64,000 nt of DNA, taken from positions 62,001 through 126,000 of the forward strand of contig DYJC01000010.1 in assembly GCA_020723305.1 (NCBI GenBank). The letters are read 5' to 3'. The notes under the pieces are model-generated. The model worked only from the letters and a program-made list of their open reading frames with translations, had not been told where the DNA came from and did no database searches. How positions within the stretch are numbered: the stretch's first letter is position 1; each line of letters begins with the position of its first letter. The stretch comes from Desulfosudis oleivorans (GTDB taxonomy: Bacteria > Desulfobacterota > Desulfobacteria > Desulfobacterales > SURF-7). Position numbers and translations under genes: made by a program. Below, one piece after another: positions 1-64,000 of this stretch.

Positions 1-333
1 TCCCAAAAAAGGAGCCAAATAAATTCCTTCCGGATTTTTAACAACAAAATATGGCATAAATAAAATTCCTATTGTGCCACCAATTAGACCGCCAGAAAGC
101 ATACCAGGTATAGCACCAATAAGTCTACCACCTGCGGCTGGAAACCAAGTAAATTTTGTTATACCAGTTTTGTTGCCTTTAAATCTTTCACTTCTGTTTT
201 CATATTCCTTATAAATATGATTTTCTTTTAAGAAATCATCTATCCCACCGAAAGGAGTATGGGCATATGCATTTTTCAATGAACTGATCAGGAAGAATAT
301 TATCACCGAAATAATTAAGGTGGCTGTTTTCAT
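1..333 (-). CDS. Exported hypothetical protein, 3' end outside window
   Basis: An open frame of 111 codons runs from an ATG at 333 to the left edge without a stop, so the C-terminus is missing. The product starts with a charged residue and a hydrophobic stretch (residues 2-19) ending in an Ala-Tyr-Ala motif near residue 24, a typical Sec signal peptide with a likely signal peptidase I site. Around residues 68-95 there is a glycine-rich hydrophobic segment that could be membrane-inserting. The gene is AT-rich compared with the SEFIR gene beside it. It begins about 20 bases after an integron-like attC site and has the same direction as the preceding gene, which fits a gene cassette. I do not recognise the family. 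Confidence 0.6.
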   Translation of the reverse strand, partial: MKTATLIISVIIFFLISSLKNAYAHTPFGGIDDFLKENHIYKEYENRSERFKGNKTGITKFTWFPAAGGRLIGAIPGMLSGGLIGGTIGILFMPYFVVKNPEGIYLAPFLG

Positions 334-354
334 TCTACCGTTCCATTTTATTAG

Positions 355-421
355 ATATAACGACCAAGCTCAGCCGAGGAGGCGCGGCAGCGCCGACGTA
401 GGCTGGAGCGCATGGTTAGGC
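355..421 (-). other. Integron attC-like recombination site
   Basis: Read on the minus strand, this 67-bp segment starts with GCCTAAC (R''-like) and ends with GTTATAT (R'-like). It contains imperfectly complementary arms around GCGCTCCAGCC and GGCTGAGC and a GC-rich central hairpin (GGCGC and GCGCC). One arm carries an extra C, as expected for the extrahelical base of attC L''. It sits 11 bases after the stop of the SEFIR gene and about 20 bases before the next start codon, both genes pointing the same way, which is the usual cassette-attC-cassette layout. The R' box departs from the GTTRRRY consensus in one position. No integrase gene and no second attC is visible to the right. Confidence 0.6.
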
Positions 422-432
422 GTCGCCCGCAT

Positions 433-1746
433 CTATGTGACCTCGCCCTTTTCAAACCGTTGAACGATGTCCTCGTAAATCTTGTCTTCGAACTGCTGGA
501 AATCAAACAGAAGAAATAGCGGCTCCACTATGCGCTGCACGTCTTTAACCAGGGTCTCGTGAATATTTCCAACTTTCACCACAATTTCGGCTTCTGATGT
601 GTCTTCGCTTGTTGCCCGAGCCATACCAATCATGCGATTCGGATTCGAAGTACCCAGTGTTCTCCCCTTTAACCCGCGGTGCGTCACTCGCACACTCAGC
701 TGAGTATCTCCGGGCACTCCTAGATTCGCGTAAAGGTTTTTAGCAAAGAGCAATGACTCAGTGACGCGGACAATTCGGGTGTTGAAAAACATACTCTCCG
801 CCTTGCGTGAGTCCTCGAAAAGGCTTTGCAGTAGGTAGAAGTCGCCTGACCTCTTGAGCGCCCAGTAGTCATATGACTGGTGATCACGACCCGCAATCTC
901 AGCCTTGACGCCATCCGCGTATGGTTTGGGGCGGTATTCGTCCTTCGATTCGATCAAGACGCCGATCGGCCAACCGAAGGTTCGTATCTCAGACTTGCGG
1001 ATTGCGTTAAGCAACTCGATCTGCGATTTTGAGACAGCATGATGGAGTGCGAAACGAAGTTCCATCTGACCTGGAAGTGACATTCCGGAGATGCCTTTCC
1101 GCGCGATAGTTGACTCTGTCTCGAACCATATGTCGTTGAGAACAGAGCTGCCTCCGTTGGTAACACCTGTCGGACCAGTTGATCGCGCTGGAGCCAGTGA
1201 CTTTTCTACTACGCCTGAGAATGGATTGGAGCCTAGTGGCGGCTTAGCTAGCGTGGGCATGCCGTGGATCTCACGAAATAGATCCTCGCATCGTTGCTGG
1301 TACGTCTTGTCGTCATCGAAGTCGATGTATAGCCTGGGGCCTAGAAAGGAGGGGGTTTTCGCCGCACTGCGGTTGCCCCTAACAAGCGGAATGAACTTCT
1401 TTGTGTCGATTGCTGAGATCACTTCTGCCGTTACTACCAAACGTTCATAGCCGACGCCTCCTGAACCCCCGTCTGCTTTCGCCACGTATTTGTCCGAACA
1501 CACCATAAGCACGCGATCAGCAGACACTATTCCTTTGTGCATAAAGGTTGCCAAATCTTGGCCAGGCGATAGATCCCATTGATCCAGGGTTGCGTCAATT
1601 CCGGCCCCGCGAAGATCTGTTGCCAGCTGTCGCACCCAAGCCTTATGTTCGTCAGAGTCGTGCGAGTACGAGATGAATACGCGGGGATTGCTCAAATGTG
1701 CCTCCGATGTGTTTTTGTGACGCCTGACCATTGATTCATAGGTCAT
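433..1746 (-). CDS. SEFIR/TIR-domain protein with uncharacterised C-terminal domain
   Basis: A 437-residue protein. Residues about 20-165 form a SEFIR/TIR-type domain: a VFISYSHDSDEHKAWV strand-loop near residue 23, a GIDATLDQWDLSPG segment near residue 50, a helix with VLMVCSDKYV near 80, and a GVGYER motif near 98 that precedes a conserved-type glutamate. Family knowledge: bacterial TIR/SEFIR proteins often act as NAD-consuming or signalling effectors in anti-phage defence. Residues about 205-437 are a separate module without a recognised family; by analogy it may be the sensor. The start at 1746 has a weak AGGT upstream, and a second Met at residue 6 is possible. Base composition is richer in GC than the adjacent partial gene. 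The downstream attC-like site suggests it arrived as an integron cassette. The defence role is inferred. Confidence 0.75.
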   Translation of the reverse strand: MTYESMVRRHKNTSEAHLSNPRVFISYSHDSDEHKAWVRQLATDLRGAGIDATLDQWDLSPGQDLATFMHKGIVSADRVLMVCSDKYVAKADGGSGGVGYERLVVTAEVISAIDTKKFIPLVRGNRSAAKTPSFLGPRLYIDFDDDKTYQQRCEDLFREIHGMPTLAKPPLGSNPFSGVVEKSLAPARSTGPTGVTNGGSSVLNDIWFETESTIARKGISGMSLPGQMELRFALHHAVSKSQIELLNAIRKSEIRTFGWPIGVLIESKDEYRPKPYADGVKAEIAGRDHQSYDYWALKRSGDFYLLQSLFEDSRKAESMFFNTRIVRVTESLLFAKNLYANLGVPGDTQLSVRVTHRGLKGRTLGTSNPNRMIGMARATSEDTSEAEIVVKVGNIHETLVKDVQRIVEPLFLLFDFQQFEDKIYEDIVQRFEKGEVT

Positions 1747-2139
1747 TTTGACCTGGGCTTTTCAGGCATTTTTGCCCTGATATTAAATGAATCAGCTTTT
1801 CTCGAAAAATCGCCTGAAAAATGGTAAACATTTAATCAAAAAACCATGTCCGGCTCGAAAAAAAAAGATATTCCTTTTTTATCATTCTATTGAAAGATGG
1901 AATCTAGACTTTTCAAAAAATTACGGACTCGAGCTTTCACCGGAGTGACGGAATCAGAACTTTTTATGGTTTCATCAAACATATCCCGACAAAAAATGCA
2001 CTTCATGGCAACTATAAAGATTCACAACAGAATCATTTTATTTGGATGGTGTCAATACAAAATAACCCTGGATTCAGGATGATGCACATGGAGCGATAAT
2101 TTCACTCCATAGTAGATTTTAACAAAAAACCATATTGAA
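1747..2139. other. Intergenic stretch, no gene supported
   Basis: This AT-rich region lies between the SEFIR and cupin genes. A 61-codon open frame at 1897-2082 has no family resemblance and overlaps a degenerate repeat (1939-2013), so I do not call it. No second attC, tRNA or integrase fragment was recognised here. Confidence 0.5.
1939..2013. repeat. Degenerate dispersed repeat, copy 1
   Basis: About 75 bases from ACCGGAGTGACGGAATCAG to a CTTCATGGCAACT-like end recur at 2790-2873 with roughly three quarters of positions matching by eye. Shared landmarks are CGGAATCAG, GGTTTCA, ATATCCCGACAA and CATGGCAACT. The two copies flank the cupin gene. They look like relics of one repeat family that is distinct from the 122-bp MITE. 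Confidence 0.45.
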
Positions 2140-2511
2140 TCAGGAACGTCCGCGTATGGGTATAAAATCTATGGCAATACATGGATCATCTCCAACCACC
2201 CACGCGTCACTTCCCGGCGCAATTTCGAATGCGCATCCCGACTCTATCTCCGCTTCATTTCCGGCTGGATCTTTAACCATCATACGACCTGAGATTACAT
2301 AACCAATATGATTCTCTGAATCCTTACCCATCTGCGGCCCGGCATGTAAAGACCACCGCCAACCTGGTTGATACGTTCCAAATCCTATGGCAGCAGTTCG
2401 AAGGGCTGCATAGGAACGAGTACTACCGTCAATAAACACCCTGGTGTTACCCGCAGTACTTGGATTTCCTTTTATAATGCCTGACTGTGAGCGTTTATTT
2501 GGCTTTGTCAT
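2140..2511 (-). CDS. Cupin-fold protein
   Basis: A 123-residue protein resembling single-domain cupins. The middle contains a G-W-R-W-S-L-H-A-G segment near residue 50 and GYVISGRMMV near residue 70. A glycine-rich turn and an APGSDAWVVGDDP strand follow near residues 98-110, which is the arrangement of cupin motifs 1 and 2. The histidines HAG and NHIG could bind a metal, but the full HxH plus E plus H set is not clear. The substrate cannot be told. The gene is isolated between two degenerate repeats and has only a weak ribosome-binding site. Confidence 0.65.
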   Translation of the reverse strand: MTKPNKRSQSGIIKGNPSTAGNTRVFIDGSTRSYAALRTAAIGFGTYQPGWRWSLHAGPQMGKDSENHIGYVISGRMMVKDPAGNEAEIESGCAFEIAPGSDAWVVGDDPCIAIDFIPIRGRS

Positions 2512-2591
2512 AAATCCGCTATATACCGGTTATTGAATGCTGTGTGTCCTGGCTGTTTCGCGTCTGCACGCGCGAAATGTCGGTAATTTTG

Positions 2592-2702
2592 TTAAAAAGC
2601 TGCCTTGCCTCTCTGGCTATATGGAGTGTCGAGGACTTTATTAACATCATCGGCCCGCGTTAGCACCTCGTATGCCATTTCTGTCAAATCGCCGGTGTCC
2701 AT
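2592..2702 (-). pseudogene. Possible remnant or 36-residue microprotein
   Basis: From an ATG at 2702 the frame encodes MDTGDLTEMAYEVL at its start and TPYSQRGKAAF at its end, then TAA. Both ends look protein-like (an acidic amphipathic helix, then a basic tail), but the length is only 36 residues. It could be an internally deleted copy of a longer gene. A TGA lies two codons upstream of the ATG and no clear ribosome-binding site is present. Confidence 0.25.
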
Positions 2703-2789
2703 CTTTCATTTTTTTCAATGCTGTTTTTCAAATCGTTATACACGATTCCGGCGTTATCAAATTTTTTTACATTCCGTACTCTTTTTTTT

Positions 2790-2873
2790 ACCGGAATGAT
2801 GGAATCAGGGCCTTTTTCGGTTTCACCAAAGATATCCCGACAACAAAACCATTTTATGAAACTCATGGCAACT
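2790..2873. repeat. Degenerate dispersed repeat, copy 2
   Basis: This is the partner of the 1939-2013 repeat, sharing CCGGAATGA, GGAATCAG, GGTTTCA, ATATCCCGACAA and CATGGCAACT landmarks with small indels. It is not part of any supported gene. Confidence 0.45.
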
Positions 2874-2991
2874 CCGATTCGGAAAACGGTTTGATCTTAC
2901 CGGAAGACCTTTTTGTTTCAACATTTTGCCGGTTAGTATAATTCCGATGTTTACTCCGCCCTTTTTCCATCATCTCCGGAATGATATTTTT

Positions 2992-3195
2992 TTAACCTTT
3001 TACCCGCTTGATGGTGCCGTTACTTATCATTTCATTGAACTGAGACAGCAAGGCTTTTTCCTCCTTGTCAATGTGAGCGTCCTCCATCGCATGGTCCATG
3101 ATTTTCTGATACTCAACCGGTGTTATTTCAAGGTCTAAAATAGCTTGATTGATAAGTTCCTTTAGTTCTGAAGCTGACTTACTTGGCTGTTTCAT
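2992..3195 (-). CDS. Small acidic helical protein, TerB-like features
   Basis: A 67-residue protein rich in Lys, Glu and Ala, with no signal peptide. The start at 3195 is chosen because AAGGAGA lies about ten bases upstream; an earlier in-frame ATG at 3234 lacks this. The segment EYQKIMDHAMEDAHIDKEE followed by ALLSQF resembles the helical D-x-x-I-D-x-x-E pattern of TerB-like domains, but the protein is only about half the length of one. It has no clear operon partner. The coding call rests on the good ribosome-binding site and amino-acid composition; the function is unknown. Confidence 0.5.
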   Translation of the reverse strand: MKQPSKSASELKELINQAILDLEITPVEYQKIMDHAMEDAHIDKEEKALLSQFNEMISNGTIKRVKG

Positions 3196-3684
3196 CGGCA
3201 CTGTCTCCTTTATTGAATGTTTATCTTGATTCATTTAATTCCACAATATCCCACAATCCATATCAAATTTCCATTCTTGCAGACCGCATCAAGCAAAGCT
3301 GATATGGCTGTCAATATGGCAGCGCTCTGTTTTAGCGGCAATCTATTATGCAGTCGTTGTGACCTTTTTCAAGTATAATATATGGCAAATCTGTTTTTTA
3401 GGAAAGTGATTTTGCTCAACAAACATTCATTTTGTTTCAATGTGCCTTTTTTAAAAAACCCATTGTAAATACTATTTTTTTGTATGGATAACAAAGTCTA
3501 CAATTTTCCATTGTTTCCCGTCTGTTGATGCCAGCTCCTTTTTGTCTGTTTGATGTTATCATTTTCATCGCCTCTGGTATATGAATAGCTGTTATTTGAA
3601 TTCCGGATGGAACGGAAAGAATGACTTTATAGGAAAATCGTTTACTGCCTGAGTGGATAAGGGGGTTATTTCCCTTACTGCGAG
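3196..3684. other. Intergenic stretch, nothing recognised
   Basis: AT-rich sequence between the small helical protein and the duplicated msbA tail. I see no open frame with family features, no RNA gene and no convincing terminator. Confidence 0.5.
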
Positions 3685-3860
3685 TTTGAACGACGCAGTT
3701 TTGAAATGATTCATGGAGCGGGGTTGCTGTGTGATATGGAATTTACACCCCCCTGCGGCCCCCTCGGGGAATTTTAATAATAATCTGATAAAGCTTGTAA
3801 TGCTCGCCTTTTGCTGTCAGGAGTTTATCGTGCCTTCACTGTTCTGCGATCCGGTCACCC
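3685..3860. repeat. Diverged direct repeat of the msbA 3' region, copy A
   Basis: The segment TTTGAACG...ATGATTCATGGAG...GGGGAATTTTAATAATAA followed by an msbA-like tail recurs at 5058-5260. Similarity is about 75-80 percent by eye, with a 27-base deletion relative to the other copy. The two copies bracket the yhcG gene. Confidence 0.7.
3782..3860 (-). pseudogene. Relic of msbA C-terminus
   Basis: Translated on the minus strand this reads GDRIAEQ, stop, RHDKLLTAKGEHYKLYQ. It parallels the true MsbA end (GGQIVEQGKHDELLSAKG, then EYYKLYQ). A TGA replaces the glycine codon, and the final residues are lost. The relic begins at the stop codon of yhcG, so the nuclease gene seems to have been joined to, or to have carried, a foreign msbA tail. 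Confidence 0.65.
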
Positions 3861-4976
3861 CCCCAACTCCCCTCCCAGCTCCGCTTCAATCTCCTCTACT
3901 GTCGGCAGACTGGATTTGAGGTTTTCCGGCAAAGCCCGTGTCAGCTCGTATTCGGAAATGCCGATGGGTCTGTGGATATCGCGCAGGGTGTATTCAGCCA
4001 GGACACGATCCTTTGTTTGACAGAGAATCAGGCCGATGGTGGGCTGATCAGCTTCGTTCCGGAGCAGGTCATCCACCGCTGAGCAATAAAAATTCATCTT
4101 ACCGGCGTACTCCGGCTTGAAGTCGCCTTTTTTCAGCTCAATAACGATAAAACAGCGCAGCTTGAGATGGTAAAACAGCAGATCAAGGTAAAAGTCCTTG
4201 TCGCTCACCGATAGGTGATACTGACGTCCGACAAAGGCAAACCCGGATCCCAGTTCCAGAAGGAATTTTTCCAGGTGCTGAACCAATCCGGTTTCCAGTT
4301 CCCGCTCATGAAACGGTTCCTCAAGGGTCAAAAAATCGAACAGATATGGGTCTTTGAGAAGCTGCCGGGCAATCTCCGATTGCGGGGATGGGAGGCGGAC
4401 GATAAAATTGCTGACCGCTTTTCCCTGACGCTAGTGGAGCTTGCCCTTGATCTTGGCTGCCAATGCATCCCGGCTCCAGCCCTGCTCAATGGTCTGCTGC
4501 ATATACCAGTGGTGGGCAGGAAGGTTCTTGACCTTTTCCATCAACAGGATATTGTGCCCCCATGGAATTTGTGCAACGAGCTGTTGCAAAATTAAAAGAG
4601 AATTCGTCTTAAGATTTTGTGCCACAGATTGCGGCACTTTTTCCATTGAAATGTCCGTGCCGCTCAATTTTGCAACAGGCTGTTGCAAAATTGGCTGGAT
4701 ACCGTATTCACGGGCAAACCGAATCATATAACCAATATTTCGCTCGGAGAATCCTTTTACCTCAGGCAATTCATTCTTGAGATCAACAGCCAGCCGAGGG
4801 ATAATGCCCGCACCCCAGCCTTTTTCCTTCTGACGATGATGGATCATGCGGCCGATGTCCCAATACATGGCGATCATCTCTGCATTGGCCGAAAGAGCCA
4901 CCCGTGTCTGGCCCAGACGGATCCGATCCTTGATCTCAACCAGAAGTTTACTATAAAAAGCCAGATCAGAACTCAT
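3855..4976 (-). pseudogene. yhcG: yhcG-like DUF1016/PDDEXK nuclease gene broken by an amber codon
   Basis: Two collinear, same-frame halves of a DUF1016 (YhcG) protein are separated only by a TAG at 4431-4433. The N-terminal half carries the DUF1016_N domain, with an MYWDIGRMIHHRQ-type motif and SERNIGYMIRFA. The sequence after the TAG continues at once with RQGKAVSNF and ARQLLKDPYLFDFL, the normal family continuation. The C-terminal half holds the PDDEXK-type nuclease core: Asp in FYLDLLFYH and Glu-x-Lys in FIVIELKKGDF. One GAG-to-TAG change explains the break. The start at 4976 follows AAAGGGA with six-base spacing. Total reading length is about 373 codons, normal for the family. The nearby msbA-tail repeat marks this as an insertion. 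A truncated N-terminal product may still be made. Confidence 0.8.
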
Positions 4977-5057
4977 AAACAATCCCTTTCCGATTCATTC
5001 GGATCAAAATTTCCAGCGATCTTCCCTGTTTTCAGCCATATATCGTCATCTGCTTCT

Positions 5058-5260
5058 TTTGAACGATAAAGTTTTAAAATGATTCATGGAGTGGGGTTGG
5101 TGTATGATTATGAAATTTATACCCCCCTTAATCCCCCCTTGAGGGGAATTTTAATAATAAATGCTACTGGCCGTTCTTGTGCTGCATCTGATAGAGCTTG
5201 TAGTACTCGCCTTTTGCAGACAGGAGTTCATCGTGCTTTCCCTGTTCCACAATCTGACCG
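5058..5260. repeat. Diverged direct repeat of the msbA 3' region, copy B
   Basis: This is the native copy: it covers the last codons of msbA and about 100 bases downstream. It pairs with 3685-3860 on the other side of yhcG. Confidence 0.7.
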
Positions 5261-6897
5261 CCCACGATCACAACGATCCGGTCTGCGTATCCGATGGTGG
5301 ACAGGCGGTGGGCGATCACGAAGGTAGTCCTTCCCTTCATCAGGTTTTCCAGGGCTTTCTGCACCAGCATTTCCGATTCCGCGTCCAAAGAGGAGGTGGC
5401 TTCGTCCAGAATCAGGATGGGTGCGTTTTTGAACAAGGCACGGGCAATGCAGATCCGCTGCTTTTCTCCACCGGACAATCTGCTTCCCAATTCGCCGATA
5501 TTGGTATCAAACTGCTTCGGAAAATCCATGATAAAATCGTAAGCATAGGCAGCTTTGGCAGCGGCCTCGACCGCTTCGTCGGAAGCATCCGGATTGCCGT
5601 ATGCAATATTGTTCCGGATGCTTTCATTGAACAGGATCGGTTCCTGGGTGACAATGGCGATCTGCTTCCGCAAGGAGGAGAGGGACAACTCCCGGATGTC
5701 GATCCCGTCAATCAGAATCGCACCACGGGTAACATCGTAAAACCGGGGTATAAGATTGACCAAAGAGGATTTTCCGCCTCCGCTCATGCCGGCCAGGGCC
5801 AGGACCTCGCCCGGCTGCACATCGATATTGATGTTTTTTAGCACCATCTCCTCTTCATACCGGAAGTAAACTTCCTTCAGGGTGACCTGATGGGGCCGGG
5901 TTTCGATTTCACAGGGATTCTCGATCTCCCGGATATCGGATTCACGCTCGATGATATCAAAAACACGGTCGGTAGCAGCCAGTCCTTCCTGAAGGACATT
6001 GTTGAGTTTGCTCAACTGCTTGACCGGCTCATACAGCATCAGAACCGCGGCCAGAAAGGCAATAAACTTCCCGACCGTTAAATGACCATCAATCACCTGC
6101 GATCCGCCGAACCAGATCACAAACGCGATTCCCAGCCCGCCGAATATCTCCATGACCGGAGAGGAAAGGGCTTTAGCCACCACCGACTTCATTTCCAGTC
6201 GGAACAGATTGCGGGATTTGCTGTAAAACCGCTCCTTTTCATAGGTTTCCATGCCGAACGCTTTTACGATCTTGTTTCCGGCAAAGGTTTCATGAAGAAA
6301 CGCGCTCATCTCCGCCATGGCCTCCTGCCAGCCGGTGCTGACGCGCCGGACACGCTTGCCGAAAACCACAATGGGATAAAACGCAATGGGAAGAATAAAA
6401 AAAGCGATCAGGGCCAGTTTCCAGATCAGGTAAAAGATCGTGACCGTCAGAAACAGAATTTTGAAAAAATCATGCATGGCTCCGGTGACGGCATTGGAAA
6501 CCATATTTTTGATGATATTCACATCATTGGTCAGCCGGGACATCAGGACACCGGTCTTTTCCTGATAGAAAAAAGAGAGCGGAAGATCGGTAATCCTTTT
6601 GTAAAGCATATCCCGCAACTGCCGGATGATCCCCTCACCCACATAACTCATGAAATAGGACTGGCCGTACATTCCGAGCCCCCGTAAAAAAAATACGATC
6701 AGGATGGCAAGGGGTATCCATGTGAGCATGACCGTGTCCTTGTTCACAAAAATATCATCCAGGGCCGGCTCGATCAGATAGGCTGCCAGAGCCTGGGTAC
6801 CTGCAACCGTAATCATGCAGCAGGTTGCCAGAAACAGCCGGAATTTGTTTTCCTTGATCATGCTGATCAGGACTTTATGTCGGTTTTGCAATTTCAA
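5164..6897 (-). CDS. msbA: Lipid A export ABC transporter MsbA
   Basis: A 577-residue half-transporter that uses ATP to flip lipid A-core across the inner membrane as a homodimer. Residues 1-310 form the six-helix exporter domain, including the MSRLTNDVNIIKNM coupling region near residue 120. Residues 335-577 form the nucleotide-binding domain: Walker A AGMSGGGKSS at 369-378, signature LSGGEKQR at 474, Walker B plus catalytic Glu in ILILDEATSSLD near 495, and an H-loop in VIAHRLST. The start is a TTG at 6897, supported by AGGA eight bases upstream; the frame runs directly from it. It is the last gene of the lipid A block, 15 bases after lpxB. General multidrug exporters share the fold, but the context with lpxB and lpxA decides the call. 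Confidence 0.93.
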   Translation of the reverse strand: MKLQNRHKVLISMIKENKFRLFLATCCMITVAGTQALAAYLIEPALDDIFVNKDTVMLTWIPLAILIVFFLRGLGMYGQSYFMSYVGEGIIRQLRDMLYKRITDLPLSFFYQEKTGVLMSRLTNDVNIIKNMVSNAVTGAMHDFFKILFLTVTIFYLIWKLALIAFFILPIAFYPIVVFGKRVRRVSTGWQEAMAEMSAFLHETFAGNKIVKAFGMETYEKERFYSKSRNLFRLEMKSVVAKALSSPVMEIFGGLGIAFVIWFGGSQVIDGHLTVGKFIAFLAAVLMLYEPVKQLSKLNNVLQEGLAATDRVFDIIERESDIREIENPCEIETRPHQVTLKEVYFRYEEEMVLKNINIDVQPGEVLALAGMSGGGKSSLVNLIPRFYDVTRGAILIDGIDIRELSLSSLRKQIAIVTQEPILFNESIRNNIAYGNPDASDEAVEAAAKAAYAYDFIMDFPKQFDTNIGELGSRLSGGEKQRICIARALFKNAPILILDEATSSLDAESEMLVQKALENLMKGRTTFVIAHRLSTIGYADRIVVIVGGQIVEQGKHDELLSAKGEYYKLYQMQHKNGQ

Positions 6898-6912
6898 TTT
6901 CTTCTTCCTGTT

Positions 6913-8085
6913 TCAGTCTGTATTCTCAGAGGGTGGTTGTTCCATTCCCATCATTTTTAAGGCCAGACCCGCAGTGCGCGCCGATGCCCCCGGTCCACCC
7001 AGCTTTTCCCGGATCTGGAGCAGATCGTTTTTCATGGTGGTCAGTTTCTGCTGATCCAGAAGGATATTGCAGACGTTTTCAGATATCAACTCCGGTTTGG
7101 CCTTCCATTGCAGCAGCTCCGGAATGATCTCCCGTCCGGCAATCAGATTGGGAAGCCCGGCAAAGGTAACATTGGCAAGGGATTTGGCCAGCATATAGCT
7201 GAAATTGCTTGCCTTATAAATGATCACCATGGGAATGCCCGCAAGTGCGGCTTCCAGCGTCACGGTGCCGGATGCGGCAACCAGAAAATTTGCCTTGCGA
7301 AAAATATGATTCACTGGTTTTGAAACCAGCTCCATATGCGCGGATTCCGGATGATTTTGGATCATGGTTTCAAAAAAAACAGGATCTGCCGAAGGTGCCA
7401 GCGAAACCAGAAACCGGGCATCCGGAATTCGGACCCGGATCATTTTTGCCGTATCGAGAAGTATGGGCAGCATTTTTCGGATCTCTGATTTCCGGGAGCC
7501 GGGCAGCAACCCGATGATGGTCTCCTGTTTACCTTCTACTTCCCGGAGATTTTCCGGTTCAGCATCCGGGTTGTCCAGCAGCGGATTGCCGATAAAAGTG
7601 GCCGGAAGCCCGTGCTGCTGGAAAAAATCCGCCTCAAACGGCAGAATCACGGCCAACTGGTCTGTGCGTTCCCTGATTTTTTTTACCCGTCCGGAACGCC
7701 ATGCCCACACCTTGGGAGGGATGTAGTATAAAACCGGAACACCGACTTTTTTCGCTGCCTTTGCCACCCGCAGATTAAAATCCGCAAAATCGATTAAAAT
7801 CAACAGATCGGGTTTCAGGTTTGTTACGATCTTTTTGGCGATTCCCAGGGCTTTAAAAATGGTCGGAAGTTTTGAAACAACCTCTGTGATGCCCATCACG
7901 GAAAGCTCGGATAAAGGAAATAAAACCCGCAATCCAGCCATCCTCATTTTTTCACCGCCAATACCGCATAAAAAAACAGAAGGTACCTGTTTTTTCAGTT
8001 CATGGATCAGGTTTGCCCCATGAAGATCACCGGAGTCCTCTCCGGCAATCATCATCACACATTTCTGGGTTTCACGCTGACTCAT
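6913..8085 (-). CDS. lpxB: Lipid-A-disaccharide synthase
   Basis: A 390-residue GT-B glycosyltransferase of family GT19. It joins UDP-2,3-diacylglucosamine and lipid X to give the tetraacyl disaccharide 1-phosphate of lipid A, at the inner face of the inner membrane. Family landmarks are MMIAGEDSGDLHGANL at the N-terminus, YYIPPKVWAWR near residue 120, LLPGSRKSEI near 195, and VAASGTVTLEAALAGIPMVI near 270. The length is usual for LpxB. It follows lpxI by about 45 bases and precedes msbA by 15, so it is probably cotranscribed with them. Confidence 0.95.
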   Translation of the reverse strand: MSQRETQKCVMMIAGEDSGDLHGANLIHELKKQVPSVFLCGIGGEKMRMAGLRVLFPLSELSVMGITEVVSKLPTIFKALGIAKKIVTNLKPDLLILIDFADFNLRVAKAAKKVGVPVLYYIPPKVWAWRSGRVKKIRERTDQLAVILPFEADFFQQHGLPATFIGNPLLDNPDAEPENLREVEGKQETIIGLLPGSRKSEIRKMLPILLDTAKMIRVRIPDARFLVSLAPSADPVFFETMIQNHPESAHMELVSKPVNHIFRKANFLVAASGTVTLEAALAGIPMVIIYKASNFSYMLAKSLANVTFAGLPNLIAGREIIPELLQWKAKPELISENVCNILLDQQKLTTMKNDLLQIREKLGGPGASARTAGLALKMMGMEQPPSENTD

Positions 8086-8130
8086 TTTTCATCTTTCTTG
8101 TTGCAGCACTCCGGCTGGATTGGAAACATT

Positions 8131-8958
8131 TCAATTTTGGATATCATCCGGACTCTCCAGAGCCACAATGGATATCTTATGCCTGTCCGCCAGCTGAATC
8201 ATGGCTTCTTTCTCAAATACAACGGCTTTGCCGGCTTCAATGGCCAGAACCTTTACACCGGACTGGTTCATGATGCGGATGGTTTCCATGCCAATGGCTG
8301 GGATATCGAATCGAAGATCCTGGTTGGGTTTACAGACCTTGACCACGACTGCATTCTGATTCCCCAGTTGCCCGCCTCTTGCTATGGTGGCGTCTGTGCC
8401 ATCAATGGCTTCCACTGCCAGCACCGATCCCTTGGCAATCACAACACACTGCCCGACATCCAGCCGTCCGATCTCCTTGGCGATTTCCCATCCAAGGGTG
8501 ATATCGCCGATCTCTGATCCGGATGGTTTGCGTTTTGTCCAGCAACCTTTGTCTGCCAGAAGTTCCGGAACCAGAAAGGTGGAGGGCTGGATCGTGATCC
8601 CCTGCTCCTCCAGGAATTTGGCAAGCGATCGGAGAATCCCGTCATCCAGGGTATGCCGCATTCCGGCAATCAGGGATAATGCCTTGGTATCCGGACGCAG
8701 ATCCTTGAAAAGCCGGGCTTTGGCAATTGTACCCATCATGACGGCCTGGGTCACCTGATTGGATTTGAAAAAATGGATGATTTTCTTGATCTGACCCAGG
8801 TAGATCCACTGGACGGCATCCACATGCTCTTCTATCAGCGGTTCTGTTTCCGTCTGATGGGCAATGGCATAAACCAGCATCCCCTTTTTGCGGGCAGCCC
8901 TGGCAAAAATGATCGGGAACTGGCCGCCGCCTGCAATAAGTCCAATTTTCATGTTCAA
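8131..8958 (-). CDS. lpxI: UDP-2,3-diacylglucosamine pyrophosphatase LpxI
   Basis: A 275-residue protein starting MKIGLIAGGGQFPI after a short leader, the hallmark of LpxI (DUF1009). The enzyme hydrolyses UDP-2,3-diacylglucosamine to lipid X, replacing LpxH in many non-enteric Gram-negatives. Further signature segments are MMGTIAKARLFKDLRPD near residue 93, DDGILRSLAKFLEEQG near 125, and GTDATIARGGQL near 207 followed by a lysine-rich PNQDLRFDIPAIG. It lies between lpxA and lpxB, exactly where this step belongs in the pathway. Two Met codons (residues 1 and 3) are possible starts, with little ribosome-binding sequence in front of either. Confidence 0.93.
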   Translation of the reverse strand: MNMKIGLIAGGGQFPIIFARAARKKGMLVYAIAHQTETEPLIEEHVDAVQWIYLGQIKKIIHFFKSNQVTQAVMMGTIAKARLFKDLRPDTKALSLIAGMRHTLDDGILRSLAKFLEEQGITIQPSTFLVPELLADKGCWTKRKPSGSEIGDITLGWEIAKEIGRLDVGQCVVIAKGSVLAVEAIDGTDATIARGGQLGNQNAVVVKVCKPNQDLRFDIPAIGMETIRIMNQSGVKVLAIEAGKAVVFEKEAMIQLADRHKISIVALESPDDIQN

Positions 8959-8973
8959 TCAATATCCGGGTTC

Positions 8974-9744
8974 TTAACGGGTTATCCCTCTGCTGGAGGA
9001 TTGTATGAACTTGATAAAATTCACTACTTCCGGCAGCGGATTCACCTCTGCCCTCAACCGTTCCACTGCTTCGTTCAGGGTCAAACCAATCCGGAACACA
9101 ATCCGATAGGCTTTTTTCAAAGAAGACACTGCTTCTGCTGTAATGCCGCTGCGCTGCATGCCGACACTGTTCAGCCCTCTTAAACTTGCACGGTCTCCGG
9201 CGGCAATCACATAGGGAGGAACGTCCTTTACAACCGCGGACTTGCCGCCAATATAGGCAAAGTCACCAATCCGGACAAACTGATGGATGGCAACCAGTCC
9301 TCCGACCGTGGCATAATCACCGATGATGACATGCCCGGCAAGCGTTGCATTGTTTGCAAGAATTACTCTTTTTCCGGTTTTGCAGTCATGGGCAACATGG
9401 GTATAGGCCATCAGAAAGTTTTCCTCACCGACCTCGGTGATCCCGCCTCCGCCTTCTGTTCCGCGGTTGATGGTGGCAAACTCCCGGATAACCGTGGCGC
9501 GGCCGATTTTCAGATAGGTTTCTTCCCCTTTGTACTTCAGATCCTGGGGTGTAGCCCCGACCGATGCATACTGAAAAATCCTGCAATCCTCTCCAATTGT
9601 CACAAATGGATCAATGGAGACATGAGAACCGATCACGGTGCCTTTGCCGATTTGAACATTATTTTTAATGATCGTATAGGGGCCGACCTCAACACTCGTG
9701 TCGATTTGGGCCCTGGGATCAATGATTGCTGTCGGGTGTATCAT
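8974..9744 (-). CDS. lpxA: UDP-N-acetylglucosamine acyltransferase
   Basis: A 256-residue left-handed beta-helix acyltransferase for the first step of lipid A synthesis, moving a 3-hydroxyacyl chain from ACP to UDP-GlcNAc. Hexapeptide repeats run from about residue 5 to 190 (IHPTAIIDPRAQID onward). The catalytic His is in YTHVAHDCKTG near residue 120, and GLNSVGMQRSGI near 195 precedes the C-terminal helical domain, which matches LpxA rather than LpxD. The start has AGGAG upstream and overlaps the end of fabZ by 26 bases, indicating coupling. Confidence 0.95.
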   Translation of the reverse strand: MIHPTAIIDPRAQIDTSVEVGPYTIIKNNVQIGKGTVIGSHVSIDPFVTIGEDCRIFQYASVGATPQDLKYKGEETYLKIGRATVIREFATINRGTEGGGGITEVGEENFLMAYTHVAHDCKTGKRVILANNATLAGHVIIGDYATVGGLVAIHQFVRIGDFAYIGGKSAVVKDVPPYVIAAGDRASLRGLNSVGMQRSGITAEAVSSLKKAYRIVFRIGLTLNEAVERLRAEVNPLPEVVNFIKFIQSSSRGITR

Positions 9745-10186
9745 TCTTTTTTTCTCCTAAAGCCGCTAAAAATTCAGCCTGGGCTGCAACCTGACCGCCA
9801 ACCATGGCTTTTCCCTTCATTTTCACGACTCTTTTCCGTAACTTCAATATTACCATTTCTGAAATCAACTGATCGCCGGCCATAACCGGTTTTCGGAATT
9901 TGACCTGATCCATGGCCATGAAATAGATCAATCCCTTTTCTTTCTGAAAGGAAGATGTATAGGTCAGTATACCGCCTGCCTGGGCCATGGCCTCCAGAAT
10001 CATCACGCCAGGCATAATCGGTGCTTCGGGAAAGTGTCCCTGAAAAAAGGGCTCGTTTATGGTTACATTTTTTAATGCCAGAATCCGTTTCCCCGGCTCC
10101 AGTTCCAGCACCCGATCGATCAGCAACATCGGAAACCGATGGGGCAGAATGTCTAAGATTTTCTTTATGTCGTATATGGTTTCCAT
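9719..10186 (-). CDS. fabZ: 3-hydroxyacyl-ACP dehydratase FabZ
   Basis: A 155-residue hot-dog-fold dehydratase converting 3-hydroxyacyl-ACP to trans-2-enoyl-ACP in fatty acid elongation. The start METIYDIKKILDILPHR at 10186 gives the usual family length; a longer frame reaches 10300 but would run deep into lpxD. The active-site His is in FFQGHFPEAPIMPGV and the Glu in MILEAMAQAGG. It sits between lpxD and lpxA, a widespread order that lets the cell balance hydroxyacyl-ACP use between membrane lipid and lipid A. It starts 11 bases after the lpxD stop. Confidence 0.95.
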   Translation of the reverse strand: METIYDIKKILDILPHRFPMLLIDRVLELEPGKRILALKNVTINEPFFQGHFPEAPIMPGVMILEAMAQAGGILTYTSSFQKEKGLIYFMAMDQVKFRKPVMAGDQLISEMVILKLRKRVVKMKGKAMVGGQVAAQAEFLAALGEKKNDTPDSNH

Positions 10187-10197
10187 TCTATTCTGCT

Positions 10198-11226
10198 TCA
10201 GCTGTTTCTTTTTTCCAATTGATCCAATTTTTTCGAAAGTTCCTGAATCTGTTTTTTCATTTCCGGCAAACGGGGGATGATCCGCTGAACCCGAAGCCAT
10301 GTTTGATGAGGCATTTCAGGGGTACCGGAAACAACCATATTGTCCGGTACTTCTTTTGCAACCCCGGCCTGGGGCCCGATAGTAACATTGTCTCCCAGTT
10401 TCAAATGGCCGGATATGCCGACCTGGCCTGCCACGGTATTGTGTCTTCCCAGAGTCGTGCTTCCTGCGACACCGGCCTGTGCTGCAAACACACTGTTTTC
10501 ACCTACCGTGACATTGTGCGCAAGATGAACCAGATTATCGGTTTTTACGCCTTTCTGAATCCATGTCTCGCCAAGGGTTCCCCGGTCAATGGTGTTGTTG
10601 GCTCCGATCTCAACATCATCATCGATCCGGACGGTTCCTTTATGAGGGATCTTGACCCAACGTTCCTTATCCGGGGCAAAACCAAACCCATCGCTTCCGA
10701 CCACTGTTCCGGCATGAATGATTACCCGGCTGCCGATCCGGCATCTTTCCAGGATCGTGACATTCGGATAGATCAAAACATTATCCCCGATGGTGACATC
10801 TCTTCCGATCACTACATTGGGATGAATCTCAACATTATCTCCAAGGCGGACTCCATCGGCAATGGCCACAAAAGGGCCGATGGAAACATTCCGGCCGCAG
10901 ACAAACTGTTCTCCTACAACAACGGTTGGATGGATCCCGGACTTCTGGGGAACAAAAGGATACAACAATTCCAGCACTTTTGTAAAAGCGATCAGCGGAT
11001 TGTTGACAGCCACAAGATTCATCCCAGGCTGGGAAACCCCGGTTGGGACAATGAGTGCACCGGCCTTTGAGGTATCGATTCTTTTCAGAAACTTTGGCGC
11101 GGCAACAAAGGTGATATCATTTTCCGTTGCATGGTCAAACGGTGCGGCGCCGGAAATCCTCTTATCCGGATTTCCCTGAACCTCTCCATCCACAACCTGT
11201 GCAATTTCAGAAAGCGATTTTTCCAT
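10198..11226 (-). CDS. lpxD: UDP-3-O-acylglucosamine N-acyltransferase
   Basis: A 342-residue enzyme for the third step of lipid A synthesis. The start MEKSLSEIAQVV at 11226 is chosen because AGGGG lies about 11 bases upstream and the N-terminal uridine-binding domain then begins normally; an extra 25 codons upstream run into a terminator hairpin. Residues 1-100 form the N-terminal domain (ISGAAPFDHATENDITFV). Residues 100-310 are hexapeptide repeats, with the catalytic His in VHLAHNVTVGENS near residue 235. A short coiled tail ends the protein. It is the first gene after the ompH terminator, so a promoter or terminator readthrough must feed it. Confidence 0.94.
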   Translation of the reverse strand: MEKSLSEIAQVVDGEVQGNPDKRISGAAPFDHATENDITFVAAPKFLKRIDTSKAGALIVPTGVSQPGMNLVAVNNPLIAFTKVLELLYPFVPQKSGIHPTVVVGEQFVCGRNVSIGPFVAIADGVRLGDNVEIHPNVVIGRDVTIGDNVLIYPNVTILERCRIGSRVIIHAGTVVGSDGFGFAPDKERWVKIPHKGTVRIDDDVEIGANNTIDRGTLGETWIQKGVKTDNLVHLAHNVTVGENSVFAAQAGVAGSTTLGRHNTVAGQVGISGHLKLGDNVTIGPQAGVAKEVPDNMVVSGTPEMPHQTWLRVQRIIPRLPEMKKQIQELSKKLDQLEKRNS

Positions 11227-11262
11227 AGCCGTTTTTCCCCTGGAAATCACAATACAGTTAAA

Positions 11263-11297
11263 AAAAATACCCTGGGTAAGATCCCCGGGGTATTTAT
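11263..11297 (-). terminator. Rho-independent terminator between ompH and lpxD
   Basis: On the minus strand AAATACCCCGGGGAT and ATCTTACCCAGGGTATTT form a near-perfect hairpin with a T-run directly after it. It begins about 17 bases downstream of the ompH stop and ends before the lpxD start. It may limit, rather than abolish, transcription into the lpx genes. Confidence 0.75.
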
Positions 11298-11313
11298 TCA
11301 ACTTTCCGGTATT

Positions 11314-11850
11314 CTATTCTGAAATCCTTTTTGATCCTTCCGCATCATAGACCTGAATAATCTTATCCGTGATATCAATTGTTGTCGGATAATAATAAGC
11401 GACCGCCTTATCGATGATTAACAGATATCCCTCTTTTTTCCCTTCCCGTGCAATGATATCCATCAGGTCTTCCCGGATTTTTTGAACCAGCCGGCCTTCA
11501 AGCTCCTTGAGTTCCGTGATCCTTCTTTTTTGCAATACCTTGAAATCATCTATTTTAATACGGTATTCCCGCTCTTTTTCTTCACGCATGTCCCGGCTCA
11601 TGACCATAGCCTCCCGCTCCAGACGCTGCTTGATCTCCATGATTTCCCCTTCTTTTTTCTTAAAATCCCCCTCTATCTCTTCACCCTGTTTTTTCAGGTC
11701 AGCCTGAGCTGCTTTCCCAGGCTTGGAAACCATCAGAACCCGTTGCAGATCAATTACCCCGATTTTTGCCACATCCGCTGCATAGAGATGCACTGCCGGA
11801 ACCATAAAAAAACAGATTGTCATGATTAAAATCAGTCTGCGAATAAACAT
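11314..11850 (-). CDS. ompH: OmpH/Skp-family periplasmic chaperone
   Basis: A 178-residue protein with a signal peptide (hydrophobic residues 5-20, cleavage after YAA near residue 25). The mature start KIGVIDLQRVLMVS is typical of the Skp/OmpH family. Residues 50-120 are a charged coiled coil (EEIEGDFKKKEGE and following), the tentacles that hold unfolded outer-membrane proteins. It lies directly downstream of bamA, the common order, and has AGGGGA before its ATG. A terminator follows. Confidence 0.92.
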   Translation of the reverse strand: MFIRRLILIMTICFFMVPAVHLYAADVAKIGVIDLQRVLMVSKPGKAAQADLKKQGEEIEGDFKKKEGEIMEIKQRLEREAMVMSRDMREEKEREYRIKIDDFKVLQKRRITELKELEGRLVQKIREDLMDIIAREGKKEGYLLIIDKAVAYYYPTTIDITDKIIQVYDAEGSKRISE

Positions 11851-11975
11851 TGTTATCCCCTTTTATATAGTTTGAATATTGTAAATCCATTATCCTTTAC
11901 TTCTGTTTATTAAAAAAAGCTGCGCCTGTATTTGGAAATATTGATATAGCATCTGCCTTTTTTTCAGGCAAGCCA

Positions 11976-14732
11976 CTAAAAACCAGCCCCCATGGTAAAC
12001 TCCCATCTTCCGCTTTTTTCACCCACCCTGCGATCAAGAACATGGCCATACTCCAGCCGGAGGGGCCCAAGAGGAGAATACCAGCGGATGCCGTATCCGA
12101 CACTGGAGCGTAGATTCGTCAGATCAAAGGAGTCATCGATATCGTCCACACCATCAGCCAGATACTCATCTGAAAGATCATCCTCAAAAGCATTCCCCAT
12201 ATCATAGAAAACCAGCCCCATCAAACCGGCCTTTTTCACCAGCGGAAAGATGTATTCCAGATTGAACTGAACATACTTGTTGCCGCCGACTTCGGAAAGA
12301 TTACCTAATGAATTGAACCTTTTTGGCCCAACATCCCGCCAATCATATCCCCGCAGCGAATTCAGCCCGCCCAGATAAAACCGCTCATAGGAAGGTAGCC
12401 ATCCTTTCCCGTTCTTCCCGATATATCCGCCTTCTGTATGGGCATGCCCGACCGTCCCCCAGAACAAAGGCAGATAATACCCGGCTTCCAGAACATACTT
12501 GATAAACGCCACATCTCCCTGCAACACATCACCGGCATAGGTGACGGTCAGGCTGTTATCCCAACCTTCGGATGTATTGATAACCTTGTCCCGGGTATCA
12601 AAGTGCAGTTTGGTAATCCCCTTGCTGGTAAGGGTTTTCCCTTCTCCCACAAGTTCTTTTATGATATCCGTGGCATCTTCGGATGGGTCATTGATTTCAT
12701 TGATTTCATAAACATACGTAAAAGACAGCCTTGTATAGTCAAATACCGGATAACCAAGCCCGGCGCTTCCACCGATTCTGTCACGATCATAATCATCGTA
12801 ATCGTTATATGTCTTGTAAAGAGCCAGACTCGCAGATAATGGAATATCAAAAAGCCACGGTTCGGTAAAACTGGTGGTATATTGATTGGAATTTTCCGAT
12901 ACCTCTGCGGAAACTTGCAGGATCTGTCCCCGCCCGAACAGATTTCTTTCCGATACGGAAACATTGCCAAACAGATTATCCTGACTGCTGTATCCGGCGC
13001 CAAACGTAAATGTTCCGGTGGGTTTATCCTCAGCGTTGATCTTCAGAATCATTCTGTCGTCTGCGCTGCCTTTGAGCGTATCGACTTTTACATCCTCAAA
13101 AAAATCAAGCCGGTTCAGGTTCCGAATCCCTCTTTTCAGCTCACTGCCGCTGTAAAGCTCCTGCTCCACTACCGGAAGCTCCCGGCGTATCACCTTATCC
13201 CGAGTGTTTGTATTTCCGGAGATGATAATTTTTTCAAAGTAAACCGGCTTTCCCTTTTTGATCACAAAGATGATATCCGCAACCAGCTTCTCTGCATCCT
13301 TATCGGGTCTGGGATAAATATCCGCATAAAAATACCCTTGATCCGCGTAGATATCAGTCAGCGTCAGGATATCTTTCCGAAGAAGCCCCGAATTTACGTA
13401 CTCTTCATTCTGAATTTTCAATTGGGCCAGAAGCTCTTCTTTGGGAAGAATCAAGTCACCGGTAATATCTACGCTGCCGACCTTGAAACGGGAACCCTCA
13501 TTGACTTTTATCTTGATATAGATTCCGTCTTTCCGGAAATCGATTTCCGGTTCCCCGATACGGGCATCCATAAAGCCATGATTCCGATAAAATGCATTCA
13601 GCTTTGCCGTGTCGTTGCTCAGGGTTTCCGGTTTGAGTTCTCCGGAGCCAGTGATAAAAGAAAAAAACCCTTCTTCGGTTGTATCCATTTCCCCCAATTC
13701 ACTGTCGTCCAGCAGCCAGGAAAAGGGAAACCACCCCTCGATACCGGGTTGCTTCATTTTCAGATCCTGCAATTCCTCTTTGGAAAACATCTTGTTTCCC
13801 TGGAATTCGATTTTCTGGACCAGAACCTCTTCCCCCTGCTCAATGATTATCTGAAGATTTGCCTGGTTGTTTTCCAGGGGCTCAATCTTATAGGTCACCA
13901 CAACATTGTGATAATCTTTTTCCTTGAACATGGACTCGATTCTTCGAACTTCCCGTTTGATTTTAAATACATTAAAATTCGAACCCGGCTTGATGGTCAT
14001 TTCCTTCTTGATCTCTTCATCGTCATACGCATCGCTTCCGGTAATCAGAATCTCTCGGATGGTAGGAGTCTCCTGGATATGAAACTCAACCACCTTCCCT
14101 TTTTCACTGTTTTTTGCTGTTACACGGATATCATCAAAATACCCCATGGAATAAATGCCGGCAAGATCCTTGGACAGGCGATCCGGAATAAAAACATCAC
14201 CCGGTTCTGTTTTGATTTTCCGTTTAATGGCATCTGTCTCAATCCGCTTATTTCCAATCACCCGGATTTCAGCCACTTTATCTTGTTTGATAATGACCGA
14301 TGCCAGATTTCTGGAAAGTTCCTGAACAAGGGGTAGCAGATTTTCCCCGCCCTTCCCTTCTGAAGAAAAAGAACGGGGTGCCCCGGTACTGTCGATTTCC
14401 AGAATTTTAGCCGTAATTTTATATTGATCCTCACCAGACCAGGTTGAGCTTCCTGAAATAATGTAAGAAGCGCCTGCTCTCATTCCTGCGCTTCTGATTT
14501 CGCTATCGTTTTCTCCAGGCAGCATTTTACCTGAAATCACCTCTGCACCGGATTTCTGGATTTGGTCTGTCAGAATTTTTAAAATTTCAGACTGAAGATA
14601 ATTCCGATCATACTCGGCATTGATTTCAAATGGCAGGATCATGACACGCGGCTTTTCCTGTGCCATTGCCATACCGGAAAGCATAACACACAAGAACACC
14701 ATGGTAATGAACATACGAACAAATCTTGACAT
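11976..14732 (-). CDS. bamA: Outer membrane protein assembly factor BamA
   Basis: A 918-residue Omp85 protein, the core of the BAM complex that folds beta-barrels into the outer membrane. The N-terminus is a signal peptide (VFLCVMLSGMAMA, cleaved near residue 24). An extra periplasmic region of about 120 residues resembling a TolB-type N-terminal domain precedes five POTRA domains (from IRVIGNKRIETDAIKR near residue 155 onward). The C-terminal Omp85 barrel follows from about residue 570, with YLGGLNSLRGYDWRDVGP (the VRGF-type motif of L6) near 780 and a terminal GAGF. This is longer than the roughly 800 residues of E. coli BamA because of the N-terminal extension. Confidence 0.94.
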   Translation of the reverse strand: MSRFVRMFITMVFLCVMLSGMAMAQEKPRVMILPFEINAEYDRNYLQSEILKILTDQIQKSGAEVISGKMLPGENDSEIRSAGMRAGASYIISGSSTWSGEDQYKITAKILEIDSTGAPRSFSSEGKGGENLLPLVQELSRNLASVIIKQDKVAEIRVIGNKRIETDAIKRKIKTEPGDVFIPDRLSKDLAGIYSMGYFDDIRVTAKNSEKGKVVEFHIQETPTIREILITGSDAYDDEEIKKEMTIKPGSNFNVFKIKREVRRIESMFKEKDYHNVVVTYKIEPLENNQANLQIIIEQGEEVLVQKIEFQGNKMFSKEELQDLKMKQPGIEGWFPFSWLLDDSELGEMDTTEEGFFSFITGSGELKPETLSNDTAKLNAFYRNHGFMDARIGEPEIDFRKDGIYIKIKVNEGSRFKVGSVDITGDLILPKEELLAQLKIQNEEYVNSGLLRKDILTLTDIYADQGYFYADIYPRPDKDAEKLVADIIFVIKKGKPVYFEKIIISGNTNTRDKVIRRELPVVEQELYSGSELKRGIRNLNRLDFFEDVKVDTLKGSADDRMILKINAEDKPTGTFTFGAGYSSQDNLFGNVSVSERNLFGRGQILQVSAEVSENSNQYTTSFTEPWLFDIPLSASLALYKTYNDYDDYDRDRIGGSAGLGYPVFDYTRLSFTYVYEINEINDPSEDATDIIKELVGEGKTLTSKGITKLHFDTRDKVINTSEGWDNSLTVTYAGDVLQGDVAFIKYVLEAGYYLPLFWGTVGHAHTEGGYIGKNGKGWLPSYERFYLGGLNSLRGYDWRDVGPKRFNSLGNLSEVGGNKYVQFNLEYIFPLVKKAGLMGLVFYDMGNAFEDDLSDEYLADGVDDIDDSFDLTNLRSSVGYGIRWYSPLGPLRLEYGHVLDRRVGEKSGRWEFTMGAGF

Positions 14733-14800
14733 ATATTATGCTACCTCATCTATCCGGTCCATTGATTTCAAGCAGGAAACGGACATAACGCTTTCTCGAT

Positions 14801-15544
14801 TTAAGCGTCCACTAACTGCCCATCCAAAATGGTTATCCTTCGTGACAGAATGCCGGCAAGGTCTGCATTGTGCGTCACAATAATCATGGTCATGGACAGC
14901 TCATGATTCAACTCCAAAAGCAGTTCATGAATCTGTTCGCTATTTTTTTTATCCAGGTTGCCGGTTGGTTCATCTGCCAGCAACAACGAAGGATTTAAAA
15001 CCAGCGCCCTTGCCAGAGCGACCCGCTGCTGCTCCCCACCGGACAATTCGTTTACTCGATGTTTAATTCGATCTTTCAACCCAACGCGGATAAGAATCTT
15101 TTCAGAGCAATCATATGCTTTTTGTTTATCCATTCGATTGATCAACGCCGGAATGGAAACATTCTCAATGGCACTGAACTCCTGAAGCAGATGATGAAAC
15201 TGAAAAACAAAGCCGATTTTTGTATTTCGAAGCCTTGCAAGCTGAACATCATTTTGTTTGAAAACATCCAGGCCCTGAAAATAAATCGTTCCGGAATCCG
15301 GTCTGTCCAGTGTTCCGACAATATGAAGAAAAGTTGATTTTCCGATTCCGGACGCACCGGTAACCGCAATGGTTTCCCCCTTAAAAATATCAATATTGAC
15401 GTCTCTTAAAACATCAATATGGGTGCCATTGTTCTGGTAACTTTTCTTCAGATGATCACAGGATAAGAAAAAATCCAATGCCGGGTTCCGACGATTCCCC
15501 TCTTCTCCGGAGTTGTATTGTTGTTCCACCTCTATATCATCCAT
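14801..15544 (-). CDS. lolD: Lipoprotein-releasing ATPase LolD
   Basis: An ATP-binding protein of about 247 residues that powers extraction of lipoproteins from the inner membrane with LolC/E. Walker A is GASGIGKST, the signature is LSGGEQQR, and Walker B is LLLADEPTGNLD. The start at 15544 overlaps the lolC stop by eight bases (ATGGATGA), which implies translational coupling; an upstream in-frame ATG at 15568 is also open. About 30 poorly conserved residues precede the ABC domain. It belongs to the MacB/LolD/FtsE clan and is assigned to LolD by its partner gene. Confidence 0.9.
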   Translation of the reverse strand: MDDIEVEQQYNSGEEGNRRNPALDFFLSCDHLKKSYQNNGTHIDVLRDVNIDIFKGETIAVTGASGIGKSTFLHIVGTLDRPDSGTIYFQGLDVFKQNDVQLARLRNTKIGFVFQFHHLLQEFSAIENVSIPALINRMDKQKAYDCSEKILIRVGLKDRIKHRVNELSGGEQQRVALARALVLNPSLLLADEPTGNLDKKNSEQIHELLLELNHELSMTMIIVTHNADLAGILSRRITILDGQLVDA

Positions 15545-16772
15545 AGCGTATTGCCTCGACCGGATCAACCTTGGATGCCTGATGTGCCGGATATAATGTT
15601 GACAGAAAACAGATTACCATTGCCGCACACCCGATTATCAGGACATCCAGTATTTCCAGTTTTACCGGCAGTGTTGAGATATAATAGACATCCGGATCCA
15701 GTTCAATGAATTTATATTGTTTCAGGAGAAAGCATAAGATGGATCCCAGAAAAACACCCAATGTCGTCCCGATCCCGCCGATAATCATTCCATTGAAAAC
15801 AAAAATTTTCCGGATGCTTTGATGGGTCGTTCCCATTGCTTTCAGGATACCGATATCTCTTGTCTTTTTCATCACCATCATGATCAGGGAGCTGGCGATA
15901 TTAAAAGCCGCTACCAGAATGATCAGGGTAAGAATGATAAACATGACGGTCTTTTCCAGCTTCAAGGCAGAGAACAGATTCCGGTTCATCTGCATCCAGT
16001 CTCTGGCCCAATAGGGAAAACCCAGTTTTTTTTCTATTTTTTTACCGATGAGATTTGCTTTATAGATATCATGAATCCGAATTTCAATACCGCTCACCGT
16101 ATCGCCCATTTTTTGCAGCTCCTGGGCATCATGAAGACTGATATACGCAAGGGATCCATCATATTCATACATACCGGATTTAAAAAAATCCGTTACCTTG
16201 AACCGTTTCATGCTGGGAACATGACCAACAGGTGAAAGCATTCCTCTTGGAGAGATGACATAAACCGTATCCCCCTTCATGACACCCAGGTTATTGGCCA
16301 GTTCATTACCCAGAATGATCCCGGGTATCGCCACCCCGATTGCTTTTTTTTCCTTGATCACAAAACGTTCTGTAAGCGGAACATCGGCAAAATTCTGAAT
16401 CACCCGGCCTGCGGAATCCGGTGAAATTCCTCGAAGCAGCGCTCCTGAAACATTGGCAGCGGATCGAAGCATAATCTGGGAATAAACAAATGGAGTGGCC
16501 GCAATAATATCATCATCCTTTTCAAGGTCTGCAATCACATTCCGGTAATCGGAAAATAGACCGCTGTGACGCGTAAGAACAATATGGGATTCCACTCCTA
16601 AAATTCGTGATTTTAAATCCGATTCAAAGCCGGCCATTACCGCGATGACGACAATGAGTGCCATCACACCAACCATGACGCCGGCGATGGAAAGCAGGGT
16701 TATGAGCGAGATAAAAACTTGTTTTTGCTTTGTTTTAAGATAACGACCGCCTATAAAATATTCAAATTGCAT
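15537..16772 (-). CDS. lolC: Lipoprotein-releasing permease LolC/LolE
   Basis: A 411-residue inner-membrane permease of the LolC/E family, releasing outer-membrane lipoproteins to LolA. It starts FEYFIGGRYLKTKQKQ, followed by a first membrane helix (about residues 22-48). A large periplasmic domain covers about 50-265, and three helices complete the FtsX-like core (about 270-300, 320-350, 370-400). TRDIGILKAMG near residue 305 and PVEAIRYG at the C-terminus are family marks. Only one permease gene is present, so a homodimer (LolF-like) with LolD is likely. It is 21 bases after lysS. Confidence 0.92.
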   Translation of the reverse strand: MQFEYFIGGRYLKTKQKQVFISLITLLSIAGVMVGVMALIVVIAVMAGFESDLKSRILGVESHIVLTRHSGLFSDYRNVIADLEKDDDIIAATPFVYSQIMLRSAANVSGALLRGISPDSAGRVIQNFADVPLTERFVIKEKKAIGVAIPGIILGNELANNLGVMKGDTVYVISPRGMLSPVGHVPSMKRFKVTDFFKSGMYEYDGSLAYISLHDAQELQKMGDTVSGIEIRIHDIYKANLIGKKIEKKLGFPYWARDWMQMNRNLFSALKLEKTVMFIILTLIILVAAFNIASSLIMMVMKKTRDIGILKAMGTTHQSIRKIFVFNGMIIGGIGTTLGVFLGSILCFLLKQYKFIELDPDVYYISTLPVKLEILDVLIIGCAAMVICFLSTLYPAHQASKVDPVEAIRYG

Positions 16773-16793
16773 GGTAACCGGTTTCTGCTAAAT

Positions 16794-18281
16794 TCATCCG
16801 TTTTTAGCGGATGGCTTCATATGAGGAAATAGAATAACCTCCCGAATTGAAGCAGAATTCGTGAGAAGCATTGCAAGCCTGTCAATGCCGATACCTTCAC
16901 CTGCAGTGGGTGGCATTCCATATTCCAGGGCTTCTATATAGTCCTGATCCATTGGATGTGCTTCTGCATCCCCTGCTTCCTTATCCGCAACCTGTTGCAG
17001 AAATCGTTCTTTTTGATCTTCCGGATCATTTAACTCTGAAAAACCGTTTGCAATCTCCCGCCCGGCAATAAAAAGCTCAAACCGTTCCGTGAATTCCGGT
17101 TCCAGATCACTTCTTCTTGAAAGCGGAGAAACTTCCACCGGATATCCGGTAATAAAAGTCGGTTGTATCAATTTGGGTTCAACCAGTGTATCAAAAAGCT
17201 TGGTAATGACTTTTCCCTTGCGGTCTGCTTTCATGATTTTGATATTTTTAGAGGCAGCAAATTCCAGAAGCGCCTCATGGCTGTTTAATACCGCAGGGTC
17301 AATTCCACCAATCTCCGTCAGGGATGTCATCAGCGGAATGCGGGGCCATGTTCCGGAAAAATCGAGTGTTTCCCCCTGGTATTCGACACGGGAAGACCCG
17401 GTAACCACCTGGGCAACCTCCTGAAACATCGCTTCGGTTACAGCCATAAGATCTTCATAGGTGGCATACGCCTGATAAAATTCAAGCATGGTGAATTCCG
17501 GATTATGCCGGGTGGATACGCCTTCATTCCGAAAATTCCGGTTGATTTCAAAAACCCGCTCAAACCCGCCGACAACCAGTCGCTTTAAATACAATTCCGG
17601 CGCGATCCTCAGAAAAAGATCCATATCCAGGGCATTATGGTGGGTCTTGAACGGTGTTGCTTCCGCTCCGCCCGGCAAAGGCTGCATCATTGGTGTTTCC
17701 ACCTCCAGATAGTCCCGGTCCAGAAGAAAGTTCCGGATCACCTGAACAATTTTACTCCGCCGGATGAAAATTTCACGGATATCCTGGTTCATCATCAGAT
17801 CCAGATAACGCTGACGATACCGTTTTTCCGGATCTTTCAAACCATGAAATTTTTCCGGAAGGGGGCGTGTTGATTTACAGAGCAGTTTGAATTCTCTCGC
17901 TAGCAGTGTCCACTCTCCGGTCTTGGTTAGAAACAGCGGCCCCTTTACACCGATTATATCACCGATATCCATCTGCTTGAACAGTGTGTAAATATCCTCC
18001 CCTACCTGATTTTTCTGGACATATACCTGCATCTGCCCGGTACGGTCACTAAACCGGATAAAAGATGATTTTCCAAACCGGTTGACCGCCATCATTCTTC
18101 CGGCTGTCTGAAAAACAGCTCCCTCCTCACCCAGGGTTTCCGGTGCGGTTTCAACAATGGTTTTGATTTCAGATATTGTATGCAACACTTTAAAATCGTT
18201 TGGAAATAAAACAGCGCCCTCTTTTCGAAGCGCTGCATTTTTTTCTCTTCTCTGCTCAATTATATCATTTGGCTTTTCCAT
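16794..18281 (-). CDS. lysS: Lysyl-tRNA synthetase, class II
   Basis: A 495-residue class IIb aminoacyl-tRNA synthetase. Residues 60-150 form an OB-fold anticodon-binding domain (AGRMMAVNRFGKSSFIRF). The catalytic domain includes motif 1 (RQRYLDLMMN), motif 2 (FEINRNFRNEGVSTRHNPEFT) and motif 3 (GEGIGIDRLAMLLT). The length is standard. It is the first gene in the minus-strand block that continues into lolCD and bamA. The ribosome-binding site is weak. Confidence 0.96.
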   Translation of the reverse strand: MEKPNDIIEQRREKNAALRKEGAVLFPNDFKVLHTISEIKTIVETAPETLGEEGAVFQTAGRMMAVNRFGKSSFIRFSDRTGQMQVYVQKNQVGEDIYTLFKQMDIGDIIGVKGPLFLTKTGEWTLLAREFKLLCKSTRPLPEKFHGLKDPEKRYRQRYLDLMMNQDIREIFIRRSKIVQVIRNFLLDRDYLEVETPMMQPLPGGAEATPFKTHHNALDMDLFLRIAPELYLKRLVVGGFERVFEINRNFRNEGVSTRHNPEFTMLEFYQAYATYEDLMAVTEAMFQEVAQVVTGSSRVEYQGETLDFSGTWPRIPLMTSLTEIGGIDPAVLNSHEALLEFAASKNIKIMKADRKGKVITKLFDTLVEPKLIQPTFITGYPVEVSPLSRRSDLEPEFTERFELFIAGREIANGFSELNDPEDQKERFLQQVADKEAGDAEAHPMDQDYIEALEYGMPPTAGEGIGIDRLAMLLTNSASIREVILFPHMKPSAKNG

Positions 18282-18476
18282 GAATTACCATTTGTTAATA
18301 ATCTGTTTAAAAAACCGCTGGCCTGAGGATTGGAGCAGGGTGGCGGACACATAAAGATTTAGCAAAAAATAATGATTTCAATCAATAATGCCTGAATACC
18401 CTCCGGAGAACCAAAACCGGATCAATCTGGTTTAGCTACCCTATTTACCTGGAGGTGTCAAGATTAAGTTGGTTCG

Positions 18477-19778
18477 CTACTGGAGAGGTGCAACCTGCTT
18501 TATTTTTAATGTAAATAGGGTTCCGTGACCGATCTTGCTTTCCACATCAAGCCGGCAATCATATACGGAAAGGATTCGTTGAACAATCGAGAGCCCCAGG
18601 CCGGTTCCCTCTGAACGAGTTGTAAAAAACGGATCAAAAATGGATTTCAGGGTTTCCTCAGACATTCCGCATCCTGTGTCTTTTACTTCGATGCAGACAT
18701 GCGTTTTTTTTACCGGGTATATCCGGATGGTGATTTTCCCCTCTTCGTCAATGGAATTTGCTGCGTTCAGGAACAGATTCCAGAGTACCTGCTTAAGGTG
18801 TCCCGGATCCATCTCGATGTAATGATCTGAATCCAATTCGTCAACAAACTCAATTGTTCCCTTGCATGTCCGATCCTTTTTGAATAACTCTATGGTTTCC
18901 GACAGCAGACTATTCAAATTAAATCGCACCGGGTTACCGACTGTTGGCCGGGCAAACAGCAGAAAATCACTCACCAGCCTGCTGAGCCGGTCTGCCTCTC
19001 TTAAAACGATTTGCATCAGTTTTTCATGCTGTGGATCGTAGCTGATCTCTTCCCTCAGCATCTGAATCGATCCGGAAAGAGATGCCAGCGGATTTCTTAT
19101 CTCATGCGCTAAACCGGCAGCCATTTCACCAATTGCTGCGGTTTTTTCAACCCGTTTTACATGCTCTTCAAGGTCCAGAAGTTCTTTTTTTGTCTTTTTT
19201 TCCTGCTCTGCAAGGACACTGCTTAAAAAGGCAACCGCAAAGCAAGCGATTATGGTTGAAAAAATTTTAAATAGGATCTGGGTGATCTCAAAATCAGAAG
19301 CCAAAAAACCGGATTCAATATTCATCGGGGGCAGGATGCCTCGAAATTCCAGTATAATCATAAAACCATATTGCAGGCTGCAGATCATCGAAATGATGAG
19401 GCTGCCCTTTTTAAATAAAAACATGCTGGAGCATATGATCACAATCAGATAAAGGAAGGCAAAAAAACTGATGAAACTGCCGGTAACAAAAACAATCAGG
19501 GTGATCATGAAAGAGTCGATGATCAACTGAAGATAGGCAAACCAGGCTGCGCGGGGAGCCCTGCGGTAAATCAGGAAATAGATAACGGACTGCACCAGCA
19601 TCGCGATGCAAAGCCCAAAGATGATTAAAAAGGAAGGTACTGGTGTGGAATCAAAATGTTGAAATCCAAAAATCAGCAAAGAGCCCAGCAGCAGTAAAGC
19701 AAAAAGGGCTCGAAAAAAAATGAGCCCTTTCATTTTTCGGGTATAATCATCTTGAAACTGCGGCACGAATGGCACCAT
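18477..19778 (-). CDS. PilS-like sensor histidine kinase
   Basis: A 433-residue membrane kinase. Six hydrophobic helices fill residues 15-190, giving a membrane-embedded sensor, then a linker helix leads to the HisKA domain with phospho-acceptor His in GLAHEIRNPLASL near residue 225. The HATPase domain has an N box (LWNLFLNAANSI), G1 (VKDTGCGMS), an F box (IFDPFFTTRSEG) and G2 (GTGLGLSIV). The architecture is that of PilS, and pilC follows on the same strand about 50 bases upstream of this gene, but no PAS domain is evident and no response regulator is adjacent in the window. It could instead be an AtoS/NtrB-like kinase. Confidence 0.85.
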   Translation of the reverse strand: MVPFVPQFQDDYTRKMKGLIFFRALFALLLLGSLLIFGFQHFDSTPVPSFLIIFGLCIAMLVQSVIYFLIYRRAPRAAWFAYLQLIIDSFMITLIVFVTGSFISFFAFLYLIVIICSSMFLFKKGSLIISMICSLQYGFMIILEFRGILPPMNIESGFLASDFEITQILFKIFSTIIACFAVAFLSSVLAEQEKKTKKELLDLEEHVKRVEKTAAIGEMAAGLAHEIRNPLASLSGSIQMLREEISYDPQHEKLMQIVLREADRLSRLVSDFLLFARPTVGNPVRFNLNSLLSETIELFKKDRTCKGTIEFVDELDSDHYIEMDPGHLKQVLWNLFLNAANSIDEEGKITIRIYPVKKTHVCIEVKDTGCGMSEETLKSIFDPFFTTRSEGTGLGLSIVQRILSVYDCRLDVESKIGHGTLFTLKIKQVAPLQ

Positions 19779-19828
19779 GATCCTGAATTGTAACGATTTC
19801 CTTTACAATCTGTTATCGTGAATCCTGC

Positions 19829-21040
19829 TTATCCGCTGATGGCGCCTGCCATTTGAAAAACCGGAAGATACATGGATACAACAAGTCCGCCGATCAGACA
19901 TCCCATAAAAACCATCATCATAGGTTCGATGGCAGATGTCAGGTTATCCACTGCCGTATCAACTTCGTCTTCATAAAAATCAGCTATTTTTTCAAGCATT
20001 GCATCCAGTGCGCCTGTTGATTCGCCGACAGCAATCATGGAACAAACCATGGAAGGGAATACACCACTTTCAACAAGTGGATCGGCCATGGTTCTTCCTT
20101 CCGAAATACCGCTCCGGACATTGTAAATCGCTTTTTCAACAGTCTTGTTACCGGCTGTTTTGGCCACAATATCAAGGGCATCCAGAATGGCCACCCCGCT
20201 GGCCATCATAGTACCCATGGTTCGTGTAAACTTGGATACGGCAACCTTTCGGATCAGAACCCCGACAATCGGTAATTTTAAAAAAAGTTCATCCATGAAT
20301 TCATTGCCTTTTGGTGTGCGATAAAACCTTTTATATGCGATAATAAAAAGTATAACCGCTCCAATCATATAATGAATTTTACTTTTTACAGCTTCGCTTG
20401 CCTTCACGACAAGCTGGGTTGGCAAAGGCAATTCTTTACCAAAATCTGCAAACATCTCCTGGAAAACCGGAATAACAAAAACAAGGATAACAACCACAAC
20501 AATACCAGCAATCACCAGTGTAATCAGAGGATACATCATTGCACTTTTAATCTGGCTTTTGAGTTTGGCGGCTTTTTCAAGATATGTCGACAGCCTTCTG
20601 AGGATAACATCAAGAATACCGCCCGCCTCACCGGCTGCGACCATATTCACATACAACGGATCAAACTGCTTGGGAAATTTTTTCAGCGATTCTGCAAGCG
20701 TATTTCCACCTTCCACGGACTCCTTTAACGATTTCAACATTTTTTTAAAAGTAACGTTTTCTTGTTGCGTGTGAAGAATATCCAGGCACTGAATGATGGG
20801 GAGTCCTGCATCAATCATCGTCGAGAATTGTCTTGAGAAAATAATGACGTCTTGCTGTTGCACCTTGGGCTGAAGAAATTCGACATTTTCAAAAAGGTCC
20901 TTTGGCTTGGCCTTGATTTTTAACGGTGTAATCCGAATTCTTTGGAGGTGCGCACGCACAGCCTCTTCATTCGCAGCTTCCAATTCACCTTTCTGGACTT
21001 CCTGTTTTTTGTTTTTCCCTTCCCACTTATATACTGGCAT
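19829..21040 (-). CDS. pilC: Type IV pilus inner-membrane platform protein PilC
   Basis: A 403-residue GspF/PilC family protein, the inner-membrane platform on which the assembly ATPase acts. The start MPVYKWEGKN at 21040 has AAGGGGG just upstream; an ATG six codons earlier contains that site and is less likely. Two GspF domains are visible: FSRQFSTMIDAGLPIIQCL near residue 70 and KFTRTMGTMMASGVAILDAL near 275. Each is followed by membrane helices, and the protein ends with MYLPVFQMAGAI. PilB and PilT homologues are not next to it; a PilB/GspE-like gene lies at 54023-55930. Confidence 0.93.
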   Translation of the reverse strand: MPVYKWEGKNKKQEVQKGELEAANEEAVRAHLQRIRITPLKIKAKPKDLFENVEFLQPKVQQQDVIIFSRQFSTMIDAGLPIIQCLDILHTQQENVTFKKMLKSLKESVEGGNTLAESLKKFPKQFDPLYVNMVAAGEAGGILDVILRRLSTYLEKAAKLKSQIKSAMMYPLITLVIAGIVVVVILVFVIPVFQEMFADFGKELPLPTQLVVKASEAVKSKIHYMIGAVILFIIAYKRFYRTPKGNEFMDELFLKLPIVGVLIRKVAVSKFTRTMGTMMASGVAILDALDIVAKTAGNKTVEKAIYNVRSGISEGRTMADPLVESGVFPSMVCSMIAVGESTGALDAMLEKIADFYEDEVDTAVDNLTSAIEPMMMVFMGCLIGGLVVSMYLPVFQMAGAISG

Positions 21041-21091
21041 ACCCGCCCCCTTTTGCAAGCAATGAAGACCCTGTCAGTTTATACATCCAGA

Positions 21092-22039
21092 TCATATCCT
21101 TGAAAAAAAAGTACCTCGTGGCATTTTCTTTTTAACAACTTCTCCATTTTTCAACAAAATGTCAAGATGTTGATTGATTTTATTCAAATCAGCACCCGTA
21201 ATTTCCGAAATATCCTCTGCCGTGCATGGCCTCCGTTTCACGGTTGATAAAACCATATCGAGCAAATCCCCTGAAAACTCATCCGGAAAGGCCGCATGCT
21301 TTGCATGATCGACCACGCTGACATTGTGCATACAGGCTTGTATCCTTTTTAATACTTCCTGTGTTATGGGTTGCACCCAATCTTCTGTTCCGGGCCTGTC
21401 CAATGTGTTGATATGGATCTGATGGGGCTTGATGATATCCATTGCCCCCTGAATCTGTTTAAGTTCATGGTCATCATCATTATGCCCCGGGACGATAAAA
21501 ATTTCCATCCAAACTTGATTGGAACATTCCTTTTTCAGAGCTGCCAGGCCTTCAACCATTTCCTGCAAATCAATGGATGGATGGGGACGGTTAATCGTCC
21601 GAAATACAGTATCCGAAGCAGCATCAAAAGATGCAATGATCCGGTCTGCCTGTGCCACAGCATCTCTGACCTCCAGAGAGTGAAACAACGTACCATTGGT
21701 CAATACCGATATGGAATATTCCGGATAGTCTTTTTTTAAATATTTTATAATTTCGCCAATGCCAAGATGGAGAGTTGGCTCGCCTGACCCTGAAAAAGTA
21801 ATCGAATCAAGATGCGGATGAGAGGATAGAAATATATCCAGTTCCTTCCGAATTTGATCAAAAGGAGTGTATTCTTTCCGCTTCGTCGTTAGATGAGTTG
21901 TCTTTCCGCACTCACAGTAAACACAGTCCAATGAGCATGTTTTATGGGGCATCAGATCCACGCCCAGGGATACCCCTAACCGCCTTGACGGAACCGGACC
22001 AAAAATGAAATTAAAAACCGGTTTGAATTTACTTTTCAT
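21092..22039 (-). CDS. Radical SAM protein with C-terminal winged-helix region
   Basis: A 315-residue protein. The iron-sulfur motif is CSLDCVYC (Cx3Cx2C) near residue 35, in the setting GPVPSRRLGVSLGVDL typical of a conserved family of radical SAM proteins with unknown substrate. SGSGEPTLH near residue 83 matches the GGE-like SAM-binding motif, and VLTNGTL follows. Residues about 245-315 look like a winged helix (VKRRPCTAEDISEITG then a basic wing). The reaction is not known. It stands alone between pilC and a MITE copy. Confidence 0.8.
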   Translation of the reverse strand: MKSKFKPVFNFIFGPVPSRRLGVSLGVDLMPHKTCSLDCVYCECGKTTHLTTKRKEYTPFDQIRKELDIFLSSHPHLDSITFSGSGEPTLHLGIGEIIKYLKKDYPEYSISVLTNGTLFHSLEVRDAVAQADRIIASFDAASDTVFRTINRPHPSIDLQEMVEGLAALKKECSNQVWMEIFIVPGHNDDDHELKQIQGAMDIIKPHQIHINTLDRPGTEDWVQPITQEVLKRIQACMHNVSVVDHAKHAAFPDEFSGDLLDMVLSTVKRRPCTAEDISEITGADLNKINQHLDILLKNGEVVKKKMPRGTFFSRI

Positions 22040-22054
22040 ATTTCGATGATGATT

Positions 22055-22176
22055 GAGCCAATTTCAAAAGTCTCTTGTTGTAGTTCCAGCGAAAACGAAA
22101 ATCCAGTATTTTCGGCTCTTTTCTGAGCACTGACTTTCGCCGGTGTGACGCTTTATAATCGTTTTGAAATTGGCTC
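22055..22176. mobile_element. 122-bp MITE, copy 1
   Basis: This element begins GAGCCAATTTCAAAA and ends with the exact inverse TTTTGAAATTGGCTC. It is flanked by GATT on both sides (22051-22054 and 22177-22180), a 4-bp target duplication. Inner arms CCAGCGAAA and TTTCGCCGG extend the dyad. It has no coding capacity. Copies 2 and 3 differ at only a few positions. It lies between a radical SAM gene and the DHH-CBS gene, upstream of both. Confidence 0.88.
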
Positions 22177-22460
22177 GATTCTTCTGCTTTTTTCCATTAA
22201 CAATGAACCAATCGTATGGTGTGAGAAAAACTTTCAGGAAATAATTAATAACCATGAAAACCAGCACATCCGAAATCCCCTGCTATCACAGTCTGATCAA
22301 AACAACAACTGGTTTAAAAGGTTTGATCAATTTCATGACGATTCTTTGCGGTTGAACTTGATAAACCGCTCCTAACGGTGTATCACGACCTAATAGAATG
22401 AATCTTGAATAGCGCTAAAATTGTTTAATATGGTATCGATAACTGTCTGCGTGGTGCCTG

Positions 22461-25184
22461 TTGAAACCTATGGAAAGTAAGAGGGAAAAAAAACTGACGG
22501 TCATTACCACCCACATGAATGCCGATTTTGATGGTATTGCGTCCATGCTTGCCGCCCAAAAGATCTATCCCGGCGCCCTGGTTGCATTCCCGGGATCATA
22601 TGAGAAAAATCTTCGGAATTTTTTTATCGACTCCATGGCCTATCTTTTCAATATGACGGATATCAGCAACATCCATCTTTCCGATATCCGGTGCCTCGTA
22701 CTTGTCGATACAAGACGGGGAGACCGTATCGGAAATCTCTCTCCTCTCTTATCTTTACCGGAAATTGACATCCATATTTATGACCATCATCCCCGAGGGC
22801 CGGGCGATATTAAGGCCAATGTGGAATTTTATAAAGAAACCGGTGCGACGACAACCATTCTTGCTCAGCTGATCCAGGAAAGACAGATCGAATTGACCCC
22901 GGATGAAGCAACCATCATGTGCTTGGGTATTTATGAAGATACCGGCTCCTTCACTTTCTCATCAACTACGGAGCAGGACCTGATGTCAGCGGCATTTCTT
23001 TTATCCAAAGGAGCCAATCTGAATATCATTTCCGACTTGATTTCAAAAGAGATCAATCCACAACAGGTAAACGTACTCAATGATATGCTCCAGTCTGCAA
23101 CCCGATATAACATCAATGGCGTGAATGTTACGGTTACGAGTGTATCATCAGAAGGATATATTCCTGATTTTGCCATCATCGTTCATAAAATGATGAAAGT
23201 CGAAAGTTTAAATGTTCTATTTGCAATCGCCCGGATGGGAAACAAAATTTACGTTGTCGCCCGAAGCAGGATTTCAGAAGTGGATACAGCAGCGATTCTG
23301 AAGCCGCTGGGCGGGGGAGGGCATGGGTTCGCAGCATCCGCAACCATACGGGATCAAACCCTTGCCCAGGTTGAACATCAGTTACTTGAAGCATTGTCTC
23401 GCACCATCAAACCCTTTCAGATTGCCGCAGAAATCATGTCATCCCCTGCCATTACAATCGGTCCGGATATCTCCTGTAATGATGCAGGTATCCGGATGAC
23501 CCGGTACAATGTCAATGCTCTGTTGGTAACTGAGAGGCAGGATGAAAAAGATATCCTGCTTGGTTTTATCTCCAGACAGGTGGTTGAAAAAGCTCTTTTT
23601 CACGATCTGAAGCATGTCCCTGTAAAAGAATATATGAGTATGGAACTGGCTTCGGTATCACCGGAAGCAGATATCAATGAAATCCAGGAAAAAATTATCG
23701 GAAACAAGCAGCGCATCCTGCCGGTCATTGACCAGGGCTTGATCAAAGGAGTAATCACGCGAACCAATCTGTTGAACATCCTGGTCGATCAGGCGCAACT
23801 CAATAACGGAAAAAAATCCAGCGATGTTCAAACACAGATCACAGCAAGAACAAGGAATGTTCGAAGGCTGATGACGGAACGGTTGTCGAAAAAACTGATC
23901 ATTATCCTCAAAGCCATCGGGGAAACCGCAACGGAACTCGGGTTCAGTGCCTATGTGGTTGGCGGTTTTGTCAGAGATCTGTTTCTGTATCGAAAAAATG
24001 AAGACATTGATATTGTTATCGAGGGTGATGGGATATTGTTCGCAAAAAAATATGCGGAAATCACCGGAGCACGCGTAAATGCCTACCAAAAATTCGGCAC
24101 AGCCGTCATTATCTTTCCGGATGGATTCAAGATTGATGTGGCTTCTGCCAGAGTAGAATATTATAAAAGCCCGGCTGCACTTCCTACCGTTGAGATGAGT
24201 TCCATTAAACTGGATCTTTTTAGAAGGGATTTTACAATCAACACGCTGGCGATTCAACTGTCACCCAAAACCTTTGGAACGTTGATTGATTTTTTTTCCG
24301 CGCAGCGTGATATCAAGGAAAAGGTGATTCGAATTCTTCATAACTTAAGCCTTGTTGAAGACCCAACTCGGGGATTCCGTGCCATTCGATTTGAACAGCG
24401 TTTTGGTTTTTCCATTGGCAAATTAACTTCCAGTCTGATTAAAAATGCAGTGAAAATGGATTTTTTTAAAAAATTAAGCGGCAGAAGGGTATTCACGGAA
24501 CTGCGACAAATATTTGAAGAAGAAAATCCAACACCGGCCATCATCCGGCTGCACGATTATAACCTGCTTCAGTTTATCCATCCATCGGTTACAATCAATA
24601 AAAAAACAATTGATCTTCTGAACGCCGTGCACAAAGTAATCACATGGTATGATTTGCTTTTTCTAGAAGAATACTATAATAAGTGGGCCATTTATCTTCT
24701 GGTCTTAATCCGGCATTGTGATTCTGAGACATCACAGGAAATTTGCAGAAATTTGGAATTGGCTCCCCGGTATTTAAAATTTTTCAGCTCAGAAAGATTT
24801 GAAGCGGAAATGTGTATGCATGGTCTTGAGAGAAAACTACCGATAAAAAAAAGCACCATATTTAAGCAGTTGAATATTTTTCAAACCGAACTGATCTTGT
24901 ATATGATGGTTGTGACCAAACAAAAACAGGTTGAAAAAGCAATTTCAAATTATTTTACAAATCTTCAGCAGGTGCAGATTTTAATAAAAGGAAAAGATCT
25001 GATCCAGATGGGCATTCCTCAGGGACCTGTTTTCGGTAAAATTCTGGATGCTGTCCGGGACGAGCGAATGAATGGAAAAATTAAAACCAAAAAAGATGAG
25101 CTTGAATTTGCAAAAAAGTATTACACATTATTGATAAAACAATCTGATTCCATGATTGAGAAATCAGAAAAGCAGCTTTTATAG
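22461..25184 (+). CDS. DHH phosphoesterase / CBS / tRNA nucleotidyltransferase-poly(A) polymerase fusion
   Basis: A 907-residue three-part protein. Residues 10-320 are a DHH/DHHA1 phosphoesterase unit (MNADFDGIAS, VLVDTRR, YDHHPRGPG, then GGGGHGFAAS). Residues about 325-455 contain a CBS pair (AAEIMSSPAITI and VKEYMSMELASVS). Residues about 475-907 are a class II nucleotidyltransferase with GGFVRDLFL, the catalytic DIDIV pair near residue 517 and RRDFTINTLAI near 592. Family knowledge: such fusions in this phylum and in Aquifex act as CC-adding, CCA-adding or poly(A) enzymes; sequence alone does not separate these. It is followed by trpS 15 bases later. The start near 22461 has no strong ribosome-binding site. 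Confidence 0.88.
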   Translation: MKPMESKREKKLTVITTHMNADFDGIASMLAAQKIYPGALVAFPGSYEKNLRNFFIDSMAYLFNMTDISNIHLSDIRCLVLVDTRRGDRIGNLSPLLSLPEIDIHIYDHHPRGPGDIKANVEFYKETGATTTILAQLIQERQIELTPDEATIMCLGIYEDTGSFTFSSTTEQDLMSAAFLLSKGANLNIISDLISKEINPQQVNVLNDMLQSATRYNINGVNVTVTSVSSEGYIPDFAIIVHKMMKVESLNVLFAIARMGNKIYVVARSRISEVDTAAILKPLGGGGHGFAASATIRDQTLAQVEHQLLEALSRTIKPFQIAAEIMSSPAITIGPDISCNDAGIRMTRYNVNALLVTERQDEKDILLGFISRQVVEKALFHDLKHVPVKEYMSMELASVSPEADINEIQEKIIGNKQRILPVIDQGLIKGVITRTNLLNILVDQAQLNNGKKSSDVQTQITARTRNVRRLMTERLSKKLIIILKAIGETATELGFSAYVVGGFVRDLFLYRKNEDIDIVIEGDGILFAKKYAEITGARVNAYQKFGTAVIIFPDGFKIDVASARVEYYKSPAALPTVEMSSIKLDLFRRDFTINTLAIQLSPKTFGTLIDFFSAQRDIKEKVIRILHNLSLVEDPTRGFRAIRFEQRFGFSIGKLTSSLIKNAVKMDFFKKLSGRRVFTELRQIFEEENPTPAIIRLHDYNLLQFIHPSVTINKKTIDLLNAVHKVITWYDLLFLEEYYNKWAIYLLVLIRHCDSETSQEICRNLELAPRYLKFFSSERFEAEMCMHGLERKLPIKKSTIFKQLNIFQTELILYMMVVTKQKQVEKAISNYFTNLQQVQILIKGKDLIQMGIPQGPVFGKILDAVRDERMNGKIKTKKDELEFAKKYYTLLIKQSDSMIEKSEKQLL

Positions 25185-25199
25185 GGAGAAAACAGAAAA

Positions 25200-26186
25200 A
25201 TGGTGGATACCAAAAGAGTTTTAAGCGGGATGCGGCCTACCGGACCCCTTCATCTCGGAAATTATCACGGTGCATTGGCCAACTGGGTAAAAATTCAAGA
25301 TCAATATGATTGTTTCTTTTTTATCGCAGACTGGCATGCCCTAACCAGTGACTATGAAAAACCGGATAAAATATCCGGATTCGTGAAAAACATGATCCTC
25401 GACTGGTTGAGCGTAGGTCTTTCTCCGGAAAAAAGTACACTTTTTGTCCAGTCCCATATTAAAGAACATGCAGAACTTTTCTTAATTCTTTCCATGATTA
25501 CACCTGTTTCCTGGCTTGAACGAAATCCAACTTATAAAGATCAGATCATCCAGCTTTCCAACAAAGATCTTTCCACCTTTGGCTTCCTGGGCTATCCTGT
25601 TCTTCAGGCTGCGGACATCATCATCTATAAAGCCAACGGAGTTCCGGTCGGTATCGATCAGGTACCCCATGTTGAAATTACCCGTGAGATCGCAAGGCGT
25701 TTTAATTACCTGTATGGCAATGTGTTTCCGGAACCCCAGGCAATCCTGACGGAAACCCCTAAAATACTGGGAACGGATCGTCGGAAAATGAGTAAAAGTT
25801 ATGACAACGCCATTTACCTCTCCGACACACCTGAACAGATCTACGTAAAAGTGAGCCGGATGATAACCGATCCGCAACGAGCCAGGAAAGATGATCCGGG
25901 TGACCCGGATGTATGCAATGTTTTTGATTTTCATAAACTGTATTCAGACAGCAGCACGATAGCGGAAATCAATCATCAATGCCGGACAGCTGCAATCGGC
26001 TGTGTTGACTGTAAAAAAATCATGGCAAAAAACCTTGCTGAAGCTTTAAAACCAGTGCGTGAGAAACGATCTTTCTATGAGTCGCACCCCAAACTGGTTG
26101 AGGACATCATTCAAAGTGGTGATGATAAAGCCAGGAAGGTTGCAAAACAGACCATGGAAGAAATTCGATCAAAAATACAAATTTAA
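25200..26186 (+). CDS. trpS: Tryptophanyl-tRNA synthetase
   Basis: A 328-residue class Ic synthetase. The HIGH-like motif is PLHLGNYHGAL near residue 16 and the KMSKS-like motif is RKMSKSYDN near residue 195. YDCFFFIADWHALTSDY forms the tryptophan pocket region. AGGGAG precedes the ATG. It is followed directly by scpA, with the stop codon and next start separated by a single base, so trpS-scpA-scpB form an operon with the upstream nucleotidyltransferase gene. Confidence 0.96.
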   Translation: MVDTKRVLSGMRPTGPLHLGNYHGALANWVKIQDQYDCFFFIADWHALTSDYEKPDKISGFVKNMILDWLSVGLSPEKSTLFVQSHIKEHAELFLILSMITPVSWLERNPTYKDQIIQLSNKDLSTFGFLGYPVLQAADIIIYKANGVPVGIDQVPHVEITREIARRFNYLYGNVFPEPQAILTETPKILGTDRRKMSKSYDNAIYLSDTPEQIYVKVSRMITDPQRARKDDPGDPDVCNVFDFHKLYSDSSTIAEINHQCRTAAIGCVDCKKIMAKNLAEALKPVREKRSFYESHPKLVEDIIQSGDDKARKVAKQTMEEIRSKIQI

Positions 26187-26187
26187 C

Positions 26188-26916
26188 ATGACCGGACACC
26201 CGATGTTTGAAGACGACTATAAAGTTAAACTCGATATTTTCGAAGGCCCCATGGATCTTCTCGTTTACTTGATTCATAAGGCCAAAGTTGATATCTATGA
26301 TATTCCGATCGCCTTGATTACAGATCAGTTTTTGGCGTATCTTGATTGGATGAAATCGATGAATATCGATTTTGCCGGTGATTTTTTGCTGATGGCGGCA
26401 ACACTGACCCAGATTAAATCAAGAATGCTGCTGCCTACCCATGAAGAGGATGAAGAAGATGAAGACCCGAGAATGGAGATTGTCCGGCCGTTGTCTGAAT
26501 ACCTTCAAATCAAATATGCCGCAGAAGAACTTATGGATCGATCCCTTCTGGGGGAAGACACTTTTTCTCGATCTGCTGGTAAAGAAGATGATATTCCGGC
26601 GGATCAAAGTGAAGAAATGATAAAAGTCGGGCTTTTTGAATTGATCGATGCGTTTCAGGCTATACTGAATAATATTTCAGCGGAACATAAAATTGATTTT
26701 AAAGCGGACAGAATATCGGTAAAAGACCGAATGAATGAAATTATCCATCTGCTTGAACAGAAAGGCTCTGTTGTATTTGAAGAACTGTTTACCGGAAATT
26801 ATACAAAAACAAATGTGATTGTTACTTTTCTCGCCATCCTGGAAATGGCGAAAATGAATTTGATTCAAATTGCGCAACATTTACAAAGCGGCATTCTCAG
26901 ACTTTTTTATCTTTGA
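26188..26916 (+). CDS. scpA: Segregation and condensation protein A
   Basis: A 242-residue kleisin that bridges SMC heads together with ScpB during chromosome condensation. The start MTGHPMFEDDYKVKL at 26188 lies one base after the trpS stop; a longer frame would overlap trpS by 128 bases and has no family sequence. The N-terminal SMC-binding part contains LDIFEGPMDLLVYLIHKAK and DIYDIPIALITDQFL. The C-terminal winged helix contains VIVTFLAILEMAKMN. An acidic linker (EEDEEDED) lies near residue 90. Confidence 0.95.
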   Translation: MTGHPMFEDDYKVKLDIFEGPMDLLVYLIHKAKVDIYDIPIALITDQFLAYLDWMKSMNIDFAGDFLLMAATLTQIKSRMLLPTHEEDEEDEDPRMEIVRPLSEYLQIKYAAEELMDRSLLGEDTFSRSAGKEDDIPADQSEEMIKVGLFELIDAFQAILNNISAEHKIDFKADRISVKDRMNEIIHLLEQKGSVVFEELFTGNYTKTNVIVTFLAILEMAKMNLIQIAQHLQSGILRLFYL

Positions 26917-26927
26917 TACTTTTTCAT

Positions 26928-27608
26928 ATGGAAGAATTAAGAAATATTATAGAAAGCCTTATTTTTGTTTCAAAAGATCCGCTTCCTATCCATGAGATAA
27001 AAAAGATCCTTCCGGATATTGATCTTAAGGAAATCAGAATGACTCTTGATGCTCTTACCCGGGAGTATGAAGAGATGAAACGCGGTTTTTATCTACGGGA
27101 GGTAGCAGGCGGATACCAGTTCCGCAGCCGGCCTGAATATCGAAACTGGATTTCTGCGCTCATCAAGCCAACACCTGTTCGATTGAGTAAGGCTGCTCTG
27201 GAAACACTGGCGATTATCGCCTACCGGCAACCCATTATCCGATGTGATATCGAGCATATCCGGGGTGTTGATTCAGGCGGAATACTTCGAATGCTGATGG
27301 AAAAAAAACTGATTCGCGCCCTGGGCCGAAAAGATATTCCCGGTCGTCCTCTGATTTATGCAACCACGAAACAGTTTTTAGAGGTTTTTGATCTCAAGGA
27401 TTTGAAGGACCTGCCCTCCCTCAAGGAGATAGAGGAATTTGGCAAGCAGTCACAGGTACTTCTTGATGAAGAACTCGATGATAATAACACCCATCATCCT
27501 GAAGAAGCGTTAACAGTAGATAAACCTATTGAATCCTCTGCTCATCCCCCGGATGGTTCGGATAACCGGGTATTATCACATGATATGTCGGATATGGATG
27601 AACCATAA
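26928..27608 (+). CDS. scpB: Segregation and condensation protein B
   Basis: About 226 residues from ATG 26928; a TTG at 26913 overlapping the scpA stop is the alternative. The product has the two winged-helix domains of ScpB: MEELRNIIESLIFVSKDPL at the start, then LSKAALETLAIIAYRQPI and a GVDSGGILRMLMEKKLI segment. GRPLIYATTKQFLEVFDL ends the conserved part. An acidic, low-complexity tail of about 45 residues follows. A strong terminator comes 24 bases later, closing the operon. Confidence 0.94.
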   Translation: MEELRNIIESLIFVSKDPLPIHEIKKILPDIDLKEIRMTLDALTREYEEMKRGFYLREVAGGYQFRSRPEYRNWISALIKPTPVRLSKAALETLAIIAYRQPIIRCDIEHIRGVDSGGILRMLMEKKLIRALGRKDIPGRPLIYATTKQFLEVFDLKDLKDLPSLKEIEEFGKQSQVLLDEELDDNNTHHPEEALTVDKPIESSAHPPDGSDNRVLSHDMSDMDEP

Positions 27609-27631
27609 CCCTTATGGAGAACTGTAATATC

Positions 27632-27666
27632 AGAGAGCGTCAAAGAATTGACACTCTCTTTTTTTT
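27632..27666 (+). terminator. Rho-independent terminator after scpB
   Basis: AGAGAGCGTCAA and TTGACACTCTCT form a 12-bp stem with one mismatched pair and a four-base AGAA loop, followed by a run of eight or more T. It ends the trpS-scpA-scpB transcript. Confidence 0.92.
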
Positions 27667-27826
27667 GGGCTATTAAAATTTTTCAAAAGATGATAGCTCA
27701 TTTTTTAAACAAGTATCATTCATGTATATTGAGATAACAACAGGATTGCCGGCTTGATAGCATAATGATATCAATATCATTCAAAAAAAATCCCCGGCAG
27801 ATTACCTGAAAAAAACGGAGGCCGTA

Positions 27827-28231
27827 ATCGAAACTCCAAATGAAAGAAGACGTGTAAAAAGATTTCTTTTTCCGGATAATGCTGAAATCACAGCCTGTTT
27901 ATCCATGCGCGATCACAAAGATGCTGTTGTAATATCCGAGATCCTGAACATAAGTGAAGAAGGGCTTGGTTTTAGTTTTAAAATCAATCCCAACCCTTCC
28001 CTCAAAACAGGAGATCGTTTTTTTATAAAAGAAATAAAAGGATTAAAGTCTGCTGATTTTCTGATCAATGTTGAAATGGAAATCAAATGGATTCTGCGGT
28101 ACAATCCACAACGCGGTGCCCGTTCCGGATGCGAGTTCTTCCGTAAATCCGAAGTGTTAAGTGAAAAAATCAGACGATTCATCGATCATCAACTTGCTCA
28201 GAATGCTACTATTGCAGGAGAAAACCCTTAG
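27827..28231 (+). CDS. PilZ-domain protein, start codon unclear
   Basis: A PilZ-like c-di-GMP receptor domain. The RxxxR-type motif lies in NERRRVKRFLFPDNAEI, and a NISEEGLGFSF segment corresponds to the second PilZ motif (D/NxSxxG); the domain ends near ARSGCEFF. The motif-bearing frame is open from 27761 but contains no ATG, GTG or TTG before 27905, and starting at 27905 would remove the RxxxR motif. GGAGG at 27817-27821 is positioned five bases before an ATC at 27827, which is why this start is given provisionally. It may be an AUC start, or the true start was lost by an indel. It is a single gene, followed by a MITE. Confidence 0.65.
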   Translation: METPNERRRVKRFLFPDNAEITACLSMRDHKDAVVISEILNISEEGLGFSFKINPNPSLKTGDRFFIKEIKGLKSADFLINVEMEIKWILRYNPQRGARSGCEFFRKSEVLSEKIRRFIDHQLAQNATIAGENP

Positions 28232-28264
28232 AGTTTATAAAAAAACAGTTTATCGTAATCCTTA

Positions 28265-28386
28265 GAGCCAATTTCAAAAGTCTCTTGTTGTGGTTCCGGC
28301 GAAAACGAAAATCCAGTATTTTCGGCTCTTTTCTGAGCACTGACTTTCGCCGGCGTGACGCTTTATAATCGTTTTGAAATTGGCTT
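28265..28386. mobile_element. 122-bp MITE, copy 2
   Basis: Same element as 22055-22176, with the last base of the right repeat changed to T. CTTA occurs on both sides (28261-28264 and 28387-28390) as a 4-bp target duplication. Inner arms CCGGCGAAA and TTTCGCCGG are perfect. It lies between the convergent 3' ends of the PilZ and PocR genes. Confidence 0.88.
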
Positions 28387-28458
28387 CTTATATTTTTAAT
28401 CCTTCACAACAGACTATCGAAACGTCCTGATGGGTAAAAATAATTAAAACCTTACACA

Positions 28459-28974
28459 TCAAGACTTTTCAGCCTCATACTTTTCAACAATCAACTCCAC
28501 CCTCTTCCGGATCTCTTCTGCCATTTTCCGGATATCCGGCAGTGATATTTTTTTAATATCATCGGACAGCGCAGATACCTCTTCTTCATCAATTTCAATT
28601 GTCCGGTTTACCATGAACGAATCCACCTCTCCCTCTTCAAGAAGCAAACCGCATGCGCCGACACTTCCGAGAAATACGTCCTTTATGATAATAGGAACGA
28701 CCAGTTTGACCAGGCCCGCATCACATTCTTCAATCACCGGCGCTTTTGTTTGAAAAGCCTGGGAAGCAATATTCATATGTGCCACTGCACAGATAAAAGC
28801 CTGTCCTTTATCATTGGCTTTTATTACTGGGCACAGTCGGTTTACCCATTCCTTATGATTGGATATCCGGATGCCATCGGTATTGAAAACACTCACATCC
28901 AGACCGGATTTCGCATGTAGCTCCTTCTCAAACGTTATCCATTGTTCTAATGGCAATAGATCCTTAATATTCAC
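28459..28974 (-). CDS. PocR-type sensory domain protein
   Basis: A 171-residue single-domain protein. The GTG at 28974 is chosen because AAAGGAG stands six bases upstream; an in-frame ATG at 28974+27 places that site inside the gene. The body matches the PocR ligand-binding domain, a PAS-like fold: LEQWITFEKELHAKSGLDV, a NRLCPVIKAND segment, FICAVAHMNIA, and IEECDAGLVKLVVPII. The Cys residues in these segments are the conserved ones of the family. There is no output domain, so it may act through a partner protein. The ligand is unknown; family members bind small organic compounds. Confidence 0.75.
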   Translation of the reverse strand: MNIKDLLPLEQWITFEKELHAKSGLDVSVFNTDGIRISNHKEWVNRLCPVIKANDKGQAFICAVAHMNIASQAFQTKAPVIEECDAGLVKLVVPIIIKDVFLGSVGACGLLLEEGEVDSFMVNRTIEIDEEEVSALSDDIKKISLPDIRKMAEEIRKRVELIVEKYEAEKS

Positions 28975-29084
28975 AACATACTCCTTTCGATTCAAGTTCA
29001 ATATACAAATGTTGACCTTCTGTTTTCAATCCATTATGATCCCATGAACTTTTTATACATTAACATGAATCCTGAGAGAAACCA

Positions 29085-29339
29085 ATGACACTCCATACAC
29101 ATGAATTTGTTGAAACCTATGATGGATTTTTGGGTTTTGGGCTAAGCCGTGAAACCGATGAAAATACCGTAATCTGCTACCTGCAAAAATTTTCTGATGA
29201 TAAGCTGATCCAGCATATGGTAAAACAGATGACCGACAAAGATCTTGAAAAAGTGTTTGAGATGGTCAGTCAATTATTGAAAACCTACCTGTCAGAGCCG
29301 GAATATCATCGGCTTTTTCTCAAAGACGATCATCCGTAA
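29085..29339 (+). CDS. Conserved small cytoplasmic protein
   Basis: An 84-residue soluble protein starting MTLHTHEFVETYDGFLGFG, with two predicted helices (SDDKLIQHMVKQM and KDLEKVFEMVSQLLKTYL). It has no signal peptide, cysteines or known motif. The sequence looks constrained and protein-like, and the gene sits 63 bases upstream of the M29 aminopeptidase gene in the same direction. I cannot assign a function. Confidence 0.65.
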   Translation: MTLHTHEFVETYDGFLGFGLSRETDENTVICYLQKFSDDKLIQHMVKQMTDKDLEKVFEMVSQLLKTYLSEPEYHRLFLKDDHP

Positions 29340-29402
29340 GCGCTGACTAGTAATCTAGTAATATACATCGAACCGGTAAATTAGGTAGAGAAAGGATTAT
29401 CC

Positions 29403-30602
29403 ATGCTTACGGAAGCCCACCTGGATCGTTATGCAGACATTCTGTTATGGGGATTGGAAATATCCAGAACAGGAAAAACAAAACAAAATGATATTGTACT
29501 GGTTCGATACCACCTACCGGCAATAAGACTCGCAGAGGTACTGCAAGCCAAACTTTTATCCAAAAGACGAAACCCGGTTCTCCGAATGGTGCAAACCCCA
29601 ACCATGGAAAAGCAATTTTATGAACTGGCCAACAATGCTCAAATTGCCTTTCTTCCTCCAGGGGAGGAGTTGTTTGCGAATAACCTCAACGGCAATATCT
29701 TTTTACACGCCCCGGAATCCATAACCCATTTAAGCGATATTGATCCTGTAAAAATCGGAAAAACCGCAATCTACCAGAAAAAAATTAAAGACATCCTGAC
29801 CCAGAGAGAAGAAAAAGGACTTTTTAGCTGGACCTTGTGTGCATATCCTACAGAAGCATTGGCAAAACATGCAAACCTGTCGTTGGCCGAATATGAAAAA
29901 CAGATTATCAATGCCTGTTTTTTAAACAGCAGAAATCCGGTCTCTCTTTGGAAGGAAATATTTTTACAGATCACTTCCATCAAAAAATGGCTGACCAGTT
30001 TAAAAATCCAGGAACTGCATATCCAGTCGAAACATACGGATCTTATCATAACGCCTGGAAAAAACCGGAAATGGCTGGGCTTGTCAGGCCATAATATACC
30101 CAGCTTTGAAATTTTTATTTCCCCTGACTGGAGAGGGACAACCGGAAAATACTATGCAGACCAGCCATCCTTCCGGAATGGAAATTATGTGCAAGGAATT
30201 TGGATTGAATTTCAAAAGGGAAAAGCGGTTAGAATTAACGCTGAAAAGGGTGAAGCCTTTGTCCGAAAACAGTTCGCGATGGATGAAGGTGCCAGCAGAA
30301 TCGGAGAGTTTTCTCTTACGGATACACGATTTTCTAAAATCAACCAGTTCATGGCCAATACCCTCTTTGATGAAAACTATGGCGGGAAATATGGCAACTG
30401 TCACATTGCTTTGGGTTCGTCCTATTCCAACTCCTTTACCGGCGATCCTTCCCGCTTGACCAAGGCGATGAAAACTCAATTGGGGTTTAATGACTCCGCC
30501 CTTCATTGGGACATTGTGAATACGGAAAAAAAACAGGTCATTGCAAAAATTTCATCCGGTAAAAAAATGACCATTTATGAAAATGGTCGATTCATCAGGT
30601 GA
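29403..30602 (+). CDS. M29-family aminopeptidase
   Basis: A 399-residue metallopeptidase of the AmpS/AmpT type, cytoplasmic. The metal-binding set expected for the family is visible: Glu in HNIPSFEIFISP near residue 235, Glu in RIGEFSLTD near 300, His and Tyr in CHIALGSSYSN near 335, and His and Asp in ALHWDIVN near 363. The insertion NYGGKYGN in front of the HIALG motif is longer than in the classic thermophilic enzymes. The start follows AAAGGA with good spacing. It probably trims peptides broadly; exact specificity cannot be told. Confidence 0.87.
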   Translation: MLTEAHLDRYADILLWGLEISRTGKTKQNDIVLVRYHLPAIRLAEVLQAKLLSKRRNPVLRMVQTPTMEKQFYELANNAQIAFLPPGEELFANNLNGNIFLHAPESITHLSDIDPVKIGKTAIYQKKIKDILTQREEKGLFSWTLCAYPTEALAKHANLSLAEYEKQIINACFLNSRNPVSLWKEIFLQITSIKKWLTSLKIQELHIQSKHTDLIITPGKNRKWLGLSGHNIPSFEIFISPDWRGTTGKYYADQPSFRNGNYVQGIWIEFQKGKAVRINAEKGEAFVRKQFAMDEGASRIGEFSLTDTRFSKINQFMANTLFDENYGGKYGNCHIALGSSYSNSFTGDPSRLTKAMKTQLGFNDSALHWDIVNTEKKQVIAKISSGKKMTIYENGRFIR

Positions 30603-30703
30603 TTCATTTTTTTCAGAATTCAAAAACATTGCAATAGATATTGGCCCGATTATTGCTGATTATATTGTCATAGATATTCAGTTCTCAATCGGAGATTGAA
30701 AAA

Positions 30704-31096
30704 TTGCAAGATTCTTCAAACATTCTTTTGTATACCGCCCCTTCTCACAGGGTTGCAATCAAATTACAAAATACCATTCAGTCCATTTCCATGGAAAAAA
30801 ACATCATTGTTGTGACAAGCATGAAATATCTGTCCGAAATTCTTCATAAACCCTTGAACAAAGTAGATGCTGCCGTGATTTTCCGTGCAACGCGGAAGGG
30901 TCTGATCAACCTCCTGAGCTTCCGGGATGAGCTTCTTCGCCTTCCTGTGATTCTTATTTTACCGGATCAAAAAAATGAAACCATTGCTAACGGCCATTCG
31001 CTTCGGCCAAGATTTCTCAGCTACATGGATAGTGATTTCTCGGATGTCCGGGATGTGCTTCAAAAAATTCTGCAAAAACACCACCCCCTTAATTAG
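30704..31096 (+). CDS. Receiver-like protein, probably degenerate
   Basis: A 130-residue protein beginning at a TTG with GGAG nine bases upstream. Alternating hydrophobic strands (NILLYTAP, NIIVVTSM, AAVIFRAT, VILILPD) and helices suggest a CheY-like alpha/beta fold. The acidic cluster at strand 1 and the phospho-acceptor Asp at the end of strand 3 are absent, so classical phosphorylation is unlikely. Other small alpha/beta folds are possible. The function is unknown. Confidence 0.5.
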   Translation: MQDSSNILLYTAPSHRVAIKLQNTIQSISMEKNIIVVTSMKYLSEILHKPLNKVDAAVIFRATRKGLINLLSFRDELLRLPVILILPDQKNETIANGHSLRPRFLSYMDSDFSDVRDVLQKILQKHHPLN

Positions 31097-31392
31097 TATA
31101 ACTTTTTGTAATTAAACAATAAAATTATAAAATTCAGCCGATGCTCGGTGCTAATAATAAAATCGTGATAGATATTCATGTTGGAAAAATGACGATTGCG
31201 ACATACAAATGACAACTTACTGTAATCAATTTAATTTTTATCAACATTCACCGGCAATACTCTGGAAAAAAAGTCATGGTAACAATTTTTTAAAGCACCC
31301 TTCTGCCATAACTTATAATTTTAATTATAATATAATGGGTTATAAACCAGCAGCTTCAAATAATATCGCTTGCGAAATATCATAACCGTATT

Positions 31393-32622
31393 TCATGATC
31401 CTGACGAGATTTCCACTCCATCCGGCACGCCCGCCTTATATAATGTTCCCTGGCCTACGATTTCATACTGGGATGCCTTTGCGGGAATAACCACGGACTG
31501 TCCTTTGGAAAGGGATACCTGCTTTTTACTTTTTACATCCATCAGCATTGCATACCCGTCCACGCAGATCATGATCTCGACACTTCTTTTCTTTTTACTC
31601 AGATAGGATATTCCCTGCCGAAGCATGATCACCGATAAAACAAACTCCTCTGCCCAGGTTGAATAGGCCTTCTCACACTCCCCAATCGAAACAGGCTCCA
31701 GTATCTCCAGATTTTTTTCCTCAAACCGTAACACATTGATAAGTTCTGATATATCCACATGTTTCGGTGTCAACCCTCCTCTGAGAACATTATCTGAGTT
31801 GGCCATCAACTCAATTCCCAACCCGCTGAGGTATGCATGCAACTCTCCGGAGAAAAGAAACAATGCCTGCCCGGGCTGAAGACAAATCAGATTTAAAAAG
31901 ACCGGAGAAAGAATGCCGATGTCATGGCCATATTCGTTATACAGCTTTACAATCCATTCAAAAACCGGATTTTCCGAAGCATACTGTTTGGCCTTCCTTA
32001 CAACCCTGCTCAGTCCGCTCTCCCGATCTGCAGAAGACAGCGTTGTTAATTTCTGAAAAAACAACCGAATCCGGTTTCCCTCTTCCCTGCTTGACAACTC
32101 TTGTATTGACGATTCAATTTCAGGTGTTTGAATCTTTGAAAACAAGGACTGCATTTCTGATATAGGTCGAAAGCCGCAGAGTGCCCAATATGGGGTCAAG
32201 GCACAAATACACTCCGGCTTGTGATTATCATCCCGATAATTCCGATGTTTGGCATCAAGGGGTATCTTTTGTAAATTTTCTTTTTCAAAACCGGCGACAG
32301 CTTGTTGCAAACTCGGATGAGCCTGAATCGACAGCGGTTTTGCGGCAGCTAAAATTTTAAACAGATACGGAAGCTTGTTGGAATATTTTACAGCGACATC
32401 AGCCCCAAGGATTTCATTGGGATATGATGAAATAAGCCGGTCAAGTGGTTGCCACTCTCCCTTGTAGTTTGCCAAAGAAGGCGCTTTGGGGTGTGCTCCC
32501 ATCCAAAGCTCTGCCTGTGGTTTTTCAGATGGTGAAGCCTCTCCGACAAGATTTGAAATAAGCGTTCGGGATCCCCATGCATATTCCTGAATTGTATTTT
32601 TCAACAAGCAGATCTGATCCAT
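31393..32622 (-). CDS. manA: Mannose-6-phosphate isomerase, class I
   Basis: A 409-residue zinc enzyme interconverting mannose-6-phosphate and fructose-6-phosphate, feeding GDP-mannose and surface glycans. The start MDQICLLKNTIQEYAWG at 32622 is set by AAAGGAG six bases upstream. Zinc-site segments are LSIQAHPS near residue 95, a Glu in HKPECICAL near 133, and a His in LFSGELHAYLSG near 260. The Arg of the active site is in NVLRGGLTPKHVD. It is flanked by AT-rich intergenic DNA, with no obvious sugar-nucleotide genes nearby. Confidence 0.92.
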   Translation of the reverse strand: MDQICLLKNTIQEYAWGSRTLISNLVGEASPSEKPQAELWMGAHPKAPSLANYKGEWQPLDRLISSYPNEILGADVAVKYSNKLPYLFKILAAAKPLSIQAHPSLQQAVAGFEKENLQKIPLDAKHRNYRDDNHKPECICALTPYWALCGFRPISEMQSLFSKIQTPEIESSIQELSSREEGNRIRLFFQKLTTLSSADRESGLSRVVRKAKQYASENPVFEWIVKLYNEYGHDIGILSPVFLNLICLQPGQALFLFSGELHAYLSGLGIELMANSDNVLRGGLTPKHVDISELINVLRFEEKNLEILEPVSIGECEKAYSTWAEEFVLSVIMLRQGISYLSKKKRSVEIMICVDGYAMLMDVKSKKQVSLSKGQSVVIPAKASQYEIVGQGTLYKAGVPDGVEISSGS

Positions 32623-32911
32623 TCTGTCTCCTTTCAATAGACAGGCTTCATACCATAGTCTTTCACGGCAGACAATCCATTACGCTGCGCGTCCGCAGAC
32701 CCAAAAAAGGAAAGACCCTCTCATAATGATATTGAAATTCCGGATGTGATATATGTTTTCGGTTGAATATAATATGTCTTTATGGCATATTTAACACAAT
32801 GGATAAACCAACTGGATAAACGAATTCCCCTTTCTCCAACAGCGCAGTCAACACCTCTGAATATTGAATACTAAACGGTTATCCCTCAAAAAATCAAATA
32901 GAGGGGGCAAC

Positions 32912-33379
32912 ATGTCGGATGGACTGGACGTAATTATTGTTGATGATGATGCGGCTGCATGCGAATCCATTGCAGATATCATAAACCGATTTTACACTTG
33001 GGGTGATGTTTTTGTTTTCACCGATGATGAAGAAGCCACCCTGTATTGCCTGAACAGGGAAAGCAGTATTGCAATTTTTGTGGTGGATGTATTCCTGAAA
33101 GACAAGAGCGGTTTTTTATTCCTGGATTCGATCAGCAGTAAATTCAAGACAGTTCATGATGATACGATAATAATCACTGGATTTGCCAATACGGATGTGG
33201 TGGATATGTGTGTTGCATCCGGAATCAATCACCTTGTTGAAAAACCCATGAGACCTTATGTACTTCAGTTGGCGGTACGGTCCATCGCTTCCAAATATAT
33301 GACCTTTGCAAACAGACTTCTGAATAACAGTGAATTTTTAATTGAGTGTAACAGAATGTTCGGATCTCTGAACTGTTGA
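32912..33379 (+). CDS. Single-domain response regulator
   Basis: A 155-residue CheY-like protein. The start MSDGLDVIIVDDD at 32912 follows GAGGGGG; an ATG 16 codons upstream lacks support. The acidic cluster VDDD lies near residue 11, the likely phospho-acceptor Asp in FVVDVFLKDKSG near residue 56, the Thr in IITGFAN near 85, and the conserved Lys in LVEKPMRP near 108. About 40 residues of helix follow the receiver domain without an output domain. No kinase is adjacent. Confidence 0.85.
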   Translation: MSDGLDVIIVDDDAAACESIADIINRFYTWGDVFVFTDDEEATLYCLNRESSIAIFVVDVFLKDKSGFLFLDSISSKFKTVHDDTIIITGFANTDVVDMCVASGINHLVEKPMRPYVLQLAVRSIASKYMTFANRLLNNSEFLIECNRMFGSLNC

Positions 33380-33419
33380 ATGAATAAATATTGAATTATT
33401 TGGTACTGGCTCCGCCGGA

Positions 33420-35300
33420 TCAGGATTTACTTTCCAACTGCTCCCATCGGGAATAGGCTTCTTCAAGCATTCGCTCCAGCGCCTCTACTCTTTCCTTTAT
33501 GGACAGAATCTCCGTTCCTTCTCTCTGGTAGAATTTGGGATCAGACATAGCAGCATACAGCATTCCCTGTTCTTTTTCCAAAGCCTCTATCTTTTCAGGA
33601 AAGGAGTTCAGTTCGCGCTGTTCTTTATAACTGAGTTTTTTTGAGGTGTTTTTTGTATATATCGCTTTTCTCACTTGAGGTGTCTGTTTTTCCTCAGACA
33701 TTACCGCTGGTCGTTGGGCAATCCAGTCATCATAACCACCCACATATTCGGTAACCTTCCCCATGTCTTCAAAAACCAGAGTGCTGGTAACCACATTGTT
33801 CAAAAATGTTCGGTCATGACTGATCAATAAAAGTGTACCCGCGTAGTTCAGGAGAAGATCCTCCAGCAATTCGAGTGTTTCCATATCCAGATCATTGGTC
33901 GGTTCATCCATTACCAAAACATTTGACTCTTTTGCAAACAGAGAAGCCAGCAGAAGCCGATTTCGTTCACCACCGGAAAGCGTGCGAACCGGACTTCGAG
34001 CCTGGGCCGGTGTAAACAAAAAATCCTGAAGATAACCGATTACATGTCTTGGCTTCTGATTCACTGTGATCATATCATTTCCGTTGCAGATATTGTCCTG
34101 TACGGTCTTATCTTCATCCAGCCGGGCACGAAGCTGATCAAAGTATGCCACATGAATCCGTGTACCCAGCCGAAGGGTCCCATGGGTCGGCAGAATCTCT
34201 CCCAACAAAATTTTTAAAAGTGTGGTTTTCCCAACCCCATTGGGCCCGATGATCCCTACCTTGTCTCCCCGTAGTATGGTGGTTGAAAAATCCCGTACAA
34301 TATCTCTTCCGTCCCATTGGAATGTAATCTGTTCTGCCTCGATAACCAATTTTCCGCTTTTTTCCGCTTCCTGGGCTTGCAGTCTGACGGATCCGATCTG
34401 ATATCTTCGCTGTTTTCTGAGTTCGCGCATTTTTTCAAGTTCCCGAACCCGACCTTCATTGCGTGTCCGGCGAGCCTTGACTCCCTGTCGAATCCACTTT
34501 TCCTCTTTTTCGAGTTTTTTATCAAACGTCGCGTTCTGCTTTTCTTCAGAAGCAAGATCCGACTCTTTTCTCTTTAAAAAAGTTTCATAATTACATTTCC
34601 AGTTAAACAGACTGCCTCGATCCATCTCAATGATTCTGGTTGCAAGTTTTTTCAGAAACATACGGTCATGGGTGACAAATAAAAGCGTACCTCTGTAACT
34701 CGCCAGGTATTCTTCCAGATATTCAATGGCACGGATATCCAGATGGTTTGTCGGTTCGTCCAGCAGTAGCAAATCCGGATCCGACACCAAAGCTTTTGCC
34801 AGCAGTACTCTTCGTTTCAACCCAGCGGACAGATGATCAAAAACAGCATTCGGTTCCAAGGTGAGTCTTGTGACAACCTGATTCACCTTTTGCTCCATTT
34901 TCCACCCATCGGTTTCATCAAGGGTTTTCTGAAAGCCTTCCAGTTTTTGAAACAATGCGGGATCTTCGTTTCCCGAAAAAAGTTGACTGGTGTGATAGAA
35001 CTCGGAAAGAGTGGTTGCCGCATCCCCATACCCACTGGCTACAACATCAAACACACTGCCCTTAATTGTTTCCGGAACCTCTTGCGACAGGCAGGCTCGA
35101 CGAATTCCATGGCTGATGCCTACCGAGCCATGATCCGGAGAAACCTCTCCCATGAGTATCTTGATCAAAGTGGATTTGCCTTCACCATTTCGACCAATCA
35201 GGCTAATCCGCTCTCCCTGCTCAATCTGCAAGTTGACATTTTCCAGCAACAACGGGCCACCATACCCCATGCTGACATTCTTCAAATTCATGAGAATCAT
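33420..35300 (-). CDS. uup: ABC-F ATPase, Uup-like
   Basis: A 626-residue cytoplasmic protein with two ABC domains and no membrane helices. Domain 1 has Walker A GRNGEGKST near residue 37 and DEPTNHLD near 180. The linker has a basic KARRTRNEGRVRELEKM segment. Domain 2 has GPNGVGKTT near residue 352, LSGGERNR near 443 and DEPTNDLD near 466. A C-terminal coiled coil from about residue 565 is characteristic of Uup rather than EttA. Family knowledge: Uup acts on the ribosome or on branched DNA intermediates. ATG codons at residues 1 and 4 are both possible. It follows the YchJ gene by about 12 bases. Confidence 0.88.
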   Translation of the reverse strand: MILMNLKNVSMGYGGPLLLENVNLQIEQGERISLIGRNGEGKSTLIKILMGEVSPDHGSVGISHGIRRACLSQEVPETIKGSVFDVVASGYGDAATTLSEFYHTSQLFSGNEDPALFQKLEGFQKTLDETDGWKMEQKVNQVVTRLTLEPNAVFDHLSAGLKRRVLLAKALVSDPDLLLLDEPTNHLDIRAIEYLEEYLASYRGTLLFVTHDRMFLKKLATRIIEMDRGSLFNWKCNYETFLKRKESDLASEEKQNATFDKKLEKEEKWIRQGVKARRTRNEGRVRELEKMRELRKQRRYQIGSVRLQAQEAEKSGKLVIEAEQITFQWDGRDIVRDFSTTILRGDKVGIIGPNGVGKTTLLKILLGEILPTHGTLRLGTRIHVAYFDQLRARLDEDKTVQDNICNGNDMITVNQKPRHVIGYLQDFLFTPAQARSPVRTLSGGERNRLLLASLFAKESNVLVMDEPTNDLDMETLELLEDLLLNYAGTLLLISHDRTFLNNVVTSTLVFEDMGKVTEYVGGYDDWIAQRPAVMSEEKQTPQVRKAIYTKNTSKKLSYKEQRELNSFPEKIEALEKEQGMLYAAMSDPKFYQREGTEILSIKERVEALERMLEEAYSRWEQLESKS

Positions 35301-35312
35301 AGACTGGTTATT

Positions 35313-35801
35313 TTATCTGCCACAGCATTTTTTATATTTTTTCCCACTGTTGCAAGAGCATGGATCATTTCTTCCGATTTTCGGGCTGGTCCGGATTATC
35401 TGCTCTTGCTGCGGTACCTCTGCATCATAAAAGAACCATTTGTCTTCTTGCTTTTTGAACTGGGCGATTTCATGATGTTTATGCCTTTTACCCTTCTGGT
35501 AATACTGGGCAATAAATTCAACCTGCCCTTCCGTATCTTCAGGACTTCCTTTTTCAGTGTTTAAAATCTTCAGATCAATCCAGTCTGAATTTTTTGCCCA
35601 GTTTTTCACGGTTCTCTCATCATGCTGATCCCTTTTATCCGGATGAACTGTACTCACAATATAACCAACTTCGACTTTTGTAAAAGCCGTATACCTGGAC
35701 CGCATCAGGGCTTCAGGTGTTTGAGGCAGCGCCTCTCCCTTGATAAAAGGCCCGCAACATTCTTCATATGGTTTTTCCAATCCACAGGGACAATTTTCCA
35801 T
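35313..35801 (-). CDS. YchJ-family protein with SEC-C motif
   Basis: A 162-residue protein. The N-terminal [17 protein letters not shown] is a zinc-binding cysteine cluster; the middle ([18 protein letters not shown]) is the UPF0225/YchJ NTF2-like domain with a HKHHEIAQF strand; the C-terminal [19 protein letters not shown] is a SEC-C zinc motif. The biochemical function is not established. GAGGAG precedes the ATG at 35801. It is probably cotranscribed with the downstream ABC-F gene. Confidence 0.9.
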
Positions 35802-35849
35802 CTTTCGCTCCTCATGTTTCTATTCAAAAATTGATCGATTTTTACTATT

Positions 35850-35971
35850 GAGCCAATTTCAAAAGTCTCTTGTTGTAGTTCCGGCGAAAACTAAAATCCA
35901 GTATTTTCGGCTCTTTTCTGAGCACTGACTTTCGCCGGTGTGACGCTTTATAATCGTTTTGAAATTGGCTC
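35850..35971. mobile_element. 122-bp MITE, copy 3
   Basis: Same element as the other two, with perfect 15-bp terminal inverted repeats. TATT stands on both sides (35846-35849 and 35972-35975) as a 4-bp target duplication. It differs from copy 1 at only a couple of internal bases. It lies between the YchJ gene start and the end of the phosphoesterase gene. Confidence 0.88.
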
Positions 35972-36060
35972 TATTATGTCTATCCTCAAAAAGATTATCA
36001 CGCATACAAACGATTTTGGGATTGCAAAGATATCATTCCGGTATTCGCGTTACAAGCCGC

Positions 36061-36540
36061 CTATTCCTCCAGTTCGATAATCTCCGCTTGCTGCTCGTTT
36101 CCTCGAATATGGAGAATCGCAACAGACAAAGGGTTGTCATGCCTTCTTTGGCCGGCACTGCCGGGATTCAAAAAGAGAACTCCATTTTGCTTTTCAATTG
36201 ACGGCCGGTGAGTATGCCCGTAAATAACCACATGAACCCTTGCCGCTGCCGGCACCTTGCCGACCATATGACTGACATGGATAACCGTCTCTCCAATCTC
36301 AATGGTTTCCGATTGCCGTAAGGACAATTTACCTAGATCAAAATCCATATTTCCGCGAACAGCAACAACAGGAGCAATAGATTGTAATTTTTCCAGCACC
36401 TCTTTGGTGTCAATATCTCCGGCATGGATAATCAGATCCATATTGCCGAATACGCTATAAACAGAAGATAGCAACCGGCCATGCGTATCGGAGATAACAC
36501 CGATATCATAAGAATCCTTGCCTGTGATTTTTCTGGACAT
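36061..36540 (-). CDS. YfcE/MJ0936-type metallophosphoesterase
   Basis: A 159-residue calcineurin-like phosphoesterase. Metal ligands are visible in order: GVISDTHGR near residue 14, IIHAGDID near 38, RGNMDFD near 62, then VSHMVGK and YGHTHRPS near 90 and 108. The compact size is that of the YfcE/MJ0936 family of phosphodiesterases; the physiological substrate is not known. It follows ppiB by about 45 bases and shares its strand with ppiB and srkA. Confidence 0.88.
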   Translation of the reverse strand: MSRKITGKDSYDIGVISDTHGRLLSSVYSVFGNMDLIIHAGDIDTKEVLEKLQSIAPVVAVRGNMDFDLGKLSLRQSETIEIGETVIHVSHMVGKVPAAARVHVVIYGHTHRPSIEKQNGVLFLNPGSAGQRRHDNPLSVAILHIRGNEQQAEIIELEE

Positions 36541-36584
36541 AATGAATGAATGTCACCTGAATACTATGGGAAACCAAATTTTTA

Positions 36585-37115
36585 TTACACCAGATTCGGA
36601 AACCTTCTATCCAGCACCCGGTTCCATTCCTTTATCCGATCGGCTGTTTTTTCCATCAGAGAAACGATGTCACCTTCAATGGTAATATTTCGAATCTTAT
36701 CTCCCTGAACAATACTGTCAACAACAGCCTGGTCATCCTTCCCCAGTACTTCTCCAAAAACCGTATGACGGTTATCCAGATGCGGAGTCGGCAGATGGGT
36801 GATAAAAAACTGACTCCCATTGGTACCGGGACCTGCATTGGCCATGGATAGAATCCCGGCTCTGTTATGACGAAGTTCCGATTTAAACTCATCCTCAAAC
36901 CGGTACCCAGGATCACCCGTACCCGTGCCATGAGGACATCCGCCCTGAATCATAAAGTCGGAAATCACCCGATGAAAATTCAATCCCTTATAGTAGTTCC
37001 GTTTTGCAAGATTAACAAAATTGGCTACGGTTACCGGTGTCTGCTGATCATATAATTTTACGCGGATGGTTCCTTTATCGGTTTCAAAAACAGCAATAAT
37101 ATCCTTTGTCGTCAT
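36585..37115 (-). CDS. Cyclophilin-type peptidyl-prolyl isomerase
   Basis: A 176-residue cytoplasmic cyclophilin (no signal peptide). The active-site Arg and Phe are in [13 protein letters not shown], the Gln and Phe in [10 protein letters not shown], and the His in [17 protein letters not shown] stands in front of the ATG. A C-terminal extension of about 30 residues beyond the fold ([14 protein letters not shown]) is helical. It probably assists folding as a general prolyl isomerase. Confidence 0.93.
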
Positions 37116-37139
37116 TTCATTCTCCTTATTCCATTTGAT

Positions 37140-38138
37140 TTACGAAACAATGTGATTGGCTTGATTCCGGAGTTGGGACTGGATTCGTATCAGTTGATGT
37201 CCCAGATCATTGATCTCCTGCTGCCAGAACCGGTCACTGCCCCAGTCCGGAAACGTGGTTTTGAATTTATAATCATTCGCCTGTTTGCTGCACCAGGCAA
37301 GAAAGTAAATAATCCTCATGGCACGAAGGGGTTCAATCAGCTTCAACATCCGCCTGTCAAACTTTCGGAACATTTCATATCCTTCCAGTATCAGCTCGAT
37401 CTCCTGCTTGCATTTTTCTGCATGCTCCGGCAACAAAAGCCAGATATCCTGAACCGGCGGCCCGGTCATCATGTCATCAAAGTCAATCACCATGATGCCT
37501 TCCTGAGGCCGGTACAACAGATTTCCCCGATGGCTGTCTCCATGAAGACGGATAAACTCCGTATCATCAAATAAACCGGAACTGATATCCACGATCTTCT
37601 GACCGATCTCCTGAAATGGTTCAACATGCCTCGGGGTTACAAACCCTCCCTTGACCAACTGCCGTATATCACTGCTGGTTGAAATGCCCGGGTGTAAAAC
37701 CGTTCTGGTATTGGCTTTCCGGATGCTTCCGGCAACATGGATTCTGGCGATCACCCGTCCCAGTCTCCGCCAGTCCTCATCTTCGATCACTTCAAATTCC
37801 CGGCCCAGTTTTTTCGGAAAGACCGCAAAATGGATGCCATCCACCTCGCCAAGAGTAGTCCCATTCAACAATTTCAGGGGGGAGACAACCGGGATTTCAT
37901 CTGCTTCACAATCCAGAATAAACTGATGCTCTTCTTCAATCGAATCTTTGGACCATCGGCCTGGCCGGTAAAATTTACCGATCAGACGGGTTCCCTCTTT
38001 TGCCTGAAATTCATAAACCCGGTTGATATAGCTTGGCAGGGGGGAGGTCAGGCCGGTCATGGGAAAACCGGTTGCCTGTTCCACAGCCTCAATTAACCTG
38101 TCCGGCATGATCTTTTGAAAATCGATTAATCCAGTCAC
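37140..38138 (-). CDS. srkA: SrkA/YihE-type stress-response kinase
   Basis: A 332-residue kinase-like protein of the APH/choline kinase fold. The start is a GTG at 38138 with AAAGG six bases upstream. Landmarks are YINRVYEFQ near residue 38, a lysine in LIGKFYRPGRWS, the catalytic loop LHGDSHRGNLL near 198, and the metal-binding DFDDMMTGPPVQDIW near 220. Family knowledge: SrkA (YihE) is a Ser/Thr kinase that counteracts stress-induced death. It is the first gene of a likely srkA-ppi-phosphoesterase operon. Confidence 0.88.
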   Translation of the reverse strand: MTGLIDFQKIMPDRLIEAVEQATGFPMTGLTSPLPSYINRVYEFQAKEGTRLIGKFYRPGRWSKDSIEEEHQFILDCEADEIPVVSPLKLLNGTTLGEVDGIHFAVFPKKLGREFEVIEDEDWRRLGRVIARIHVAGSIRKANTRTVLHPGISTSSDIRQLVKGGFVTPRHVEPFQEIGQKIVDISSGLFDDTEFIRLHGDSHRGNLLYRPQEGIMVIDFDDMMTGPPVQDIWLLLPEHAEKCKQEIELILEGYEMFRKFDRRMLKLIEPLRAMRIIYFLAWCSKQANDYKFKTTFPDWGSDRFWQQEINDLGHQLIRIQSQLRNQANHIVS

Positions 38139-38246
38139 AAAAAACCTTTCATTAACACTCTGTGCAGATTACCAGTCCGGAAAGGCGTTGTAAAGAAGAT
38201 GTTTCAGGTCTGAATAAACGAAGGTATGCAGGAGCGGCTTGCCTTT

Positions 38247-38284
38247 AAAAAAAGGGGCATGGCATCAAGCCATGCCCCTTTTTT
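38247..38284 (-). terminator. Bidirectional rho-independent terminator after the porin gene
   Basis: AAAAAAGGGGCATGGC and GCCATGCCCCTTTTTT form a perfect 16-bp stem with a five-base ATCAA loop, with A/T tracts on both sides. It lies about 24 bases beyond the porin stop on the minus strand and isolates the porin operon from srkA. Confidence 0.93.
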
Positions 38285-38307
38285 CTTTTTTTTAAGAATG
38301 CAAGGAT

Positions 38308-39666
38308 TTAAAAATTGTAGGACACTTTGCTTGCAAACAGGAACCAGTCCGGATCAGGATCAGGATCATTGCCCCAATCAACATCATCAAGCCCGTTCAT
38401 ATAATGACCTTCCAGCTTGAATATCCAGTTTTCATTCAGATCAAACCGTGTGGTCAAACAGGCATCCCGCAGCCATCTTTCTTCCTTGTATCGACCCGGT
38501 ATGCTTTCAAGCTCACTTCCATCTCTATCTCGATCATTGGTAACCCAATCACCATAGTATGCCCCCAGTTCAAACCAATATGTAAACCGGTGTGAGGCAG
38601 ATACAGCCCAACCAAGCACTTCGGTTGTGGGAATATCAGTTGGATTTCCATTAATCAAAACATTTCCAACATCAACCCGAATCATATTATACTCTGCTGA
38701 CAAAATGGTATCGCCTCTTGTGTATTCAACCGATCCAACAATACTGGAAACGTTATCGACTTTCACATCTGTTGATACAGTAGTGCCTCCATTGACTCCG
38801 GTAAGAGTTAAATTGGGTGTTCTGATATCCATGATTGTTTCGATTTCAGTAAACAGCCAGGTGCCTGAGAACCGCAACCCTTCCGCAAAATTAGGGGCCC
38901 ACTGGAGAGATGCATTTTGAGTGTTCAAGGGCGTTGCACTGGATGGTTCGTCAACCTGAACTTCCGCTGCTGCTAGTGCACCTTGTTGTTGTCCATAAGC
39001 CGCTGCTAGTGCAGCAGGGTATCCAAGTTGAAGAGCTCCGGCTTCATACGCTGCTGCAGCTCCGGCTTGTATTGCTGTTCTGAGTCGGTCTTCCAGAATG
39101 GTCGACATATCGATCAGGAGGTTTGATTCTGCTGAAACACCGCCCACACCATATGCCAACTGATAGGAAAAACCTGCCGGTAGTTCACCATATGCCCCGA
39201 CACCCTTGATACCTGCATAGACATCCCGGTTTTGTTCAACATAGATTGCATTGGGAAGCATGATGGATGTCCGTACCGCATCCACATCCCTGGTTTCATT
39301 ATACAAACCCAGGGCAATCTTGACCTTTCCGGCCCGTACTCCAAAGTAGTTGTTGACACGGTAATCACCATAGGCCCAATCAATCTCAAACTCATCATTA
39401 CCCAGCTCCCCGAAATCCCGTGCAAAAATCTGTGCCCCAACCCTCAATCCATCCGCCGGAGTGGTTGAAAAATTGATCCCCATTTCATTGAATTCAAAAG
39501 AGCCATCCTCTGTTTTAATCCCGGAATAATCATACTCGTTTGACTGAATATACCCCTGGGAAATGAATCCATGAATTCCAACATTACTAAACTCATCTAA
39601 AGCAGAAACAGCCCCAACAGGTACAAGACTCAAACATATAAAAAACAGAATAATAATTTTTTTCAT
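38308..39666 (-). CDS. Outer-membrane porin-like beta-barrel protein
   Basis: A 452-residue protein. The ATG at 39666 is chosen because GGGAGG stands eight bases upstream. A signal peptide (LFFICLSLVPVGAVSA) is cleaved near residue 22; the mature N-terminus NVGIHGFISQGYIQSN and the C-terminal FASKVSYNF, ending in Phe, are typical of outer-membrane barrels. The body shows repeated amphipathic strands (FEIDWAYGDYRVNN, FRAGK-like). Odd features are an Ala-rich stretch near residues 195-235 with several AA and AAA runs, and a DPDPDPD turn near the end. It follows two PstS-like genes, so a role in anion or phosphate uptake is possible but inferred. Confidence 0.8.
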   Translation of the reverse strand: MKKIIILFFICLSLVPVGAVSALDEFSNVGIHGFISQGYIQSNEYDYSGIKTEDGSFEFNEMGINFSTTPADGLRVGAQIFARDFGELGNDEFEIDWAYGDYRVNNYFGVRAGKVKIALGLYNETRDVDAVRTSIMLPNAIYVEQNRDVYAGIKGVGAYGELPAGFSYQLAYGVGGVSAESNLLIDMSTILEDRLRTAIQAGAAAAYEAGALQLGYPAALAAAYGQQQGALAAAEVQVDEPSSATPLNTQNASLQWAPNFAEGLRFSGTWLFTEIETIMDIRTPNLTLTGVNGGTTVSTDVKVDNVSSIVGSVEYTRGDTILSAEYNMIRVDVGNVLINGNPTDIPTTEVLGWAVSASHRFTYWFELGAYYGDWVTNDRDRDGSELESIPGRYKEERWLRDACLTTRFDLNENWIFKLEGHYMNGLDDVDWGNDPDPDPDWFLFASKVSYNF

Positions 39667-39679
39667 CAGAATCACCTCC

Positions 39680-40102
39680 CTAGTTCACAGTAATGGTTTT
39701 TACATTTTTAATTGTCGCATCTGCACTCACATATCCGATTGCACCACTCGTTTCCGAAACAAATTGGATGAGCTCCTCATCGGTCTTAAATGCTTTTGGT
39801 TTCTGTCCTTTTCCTGTAAAAACCATTTTCCTCCAATAATTTCTGAACTGGTCAGAACTTCGGTTTATGTATGTCTTTAAAAACTCCTCGTGAACATCTG
39901 TTTCACTTGTGACAAAATTGATACTGGAATTATCCGGCCACTTTGCCATTTTGCCCAGGAATATATTCTCAATATCCTCCTTGTTCAGGGATTCCTGTGA
40001 CACACTGTTATTGGCGATAATCAGAACTTTTGCGAAAGCTGGTACAACAAAAACAAAACCCAGTACACATAGTAACAACATGAAAATCAAAATTTTTTTC
40101 AC
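39680..40102 (-). CDS. PstS-like periplasmic protein, paralogue 1
   Basis: A 140-residue exported protein. The start is a GTG at 40102 after GAGGAGG; the longer frame to 40231 is not translated by this reading. A signal peptide (LLLCVLGFVFVVPAFA) is cleaved near residue 22. The mature part resembles a minimal PBP-like (PstS) domain: LNKEDIENIFLGKMAKWPD, FVTSETDVHEEFL, and SETSGAIGYVSAD, the last corresponding to the usual GAIGYV phosphate-protein motif. It is a single lobe, about half the size of PstS. It is nearly identical to the next gene upstream and lies 13 bases before the porin. Confidence 0.82.
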   Translation of the reverse strand: MKKILIFMLLLCVLGFVFVVPAFAKVLIIANNSVSQESLNKEDIENIFLGKMAKWPDNSSINFVTSETDVHEEFLKTYINRSSDQFRNYWRKMVFTGKGQKPKAFKTDEELIQFVSETSGAIGYVSADATIKNVKTITVN

Positions 40103-40267
40103 TGTGTAGCCTCCTCTGTTAAAATGATTGTAAATGAACATTGCCAGGCTTTCTGACAGATACATAGCAGGTGAATGAAGCGGGGATGATTGAATATCAT
40201 TCGATTTTGTCGGCAGGTCATAGACTTCCAAAAGTTTATGATTATACTTGAAAAAACCAATTTTTTT

Positions 40268-40687
40268 TCATGAAGTAATGGTTTTTACATTTTTTAATGG
40301 TGCATCTGTGCTCACATATCCGATTGCTCCACGGGTTTCTGAAACAAATTGAATGAGCTCCTCATCGGTTTTAAATGTTTTTGGTTTCTGTCCTTTTCCT
40401 GTAAAAACCATTTTCCTCCAATAATTTCTGAACTGGTCAGAACTTCGGTTTATGTATGTCTTTAAAAACTCCTCGTGAACATCTGTTTCACTTGTGACAA
40501 AATTGATACTGGAATTATCCGGCCACTTTGCCATTTTGCCCAGGAATATGTTCTGTATATCTTCCTTGTTCAAAGATTCCTGTGCCACACTGTTATTGGC
40601 AATAATCAGAACTTTTGCGAAAGCTGGTACAACAAAAATAAACCCCAAGGCACATGATAACAAAATGAAAATTAAATTTTTTTTCAC
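40268..40687 (-). CDS. PstS-like periplasmic protein, paralogue 2
   Basis: A 139-residue exported protein with a GTG start at 40687 after GGAGG. The signal peptide (LLSCALGFIFVVPAFA) and mature domain match paralogue 1 almost throughout. Differences cluster in the signal peptide, in NIFLGKM-flanking residues, and at the C-terminus (DAPLKNVKTITS against DATIKNVKTITVN). It is the first of the pair to be transcribed. Two functional copies suggest dosage or slightly different ligands. Confidence 0.82.
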   Translation of the reverse strand: MKKNLIFILLSCALGFIFVVPAFAKVLIIANNSVAQESLNKEDIQNIFLGKMAKWPDNSSINFVTSETDVHEEFLKTYINRSSDQFRNYWRKMVFTGKGQKPKTFKTDEELIQFVSETRGAIGYVSTDAPLKNVKTITS

Positions 40688-40906
40688 TGTGTAGCCTCCT
40701 TTGTTAAGATTATTGTAAATGAACATTGCCTGATGTTCTGACAGATGGATAGTAGGTGAATGAAGCTTAGATGATTGAATATCATTCGATTTTGTTGGCT
40801 GGTCATAGACTTCCAAAAATTAATGATCATACTTGAAAAATCTATTCATTCTTTCATGAGGTTTCATAATATATATTTGAATAACTACAGCATGTCAATC
40901 TCTTAA

Positions 40907-41947
40907 TTATCCACAAGGCTGCTGACCGCCATTTCCGACGGTTGGGTCAATCTCCTCTTTCAGCATACAGCATGCGATTTTATGTTCAGGTGTTCCATCT
41001 TTTTTATAAACAAGATTCTCCGGTTGAATCAGTTTGTTCATTACGCAACCCTCTGATATTGTCAATTCAAAAAGATCCATTTCATTAATTCTGGGTGTTT
41101 TGACAAGTACATTGCCGGCAAAGGCAAAACCATGTATCGGAAAGTCCTCGCAAAGCGGGCATTTATAAACCCTGCCATTGGGGAAGATAAAATAGTTGTC
41201 TGCTACGATCCCAGCGCACTCAAAGGGCTCTTCCGGAGATAAAAAAACTTTCGGATATGTGGTGATGATTCCCCGATTGGCTGCGTCCGAAGCCACCTCC
41301 GGAATTTGCTCCAGCCACTCTTTTTTGGAAATCTGAGTGTCGCTTGCTTTTGTTTTTCTTGAATTTCCACGCATACCAATCACCTGAATAAAGAACCTTT
41401 TAATTCCCATGGATTCAATCAGGGAAGGCATCATGGATAGTTCATGAATATTGGTTCGACTGACAGTATAGATCAGGCTAGTATGAAATCCAAGGGAAAC
41501 CGCTTCTGTGATTCCTTTTAAGCAGGTTTGATAAACCCCTTTCCCGCGAATCCGATCGTTTGTCTTTTCCGTGGCACCATCCAGACTGAAACTCAGAAAA
41601 TCGATTTCAGACGGTGACACCTTCTTTAGAAAATCATGAAACAAAAATCCGTTTGTATCAATGGTTATGGATTTGTACCCAATCGCCCTGGCTCTTTTTA
41701 CAGCCCTGGGCAGATCCGGATGCAATGTGGGCTCTCCTCCAAGAAAAATCACGTTAGCAGACCGGCTTTTCTCCATGAAGGCGCCAAGCCAATTTTCGAT
41801 CACTTCAATGGAAAGAATTTCCGTTCCGTGCTCATGCGGATTGATGTAACAATGCGTGCATCTCAGGTTACATTGCGTTAATATATGAAAGAATAGATTC
41901 GTTGATTTTTTCGAAAACGATACGGTTTTTTTTATCATGAAATCCAT
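40907..41947 (-). CDS. Radical SAM protein with SPASM-like C-terminal cysteines
   Basis: A 346-residue protein. The radical SAM motif is CNLRCTHCY near residue 27, then FLGGEPTLHPD near 68, TIDTNGFLFHD, and FLSFSLDGATEKTNDRIRG near 120. The C-terminal part has FECAG, CPLCEDFP near 265, a Cys in SEGCVMNK, and ACCMLKEE near 325, suggesting one or two auxiliary iron-sulfur clusters. It looks like a SPASM-type maturase or peptide-modifying enzyme, but no candidate precursor peptide is adjacent. It could act on sugars or nucleosides. Two ATG codons at residues 1 and 4 are possible. Confidence 0.78.
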   Translation of the reverse strand: MDFMIKKTVSFSKKSTNLFFHILTQCNLRCTHCYINPHEHGTEILSIEVIENWLGAFMEKSRSANVIFLGGEPTLHPDLPRAVKRARAIGYKSITIDTNGFLFHDFLKKVSPSEIDFLSFSLDGATEKTNDRIRGKGVYQTCLKGITEAVSLGFHTSLIYTVSRTNIHELSMMPSLIESMGIKRFFIQVIGMRGNSRKTKASDTQISKKEWLEQIPEVASDAANRGIITTYPKVFLSPEEPFECAGIVADNYFIFPNGRVYKCPLCEDFPIHGFAFAGNVLVKTPRINEMDLFELTISEGCVMNKLIQPENLVYKKDGTPEHKIACCMLKEEIDPTVGNGGQQPCG

Positions 41948-41969
41948 CGGGTCTGAAATGGATGTTTCA

Positions 41970-41998
41970 AAAACAATATCGGCTTCAGGCCGGTATTT
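41970..41998 (-). terminator. Probable terminator after the cyclic-nucleotide-binding gene
   Basis: On the minus strand AATACCGGC and GCCGATATT form a hairpin with one mismatch, followed by GTTTTTG. It lies about 25 bases after the stop at 42023. The T-run is short, so the call is modest. Confidence 0.45.
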
Positions 41999-42022
41999 AT
42001 CATACTGGGATAGAAATCATTT

Positions 42023-42568
42023 TTATTTTATAATTGTACGCGTAAGAATCTTTGTTTTTCTTTCCTTGGACTGATCTTTTTTCAACTGATTCAGTTCAGC
42101 CTTGGCTTTTACGAGTTCATCATTGGTTAAACGAAGGCGAAGCGACATATATTCTGCAAAAATTCGATATAGCAGCAGCAGAAAATCCAGCTTTTTTTCA
42201 TCAGAAGACAATTTTTCCTGGGCGGAAGTATCGACTGCGAGACAAACTGTCGGGCCATCTGCATAAACAGATGCCGAACGGCTGAGACTGTCAATGATTC
42301 TCATCTCACCAAAAATCTCACCCTTCTTATCTATCTTGACTATTTCATGCCCTTCCTTTTTAATGATGACCTTGCCCTTTAATAAAAAATACAACCAGGG
42401 GTCCCGATCTCCTTCCTGGATAATGGCTTCCCCATCATTATACTCCCTGATTTTGCTTAGTCGTAAAACTTTGGCCAGGTTTTTTATCTCAAAATGCTTT
42501 AATCCGGGAATATCCAAAAGCCTTTGAATATTCTGCATATTGTCTTTCAAGTATTTTGATTCAATCAT
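42023..42568 (-). CDS. Cyclic-nucleotide-binding-domain protein
   Basis: A 181-residue protein. The ATG at 42568 is used because GGAGG stands six bases upstream. A CNMP-binding domain covers residues 25-135: DGEAIIQEGDRDPWLYFLLKG, then IDKKGEIFGEMRIIDSLSRSASV corresponding to the phosphate-binding cassette. The C-terminal helix (LRLTNDELVKAKAELNQLKK) is coiled-coil-like, and there is no DNA-binding HTH, so this is not a Crp/Fnr regulator. The ligand and output are unknown. Confidence 0.82.
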   Translation of the reverse strand: MIESKYLKDNMQNIQRLLDIPGLKHFEIKNLAKVLRLSKIREYNDGEAIIQEGDRDPWLYFLLKGKVIIKKEGHEIVKIDKKGEIFGEMRIIDSLSRSASVYADGPTVCLAVDTSAQEKLSSDEKKLDFLLLLYRIFAEYMSLRLRLTNDELVKAKAELNQLKKDQSKERKTKILTRTIIK

Positions 42569-42684
42569 TAGAACCTCCAAGGATTCGACATTTCACTTGA
42601 TTCGACTATATATTTAAGTATTTATAAAATGTCAATTGACAAATGAGAAGATGGGTCAAGATTTTTAACTGCTTTTCATTCACT

Positions 42685-44100
42685 TCAGCAGTTTTTCTCC
42701 AGACAATCCTTGGTCAGACTTTCATCAAAAGAAACCGGATAACAACCATCAAAACAGGCTTTGCAATAGCTGTTTTTTTCATCATCCGCTCCAGTCGATT
42801 CAAGCAGGCCCTCAAGGGAAAGATAATGGAGAGAGTCCAGACCTAAAAATTCCCTTAATTCCTCAACTGTTTTTTTCGCGGCAATCAATTCACCCTTGGT
42901 CGAAAAATCAATGCCGTAATGGCAGGGAAATCTATGGGGCGGACAGGAAATCCGCATATGTATTCGTTTGACTCCTAGTTCTCGAAGCGCTTTCACCCTT
43001 GTACGGGCCGTTGTGCCACGGATAATGGAATCCTCTATAATAATAATATCCTTGCCTTTTAAAACTTCCTTTACCGGATTCAATTTGACCCGCACTCCAA
43101 AATCCCGCATGTTCTGTGTGGGCTGGATGAAGGTCCGTCCCACATAATGGTTGCGTATCATACCAAGATCAAACGGGATTCCCGACTCTTCTGCATAACC
43201 AAGCGCCGCATAATTACCGGAATCCGGAAATGGCATCACCAGATCCGCATCCACCGGAGCTTCTTTTGCAAGCTGCCTTCCGTTTTTCTTTCGGGTGATA
43301 TAAACATTTTTTCCAAAAAAAGTGCTGTCAGGCCTAGCAAAATAAATATGTTCAAATATACAGAAAGCTCTTTTGACCGGCTTTTCCGATTTTATGCTCC
43401 GGATTCCATCCTTGTAAATGATCACAATTTCGCCTGGATCAAGCTCCCGGATAAATTCCGCCTGAAGAAGATCCAGCGCACAACTCTCTGATGCAAGTAT
43501 ATAATGGCCATTCAGTCTTCCGAGACATAGGGGTCGAAATCCATGAGGATCTTTGATGCCGATCAGTTCTCCCTTTCCCGTAAGCACCACGAAAGAGTAA
43601 GCCCCTTTCAGCAACTCTACGGTTTTCATCAGGGCACCTTCAAGTCCATATTTTAAATTTTTAATAAACACATGAATCGCGACCTCACTATCCATGGTGG
43701 TTTGAAAAATTGAGCCTTCTTCCTCAAACTGATTCTTTAAAATATGCGCATTGACGAGATTTCCGTTGTGGGCAACCGCATAGGATTTTCCCCGGTGATG
43801 AACAACAAAGGGTTGAGCATTGGACAGAATAGAACTTCCGGTAGTTGAATACCGGACATGACCAATGGCTGATCCGCCCTGAAGTTGCTCCAGGTGGCCA
43901 ATATCAAAAACATCCGGAACAAGCCCCATGCCTTTGTGTGCGGTAATGGTTTTTCCCCGGGCAACCGCAATACCCGCACTCTCCTGCCCCCGATGCTGCA
44001 AAGCGTAAAGCCCGAAATAGGTTAATTTTGCCGCTTCAGCATGATCGTAAATACCGAAGATGCCACACTCTTCCCGAGGTCTTTCCGGATTATGGTTCAT
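42685..44100 (-). CDS. purF: Amidophosphoribosyltransferase, iron-sulfur type
   Basis: A 471-residue enzyme for the first committed purine step, transferring glutamine ammonia to PRPP. The N-terminal Ntn glutaminase has its catalytic Cys in REECGIFGIYDH, so about 11 residues would be removed as a propeptide. The phosphoribosyltransferase domain has IIIEDSIIRGTTARTRV near residue 355. Cysteines in RISCPPHRFPC and YCKACFDGC near the C-terminus match those binding a [4Fe-4S] cluster in the Bacillus-type enzyme. It starts one base after the carB stop, which implies coupling. Confidence 0.95.
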   Translation of the reverse strand: MNHNPERPREECGIFGIYDHAEAAKLTYFGLYALQHRGQESAGIAVARGKTITAHKGMGLVPDVFDIGHLEQLQGGSAIGHVRYSTTGSSILSNAQPFVVHHRGKSYAVAHNGNLVNAHILKNQFEEEGSIFQTTMDSEVAIHVFIKNLKYGLEGALMKTVELLKGAYSFVVLTGKGELIGIKDPHGFRPLCLGRLNGHYILASESCALDLLQAEFIRELDPGEIVIIYKDGIRSIKSEKPVKRAFCIFEHIYFARPDSTFFGKNVYITRKKNGRQLAKEAPVDADLVMPFPDSGNYAALGYAEESGIPFDLGMIRNHYVGRTFIQPTQNMRDFGVRVKLNPVKEVLKGKDIIIIEDSIIRGTTARTRVKALRELGVKRIHMRISCPPHRFPCHYGIDFSTKGELIAAKKTVEELREFLGLDSLHYLSLEGLLESTGADDEKNSYCKACFDGCYPVSFDESLTKDCLEKNC

Positions 44101-44101
44101 T

Positions 44102-47100
44102 TTAATTGTGATACTCCTGAATGGTTTTGACAGTCATCTCCATCTTTTTCATTGCCGTAATCCCTTTGCAGATGGCCATGGCTCCGGCAATGGTTGTGGT
44201 ATAGGGAATGGAATACTTGAGGGCTGCTCTTCGGATCAAATAACCGTCATTGCGGGGTTCATCAGCGGTTCCGGTGTTGATAATCAATTGAATTTCACCA
44301 TTGGTAATGGCATCCACCACATGAGGTCTTCCTATGGAGACTTTATTCATTTTGATATTTTGAATATTATTTTCTTCCAGAAACCGGGAGGTACCATTTG
44401 TAGCCACAATCCGGAAACCAAGACGGAAAAACTGCTCTGCTACTGGTAAAACAGCTTGCTTGTCTTTGTTCTGAACACTGATAAAGATCGTACCTTCCAC
44501 CGGAAGATTTTGACGGGCACCCAGTTGTGCTTTAGCAAATGCAGATCCAAAATCCTTGTCAATACCCATTACTTCTCCGGTGGATTTCATTTCCGGTCCT
44601 AACAGGGAATCCACATCCGGAAATCGATCAAAGGGTAGTACCGCTTCCTTGACCGAGATATGCGATGTAACAACCTCTTTGGTAAAACCTAGTTCCTGAA
44701 GCGATTTTCCCAGCATCACTTTGGTGGCCAGCTTGGCCAGAGGAATACCGGTTGCCTTGCTAACAAAAGGGATGGTTCTAGATGCCCTTGGATTCACCTC
44801 AATGACATACAACCGGCCATCTTTAATTGCATATTGAACATTCATCAAACCGATTATATTCAGTTCTGCTGCCATAGCCTTTGTGGCTTCCACGATTTCA
44901 TCCAGGGATTTTCGTTCAACATTTACAGGTGGAAGAATACAGGCGGAATCTCCTGAATGGATGCCGGCTTCTTCAATATGTTCCATGATACCACCAATAA
45001 TGGTTCTATTCCCATCGGAAATGGCATCCACATCCAGTTCAACTGCCTCTTCAAGGAATTTATCAATCAATATCGGATGCCCCGGAGAGGCATCAATGGC
45101 TATCCGGGCATAGTTTTCAAGTTCAATACGGTTATAAACGATTTTCATGGCGCGGCCCCCCAATACATAAGAAGGACGCACAATCACCGGATATCCAATC
45201 TCCTCTGCAATGGCGGCTGCCTCTTCAGCATCTGTCGCCGTTCCATTTTCCGGCTGAACAAGCCTCAATTTTTTCAACATGGCTTGAAAAAGTTTACGAT
45301 CCTCTGCACGATCGATGCTTTCCGGCTGTGTTCCCAGGATGGGCACACCTGCCTTGTGCAATGGAACGGAAAGATTTAAAGGCGTTTGACCACCGAACTG
45401 AACGATAACCCCATCCGGCTTCTCTTTCTCGATGATGTGCAGGACATCTTCCTGGGTCAATGGCTCAAAATACAGTTTGTCCGATGTATCATAATCCGTA
45501 CTTACGGTTTCCGGATTACTGTTCACCATGATGCTTTCCACTCCTTCTTCACGCAAAGCAAAGGACGCATGGACACAGCAATAGTCGAACTCAATACCCT
45601 GACCGATCCGGTTCGGGCCGCCTCCCAGAATCATTACCTTTTTTTTATCCGAAATCCGGGCTTCACATTCCATCTCATAGGTGGAGTAGTAATAGGGCGT
45701 TGCGGCCTTAAACTCTGCAGCACATGTATCTACCAGTTTATAGACCGGCTTTATCCGGGCCATGGTTCTCTGGTTCTGAATATCCTTAACTGTCCTGCCG
45801 GTAAGATGTGACAATTGAATGTCGGAAAATCCAAATGACTTGGCCAGTAAAAGCTGTTCATCGGAAATCTTTTTTTCTGTTTTGCATCTGGATATCTTCT
45901 TTTCAAGCTCGACAATCTGATGGATCTGATTCAGGAACCAGGGATCGATCATGGTCCGTTCATAGATAATATCCACAGGAATATTGGCGAGAAGTGCCTC
46001 TCTCAGATAAAACATCCGCTGTGAATTGGGTGTTGCCAGTTTTTTCATGATCTCCGATTCACTTGGGGGGCCTTGAAAAAGATCCGCATGATCCTTTCCA
46101 TCTGAACCCAGACCATGCCTTCCGATTTCCAAAGAACGAATCCCTTTTTGAAGTGCTTCCTTAAACGTCCTGCCGATGGCCATTGTCTCACCAACGGACT
46201 TCATGGATGTGGTCAGATAATCCTCTGTTTCCGGAAACTTTTCAAAGGTAAAACGTGGAATCTTTACGACACAATAATCCAGGGTCGGCTCAAAGGAGGC
46301 CAATGTTTCCCCTGTAATATCATTGGAAATTTCATCAAGTGTATATCCGACTGCCAGTTTTGCAGCAATTTTCGCAATGGGAAATCCGGTTGCCTTGGAT
46401 GCCAGGGCAGAGCTTCTGGAAACCCTTGGGTTCATTTCCACTACGATCATTTCCCCGTTCTTTGGATTAACCGCAAATTGCACATTGGATCCGCCTGTAT
46501 CCACGCCGATTTCCCGGATAATGGCAATGGCCGCATCCCTCATTGTCTGATATTCCCGATCCGTTAATGTCTGGATCGGTGCAACCGTAATACTGTCACC
46601 GGTATGAATTCCCATGGGGTCCATGTTTTCAATGGAGCAGATAATGACCACATTATCCTTGTGATCCCGCATCACCTCCAGTTCATACTCTTTCCAACCC
46701 AGCACGGATTCTTCCAGCATGATTTGGGTGATTAAACTGGCATCCAGGCCGGCTTTTGCCATTACTTCAAGGTCCTCTTTGTTATAGGCAACCCCTCCGC
46801 CTGTGCCGCCCAAAGTAAAGCTGGGTCTTACAATGATCGGAAAACCGATCTCCTCTGCAATCTTCCTTACTTCTTCCATGGTCGAGGCAATACCACTTTC
46901 CGGAATGCGAAGATTGATTTTATTCATCGCCTTTCGGAACAGATCCCGATCTTCTGCCTTATTGATAGCTTCGATGGAAGCACCAATCATCTCGACATTA
47001 TATTTATCAAGGACTCCCATCTTGGCGACCGCAATTGCCGTGTTCAATCCGGTTTGACCGCCAAGTGTCGGCAGCAATGCATCAGGCCGTTCTTTTTGAA

Positions 47101-47332
47101 TTATTTTTTCAACAATTTGTGGGGTTATCGGTTCAATATACGTAGCCTCGGCCATTTCCGGATCTGTCATGATTGTGGCTGGATTGCTGTTTACCAACAC
47201 AACCTCAAAGCCTTCCTCTCGCAGTGCCTTGCATGCCTGGGTTCCGGAATAATCAAACTCACACCCCTGGCTGATGATAATCGGACCAGCTCCGATAATT
47301 AGAATTTTTTTCAAGTCAGATCGTTTTGGCAT
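44102..47332 (-). CDS. carB: Carbamoyl-phosphate synthase large subunit
   Basis: A 1076-residue synthetase with two homologous ATP-grasp halves (about residues 1-550 and 551-940). Each half starts with a nucleotide-fold segment ([19 protein letters not shown] and [19 protein letters not shown]). The C-terminal allosteric MGS-like domain (about 940-1076) contains [18 protein letters not shown]. It makes carbamoyl phosphate for arginine and pyrimidines from bicarbonate, ATP and ammonia delivered by CarA. It follows carA by 38 bases. Full length and intact. Confidence 0.97.
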
Positions 47333-47370
47333 ATTGTTACTTTTTCACCTGGATCAGATGATCTGAAAAA

Positions 47371-48528
47371 TCAGACAGAACTCCATTTTTTCATCATCTT
47401 TATAAAGTTTTTAAACAGATAGTGTGCATCATGCGGCCCTGGCGATGCTTCCGGATGATACTGGACTGCAAATAAGGGATATTCCTTATGCTGAAATCCT
47501 TCAAACGTGTTGTCGTTCAAGTTGATATGCGTCAGCTCTATATTCTTTCCGATCATGCTGTCCGTGTCTACGGCAAATCCATGATTCTGAGAGGTAATTT
47601 CAACTGTTCCGGTTTTTAAATTTTTTACCGGCTGATTTCCACCCCTGTGCCCGAATTTTAGTTTAAAGGTCCTGCCCCCCAAAGCCAGCCCAAGAATCTG
47701 ATTCCCGAGACAGATTCCAAATATCGGATATTGTCCAATCAAGGATTTGGCTGATTCGATCGCATAGGTTAAGGGTTCCGGGTCACCGGGGCCATTGGAT
47801 AAAAATATTCCATCCGGCTGATAGAAACGTATTCTATCCGATGAAAATGTTGCCGGCACAACAAGCACTTCACACCCTTCTGCTTCAAGACATCGCAAAA
47901 TATTATATTTTATTCCAAAATCAAAAGCGACCACCGAGTATTTTGTTCCCTTTGATTTCCAGATATCCGAACCAGCTTCCAGCTCCCCCTTCTTGATCCA
48001 TACTGGTTTTCCATTTTCCCAAAAATAGGGGCTGCTGGTTGTCACTTCCTTTACAAGATCCTGACCGGTCATACTGGGTATGGCTCTTGCTTTTTCAATC
48101 AGAGAGGCAGGATTTAAATCTGTCGTGGAAATAAATGCACGCATGGCGCCTGTTTTTCGAATATGTCTGGTCAAGGCACGGGTATCAAAATTTTCAACCC
48201 CAAGCACTCCCTGTTTTTTAAGATACTCGGCAAGACTTTCCGTGGCTCTGAAATTGCTTGGAAATTCCTGATATTCTTTGATCAAAAGAGCGGATACCTG
48301 TATCCGATCCGATTCCACATCTTCGGAATTCACACCATAGTTACCAATCAGAGGATAGGTCATGGTTACCATCTGCCCCCGGTAGGAGGGATCTGTCAGA
48401 ATCTCCTGATACCCGGACATGCTGGTATTAAAAACAACCTCTCCCGAGGTTTCGCCTGTTCCCGTAAAACTGGTACATGGAAATGTGCGGCCATCTTCCA
48501 GTGCAATCAGTGCTTTTACTCTCTCCAT
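47371..48528 (-). CDS. carA: Carbamoyl-phosphate synthase small subunit
   Basis: A 385-residue glutaminase subunit. The N-terminal half (DGRTFPCTSFTGTGETSGEVVFNTSM) is the CarA-specific domain. The class I amidotransferase triad is visible: Cys in IFGICLGNQILGLALGG near residue 270, His and Glu in QYHPEASPGPHD near 357. It sits between the glutamate synthase genes and carB, so the whole run gltS-carA-carB-purF is a minus-strand glutamine-use cluster. Confidence 0.96.
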   Translation of the reverse strand: MERVKALIALEDGRTFPCTSFTGTGETSGEVVFNTSMSGYQEILTDPSYRGQMVTMTYPLIGNYGVNSEDVESDRIQVSALLIKEYQEFPSNFRATESLAEYLKKQGVLGVENFDTRALTRHIRKTGAMRAFISTTDLNPASLIEKARAIPSMTGQDLVKEVTTSSPYFWENGKPVWIKKGELEAGSDIWKSKGTKYSVVAFDFGIKYNILRCLEAEGCEVLVVPATFSSDRIRFYQPDGIFLSNGPGDPEPLTYAIESAKSLIGQYPIFGICLGNQILGLALGGRTFKLKFGHRGGNQPVKNLKTGTVEITSQNHGFAVDTDSMIGKNIELTHINLNDNTFEGFQHKEYPLFAVQYHPEASPGPHDAHYLFKNFIKMMKKWSSV

Positions 48529-48631
48529 ATATCAAACGATCCCTGCAAAGGTTTGCTCACTACTGAACAAATGATTTAAACAACCCTACACCCATTAACA
48601 CATATCTGCATCAAATCAATAAAAAGTTGAA

Positions 48632-50962
48632 TTATCCCATGGGATAATTTTCCGTCAGGAACCAGATTCCGCAAGGGCATGCTCCTGCACAGAAGCCACA
48701 TCCAATGCACCGGGAATCATCTACAACATATTCATATTCACCATTTCCAAGATCTTTTCTGCTGATGGCCGCCTGGGGACAGATTGAGATACAGATGCCG
48801 CAGTCTCTGCAATTCCCACAGGAAGAACACTGGGCTCCGCAATGGTCCACATCATCAAAACAGGTGATTCGCGGATCAAAATATTCCAGGCGGATCCGGT
48901 CTGTATCAATCATAACTGTTTTTTCAATAACCGGCTCCTGACCTTTCAGAATCTTATTGATAGCTTCAGCGGCTTTTCGGCCGGCACCAATGGCATCGGT
49001 CAGAAGTCCGGGTTTGACAATATCACCAACCGCAAATATTTTGGAATCCGAGGTTCGATAAAATGCATCCACCTTGACAAACCCGCGATCAATTTCAACA
49101 CTTTCCGGAAGAAATTCCGTATCCGGAACATCCCCGATGGAAATCACAACCGTATCCGCTTCCAGCAATTCTCCGGTTGTCAGCAAAACACCCTTTTCCG
49201 TTATTTCCTGGGTAAAGCAGGGCCATTTGAAAACAGCTCCGCATGCTTCTGCTTCTTCTCTTTCTTTTCCAAAGGATGCCGGCCTTTGAACATCGATGAG
49301 CGTCAAACTTTCCGCTCCAAGTCGACTGGCCTCCGTTGCAACGTCACATCCAACATTTCCAGCCCCGATAATGACAACCTTTTTCCCAGGTTCAATTTCA
49401 TTGGTTTTGGCACGCGCCAGAAAATCCATTGCCGTAATCATGCGCTCTTTTCCCGGGACAGGCAGTATTCTCGGTTTCTGGGCCCCGGCAGCAACAACCA
49501 GAAAATCATAATCTCCCTTTATTCTTTCCGTTTCCTGTCTTCCAAGCTTCTGTTTCAGATGAATATGGGGAATCACCCTGGATATCCGGTCAAGTTCTGC
49601 TGTCAAAACCTCTTTCGGAATCCGGCTTTCCGGTATCACCGAGGCGATCTTTCCGCCAATGGTTTTTTCCATATCGTAAATCACCGCTTCATGTCCGCTC
49701 TTACGAAGCTGCCAGGCAATTGAAATCCCTGCCGGGCCGCCTCCAATAACCGCTATTTTCTTCCCGCTCTGTGCTGGAAAATCAGGCATTTTTGCTTGAA
49801 TACTGGCTCTTCCCAACTTCGAAATATCAATGGGCATCATGGATCCAATCTGACGCGTACAGGCCTGCATACAGGGATTGGGACAGAGATATCCACAAAT
49901 GGTGGCTGGAAATGGTGTGTATTCCAGAGCAAGATCCACAGCCTCATCAATACGTCCCTCCCGAACAAGCCGCCATCTTTCATGAACCGGAATTCCACTC
50001 GGACAGGTTCCTTCACAAGGGGCTTTATATTTCTGATTTTCCCAGACCGGAACAAATCGTCTCAATTCACCCGTCGTGATTAAAGAAATCGGACTTCTGT
50101 CCAGGGTTGTCAAATCCCCGATCAGACCTCCCGGACCGAGTTCTTTGTCCCAGATATCGGTTCGAAAAGATGCCATTGACCTTTTCTGAACACCACCCTT
50201 TTCCTGAGGCGAACGAGCGACCAGCAACTGCCATTCTTCTCTTTTCAGAAGAGTTTCCAGAACAGCTTCCTTGTGAATCTGTGCCAGATACTCTTTCAGG
50301 TTTTCCGTGAACCAATACCAATCCCCATCTGAAATCGGTATCTGTTTTGCGTCCGCAGCACTGTATCCTTTATGAGGACCACGGAAAAACAACTTGCCGC
50401 CTACCATACCAACCAGGGGCCGGTATCCGAGAATGTTCTGGGGTGTCTGGGGGTCGATACCGCAAATAACCGCAATTCCTCCAGCCATGAATTCACCAAA
50501 ATAGTCTCCGACCGATCCCAAGACCCAGATTTCAGGGGGAACAAACCGCGGGTTGCTTTTGGTCATGGTCATTCCACGTGCACCGATATTTCCGGCAACA
50601 TAGACCTTGCCCTGGGCCATGGCATTGGCAAGACCGTTTCCTGCATTTCCATGAACAATAATTTTGGAGCCTGCATTCAACCAACCCACATCATCCGAAG
50701 CCGGCCCCATGATTTCTATCACCGTATTTGGGAACCCGAGAGATCCTACCCGCTGACCCGTATGACCGGTAATTTTTACATGAATGGATGCATCTCCTGC
50801 TTTCCATAACCGGCCGCCGATACCATGCTGGCCAAAAGCGTCAACCTCAATGAAACGCTCCCCATTTTCTACTGCTGCCTGGATTTTCTCTTCCAGAATA
50901 CGGGATTCAATTCGAATTCCCTTTTCTTTCCCGTCTATCTTATAATATGTCTGACTGCTCAT
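48632..50962 (-). CDS. Glutamate synthase GXGXG domain fused to GltD-like flavoprotein
   Basis: A 776-residue fusion. Residues 1-240 are the GXGXG beta-helix domain that forms the C-terminus of ordinary GltB (GQHGIGGRLWKAGD, GNAGNGLANAMAQGKVYVAGN). Residues about 310-400 carry the CEGTCPSGIP, CGYLCPNPCMQACTR iron-sulfur region of GltD. Residues 405-700 have FAD (VIGGGPAGIS) and NAD (VIIGAGNVGCD) folds. The C-terminus holds two [4Fe-4S] ferredoxin motifs, CGNCRDCGICISICP and CIGCGFCAGACPCG. It would bring electrons to the FMN subunit at 51024-52658. GGAGAAG precedes the ATG. Confidence 0.9.
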   Translation of the reverse strand: MSSQTYYKIDGKEKGIRIESRILEEKIQAAVENGERFIEVDAFGQHGIGGRLWKAGDASIHVKITGHTGQRVGSLGFPNTVIEIMGPASDDVGWLNAGSKIIVHGNAGNGLANAMAQGKVYVAGNIGARGMTMTKSNPRFVPPEIWVLGSVGDYFGEFMAGGIAVICGIDPQTPQNILGYRPLVGMVGGKLFFRGPHKGYSAADAKQIPISDGDWYWFTENLKEYLAQIHKEAVLETLLKREEWQLLVARSPQEKGGVQKRSMASFRTDIWDKELGPGGLIGDLTTLDRSPISLITTGELRRFVPVWENQKYKAPCEGTCPSGIPVHERWRLVREGRIDEAVDLALEYTPFPATICGYLCPNPCMQACTRQIGSMMPIDISKLGRASIQAKMPDFPAQSGKKIAVIGGGPAGISIAWQLRKSGHEAVIYDMEKTIGGKIASVIPESRIPKEVLTAELDRISRVIPHIHLKQKLGRQETERIKGDYDFLVVAAGAQKPRILPVPGKERMITAMDFLARAKTNEIEPGKKVVIIGAGNVGCDVATEASRLGAESLTLIDVQRPASFGKEREEAEACGAVFKWPCFTQEITEKGVLLTTGELLEADTVVISIGDVPDTEFLPESVEIDRGFVKVDAFYRTSDSKIFAVGDIVKPGLLTDAIGAGRKAAEAINKILKGQEPVIEKTVMIDTDRIRLEYFDPRITCFDDVDHCGAQCSSCGNCRDCGICISICPQAAISRKDLGNGEYEYVVDDSRCIGCGFCAGACPCGIWFLTENYPMG

Positions 50963-51023
50963 GGTCTTCTCCGGAAAACAAACCGCTGAACGATGCTGTA
51001 TTTTTTGATTTCATCTCCAACAG

Positions 51024-52658
51024 CTAAACTACATATTGAATACTCAACCTCTCCGATGCATGATAATCACTGATCCCGAGTGCATCCGACATACCGATGG
51101 GCAAAGAGGTCGACCGGCCTAGCGGTGCGACTATTTTTTTCAATTCCGTATCAAAACTCAGGAAAACATCCACAACCCGCTGGGCGACATCCTCGGCATT
51201 GAGGCGCCTGTATAGTCTTGGATCCTGAGAAGTGATTCCTTTGGGACATAGCCCCACATTGCAGATATTGCATCTATCTGATTCAGATCCAAGACAACCG
51301 GCTGCAGCCTGCATGATATATTTACCGGTCTGGACTCCGCTGGCACCCAGCATAATAAGAGCGGCTGCATTTGCTGCCAGGTTTCCGGTTTTTCCCACAC
51401 CGCCTCCGGCAAACAGAGGAATCTCATTTTGTTTGCCCAGTTTCACCAGATTCAGGTAGCAATCCCTTAGATTGCTGGCAATCGGGTGCCCCATTGTGTT
51501 CATGGAAACATTGTATGCTGCACCGGTTCCGCCATCTTCACCATCTATGGCAAGGCCGGCAGCATAATCGTTTCGCGTCAGATTGTTCAACACTGCCAGA
51601 GATGTGGATGATGCTGAAATTTTCGGATAAACCGGTACTCGAAATCCCCATGCCATATACATAGACTGGGTCATTTTTGCCACAGCCTCCTCAATCGAAT
51701 ATTGAGTCTGATGCGTCGGTGGACTGGGCAAACTGACACCTGTTGGTACACCCCGGATGGCGGCGATCAGCTTGTTCACCTTATACCACATTAACAATCC
51801 ACCATCTCCAGGTTTTGCTCCCTGACCGTATTTGATTTCTACGGCGCATGGATCCACTTTCATATCCGGAATCGCATGGATAATTTCATCCCAGCCAAAA
51901 TAACCGGAGGCGATCTGCAAAATTACATATTGTAAAAATCTGCTTCGAAGAAGCCTGGGTGGGCAGCCTCCTTCTCCGGTACACATTCTTACCGGCATTT
52001 TCATCTCTTCATTCAGGTATGCGACGCCCATCTGAAGACCTTCCCACATGGTAGGAGAAAGCGCACCAAAAGACATTCCACCGATCACCAGGGGATAGAT
52101 TTCACGAACCGGTGGAATCCATCCATTTGCCTTGAGATGTTTGAGGTTGTCTTCAGGAGACAGAATCCTTCCCAAAAGCGTACGCAATTCAAATTCATGC
52201 CGCCCGGCATCCAGAGCAGGATCCGTAAGCATGGAAATTCGAATAAATTTTATCTGGTCCAGAATACTGCCGACAACATTCCGTCGTCCTCCCCGGCGTC
52301 TTGGCTGTCCTCCCTGGTTCTGATGATATATCAGTTTATCCGCCTCATCGCTCCTGGCCGGAATAATGGCATCATTCGGACACACCAAGGTACACATGCC
52401 ACATCCTACACAGGCATGCTGGGGATCTGTTTTCTGACGAATGCCGTGATATATCTTAAAAACATTCGAGGATGTCTGTTTGATATCCATACTGGTCTCA
52501 ACAACTCTCTTCCGAAAAACGCCAAGTTCCAGGGCATGAACAGGGCACACTGCCGTGCAACTACCACAGAGCGTACACTTTTCCTTGCTCCACCGGATTT
52601 GCCACGGCATATCTTTAATGCTTAGTGTTGATGGTATAACGGGTCTGTTTGCTGACAT
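51024..52658 (-). CDS. Glutamate synthase FMN-binding subunit with N-terminal ferredoxin domain
   Basis: A 544-residue protein of the archaeal-type GltB2 class. Residues 20-110 are ferredoxin-like (CTLCGSCTAVCPVHAL and CVGCGMCTLVCPNDAI). The rest is the FMN-barrel synthase domain: PLVIGGMSFGALSPTMWEG near residue 190, KPGDGGLLMWYKV, and IDGEDGGTGAAYNVSM near 372. The cysteines in AAGCLGSESDRCNICNVGLCP near 460 match those binding the [3Fe-4S] cluster. It lacks the glutaminase and GXGXG domains, which are encoded on either side. It overlaps the glutaminase gene by 37 bases, and GGAG stands before the start. Confidence 0.93.
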   Translation of the reverse strand: MSANRPVIPSTLSIKDMPWQIRWSKEKCTLCGSCTAVCPVHALELGVFRKRVVETSMDIKQTSSNVFKIYHGIRQKTDPQHACVGCGMCTLVCPNDAIIPARSDEADKLIYHQNQGGQPRRRGGRRNVVGSILDQIKFIRISMLTDPALDAGRHEFELRTLLGRILSPEDNLKHLKANGWIPPVREIYPLVIGGMSFGALSPTMWEGLQMGVAYLNEEMKMPVRMCTGEGGCPPRLLRSRFLQYVILQIASGYFGWDEIIHAIPDMKVDPCAVEIKYGQGAKPGDGGLLMWYKVNKLIAAIRGVPTGVSLPSPPTHQTQYSIEEAVAKMTQSMYMAWGFRVPVYPKISASSTSLAVLNNLTRNDYAAGLAIDGEDGGTGAAYNVSMNTMGHPIASNLRDCYLNLVKLGKQNEIPLFAGGGVGKTGNLAANAAALIMLGASGVQTGKYIMQAAAGCLGSESDRCNICNVGLCPKGITSQDPRLYRRLNAEDVAQRVVDVFLSFDTELKKIVAPLGRSTSLPIGMSDALGISDYHASERLSIQYVV

Positions 52659-53752
52659 ATCGTAATCTCCTGGCGATCCGGTCCTACAATAACAGTATCC
52701 AGATACATGGGTTGAAAATCCTTGCTTTTATCACGGTCCGGAATCACAGCATCCAAGCCACAAATTTCTGATGAAAAAGCATAAAAACCGGGATGACCGC
52801 CCACTACTCCCGGCCTCAATTTTTTCCGGTCCTGGGCCATAAAAACAGAATGGTCCGGCAAACACCCGATAACACAGTTCGGACCGTCAATAATCATTCT
52901 GCGGCACGTTTGTTTCAGTTGTTTTAAAAACTCAGTGCTTGGATGGTCGTCAAGGTTTTCCCCCTGAAGTGGTGTGATAATATGTTTATATGCATCAACC
53001 CCTAATCCAAGTTTTTTAATCGTATAATGAAGAATATGGGTAAACACCTCTGAATCGGATTGGAATCCGGTATATCCTGGAAACCCCCGTGAAACCAGGT
53101 ATTCTTTTATGGGCACAAAAGCGGTATTTTCACCATTTGTCATGGTTGAAAAACCTTCTACAAAAAAAGGATGGCAGGCATACAGATTAATCGCATAGTT
53201 TGTATTCTGCCTTCCCTGAGCCATAATTACCCGCGCTTTTAAATCTTTGCGATCAAGCCCAAGATAATGCCCAATGGTAAGGGGATCTCCGATCTCTTTC
53301 AGCATGATCACATCCGGCCAGAATGAAAAGACAATCATATCCTCTTTTTCCTGACCCATTTCACGAAGCTGAAGACGGATCCTCATCAATTTACCCCCAA
53401 GCTCTTCAAAGCTTAGCCCTTCCCATTCTGATGGATACTCATATGCTCTGATTAAGTAAACATCCCTTGTCGGCACACCATGAATCGATTCTTTCGGAGC
53501 CTTGATGGATAACTTGAATTTCGTCATGAACCCGAGGTTCATCATAAACGTATCCAGACGTTTCAATCCTTCTGTTGTAAAAATACCGGACAGGATCGGT
53601 GACTCCTTGATATCCTCAAACGGGCCGGCAAGGTCACGCAGAAAAAGACCAACCCCGGAACCATCATGCCCCTCTCGCATGACATCCAGTGCTTCGAGTG
53701 CAACCATCGGCGATTGTGGCGTTTCACTGGTTAACGCAAATAAACGACACAT
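52622..53752 (-). CDS. Glutamate synthase glutaminase subunit
   Basis: A 376-residue class II (Ntn) glutamine amidotransferase, the archaeal-type GltB1. The start MCRLFALTSETPQSP at 53752 puts the nucleophilic Cys at position 2 after Met, and AAGGAG stands upstream; a longer frame to 53785 would bury it. REGHDGSGVGLFLRDLAGP near residue 25 and a MTNGENTAFVPIKEYL loop near 205 with the FQSDSEVF segment are family marks. It hydrolyses glutamine and channels ammonia to the FMN subunit encoded immediately downstream. It is the first gene of the cluster. Confidence 0.92.
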   Translation of the reverse strand: MCRLFALTSETPQSPMVALEALDVMREGHDGSGVGLFLRDLAGPFEDIKESPILSGIFTTEGLKRLDTFMMNLGFMTKFKLSIKAPKESIHGVPTRDVYLIRAYEYPSEWEGLSFEELGGKLMRIRLQLREMGQEKEDMIVFSFWPDVIMLKEIGDPLTIGHYLGLDRKDLKARVIMAQGRQNTNYAINLYACHPFFVEGFSTMTNGENTAFVPIKEYLVSRGFPGYTGFQSDSEVFTHILHYTIKKLGLGVDAYKHIITPLQGENLDDHPSTEFLKQLKQTCRRMIIDGPNCVIGCLPDHSVFMAQDRKKLRPGVVGGHPGFYAFSSEICGLDAVIPDRDKSKDFQPMYLDTVIVGPDRQEITICQQTDPLYHQH

Positions 53753-54022
53753 GTTATTCTCCTTGTATGAACCATAAGACCTCAATTGCTGTCTTTAAAA
53801 AATTTCAGGTTACATCAAAACCCGTGAGCGTGAGCTATTAAAGCAATGAATATGCCAAGCAAAGAATAATTTGCTTTTAACTATCTGATATCAATATACT
53901 TTAGAAGATACAGGGGGTCGATCTTCACAATTCAAATCTGTTCCCAAAAAAAAATAAAATACCATTTTGTAAAAAATACCCCCTGACAAAATTACAAAAA
54001 TGTAAATAATGAATAAAGCCAA

Positions 54023-55930
54023 TCATGTATGTTCCATGGTAACCCGAAGAACTTCCTGATAAGTAGTAACTCCGGCAAGCAATTTCTTGACTGCATTTTC
54101 ACGCAAAGTCACCATCCCCTCTTTCCGAGCCTGGATACCAAATGCTGTCAGGTCTGTTTCTGCGGTTGTCAGTTTCTTCAGTGCATCCGTATAGGGAAGC
54201 ACCTCGAAAATCGCAGCTCTTCCTCGATACCCTGTTCCTCGGCACTTGGTGCATCCTTTCCCCCGAAACAGTGTGATTTTTCCTTCCTTTTTTAAGTTGA
54301 TGCTCATGGCTTGTTTCAACTCATCGATATCCATCTCAAAAGACTCCTTGCAAGTACTGCAAATTTTTCGCATCAGGCGTTGGGCCAATATCCCGATAAT
54401 GGTTGTCTGAATTAAAAAAGGCGGTACGCCAAGATCCAGCAATCTCGTTATGGTCGATGGTGCATCGTTGGTGTGAATGGTGGAAAAAACGAGGTGACCG
54501 GTCATGGCCGCTTGTATTGCATTGCCGGCTGTTTCAAGATCCCTCATTTCACCAATCATGATGATATCCGGATCCTGTCTTAAAATCGTTCGAAGAATGG
54601 TCGCAAATGTAATACCAACAGCCGGTTGAACCGCAATTTGATTAAAGTCCTCATGGATCATCTCGATAGGGTCTTCAATGGTTGTGATGTTCACTTCCGG
54701 TGTCGAAATCTGTCTCAGTGTGGAATACAGTGTTGTGGATTTGCCGCTGCCTGTAGGACCGCATATTAATATGATTCCATGCGGTCTTTTGATAAATTGG
54801 TTATAGTGGCCCAGATCCGATTTTGTAAAGCCAAGCTCGTCCAGCCCCTGAAACAGAATATCCGGATCCATAACCCTCATCACCACTTTTTCACCAAAAG
54901 CTACCGGCAGTGTCGAAACACGAATCTCAACCTCGGTTCCCTCTTTATCCATCTTGATCCTGCCGTCCTGGGGACGTCTCTTTTCCGCAATATCCAGCCT
55001 GGAAAGTGTTTTTATCCGGCTAACAATCGCAACATGAACCTTTTTCGTTATTTTATAAACCGTATGAAGAACGCCATCAATCCGCATTCGTACAACCGTA
55101 ATATCTCTTTTGGGCTCAATATGGATATCGCTGGCCCGCTGATCAAACGCATAAACAAAAAGATGATTTACCGCATTCACAATATGCTGATCATCTAACT
55201 GTACTTCATCGGCTGATTTCAGCCGGACATATTGTTCCAGGTTTCCAAGATCAATGGCTGTTGCATCAAACAGCCCTTCTGCTTTACTTATGGATCGCTT
55301 AAAGCCAAAAAACTCATCAATGCATTTGATAATGTCTGCCCGCGAACTTACCACTGCCTTGACCTTCATTTGACTTGCCCGGGACAGGTCCTCCAGCGTC
55401 TCTGTATTAAAGGGGTCCGGGGTGGCTACAGTCAAACATCCGTCCTGAATTTCGATGGGAAGAACCTGATGCTTCAGGGCAAAGTTCCGTGGAATGGTTG
55501 TTGTGACGACATTCAAATCCAGTTTCAGCGGGTCTATTTTTTTAAATGGTATCCCCCAATCATTGGCAAGCGCCTGAAAAATAGATTCTTCGTCCAATTT
55601 TTCATGAATTTTATCTGCCCGATGCAGTTTTAATGAAACAACCACATCTATAATTGTGAAAGGTCTTATAATTTTAAGCCCGGTAGCACCAGAGTGGCTC
55701 TTGGCGCGAACTGCGGTCAGACGATTGATCACACTGCTCTTTTTTTTCAGAACCTCATTAATCTGATTCTGAGAGAGCAATCCTGCGTTTAAAAGAGTCT
55801 GGATTACTCTTTCATCTGAAAATGGATCATTAGGAGGATTCGTTCTATCTGAATATTCTTTTGATTGAGGCATATCTTGTTCACCTGAGGGTTTTATTTT
55901 TTTCATCAAAAACGGTTCCACCTGTTTCAC
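54023..55930 (-). CDS. PilB/GspE-family assembly ATPase
   Basis: A 635-residue hexameric ATPase for type IV pilus or type II secretion. A disordered N-terminus of about 35 residues precedes an MshEN-like domain (about 40-225, QTLLNAGLLSQNQINE). The ATPase has DIHIEPKRD near residue 280, Walker A CGPTGSGKST near 395, an Asp box (TTIEDPIEM), Walker B IIMIGEMRDLET near 463 (Met where Ile is usual), a His box (TGHLVFSTIHTN), and a CSTC...CTKC zinc element near 545. The GTG at 55930 has AAGGTG eight bases upstream; later ATG starts are possible. pilC lies far away at 19829-21040. Confidence 0.9.
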   Translation of the reverse strand: MKQVEPFLMKKIKPSGEQDMPQSKEYSDRTNPPNDPFSDERVIQTLLNAGLLSQNQINEVLKKKSSVINRLTAVRAKSHSGATGLKIIRPFTIIDVVVSLKLHRADKIHEKLDEESIFQALANDWGIPFKKIDPLKLDLNVVTTTIPRNFALKHQVLPIEIQDGCLTVATPDPFNTETLEDLSRASQMKVKAVVSSRADIIKCIDEFFGFKRSISKAEGLFDATAIDLGNLEQYVRLKSADEVQLDDQHIVNAVNHLFVYAFDQRASDIHIEPKRDITVVRMRIDGVLHTVYKITKKVHVAIVSRIKTLSRLDIAEKRRPQDGRIKMDKEGTEVEIRVSTLPVAFGEKVVMRVMDPDILFQGLDELGFTKSDLGHYNQFIKRPHGIILICGPTGSGKSTTLYSTLRQISTPEVNITTIEDPIEMIHEDFNQIAVQPAVGITFATILRTILRQDPDIIMIGEMRDLETAGNAIQAAMTGHLVFSTIHTNDAPSTITRLLDLGVPPFLIQTTIIGILAQRLMRKICSTCKESFEMDIDELKQAMSINLKKEGKITLFRGKGCTKCRGTGYRGRAAIFEVLPYTDALKKLTTAETDLTAFGIQARKEGMVTLRENAVKKLLAGVTTYQEVLRVTMEHT

Positions 55931-56120
55931 AGGGAATTCACCTTATTAATACAGGCAAACTTTATATTAAATTGAATGGTTTTGCACCAAAATAATTGTG
56001 TTCGTGACAAAACCGATTGTTCAGTATATAATGTTTGTATCTATGATAGTTAGGTAAAAAACGATCTGACTGTTTTCCCATGTTGAACAATTACGTCAAC
56101 CAAACCTGAAAAACGAACCC

Positions 56121-59100
56121 ATGTTACACATGAAAAATATAAAACCGGATGAATCGTCAGATGATCCGGAATTATCCTTTAAGGTGTTCCATGATTTAAT
56201 GTCCAAACGCGTTGGGAAAATCCTCCTGGTTTCCAGCCTCTATGATGCCTTTATTATGGAAGAAGAAGGCCGGCTTGCAGAAAGGATCATCCATGAATAT
56301 CGTGGACTGAATTTGTCTCGCCCCCCGAGAATCACCTGGGTTTCTTCCATTGATGAAGCGCTCACGGTATTGTCAAAAAGTAAATTTGACCTTATCATCA
56401 CGATGCCCGTAAGGGATACTGCTGATCCATATATCCTCCGTCGAAAAATTCAAAAAAAGTTTCCGCAAATTCCAATGATTCTTCTTGTCCATGACACCGG
56501 TATTCTGTCATTCGCTCCCGAGCCCAGACAAAATGATTCAACCTGCCGGCTGTTTGTTTGGAGCGGAAACACAGATCTTCTCCTAGCCATGATCAAAAGT
56601 ACTGAGGATCAGATGAACGTTTACCATGACACCAAGCGAGCCATGGTAAGGGTGATTATTTTGGTTGAAGACTCTCCTGAATACCGATCGTCCTTATTGC
56701 CCCTCCTGTATCGGGAAATTGTTACCCAAACGCAGAAAATAATGGACGATTCTCTTAATGAAGAACACCGTATCCTGAGAATGAGAGCCCGCCCCAAAAT
56801 TCTGATCGCTGAAAATTATGAAGAGGCTGAAATCCTGTTTCAAAAATATAAACCATATGTATTAAGTGTTTTTTCCGATGTTCGGTTTTCCAGAAACGAC
56901 AACCTCGATGACCAAGCCGGATTTCATTTGTGTGAAATGATTAAAAAGGAAAAACCCGGACTTCCTCTCCTTATGCTCAGTTCCGATGATTCCAATCGTC
57001 AAAAGGCGCTGGAAATAGCCAATGTTTTTCTGAACAAAAATTCTTCCTCTCTTCACATGGACATTCGAACATTCCTTGAACAATATCTGGCTTTCGGAGA
57101 CTTTATCTTTAGGCTTCCAAACGGCGAGGAAGTAGCCAGGGTTTCCAGCCTTTACCAGATGGAAAAAGCGATTCCTTCCATTCCGGATGAATCCATATAT
57201 TTTCATGCAGAAAAGGATCATTTTTCAACCTGGCTCATGGCTCGTTCTGAAATTCAGCTTGCATCAAAACTCCAACCGGTGCATACCACTGATTTTTCAA
57301 ATACAAGAGAATTAAAACAATACCTTGTGGATTGCCTTCGAAAAAAACGAAAAAGCAGACACCGTGGCGTGATCACCGATTTTTCATCAGACGGATTCTA
57401 TCCTGATTTGGATTTTACAAAAATCGGAAGCGGATCTCTTGGTGGAAAAGGCAGAGGTCTTGCGTTTATGTCATCCCTTTTGGGAAACAACCGTTCTATC
57501 TGGAAAAAATTTCCATCCGCACGAATCACGATTCCAAAAACTCTTGTAATTACAACTGAATATTTCGATTCTTTTGTCTCAAACAATCATCTGAAAATGT
57601 TTTCGAAAAACTCGGAAACGGATCTGGCTATTGCAAAAAAATTTCTGGAGTCAGACCTCCCCGAAAACCTTGTGAATAGTCTAACAACGTATTTATCCTG
57701 TGTCAAACAGCCACTTGCCGTCAGATCTTCCAGCCTTCTCGAAGATGCACAGTTTCAACCATTTGCCGGTATTTATAAAACCTACATGATCCCGAACAAT
57801 GATCCCAAAATTTCCATCCGGTTAAATCATCTGATTCGTGCAATCAAACTGATCTATGCTTCAACTTATTTTGAAGCTCCTAAATACTATTCAACAAACA
57901 CCTCCCACCGGGTGGAAGAAGAAAAAATGGCAATCGTCATTCAGCAAATCACCGGAAAGGAATATGGTGGATTCTATTTCCCTCCGATTTCAGGGGTTGC
58001 TCAATCCTATAATTTCTATCCGGTTTCTTATATGAAGCCGGAAGATGGGGTTGTCCATATTGCATTTGGCCTCGGAAAAACCGTTGTAGAAGGAGGCGCC
58101 TCTCTTCGTTTTTCTCCACGATATCCTCAATTTCTGCCCCAATACTCTACCGTGGATGATATCCTCAAAAACTCGCAAAAACTTTTTTATGGACTGGACA
58201 TGTCCCATCTTCCGGATGAATTTGGAATTTCTATACATGAAGATGGTTTTGCCGAACTTGATTCAACCCTCACACAGCTCGAAATAAATGATTTTGAATT
58301 GACCATAGAAGCCCATAGCGCGCTGCGAAATATGTTCAGCAGTTACCTCTCCGAGGATCATCGAATTCGTGACACCTATCATGCCAACACCCAGCATGTC
58401 GTATCCTTTTTCAATATTTTAAAATACAATGAATACCCACTCCCGGATCTTTTAATCGCGCTATTGGAAATCGGACAAACCGGAATGGGAGCTCCGGTTG
58501 AAATTGAATTTGCCGTTACTTTCCCTGCTGAACATGATCTGAATGAGAAAAGGAAAGGACCGGAGCTGGTTATTCTACAGATCAGGCCTATGGTGATCAA
58601 TAGACGAAATATCAATATTCAGATTGAACAAAAAGAGATAGAAAATTCCTTCTGCTTTTCCGACAATGCCCTTGGGAACGGAATCATAACTGAAATATAT
58701 TCAATTATTTTTGTAAAACCCGAGTCATTTGATCCTGCCCGGACAGTAGAGATTGCTTCTGAAATTGGAAAATTGAATAAAATCATGATGGAGAAAAAAG
58801 AAAAATATCTTTTAATCGGGCCGGGAAGATGGGGATCAGCCGATCGATGGCTCGGCATTCCGGTGAGCTGGAAAGATATTTGCGGGGTAGCTGCCATTAT
58901 TGAAACCACTTCTGAGCTGCTAACGGTCGACCCGTCTCAAGGAACTCATTTTTTTCATAATATCACATCACTGGGAATCGCCTATCTCACGGTTGGAAAC
59001 AGTGGCCAAAGCTTTTTGGATAAGGACTGGCTTAAATCGTTACCTGTTCAAAATGAAACCACTTTTATTTGTCATTGTCGAGTACAAAACCCGTTAATAA

Positions 59101-59156
59101 TCAAAATAGATGGTAAAGCATCTTGTGCTGTAATTTTAAAACCACCTTCCATATAA
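56121..59156 (+). CDS. Receiver-like / PEP-synthase ATP-binding-domain protein of unknown function
   Basis: A 1011-residue protein. Residues about 30-330 contain two CheY-like folds: KILLVSSLYD to PMILLVHD, and VIILVEDS to LMLSSDD with an Asp in SVFSDVRFS near residue 257. Residues about 430-860 resemble the PPDK/PEP-synthase N-terminal ATP-grasp domain: GSGSLGGKGRGLAF near 436, the triad-like LAVRSSSLLEDAQFQPFAG near 535, and VILQIRPM near 820. The C-terminus has GPGRWGSADRWLGIPVSW and PSQGTHFFHN near 955. I see no phosphohistidine swivelling domain (GGxxSHxAI) or PEP-binding barrel, so it is unlikely to be a normal PEP synthase. It is 42 bases upstream of gdhA. Confidence 0.75.
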   Translation: MLHMKNIKPDESSDDPELSFKVFHDLMSKRVGKILLVSSLYDAFIMEEEGRLAERIIHEYRGLNLSRPPRITWVSSIDEALTVLSKSKFDLIITMPVRDTADPYILRRKIQKKFPQIPMILLVHDTGILSFAPEPRQNDSTCRLFVWSGNTDLLLAMIKSTEDQMNVYHDTKRAMVRVIILVEDSPEYRSSLLPLLYREIVTQTQKIMDDSLNEEHRILRMRARPKILIAENYEEAEILFQKYKPYVLSVFSDVRFSRNDNLDDQAGFHLCEMIKKEKPGLPLLMLSSDDSNRQKALEIANVFLNKNSSSLHMDIRTFLEQYLAFGDFIFRLPNGEEVARVSSLYQMEKAIPSIPDESIYFHAEKDHFSTWLMARSEIQLASKLQPVHTTDFSNTRELKQYLVDCLRKKRKSRHRGVITDFSSDGFYPDLDFTKIGSGSLGGKGRGLAFMSSLLGNNRSIWKKFPSARITIPKTLVITTEYFDSFVSNNHLKMFSKNSETDLAIAKKFLESDLPENLVNSLTTYLSCVKQPLAVRSSSLLEDAQFQPFAGIYKTYMIPNNDPKISIRLNHLIRAIKLIYASTYFEAPKYYSTNTSHRVEEEKMAIVIQQITGKEYGGFYFPPISGVAQSYNFYPVSYMKPEDGVVHIAFGLGKTVVEGGASLRFSPRYPQFLPQYSTVDDILKNSQKLFYGLDMSHLPDEFGISIHEDGFAELDSTLTQLEINDFELTIEAHSALRNMFSSYLSEDHRIRDTYHANTQHVVSFFNILKYNEYPLPDLLIALLEIGQTGMGAPVEIEFAVTFPAEHDLNEKRKGPELVILQIRPMVINRRNINIQIEQKEIENSFCFSDNALGNGIITEIYSIIFVKPESFDPARTVEIASEIGKLNKIMMEKKEKYLLIGPGRWGSADRWLGIPVSWKDICGVAAIIETTSELLTVDPSQGTHFFHNITSLGIAYLTVGNSGQSFLDKDWLKSLPVQNETTFICHCRVQNPLIIKIDGKASCAVILKPPSI

Positions 59157-59198
59157 ATCGCTGTTCAACTTCTTTACTATAAAAAAAGTGAGGGAACA

Positions 59199-60548
59199 AT
59201 GAATTCAATACTAGACAAAATAAAATCAAGAGATCCCGGAGAAAAAGAGTTTCACCAGGCCATCAGCGAAGTCATGGATTCCATCATGCCCGTACTTGAC
59301 AAAAATCCGGAATATCGACATGCCGGAATCCTGGAAAGAATTACAGAGCCGGAGCGAACCATTATTTTCCGCGTTCCATGGATGGATGACCAGGGTAAAA
59401 CCCATGTTAACAGAGGCTTCCGAATCGAAATGAACAGCGCTATCGGTCCTTATAAAGGCGGATTACGATTTCATCCCTCTGTGAATTTATCCATCCTTAA
59501 ATTTCTGGCCTTTGAGCAGGTATTTAAAAATGCGTTGACTACCCTCCCCATGGGAGGCGGAAAAGGCGGATCTGATTTTGATCCCAAAGGGAAATCCGAT
59601 AATGAAGTAATGCGCTTTTGCCAGAGCTTTATGTGCGAGCTTTTTCGTCATATCGGACCGAACACGGATGTTCCTGCCGGCGATATCGGTGTTGGAGCCC
59701 GGGAAATCGGATTCCTATTTGGCATGTATAAAAAACTCAGCAATGAGTTTACCGGTGTACTCACCGGAAAAAGCCTGAACTGGGGAGGAAGCCTGATCCG
59801 TCCGGAGGCAACAGGATATGGATGCGTATATTTTGCTTCAGAAATGCTTGCAACCAAAAACACAACCATGAAAGGGAAAAAGTGTCTGGTATCCGGATCT
59901 GGAAATGTTGCACAGTTTACAACGGAAAAAATTCTGTCTCTTGGAGGCAAGGTATTGACTCTTTCCGATTCCTCAGGATACATTTTTGATGAAAAGGGCA
60001 TTGATGAAATCAAGCTTAACTTTATCAAAACACTGAAGAACAAAAAAAGAGGAAGAATCAAAGAGTATGCAGACCAATACAAGGAAGCTGTTTATACGCC
60101 TGTTGATTCAAAATCGGATTGTAACCCTCTCTGGAATCATAAAGCGGATTGCGCATTTCCATGTGCTACAGAGAATGAAGTGAATGAAAAGGATGCTGCT
60201 CATCTGGTTCAAAACGGAATCATTCTTCTGGCTGAAGGAGCAAATATGCCGACTACTCCAAATGGAATTGATGTATTGACCAATAGCCATGTTCTGTATG
60301 CGCCCGGTAAAGCTGCAAACGCCGGAGGTGTTGCTGTGTCAGGACTGGAAATGTCACAAAACAGCATGAGGATTCGATGGCAGCGGGAAGAGGTAGACGA
60401 AAAACTTCGTCTTATCATGAAAAATATTCACAAGACCTGCCTTGATGCAGCTGAATCCTATGGTACACCCGGGAACTACATGAAAGGTGCAAACATCGCC
60501 GGATTCGTGAAAGTGGTTGATGCAATGCTTGATCAGGGGCTGGTATAA
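59199..60548 (+). CDS. gdhA: NADP-type glutamate dehydrogenase
   Basis: A 449-residue hexameric glutamate dehydrogenase. The substrate-binding part has PYKGGLRFHPSVNLSILKFL, the catalytic-lysine segment LPMGGGKGGSDFDPKGKS near residue 112, and DVPAGDIGVGAREIG near 157. The nucleotide domain has LVSGSGNVAQFT near 230. Length and motifs match the small NADP-dependent class. GAGGGA precedes the ATG. It provides direct ammonium assimilation next to the GS regulators. Confidence 0.94.
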   Translation: MNSILDKIKSRDPGEKEFHQAISEVMDSIMPVLDKNPEYRHAGILERITEPERTIIFRVPWMDDQGKTHVNRGFRIEMNSAIGPYKGGLRFHPSVNLSILKFLAFEQVFKNALTTLPMGGGKGGSDFDPKGKSDNEVMRFCQSFMCELFRHIGPNTDVPAGDIGVGAREIGFLFGMYKKLSNEFTGVLTGKSLNWGGSLIRPEATGYGCVYFASEMLATKNTTMKGKKCLVSGSGNVAQFTTEKILSLGGKVLTLSDSSGYIFDEKGIDEIKLNFIKTLKNKKRGRIKEYADQYKEAVYTPVDSKSDCNPLWNHKADCAFPCATENEVNEKDAAHLVQNGIILLAEGANMPTTPNGIDVLTNSHVLYAPGKAANAGGVAVSGLEMSQNSMRIRWQREEVDEKLRLIMKNIHKTCLDAAESYGTPGNYMKGANIAGFVKVVDAMLDQGLV

Positions 60549-60552
60549 TAAC

Positions 60553-63447
60553 TTGATAAACACAAAAAAGGCACCTATTCTATTTCCAGTTGAGATCGCT
60601 GAACATCAAGACAGAAAATGGAAAACTTTCTGTAATAAGATGGAAGAATCCAATCTCCTGATCCCGGAATCTTCAACAGTTGTATGCGATCTCAAAACCG
60701 CCTTTTTGTTCAGTGATTTTATTTTTAGCAATCTGACCCGAAATCCTCTGTTGTTTAAAGAACTGCTTGTTAATAACTGTCTCTACCGTGCCTATACAAC
60801 AGGTAGTTACGCTAGAGATCTTTCTCATATCCTACAAAACACTTCTGATGAAAATCAGATCGCCGAAAAAACAAGTCATTTCCGATGCCGCGAAATGATC
60901 CGTATTGCTTTTCGAGACCTCACGGGCTATGCAGATCTGTCTGAAACCATGTCTGATCTTTCTGCCTTTGCGGATGCTTGTATTGATGGGGTCTTTTCAA
61001 AACTATATGATCAATTCTCACTTCGATACGGCATTCCGAAAAATCAGTTGGGGAAAAATCAAAATATTGTTGTTGTGGGTTTAGGAAAACTGGGAGCAAA
61101 GGAACTCAATTTTTCTTCTGACGTTGACCTGATGCTTGCATTTCCAGAAGATGGTTTTACAAGTGGTAAACAAGAATCCATTACAAATCTTGAATTCTTT
61201 TCTCTTCTGTCCCGGGCATTTCTCAAAATCTTTGCCGGATCCTCCTCTGCCGGTATTATTTTCCGGGTTGATCTCCGTTTGAGGCCATTTGGTGAAAACG
61301 GTCCTTTGATAACAAATTTTAATTTTTTAGAGGAATATTACGAAGCTCAGGGAAGAGAATGGGAAAGGTATGCCTTAATTAAAGCGAGAGTGGTAGCTGG
61401 AGATCAGACAGCAGGTCAGCACTTGCTCAAAAGGCTAAATCCATTTATCTACCGGAGATATCTTGATTACAACGCTTTTGAATCCCTGCGCGAAATGAAG
61501 CAGAGCATCGATTTTGAAATCCAGCGCAAAGGATTTCAGGGAAACATTAAACTGGGACCCGGAGGAATCCGGGAAATCGAATTTTTCGGACAGGCTTTTC
61601 AATTAATCCGGGGCGGGGTCTTGCCGTTGCTTCAGGAACCATCCATATTAAAGGTTCTAAATACACTGGTTGAAGAAAAATATATATCTCCGACTACCCG
61701 GGATGAGCTGACCAACGCATATCTTTTTCTACGCAACACAGAACACCGACTCCAGGAGTTTGATGACCGACAGACCCATTCTCTTCCAACAGAAGAAACA
61801 AAGCTTTTTCTCCTCTCCCTTTCTCTCGGTTTTTCAGATATCGAACAATTTTCCCGTCAATTGAATGCCCATATTAAAAATGTTCATGATCATTTTACCC
61901 AGATACTTTCAACTGCTGATCAAGAGCAACCTGTTTCAGACGGGAAAAAAGTACTATCGGGAATTTGGGAAAACCTTTTTGAGCCAAAAGATGAAGAGGC
62001 TATTCTTCTTTCAGCCGGATTCCAAAAACCTTCCGACATTCTTAAACAAATTATCGGCCTGCAAGAAGACACGGCAACCAGATCTCTGAGCAGAGATGGC
62101 CGCAGGAAGCTTGATCAGCTTATCCCACGAGTCCTCGAAATTACCGGAAAATCTGAACAGCCGGATCTTTCATTTTTTCGTATTGTAGAACTCATCAAAG
62201 CAATTGAACAGAGAACCAACTATCTTTCTCTGCTAATTGAAAATCCCGGTGCCTTGAAACAACTCGTGAGCCTCTCCATTTCCAGCCCATGGATCATCAA
62301 GTTTCTCACCCAGCATCCGGTTTTGCTGGATGAACTGCTGGATACCAGAATTCTTTACACTCCTCCTGATCGCAAACAATTGACTATCGAGCTTGAAAAA
62401 AAACTGGAATCCGTTCCTATTGACGACCTTGAACTTCAGATCGAACAATTATGTATTTTCAAACAAATCAACACCCTGCGGGTTGCCGCAGCAGACATCA
62501 GTGCTAACTATCCGCTTATGCGTGTAAGTGATCACCTGTCTGATATTGCGGAGTTGATATTAACTCAGGTTTTTAACCTGTCTTATCATCATATTGGTAA
62601 AAAATATGGATATCCAAGTTGTTCACCGGATATTAAAAACAGCAAACAACGGTTTGCTGTGATTGCCTATGGAAAGTTAGGTGGCATTGAACTAGGATAC
62701 GGATCTGACCTCGATATGGTTTTCCTTCACGGAGCAGCACCAGGCAAAACATTTGGAGGAAAATTTCAACCGATTGATAACAGTCAATTTTATACCCGAC
62801 TCGGTCAACGGATTATTCATATCCTGACCACCCATACCCGAGCAGGCAGGTTATATGAAATTGACATGAGATTAAGGCCCAGCGGGAGTTCCGGGCCTCT
62901 TGTCAGCCACATCGATTCATTCCGTGAGTATCAAGCGAATAATGCATGGACCTGGGAACATCAAGCTCTTGTCCGCGCCCGTTTTATTTGTGGAGACCCT
63001 GCGATCTCAAATCTGTTCGAAATAATTCGAAGAGAAACGCTTATGAAAAAAAGAGATCTATCAGAATTGAAATCAGAAATAAGGACTATGCGAGAAAAAA
63101 TACGGAAAGCACAAGGGATTTCTGAACCTGGCAAGTTTCACCTGAAACAGGGCAAGGGCGGAATCATCGATATTGAGTTTATCGTACAATATCTTATCCT
63201 GGCAAATGCTCATCAACATTCAGGGCTTGTGAAATGGTCTGATAATGTCCGGCAACTTGAAGCGCTTGCTCAAACCGGGATTCTCGAAAATAAAACCTCC
63301 CATTTATTAAAGCAGGCCTACCTGACCTTCCGATCCAGTATTCATCATCTGCATTTACAGGACCAACCACCTGTTGTGGATTATCCCGACCTCCAGGCAA
63401 TCGGCGCCACTGTTGCTGCAATATGGAAAAATTATTTTATCTCTTGA
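60553..63447 (+). CDS. glnE: Glutamine synthetase adenylyltransferase/adenylyl-removing enzyme
   Basis: A bifunctional regulator of about 964 residues that adenylylates and deadenylylates glutamine synthetase. The start is placed at a TTG at 60553, five bases after the gdhA stop; a frame open further upstream overlaps gdhA. Two nucleotidyltransferase domains are visible: LGKLGAKELNFSSDVDLMLAF near residue 195, and YGKLGGIELGYGSDLDMVFLH near 710. Each is followed by an Arg-rich helical region. It faces glnA, whose tyrosine site is retained, and is cotranscribed with gdhA. Confidence 0.95.
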   Translation: MINTKKAPILFPVEIAEHQDRKWKTFCNKMEESNLLIPESSTVVCDLKTAFLFSDFIFSNLTRNPLLFKELLVNNCLYRAYTTGSYARDLSHILQNTSDENQIAEKTSHFRCREMIRIAFRDLTGYADLSETMSDLSAFADACIDGVFSKLYDQFSLRYGIPKNQLGKNQNIVVVGLGKLGAKELNFSSDVDLMLAFPEDGFTSGKQESITNLEFFSLLSRAFLKIFAGSSSAGIIFRVDLRLRPFGENGPLITNFNFLEEYYEAQGREWERYALIKARVVAGDQTAGQHLLKRLNPFIYRRYLDYNAFESLREMKQSIDFEIQRKGFQGNIKLGPGGIREIEFFGQAFQLIRGGVLPLLQEPSILKVLNTLVEEKYISPTTRDELTNAYLFLRNTEHRLQEFDDRQTHSLPTEETKLFLLSLSLGFSDIEQFSRQLNAHIKNVHDHFTQILSTADQEQPVSDGKKVLSGIWENLFEPKDEEAILLSAGFQKPSDILKQIIGLQEDTATRSLSRDGRRKLDQLIPRVLEITGKSEQPDLSFFRIVELIKAIEQRTNYLSLLIENPGALKQLVSLSISSPWIIKFLTQHPVLLDELLDTRILYTPPDRKQLTIELEKKLESVPIDDLELQIEQLCIFKQINTLRVAAADISANYPLMRVSDHLSDIAELILTQVFNLSYHHIGKKYGYPSCSPDIKNSKQRFAVIAYGKLGGIELGYGSDLDMVFLHGAAPGKTFGGKFQPIDNSQFYTRLGQRIIHILTTHTRAGRLYEIDMRLRPSGSSGPLVSHIDSFREYQANNAWTWEHQALVRARFICGDPAISNLFEIIRRETLMKKRDLSELKSEIRTMREKIRKAQGISEPGKFHLKQGKGGIIDIEFIVQYLILANAHQHSGLVKWSDNVRQLEALAQTGILENKTSHLLKQAYLTFRSSIHHLHLQDQPPVVDYPDLQAIGATVAAIWKNYFIS

Positions 63448-63497
63448 ATAACGGGATGACACTCAAGCGAAAAAGCAACAACTCTCTTTTTAAAAGC

Positions 63498-63545
63498 AAA
63501 AACCGACATCTGAATGTAATCAAATGCCGGTTTTTATTTTTTTTT
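63498..63545 (+). terminator. Rho-independent terminator between glnE and glnA
   Basis: AAAAACCGACAT and ATGCCGGTTTTT form a stem with one mismatch, followed by a long T-rich run on the plus strand. On the minus strand it also carries a short T-run, so it may serve both convergent transcripts. Confidence 0.85.
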
Positions 63546-63555
63546 ACACTACTTT

Positions 63556-64000
63556 TTAAATATCATAGTAGAGGAAAAATTCATGAGGATGTGGACGAAG
63601 TTTAACAGCGTCAGACTCGTTTTTCGTTTTATATTCGATCCACATATCGATAACATCTTTTGTAAAAACATCTCCTTTTAACAGAAACTCATGATCTGCT
63701 TTCAGGGCCGCCAGTGCCTCATCAAGAGATCCTGGAGCAGATGCAATTTCTGCAAGCTCTTCCGGCGGAAGATCATAAATGTTTTTATCCAGAGGGTTAC
63801 CCGGATCTATCTTATTTTCAATACCATCAATAACCGCCATCAATATGGCAGAGAAAGCCAGATAGCCATTACAGGACGGATCCGGTGTCCGGAACTCAAG
63901 CCTTTTGGCCTTGGGCGAAGAAGAGTACATTGGAATTCGAACCGCTGCACTTCTGTTTCGGCTGGAATACGCCAAATTAACCGGTGCCTCATATCCTGGA
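63556..64000 (-). CDS. glnA: Glutamine synthetase type I, C-terminal part, 5' end outside window
   Basis: The last 147 codons of a GlnA-type synthetase; the frame is open to the right edge. Motifs include the substrate Arg region [15 protein letters not shown], the [19 protein letters not shown] segment near the active site, and IYDLPPEE, which contains the tyrosine that GlnE modifies in the enterobacterial enzyme. The protein ends with [11 protein letters not shown]. Together with the adjacent glnE this implies adenylylation control. Confidence 0.95.

Follow-up and report, generated by a model that had tools for sequence, protein, structure and literature searches.

The window, a 64,000-nucleotide stretch of a Desulfosudis oleivorans contig (DYJC01000010.1), harbors an open reading frame at 56121-59156, exactly where the preliminary description placed it, which encodes a protein of 1011 amino acids and lies, like all features described below, on the forward strand. 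Its translated product comprises two receiver-like domains (REC1 and REC2), a linker, an ATP-grasp domain and a C-terminal domain predicted to resemble the histidine swivel domain. Since 45 relatives sharing 38-93% amino acid identity are found in other records, a chance reading frame can be excluded; nine of these relatives, which are partial, split or N-terminally divergent, were left out of one alignment (A1) and three were left out of another (A2). The nitrogen-related neighbors pointed out previously are indeed present. An NADP-specific glutamate dehydrogenase (GDH) of 449 amino acids, the proposed partner, is encoded 42 bp downstream by gdhA (59199-60548), which is the only GDH gene of the genome to match at E <= 1e-20, and is followed by glnE (60613-63447; start codon approximate), encoding glutamine synthetase adenylyltransferase (NF008292; 1079 bits).

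Both of the CheY-like folds that had been proposed can be observed, but phosphorylation residues are retained in the second receiver only. REC1 (amino acids ~31-150; 56211-56570) was delimited by predicted secondary structure and by alignment with the tandem-receiver structure 3luf, which aligns with the model over amino acids 31-325. No common Asp occurs among 56 sequences at positions 95-97, following the third strand, and as judged from these residues REC1 is a pseudo-receiver without an acceptor Asp. REC2 (amino acids 175-328; 56643-57104) aligns with single receivers at Z 13-14 in structure comparison of the model, while by sequence it scores 24.4 bits, below the Pfam cut-off of 30.2. The acidic pair, Asp, Ser/Thr and Lys that define a response regulator are found in REC2 as E183/D184, the acceptor D253 (56877-56879), S287 and K306, with D253, S287 and K306 conserved in 56/56 sequences and D184 in 55/56. 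The linker resembles the C-terminal part of DUF5752 between amino acids 340 and 406 (57138-57338; 19.4 bits, below the Pfam cut-off of 23), and in the long forms of the family the region 328-430 is a possible acceptor-binding part.

The ATP-grasp domain of the pyruvate phosphate dikinase (PPDK)/PEP synthase (PEPS) type recognized earlier (amino acids ~430-828; 57408-58604) is borne out by a PPDK_N match over amino acids 439-832 (PF01326; E 2.9e-36) and by its predicted fold, which matches 5hv1 at Z 26.1. Conservation was counted over 89 distinct cores, leaving out gap cells, and K443 (88/88), R535 (89/89), E796 (87/87) and Q820 (87/87) are invariant; these residues align with conserved ATP-grasp positions of the PEPS-like proteins of the same genome. 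PEP synthase models match the ATP-grasp domain, all far under their cut-offs. In agreement with the preliminary description, sequence searches of Pfam, NCBIfam and the PDB did not reveal a PEP barrel. Furthermore, the five other PPDK_N proteins encoded in the genome all carry an ordinary PF00391 phosphohistidine match, which a Pfam search did not find in the 1011 amino acid protein.

The phosphohistidine domain had been considered missing, which is probably wrong, as the predicted fold of amino acids 836-1011 is swivel-like, at moderate scores, and includes an invariant histidine, His943, at the position expected for the catalytic one. The C-terminal domain (amino acids ~843-1009; 58647-59147) is covered by no Pfam family. 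When it is modelled alone (pLDDT 88.7), each of the 13 best VIA-align rows is a protein with a phosphohistidine domain (rifampin phosphotransferase (RPH), PPDK or Enzyme I), at Z scores of 5.8-7.5, a range where VIA-align warns of mere shared arrangements, and the rows from 14 onward score Z <=5.7, within 1 of the lower histidine-domain rows. Whole-model alignments to PEPS, PPDK and RPH cover both the ATP-grasp and the histidine domain, extending over 349-375 residues versus 281 for the best row restricted to the ATP-grasp domain. No significant match emerged from plain Foldseek with the C-terminal model, where an unrelated protein came first at E 0.05. In hhalign, comparison of the C-terminal profile with PEP-utilizer alignments gave probabilities of 0.4% (40 of 43 rows used, against 9 rows) and 0.2% (57 of 61 used, against 26 rows), which do not exceed those of unrelated control profiles (0.1-0.3%).

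GPGRWGS and PSQGTHFFHN, the two C-terminal motifs reported previously, could be confirmed and show strong conservation. G900, G902, R903 and W904 of the former (amino acids 900-906; 58818-58838) occur in 86/86 cores that reach them, as does His943 (58947-58949), which lies within the motif S-x-G-[ST]-H-F-F and opens a helix (943-950) in the model. In place of the canonical GG.TSH loop, the C-terminal domain carries S-x-G-[ST]-H. A MAFFT alignment paired GRWGS, instead of SQGTHFF, with the canonical histidine loop; this pairing was rejected on model topology, because a strand-loop-His-helix-strand arrangement, the canonical topology of the swivel domain, is predicted at 923-958 and no helix directly follows GRWGS. 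A divergent catalytic-His swivel domain, seen only through fold prediction, is thus likely to form the C-terminus, with His943 as its putative phospho-carrier; a cryptic domain of this kind is what the preliminary description had named as grounds for refutation. What the protein lacks is a recognizable acceptor-binding domain. As the swivel domain is unrecognizable by sequence, we class the protein as dikinase-like only and not as an established member of the dikinases.

Among known systems, RPH, HpeHI/CreHI and PpsAB share the same family of ATP-grasp domain and likewise have no PEP barrel. The histidine swivel domain of RPH is furthermore the best match of the C-terminal domain (5fbu and 5hv1; Z 7.5 and 7.3) and its histidine is likewise located at the C-terminal end, whereas the published histidine loop of these enzymes, T/SxxGGxxxH, differs from the S-x-G-[ST]-H observed here. 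The protein differs from all of them in its receiver front end, its GDH linkage and the absence of a recognizable substrate-binding domain, there being no room for a rifampin-binding domain between the end of the ATP-grasp domain (~828) and the start of the C-terminal domain (~843). With PEP synthase and PPDK it shares the order of an ATP-grasp and a (here probable) histidine domain and the ATP-grasp K, R, E and Q residues, at 14-23% identity in structure-based alignment, but no pyruvate/PEP barrel was identified and nothing follows the His-type domain in the chain. The histidine swivel domain of PTS Enzyme I, whose N-domains are among the 13 top fold rows, passes phosphate to another protein and is charged by PEP, not ATP; unlike the protein described here, Enzyme I has no ATP-grasp domain. 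GlnE, encoded after gdhA in the window, is similarly a modifying enzyme encoded beside nitrogen assimilation genes, but its chemistry is nucleotidyl transfer and its fold is unrelated, so that the likeness is one of analogy.

The family is present in 103 of the 119 sampled genomes from the order of a Dysgonomonas genome, which we take to be the Bacteroidales, and recurs in Ignavibacteria, Desulfobacterota and other phyla. The search for conserved neighbors suggested in the preliminary description identified GDH beside the core in 32/46 loci by tblastn; ORF calling alone gave 28/46, as it overlooked GDHs where loci were GC-rich or a contig ended. No GDH occurs within 3 kb in the other 14 loci, two of which end at the enzyme while two more are short-flanked. 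In a Bacteroidota sample, 26/34 genomes, 35/44 full-length copies and 9/11 short copies are GDH-linked. Among the best 40 of the 103 positive Bacteroidales genomes, GDH linkage was observed in 24 genomes and close linkage was absent in 16, with 32 linked copies out of at least 70 among the matches listed. Distant relatives in Desulfobacterota are GDH-linked in 17/24 genomes (17/25 copies). Some loci are arrays in which GDH and enzyme genes alternate, gene order varies between loci, and the partnered GDHs belong to both distant GDH classes. The genomic link of the core to GDH is therefore well supported. The literature searched, which misses most subscription journals, contained no report connecting GDH to an enzyme of this kind.

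Co-occurrence follows the same direction in Desulfobacterota, where GDH is present in 27/27 enzyme-positive genomes and in 7/20 enzyme-negative genomes, the first 20 listed of 121 (Fisher p 5.5e-7, ignoring kinship). GDH can nevertheless do without the enzyme, as most enzyme-negative Bacteroidota still encode it (20/20 at E <= 1e-20 and 8/10 others at 1e-40). Genomes were considered enzyme-negative when no match was found at E <= 1e-60 or 1e-150, depending on the search; as scoring covered a few top candidates per genome, some relatives may go unseen. A comparison of partnered and unpartnered GDHs, which is confounded by GDH phylogeny, identified no phosphosite, and the frequency differences between the two sets at positions such as H92 and Q239 (numbered as in the window GDH) are not taken as evidence for one.

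We propose, at a probability somewhat short of one half (roughly 0.45), that the protein acts as a phosphotransferase under signal control, of the dikinase type exemplified by PPDK, PEP synthase and rifampin phosphotransferase, and is dedicated to GDH. Signals would arrive at the N-terminal receivers, or at other N-terminal domains in the relatives, and gate the core, in which the ATP-grasp domain would take ATP and phosphorylate His943 of the swivel-like domain, yielding AMP and Pi. As the core has no acceptor-binding domain, the phosphate of His943 would be passed on in trans, the most likely recipient, as suggested by the genomic association, being GDH itself or a GDH-linked acceptor. A covalent and reversible change in GDH activity may thereby follow nitrogen, carbon or energy status, in a manner comparable to the control of glutamine synthetase by GlnE. 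Seven short forms of 555-589 amino acids match the family profile over the ATP-grasp and histidine domains only, and with two domains their acceptor must bind elsewhere. The N-termini vary among the relatives or are absent, and this interchangeability suggests that the core constitutes the signalling output. The earlier proposal of an ATP-dependent phosphotransferase acting on an unidentified target under two-component-like control fits these observations well, with a far stronger nitrogen link, but its claim of a missing histidine domain is probably wrong. At a slightly lower probability, the family as a whole may represent widespread protein-directed dikinases, built of ATP-grasp and His-swivel domains with plug-in sensor domains, that covalently phosphorylate GDH.

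The core could alternatively phosphorylate a GDH-related metabolite, such as 2-oxoglutarate, glutamate or another co-substrate, the link being metabolic and not protein-protein. The dikinases treated in two reports (PMC4844700; PMC12167813) act on small molecules, and the pairing of one enzyme family with two distant GDH classes is explained equally well by a shared metabolite and by a shared protein target. We nonetheless regard this as unlikely, given that no third domain for a small acceptor can be recognized, that the short forms consist of two domains, and that sensor-type N-termini and tight pairing in arrays are not typical of catabolic or anabolic steps. Pairing with GDH does not in itself need catalysis, and an ATP-sensing protein that alters GDH by contact, with the C-terminal domain as its docking part, would also agree with a kinship to phosphohistidine domains that is undetectable by sequence; the retention of the ATP-grasp residues and the invariant histidine in all cores reaching them argues for catalysis and makes such a regulator rather improbable.

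The conservation of D253, S287 and K306 on the same chain as a probable histidine carrier raises the further alternative of a reversed phosphorelay, in which ATP-charged His943 would phosphorylate Asp253 of its own chain or another receiver, the protein acting as an ATP-grasp-type sensor kinase. Relatives with the same core have no receivers, however, which rules out the receiver as a general acceptor, and this arrangement is considered very unlikely. Ordinary PEP synthesis, named previously as a refuting outcome, was rejected on the failure of sequence searches to find a barrel, the sub-threshold PEPS scores and the five PF00391-bearing PPDK_N proteins elsewhere in the genome, and on the same grounds a misassigned PEP synthase or PPDK remnant is scarcely credible, even though its ATP-grasp domain fits PEP synthase models.

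Ammonium enters metabolism by two routes, of which GDH is one, and the control of GDH in bacteria is usually thought to be exerted mainly through expression. If the proposed GDH-directed phosphotransfer is correct, a dedicated ATP-consuming partner of GDH across phyla would constitute a new control point of ammonium assimilation and the GDH counterpart of the GlnE/glutamine synthetase pair. To our knowledge, no ATP-driven dikinase-type enzyme with a protein acceptor has been described, and this would be the first. Reversible inactivation of GDH has reportedly been observed in Bacteroides, and the family would provide a testable candidate to account for this phenomenon.

The enzyme, a 1011 amino acid protein encoded at 56121-59156 on the forward strand, contains a PPDK_N domain (aa 439-832; Pfam, E-value: 2.9e-36), with sub-threshold Pfam matches to a receiver (aa 226-307) and the tail of DUF5752 (aa 340-406). 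NCBIfam models for PEP synthase (PEPS) and related proteins give partial matches to the ATP-grasp domain, all far under their cut-offs. The whole enzyme was modelled with AlphaFold2 (mean pLDDT: 82.4; pTM: 0.71) from 37 aligned sequences, namely the window protein and 36 of its 45 relatives. The second receiver, REC2 (aa 175-328 of the model), aligns with solved receivers at Z 13-14, and the tandem receiver 3luf aligns over aa 31-325. Among 56 sequences of at least 940 aa, REC2 retains D253, S287 and K306 throughout (56/56) and D184 in 55, while positions 95-97 of REC1, the expected acceptor site, share no common Asp. On this residue pattern, REC2 is a predicted working receiver and REC1 a predicted pseudo-receiver. 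The linker of the long forms (aa 328-430) could be an acceptor-binding part.

The ATP-grasp domain of the model matches rifampin phosphotransferase (RPH) at Z 26.1, and K443, R535, E796 and Q820 align with conserved ATP-grasp positions of PEPS-like proteins from the same genome. Across 89 distinct cores, gap cells excluded, these residues are invariant (K443: 88/88; R535: 89/89; E796 and Q820: 87/87 each), as are R903, W904 and H943 of the C-terminal domain (86/86 each). The three rows without H943 comprise two contig-end cuts (L032, L053) and a frame break (L047), while the gap at K443 in one short form is probably that of L148 (555 aa), with its start codon set late. PMC4844700 describes His825 as the phospho-carrier of RPH and a loss of resistance in Lys22 or Arg117 mutants, without comparable loss on removal of the Mg ligand Glu297.

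The C-terminal domain has no Pfam family match. When modelled alone from 43 sequences (pLDDT: 88.7) and re-aligned to 998 chains with VIA-align, its top 13 rows are all phosphohistidine-domain proteins (RPH 757-867, PPDK ~383-532 and Enzyme I N-domains), at Z 7.5 to 5.8, where VIA-align treats all values under 8 as not decisive. Subsequent rows (Z ≤5.7) are tied with the lower phosphohistidine rows under the VIA-align rule, and many of them (PA/transferrin-receptor and chaperonin apical domains, LD-carboxypeptidase, aconitase) likewise belong to the SCOP 'swivelling beta/beta/alpha' fold. Plain Foldseek with the C-terminal model returned no significant match, and sequence profiles of the domain against the phosphohistidine family gave no signal above controls. 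By first and last aligned residues, the whole model aligns with PEPS 2ols (enzyme 420-1009 to 4-467; 366 residues), PPDK 1dik (431-1009 to 8-511; 349 residues) and RPH 5hv2 (420-1009 to 3-867; 375 residues), and with 5hv1 over the ATP-grasp only (281 residues). In the model His943 opens the helix 943-950, flanked by strands 923-929 and 954-958, a position that corresponds to that of the catalytic histidine in PPDK and RPH. The His loop reads S-x-G-[ST]-H, whereas PMC12167813 reports T/SxxGGxxxH for swivel domains. Given the adjoining PPDK-type ATP-grasp, the topology and the invariant His, a divergent phosphohistidine domain is the likeliest reading of the model, with a probability of roughly 0.8. 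By its domains the enzyme may be classed as a dikinase-like variant and not as an established dikinase, since its His domain is unrecognisable by sequence.

The same core occurs behind two receivers (~1000 aa), behind an additional unannotated region read as 'ELNCLY...' ahead of the receivers (~1160 aa), behind such a region alone (914 aa, locus L155), behind a KaiC-like domain read as lacking a P-loop and without Pfam match (~870 aa), behind ~190 residues that Pfam does not recognise (768 aa in all, locus L156), and without any N-terminal part (seven proteins of 555-589 aa). Such variety points to the core as an output module of signalling. The short form comprises the ATP-grasp and His-type domains only (profile from positions 374-407 onward in 11 copies; Pfam in one copy). 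By eye, some genomes have a similar 'ELNCLY...IP.GW.FP..C.A.I.Y' region fused to the enzyme, whereas others carry it within a neighbouring gene (L155 1318-4059; L038 4411-7902; L150 3724-4200; L050 5993-6925), in one case joined with a LuxR-type DNA-binding domain. At loci L160, L161, L162, L158 and L090 the N-terminal domain opens like KaiC (TG...LD.....GDNVV), by reading without a P-loop, and is possibly a pseudo-KaiC sensor.

The gene gdhA (NADP-GDH; NF006929, 749 bits) lies 42 bp downstream of the enzyme and is the sole glutamate dehydrogenase (GDH) gene found in the source genome at E ≤ 1e-20. A GDH gene is located within 3 kb of the enzyme at 32 of 46 loci (45 relatives and the window); of the remaining 14, two stop at the enzyme and another two have short flanks. 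Assuming two GDH genes and a target of ~7 kb in 4 Mb, each copy has an estimated probability of ~0.3-0.5% of being linked by chance. In a Bacteroidota-wide sample, 34/247 genomes carry the full-length enzyme (E ≤ 1e-150), with GDH within 3 kb of 35/44 full-length and 9/11 short copies, and 26/34 genomes linked by full-length copies only. Within the order of a Dysgonomonas genome, presumably Bacteroidales, 103/119 genomes encode the enzyme, and among the best-scoring 40 of these, 32 of the 70 copies listed are GDH-linked (24/40 genomes). A pair of paralogues, of ~1000 and ~1160 aa, is present in many genomes of this sample, and several of these genomes have one next to each of two GDH genes. 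Distant Desulfobacterota relatives have GDH within 4 kb in 17/25 copies (17/24 genomes); 15 aligned copies share 25-28% core identity and keep the GPGRWG and S-x-G-[ST]-HFF motifs, and those inspected have N-termini other than that of the window enzyme.

The enzyme gene may precede or follow the GDH gene, the two may be convergent or divergent, and some loci are arrays (GDH446-enzyme992-GDH453-enzyme1002 at locus L136, for example). This variability suggests that the link arose anew on several occasions and did not descend as a single operon. The 77 partnered GDHs belong to both deep GDH classes (55 and 22). Arrays at G193:C7 and G196:C105 (loci L048, L051) interleave three enzyme kinds (open frames of 1009-1067, 629 and 1063 aa) with two GDH genes. 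GDH was found in all enzyme-bearing genomes checked in four sets (40/40, 35/35, 23/23 and 40/40). In Desulfobacterota, GDH (E ≤ 1e-40) occurs in 27/27 enzyme-positive genomes (the full-length family in five, only distant relatives in 22) versus 7/20 enzyme-negative genomes examined (p 5.5e-7, kinship ignored). Enzyme-negative Bacteroidota also commonly carry GDH (20/20 at 1e-20; 8/10 at 1e-40), and these distributions together fit a one-way dependence, where the enzyme requires GDH but GDH does not require the enzyme.

In the window, gdhA and the enzyme are followed by glnE, and on the opposite strand the ORF letters read as the terminal part of a gene for glutamine synthetase. The pairing of gdhA with the enzyme is suggestive of a possible parallel to glnE and glutamine synthetase. 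Glutamate synthase is split over three reverse-strand ORFs (48632-53785), encoding an amidotransferase-like protein, an FMN-domain protein and a GltD/ferredoxin-type subunit, the first assigned by reading and lacking an NCBIfam match; the enzyme thus lies within a nitrogen island. Between these genes and the enzyme, 54023-55930 on the reverse strand encodes a TfpB/PilB-like ATPase of the type IV pilus/type II secretion kind (under the models' cut-offs), and locus L017 has a relative in the equivalent place.

The dikinases described in PMC4844700 and PMC12167813 have an additional acceptor-binding domain; as the short form has none, its acceptor should be a separate molecule, for which GDH is the natural candidate. 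The analysis establishes sequence, conservation, predicted folds and neighbourhood, and we infer each chemical step: the ATP-grasp would charge His943, releasing AMP and Pi, the mobile C-terminal domain would hand the phosphate on to GDH, and receivers or alternative N-terminal domains would gate the core. The external acceptor could instead be a metabolite, or the phosphate could pass intramolecularly to D253; the enzyme might also act as a non-covalent regulator. No publication on the enzyme was found in the literature searched, of which coverage was incomplete. If GDH is indeed the acceptor, the enzyme would represent a new kind of protein-modifying enzyme.
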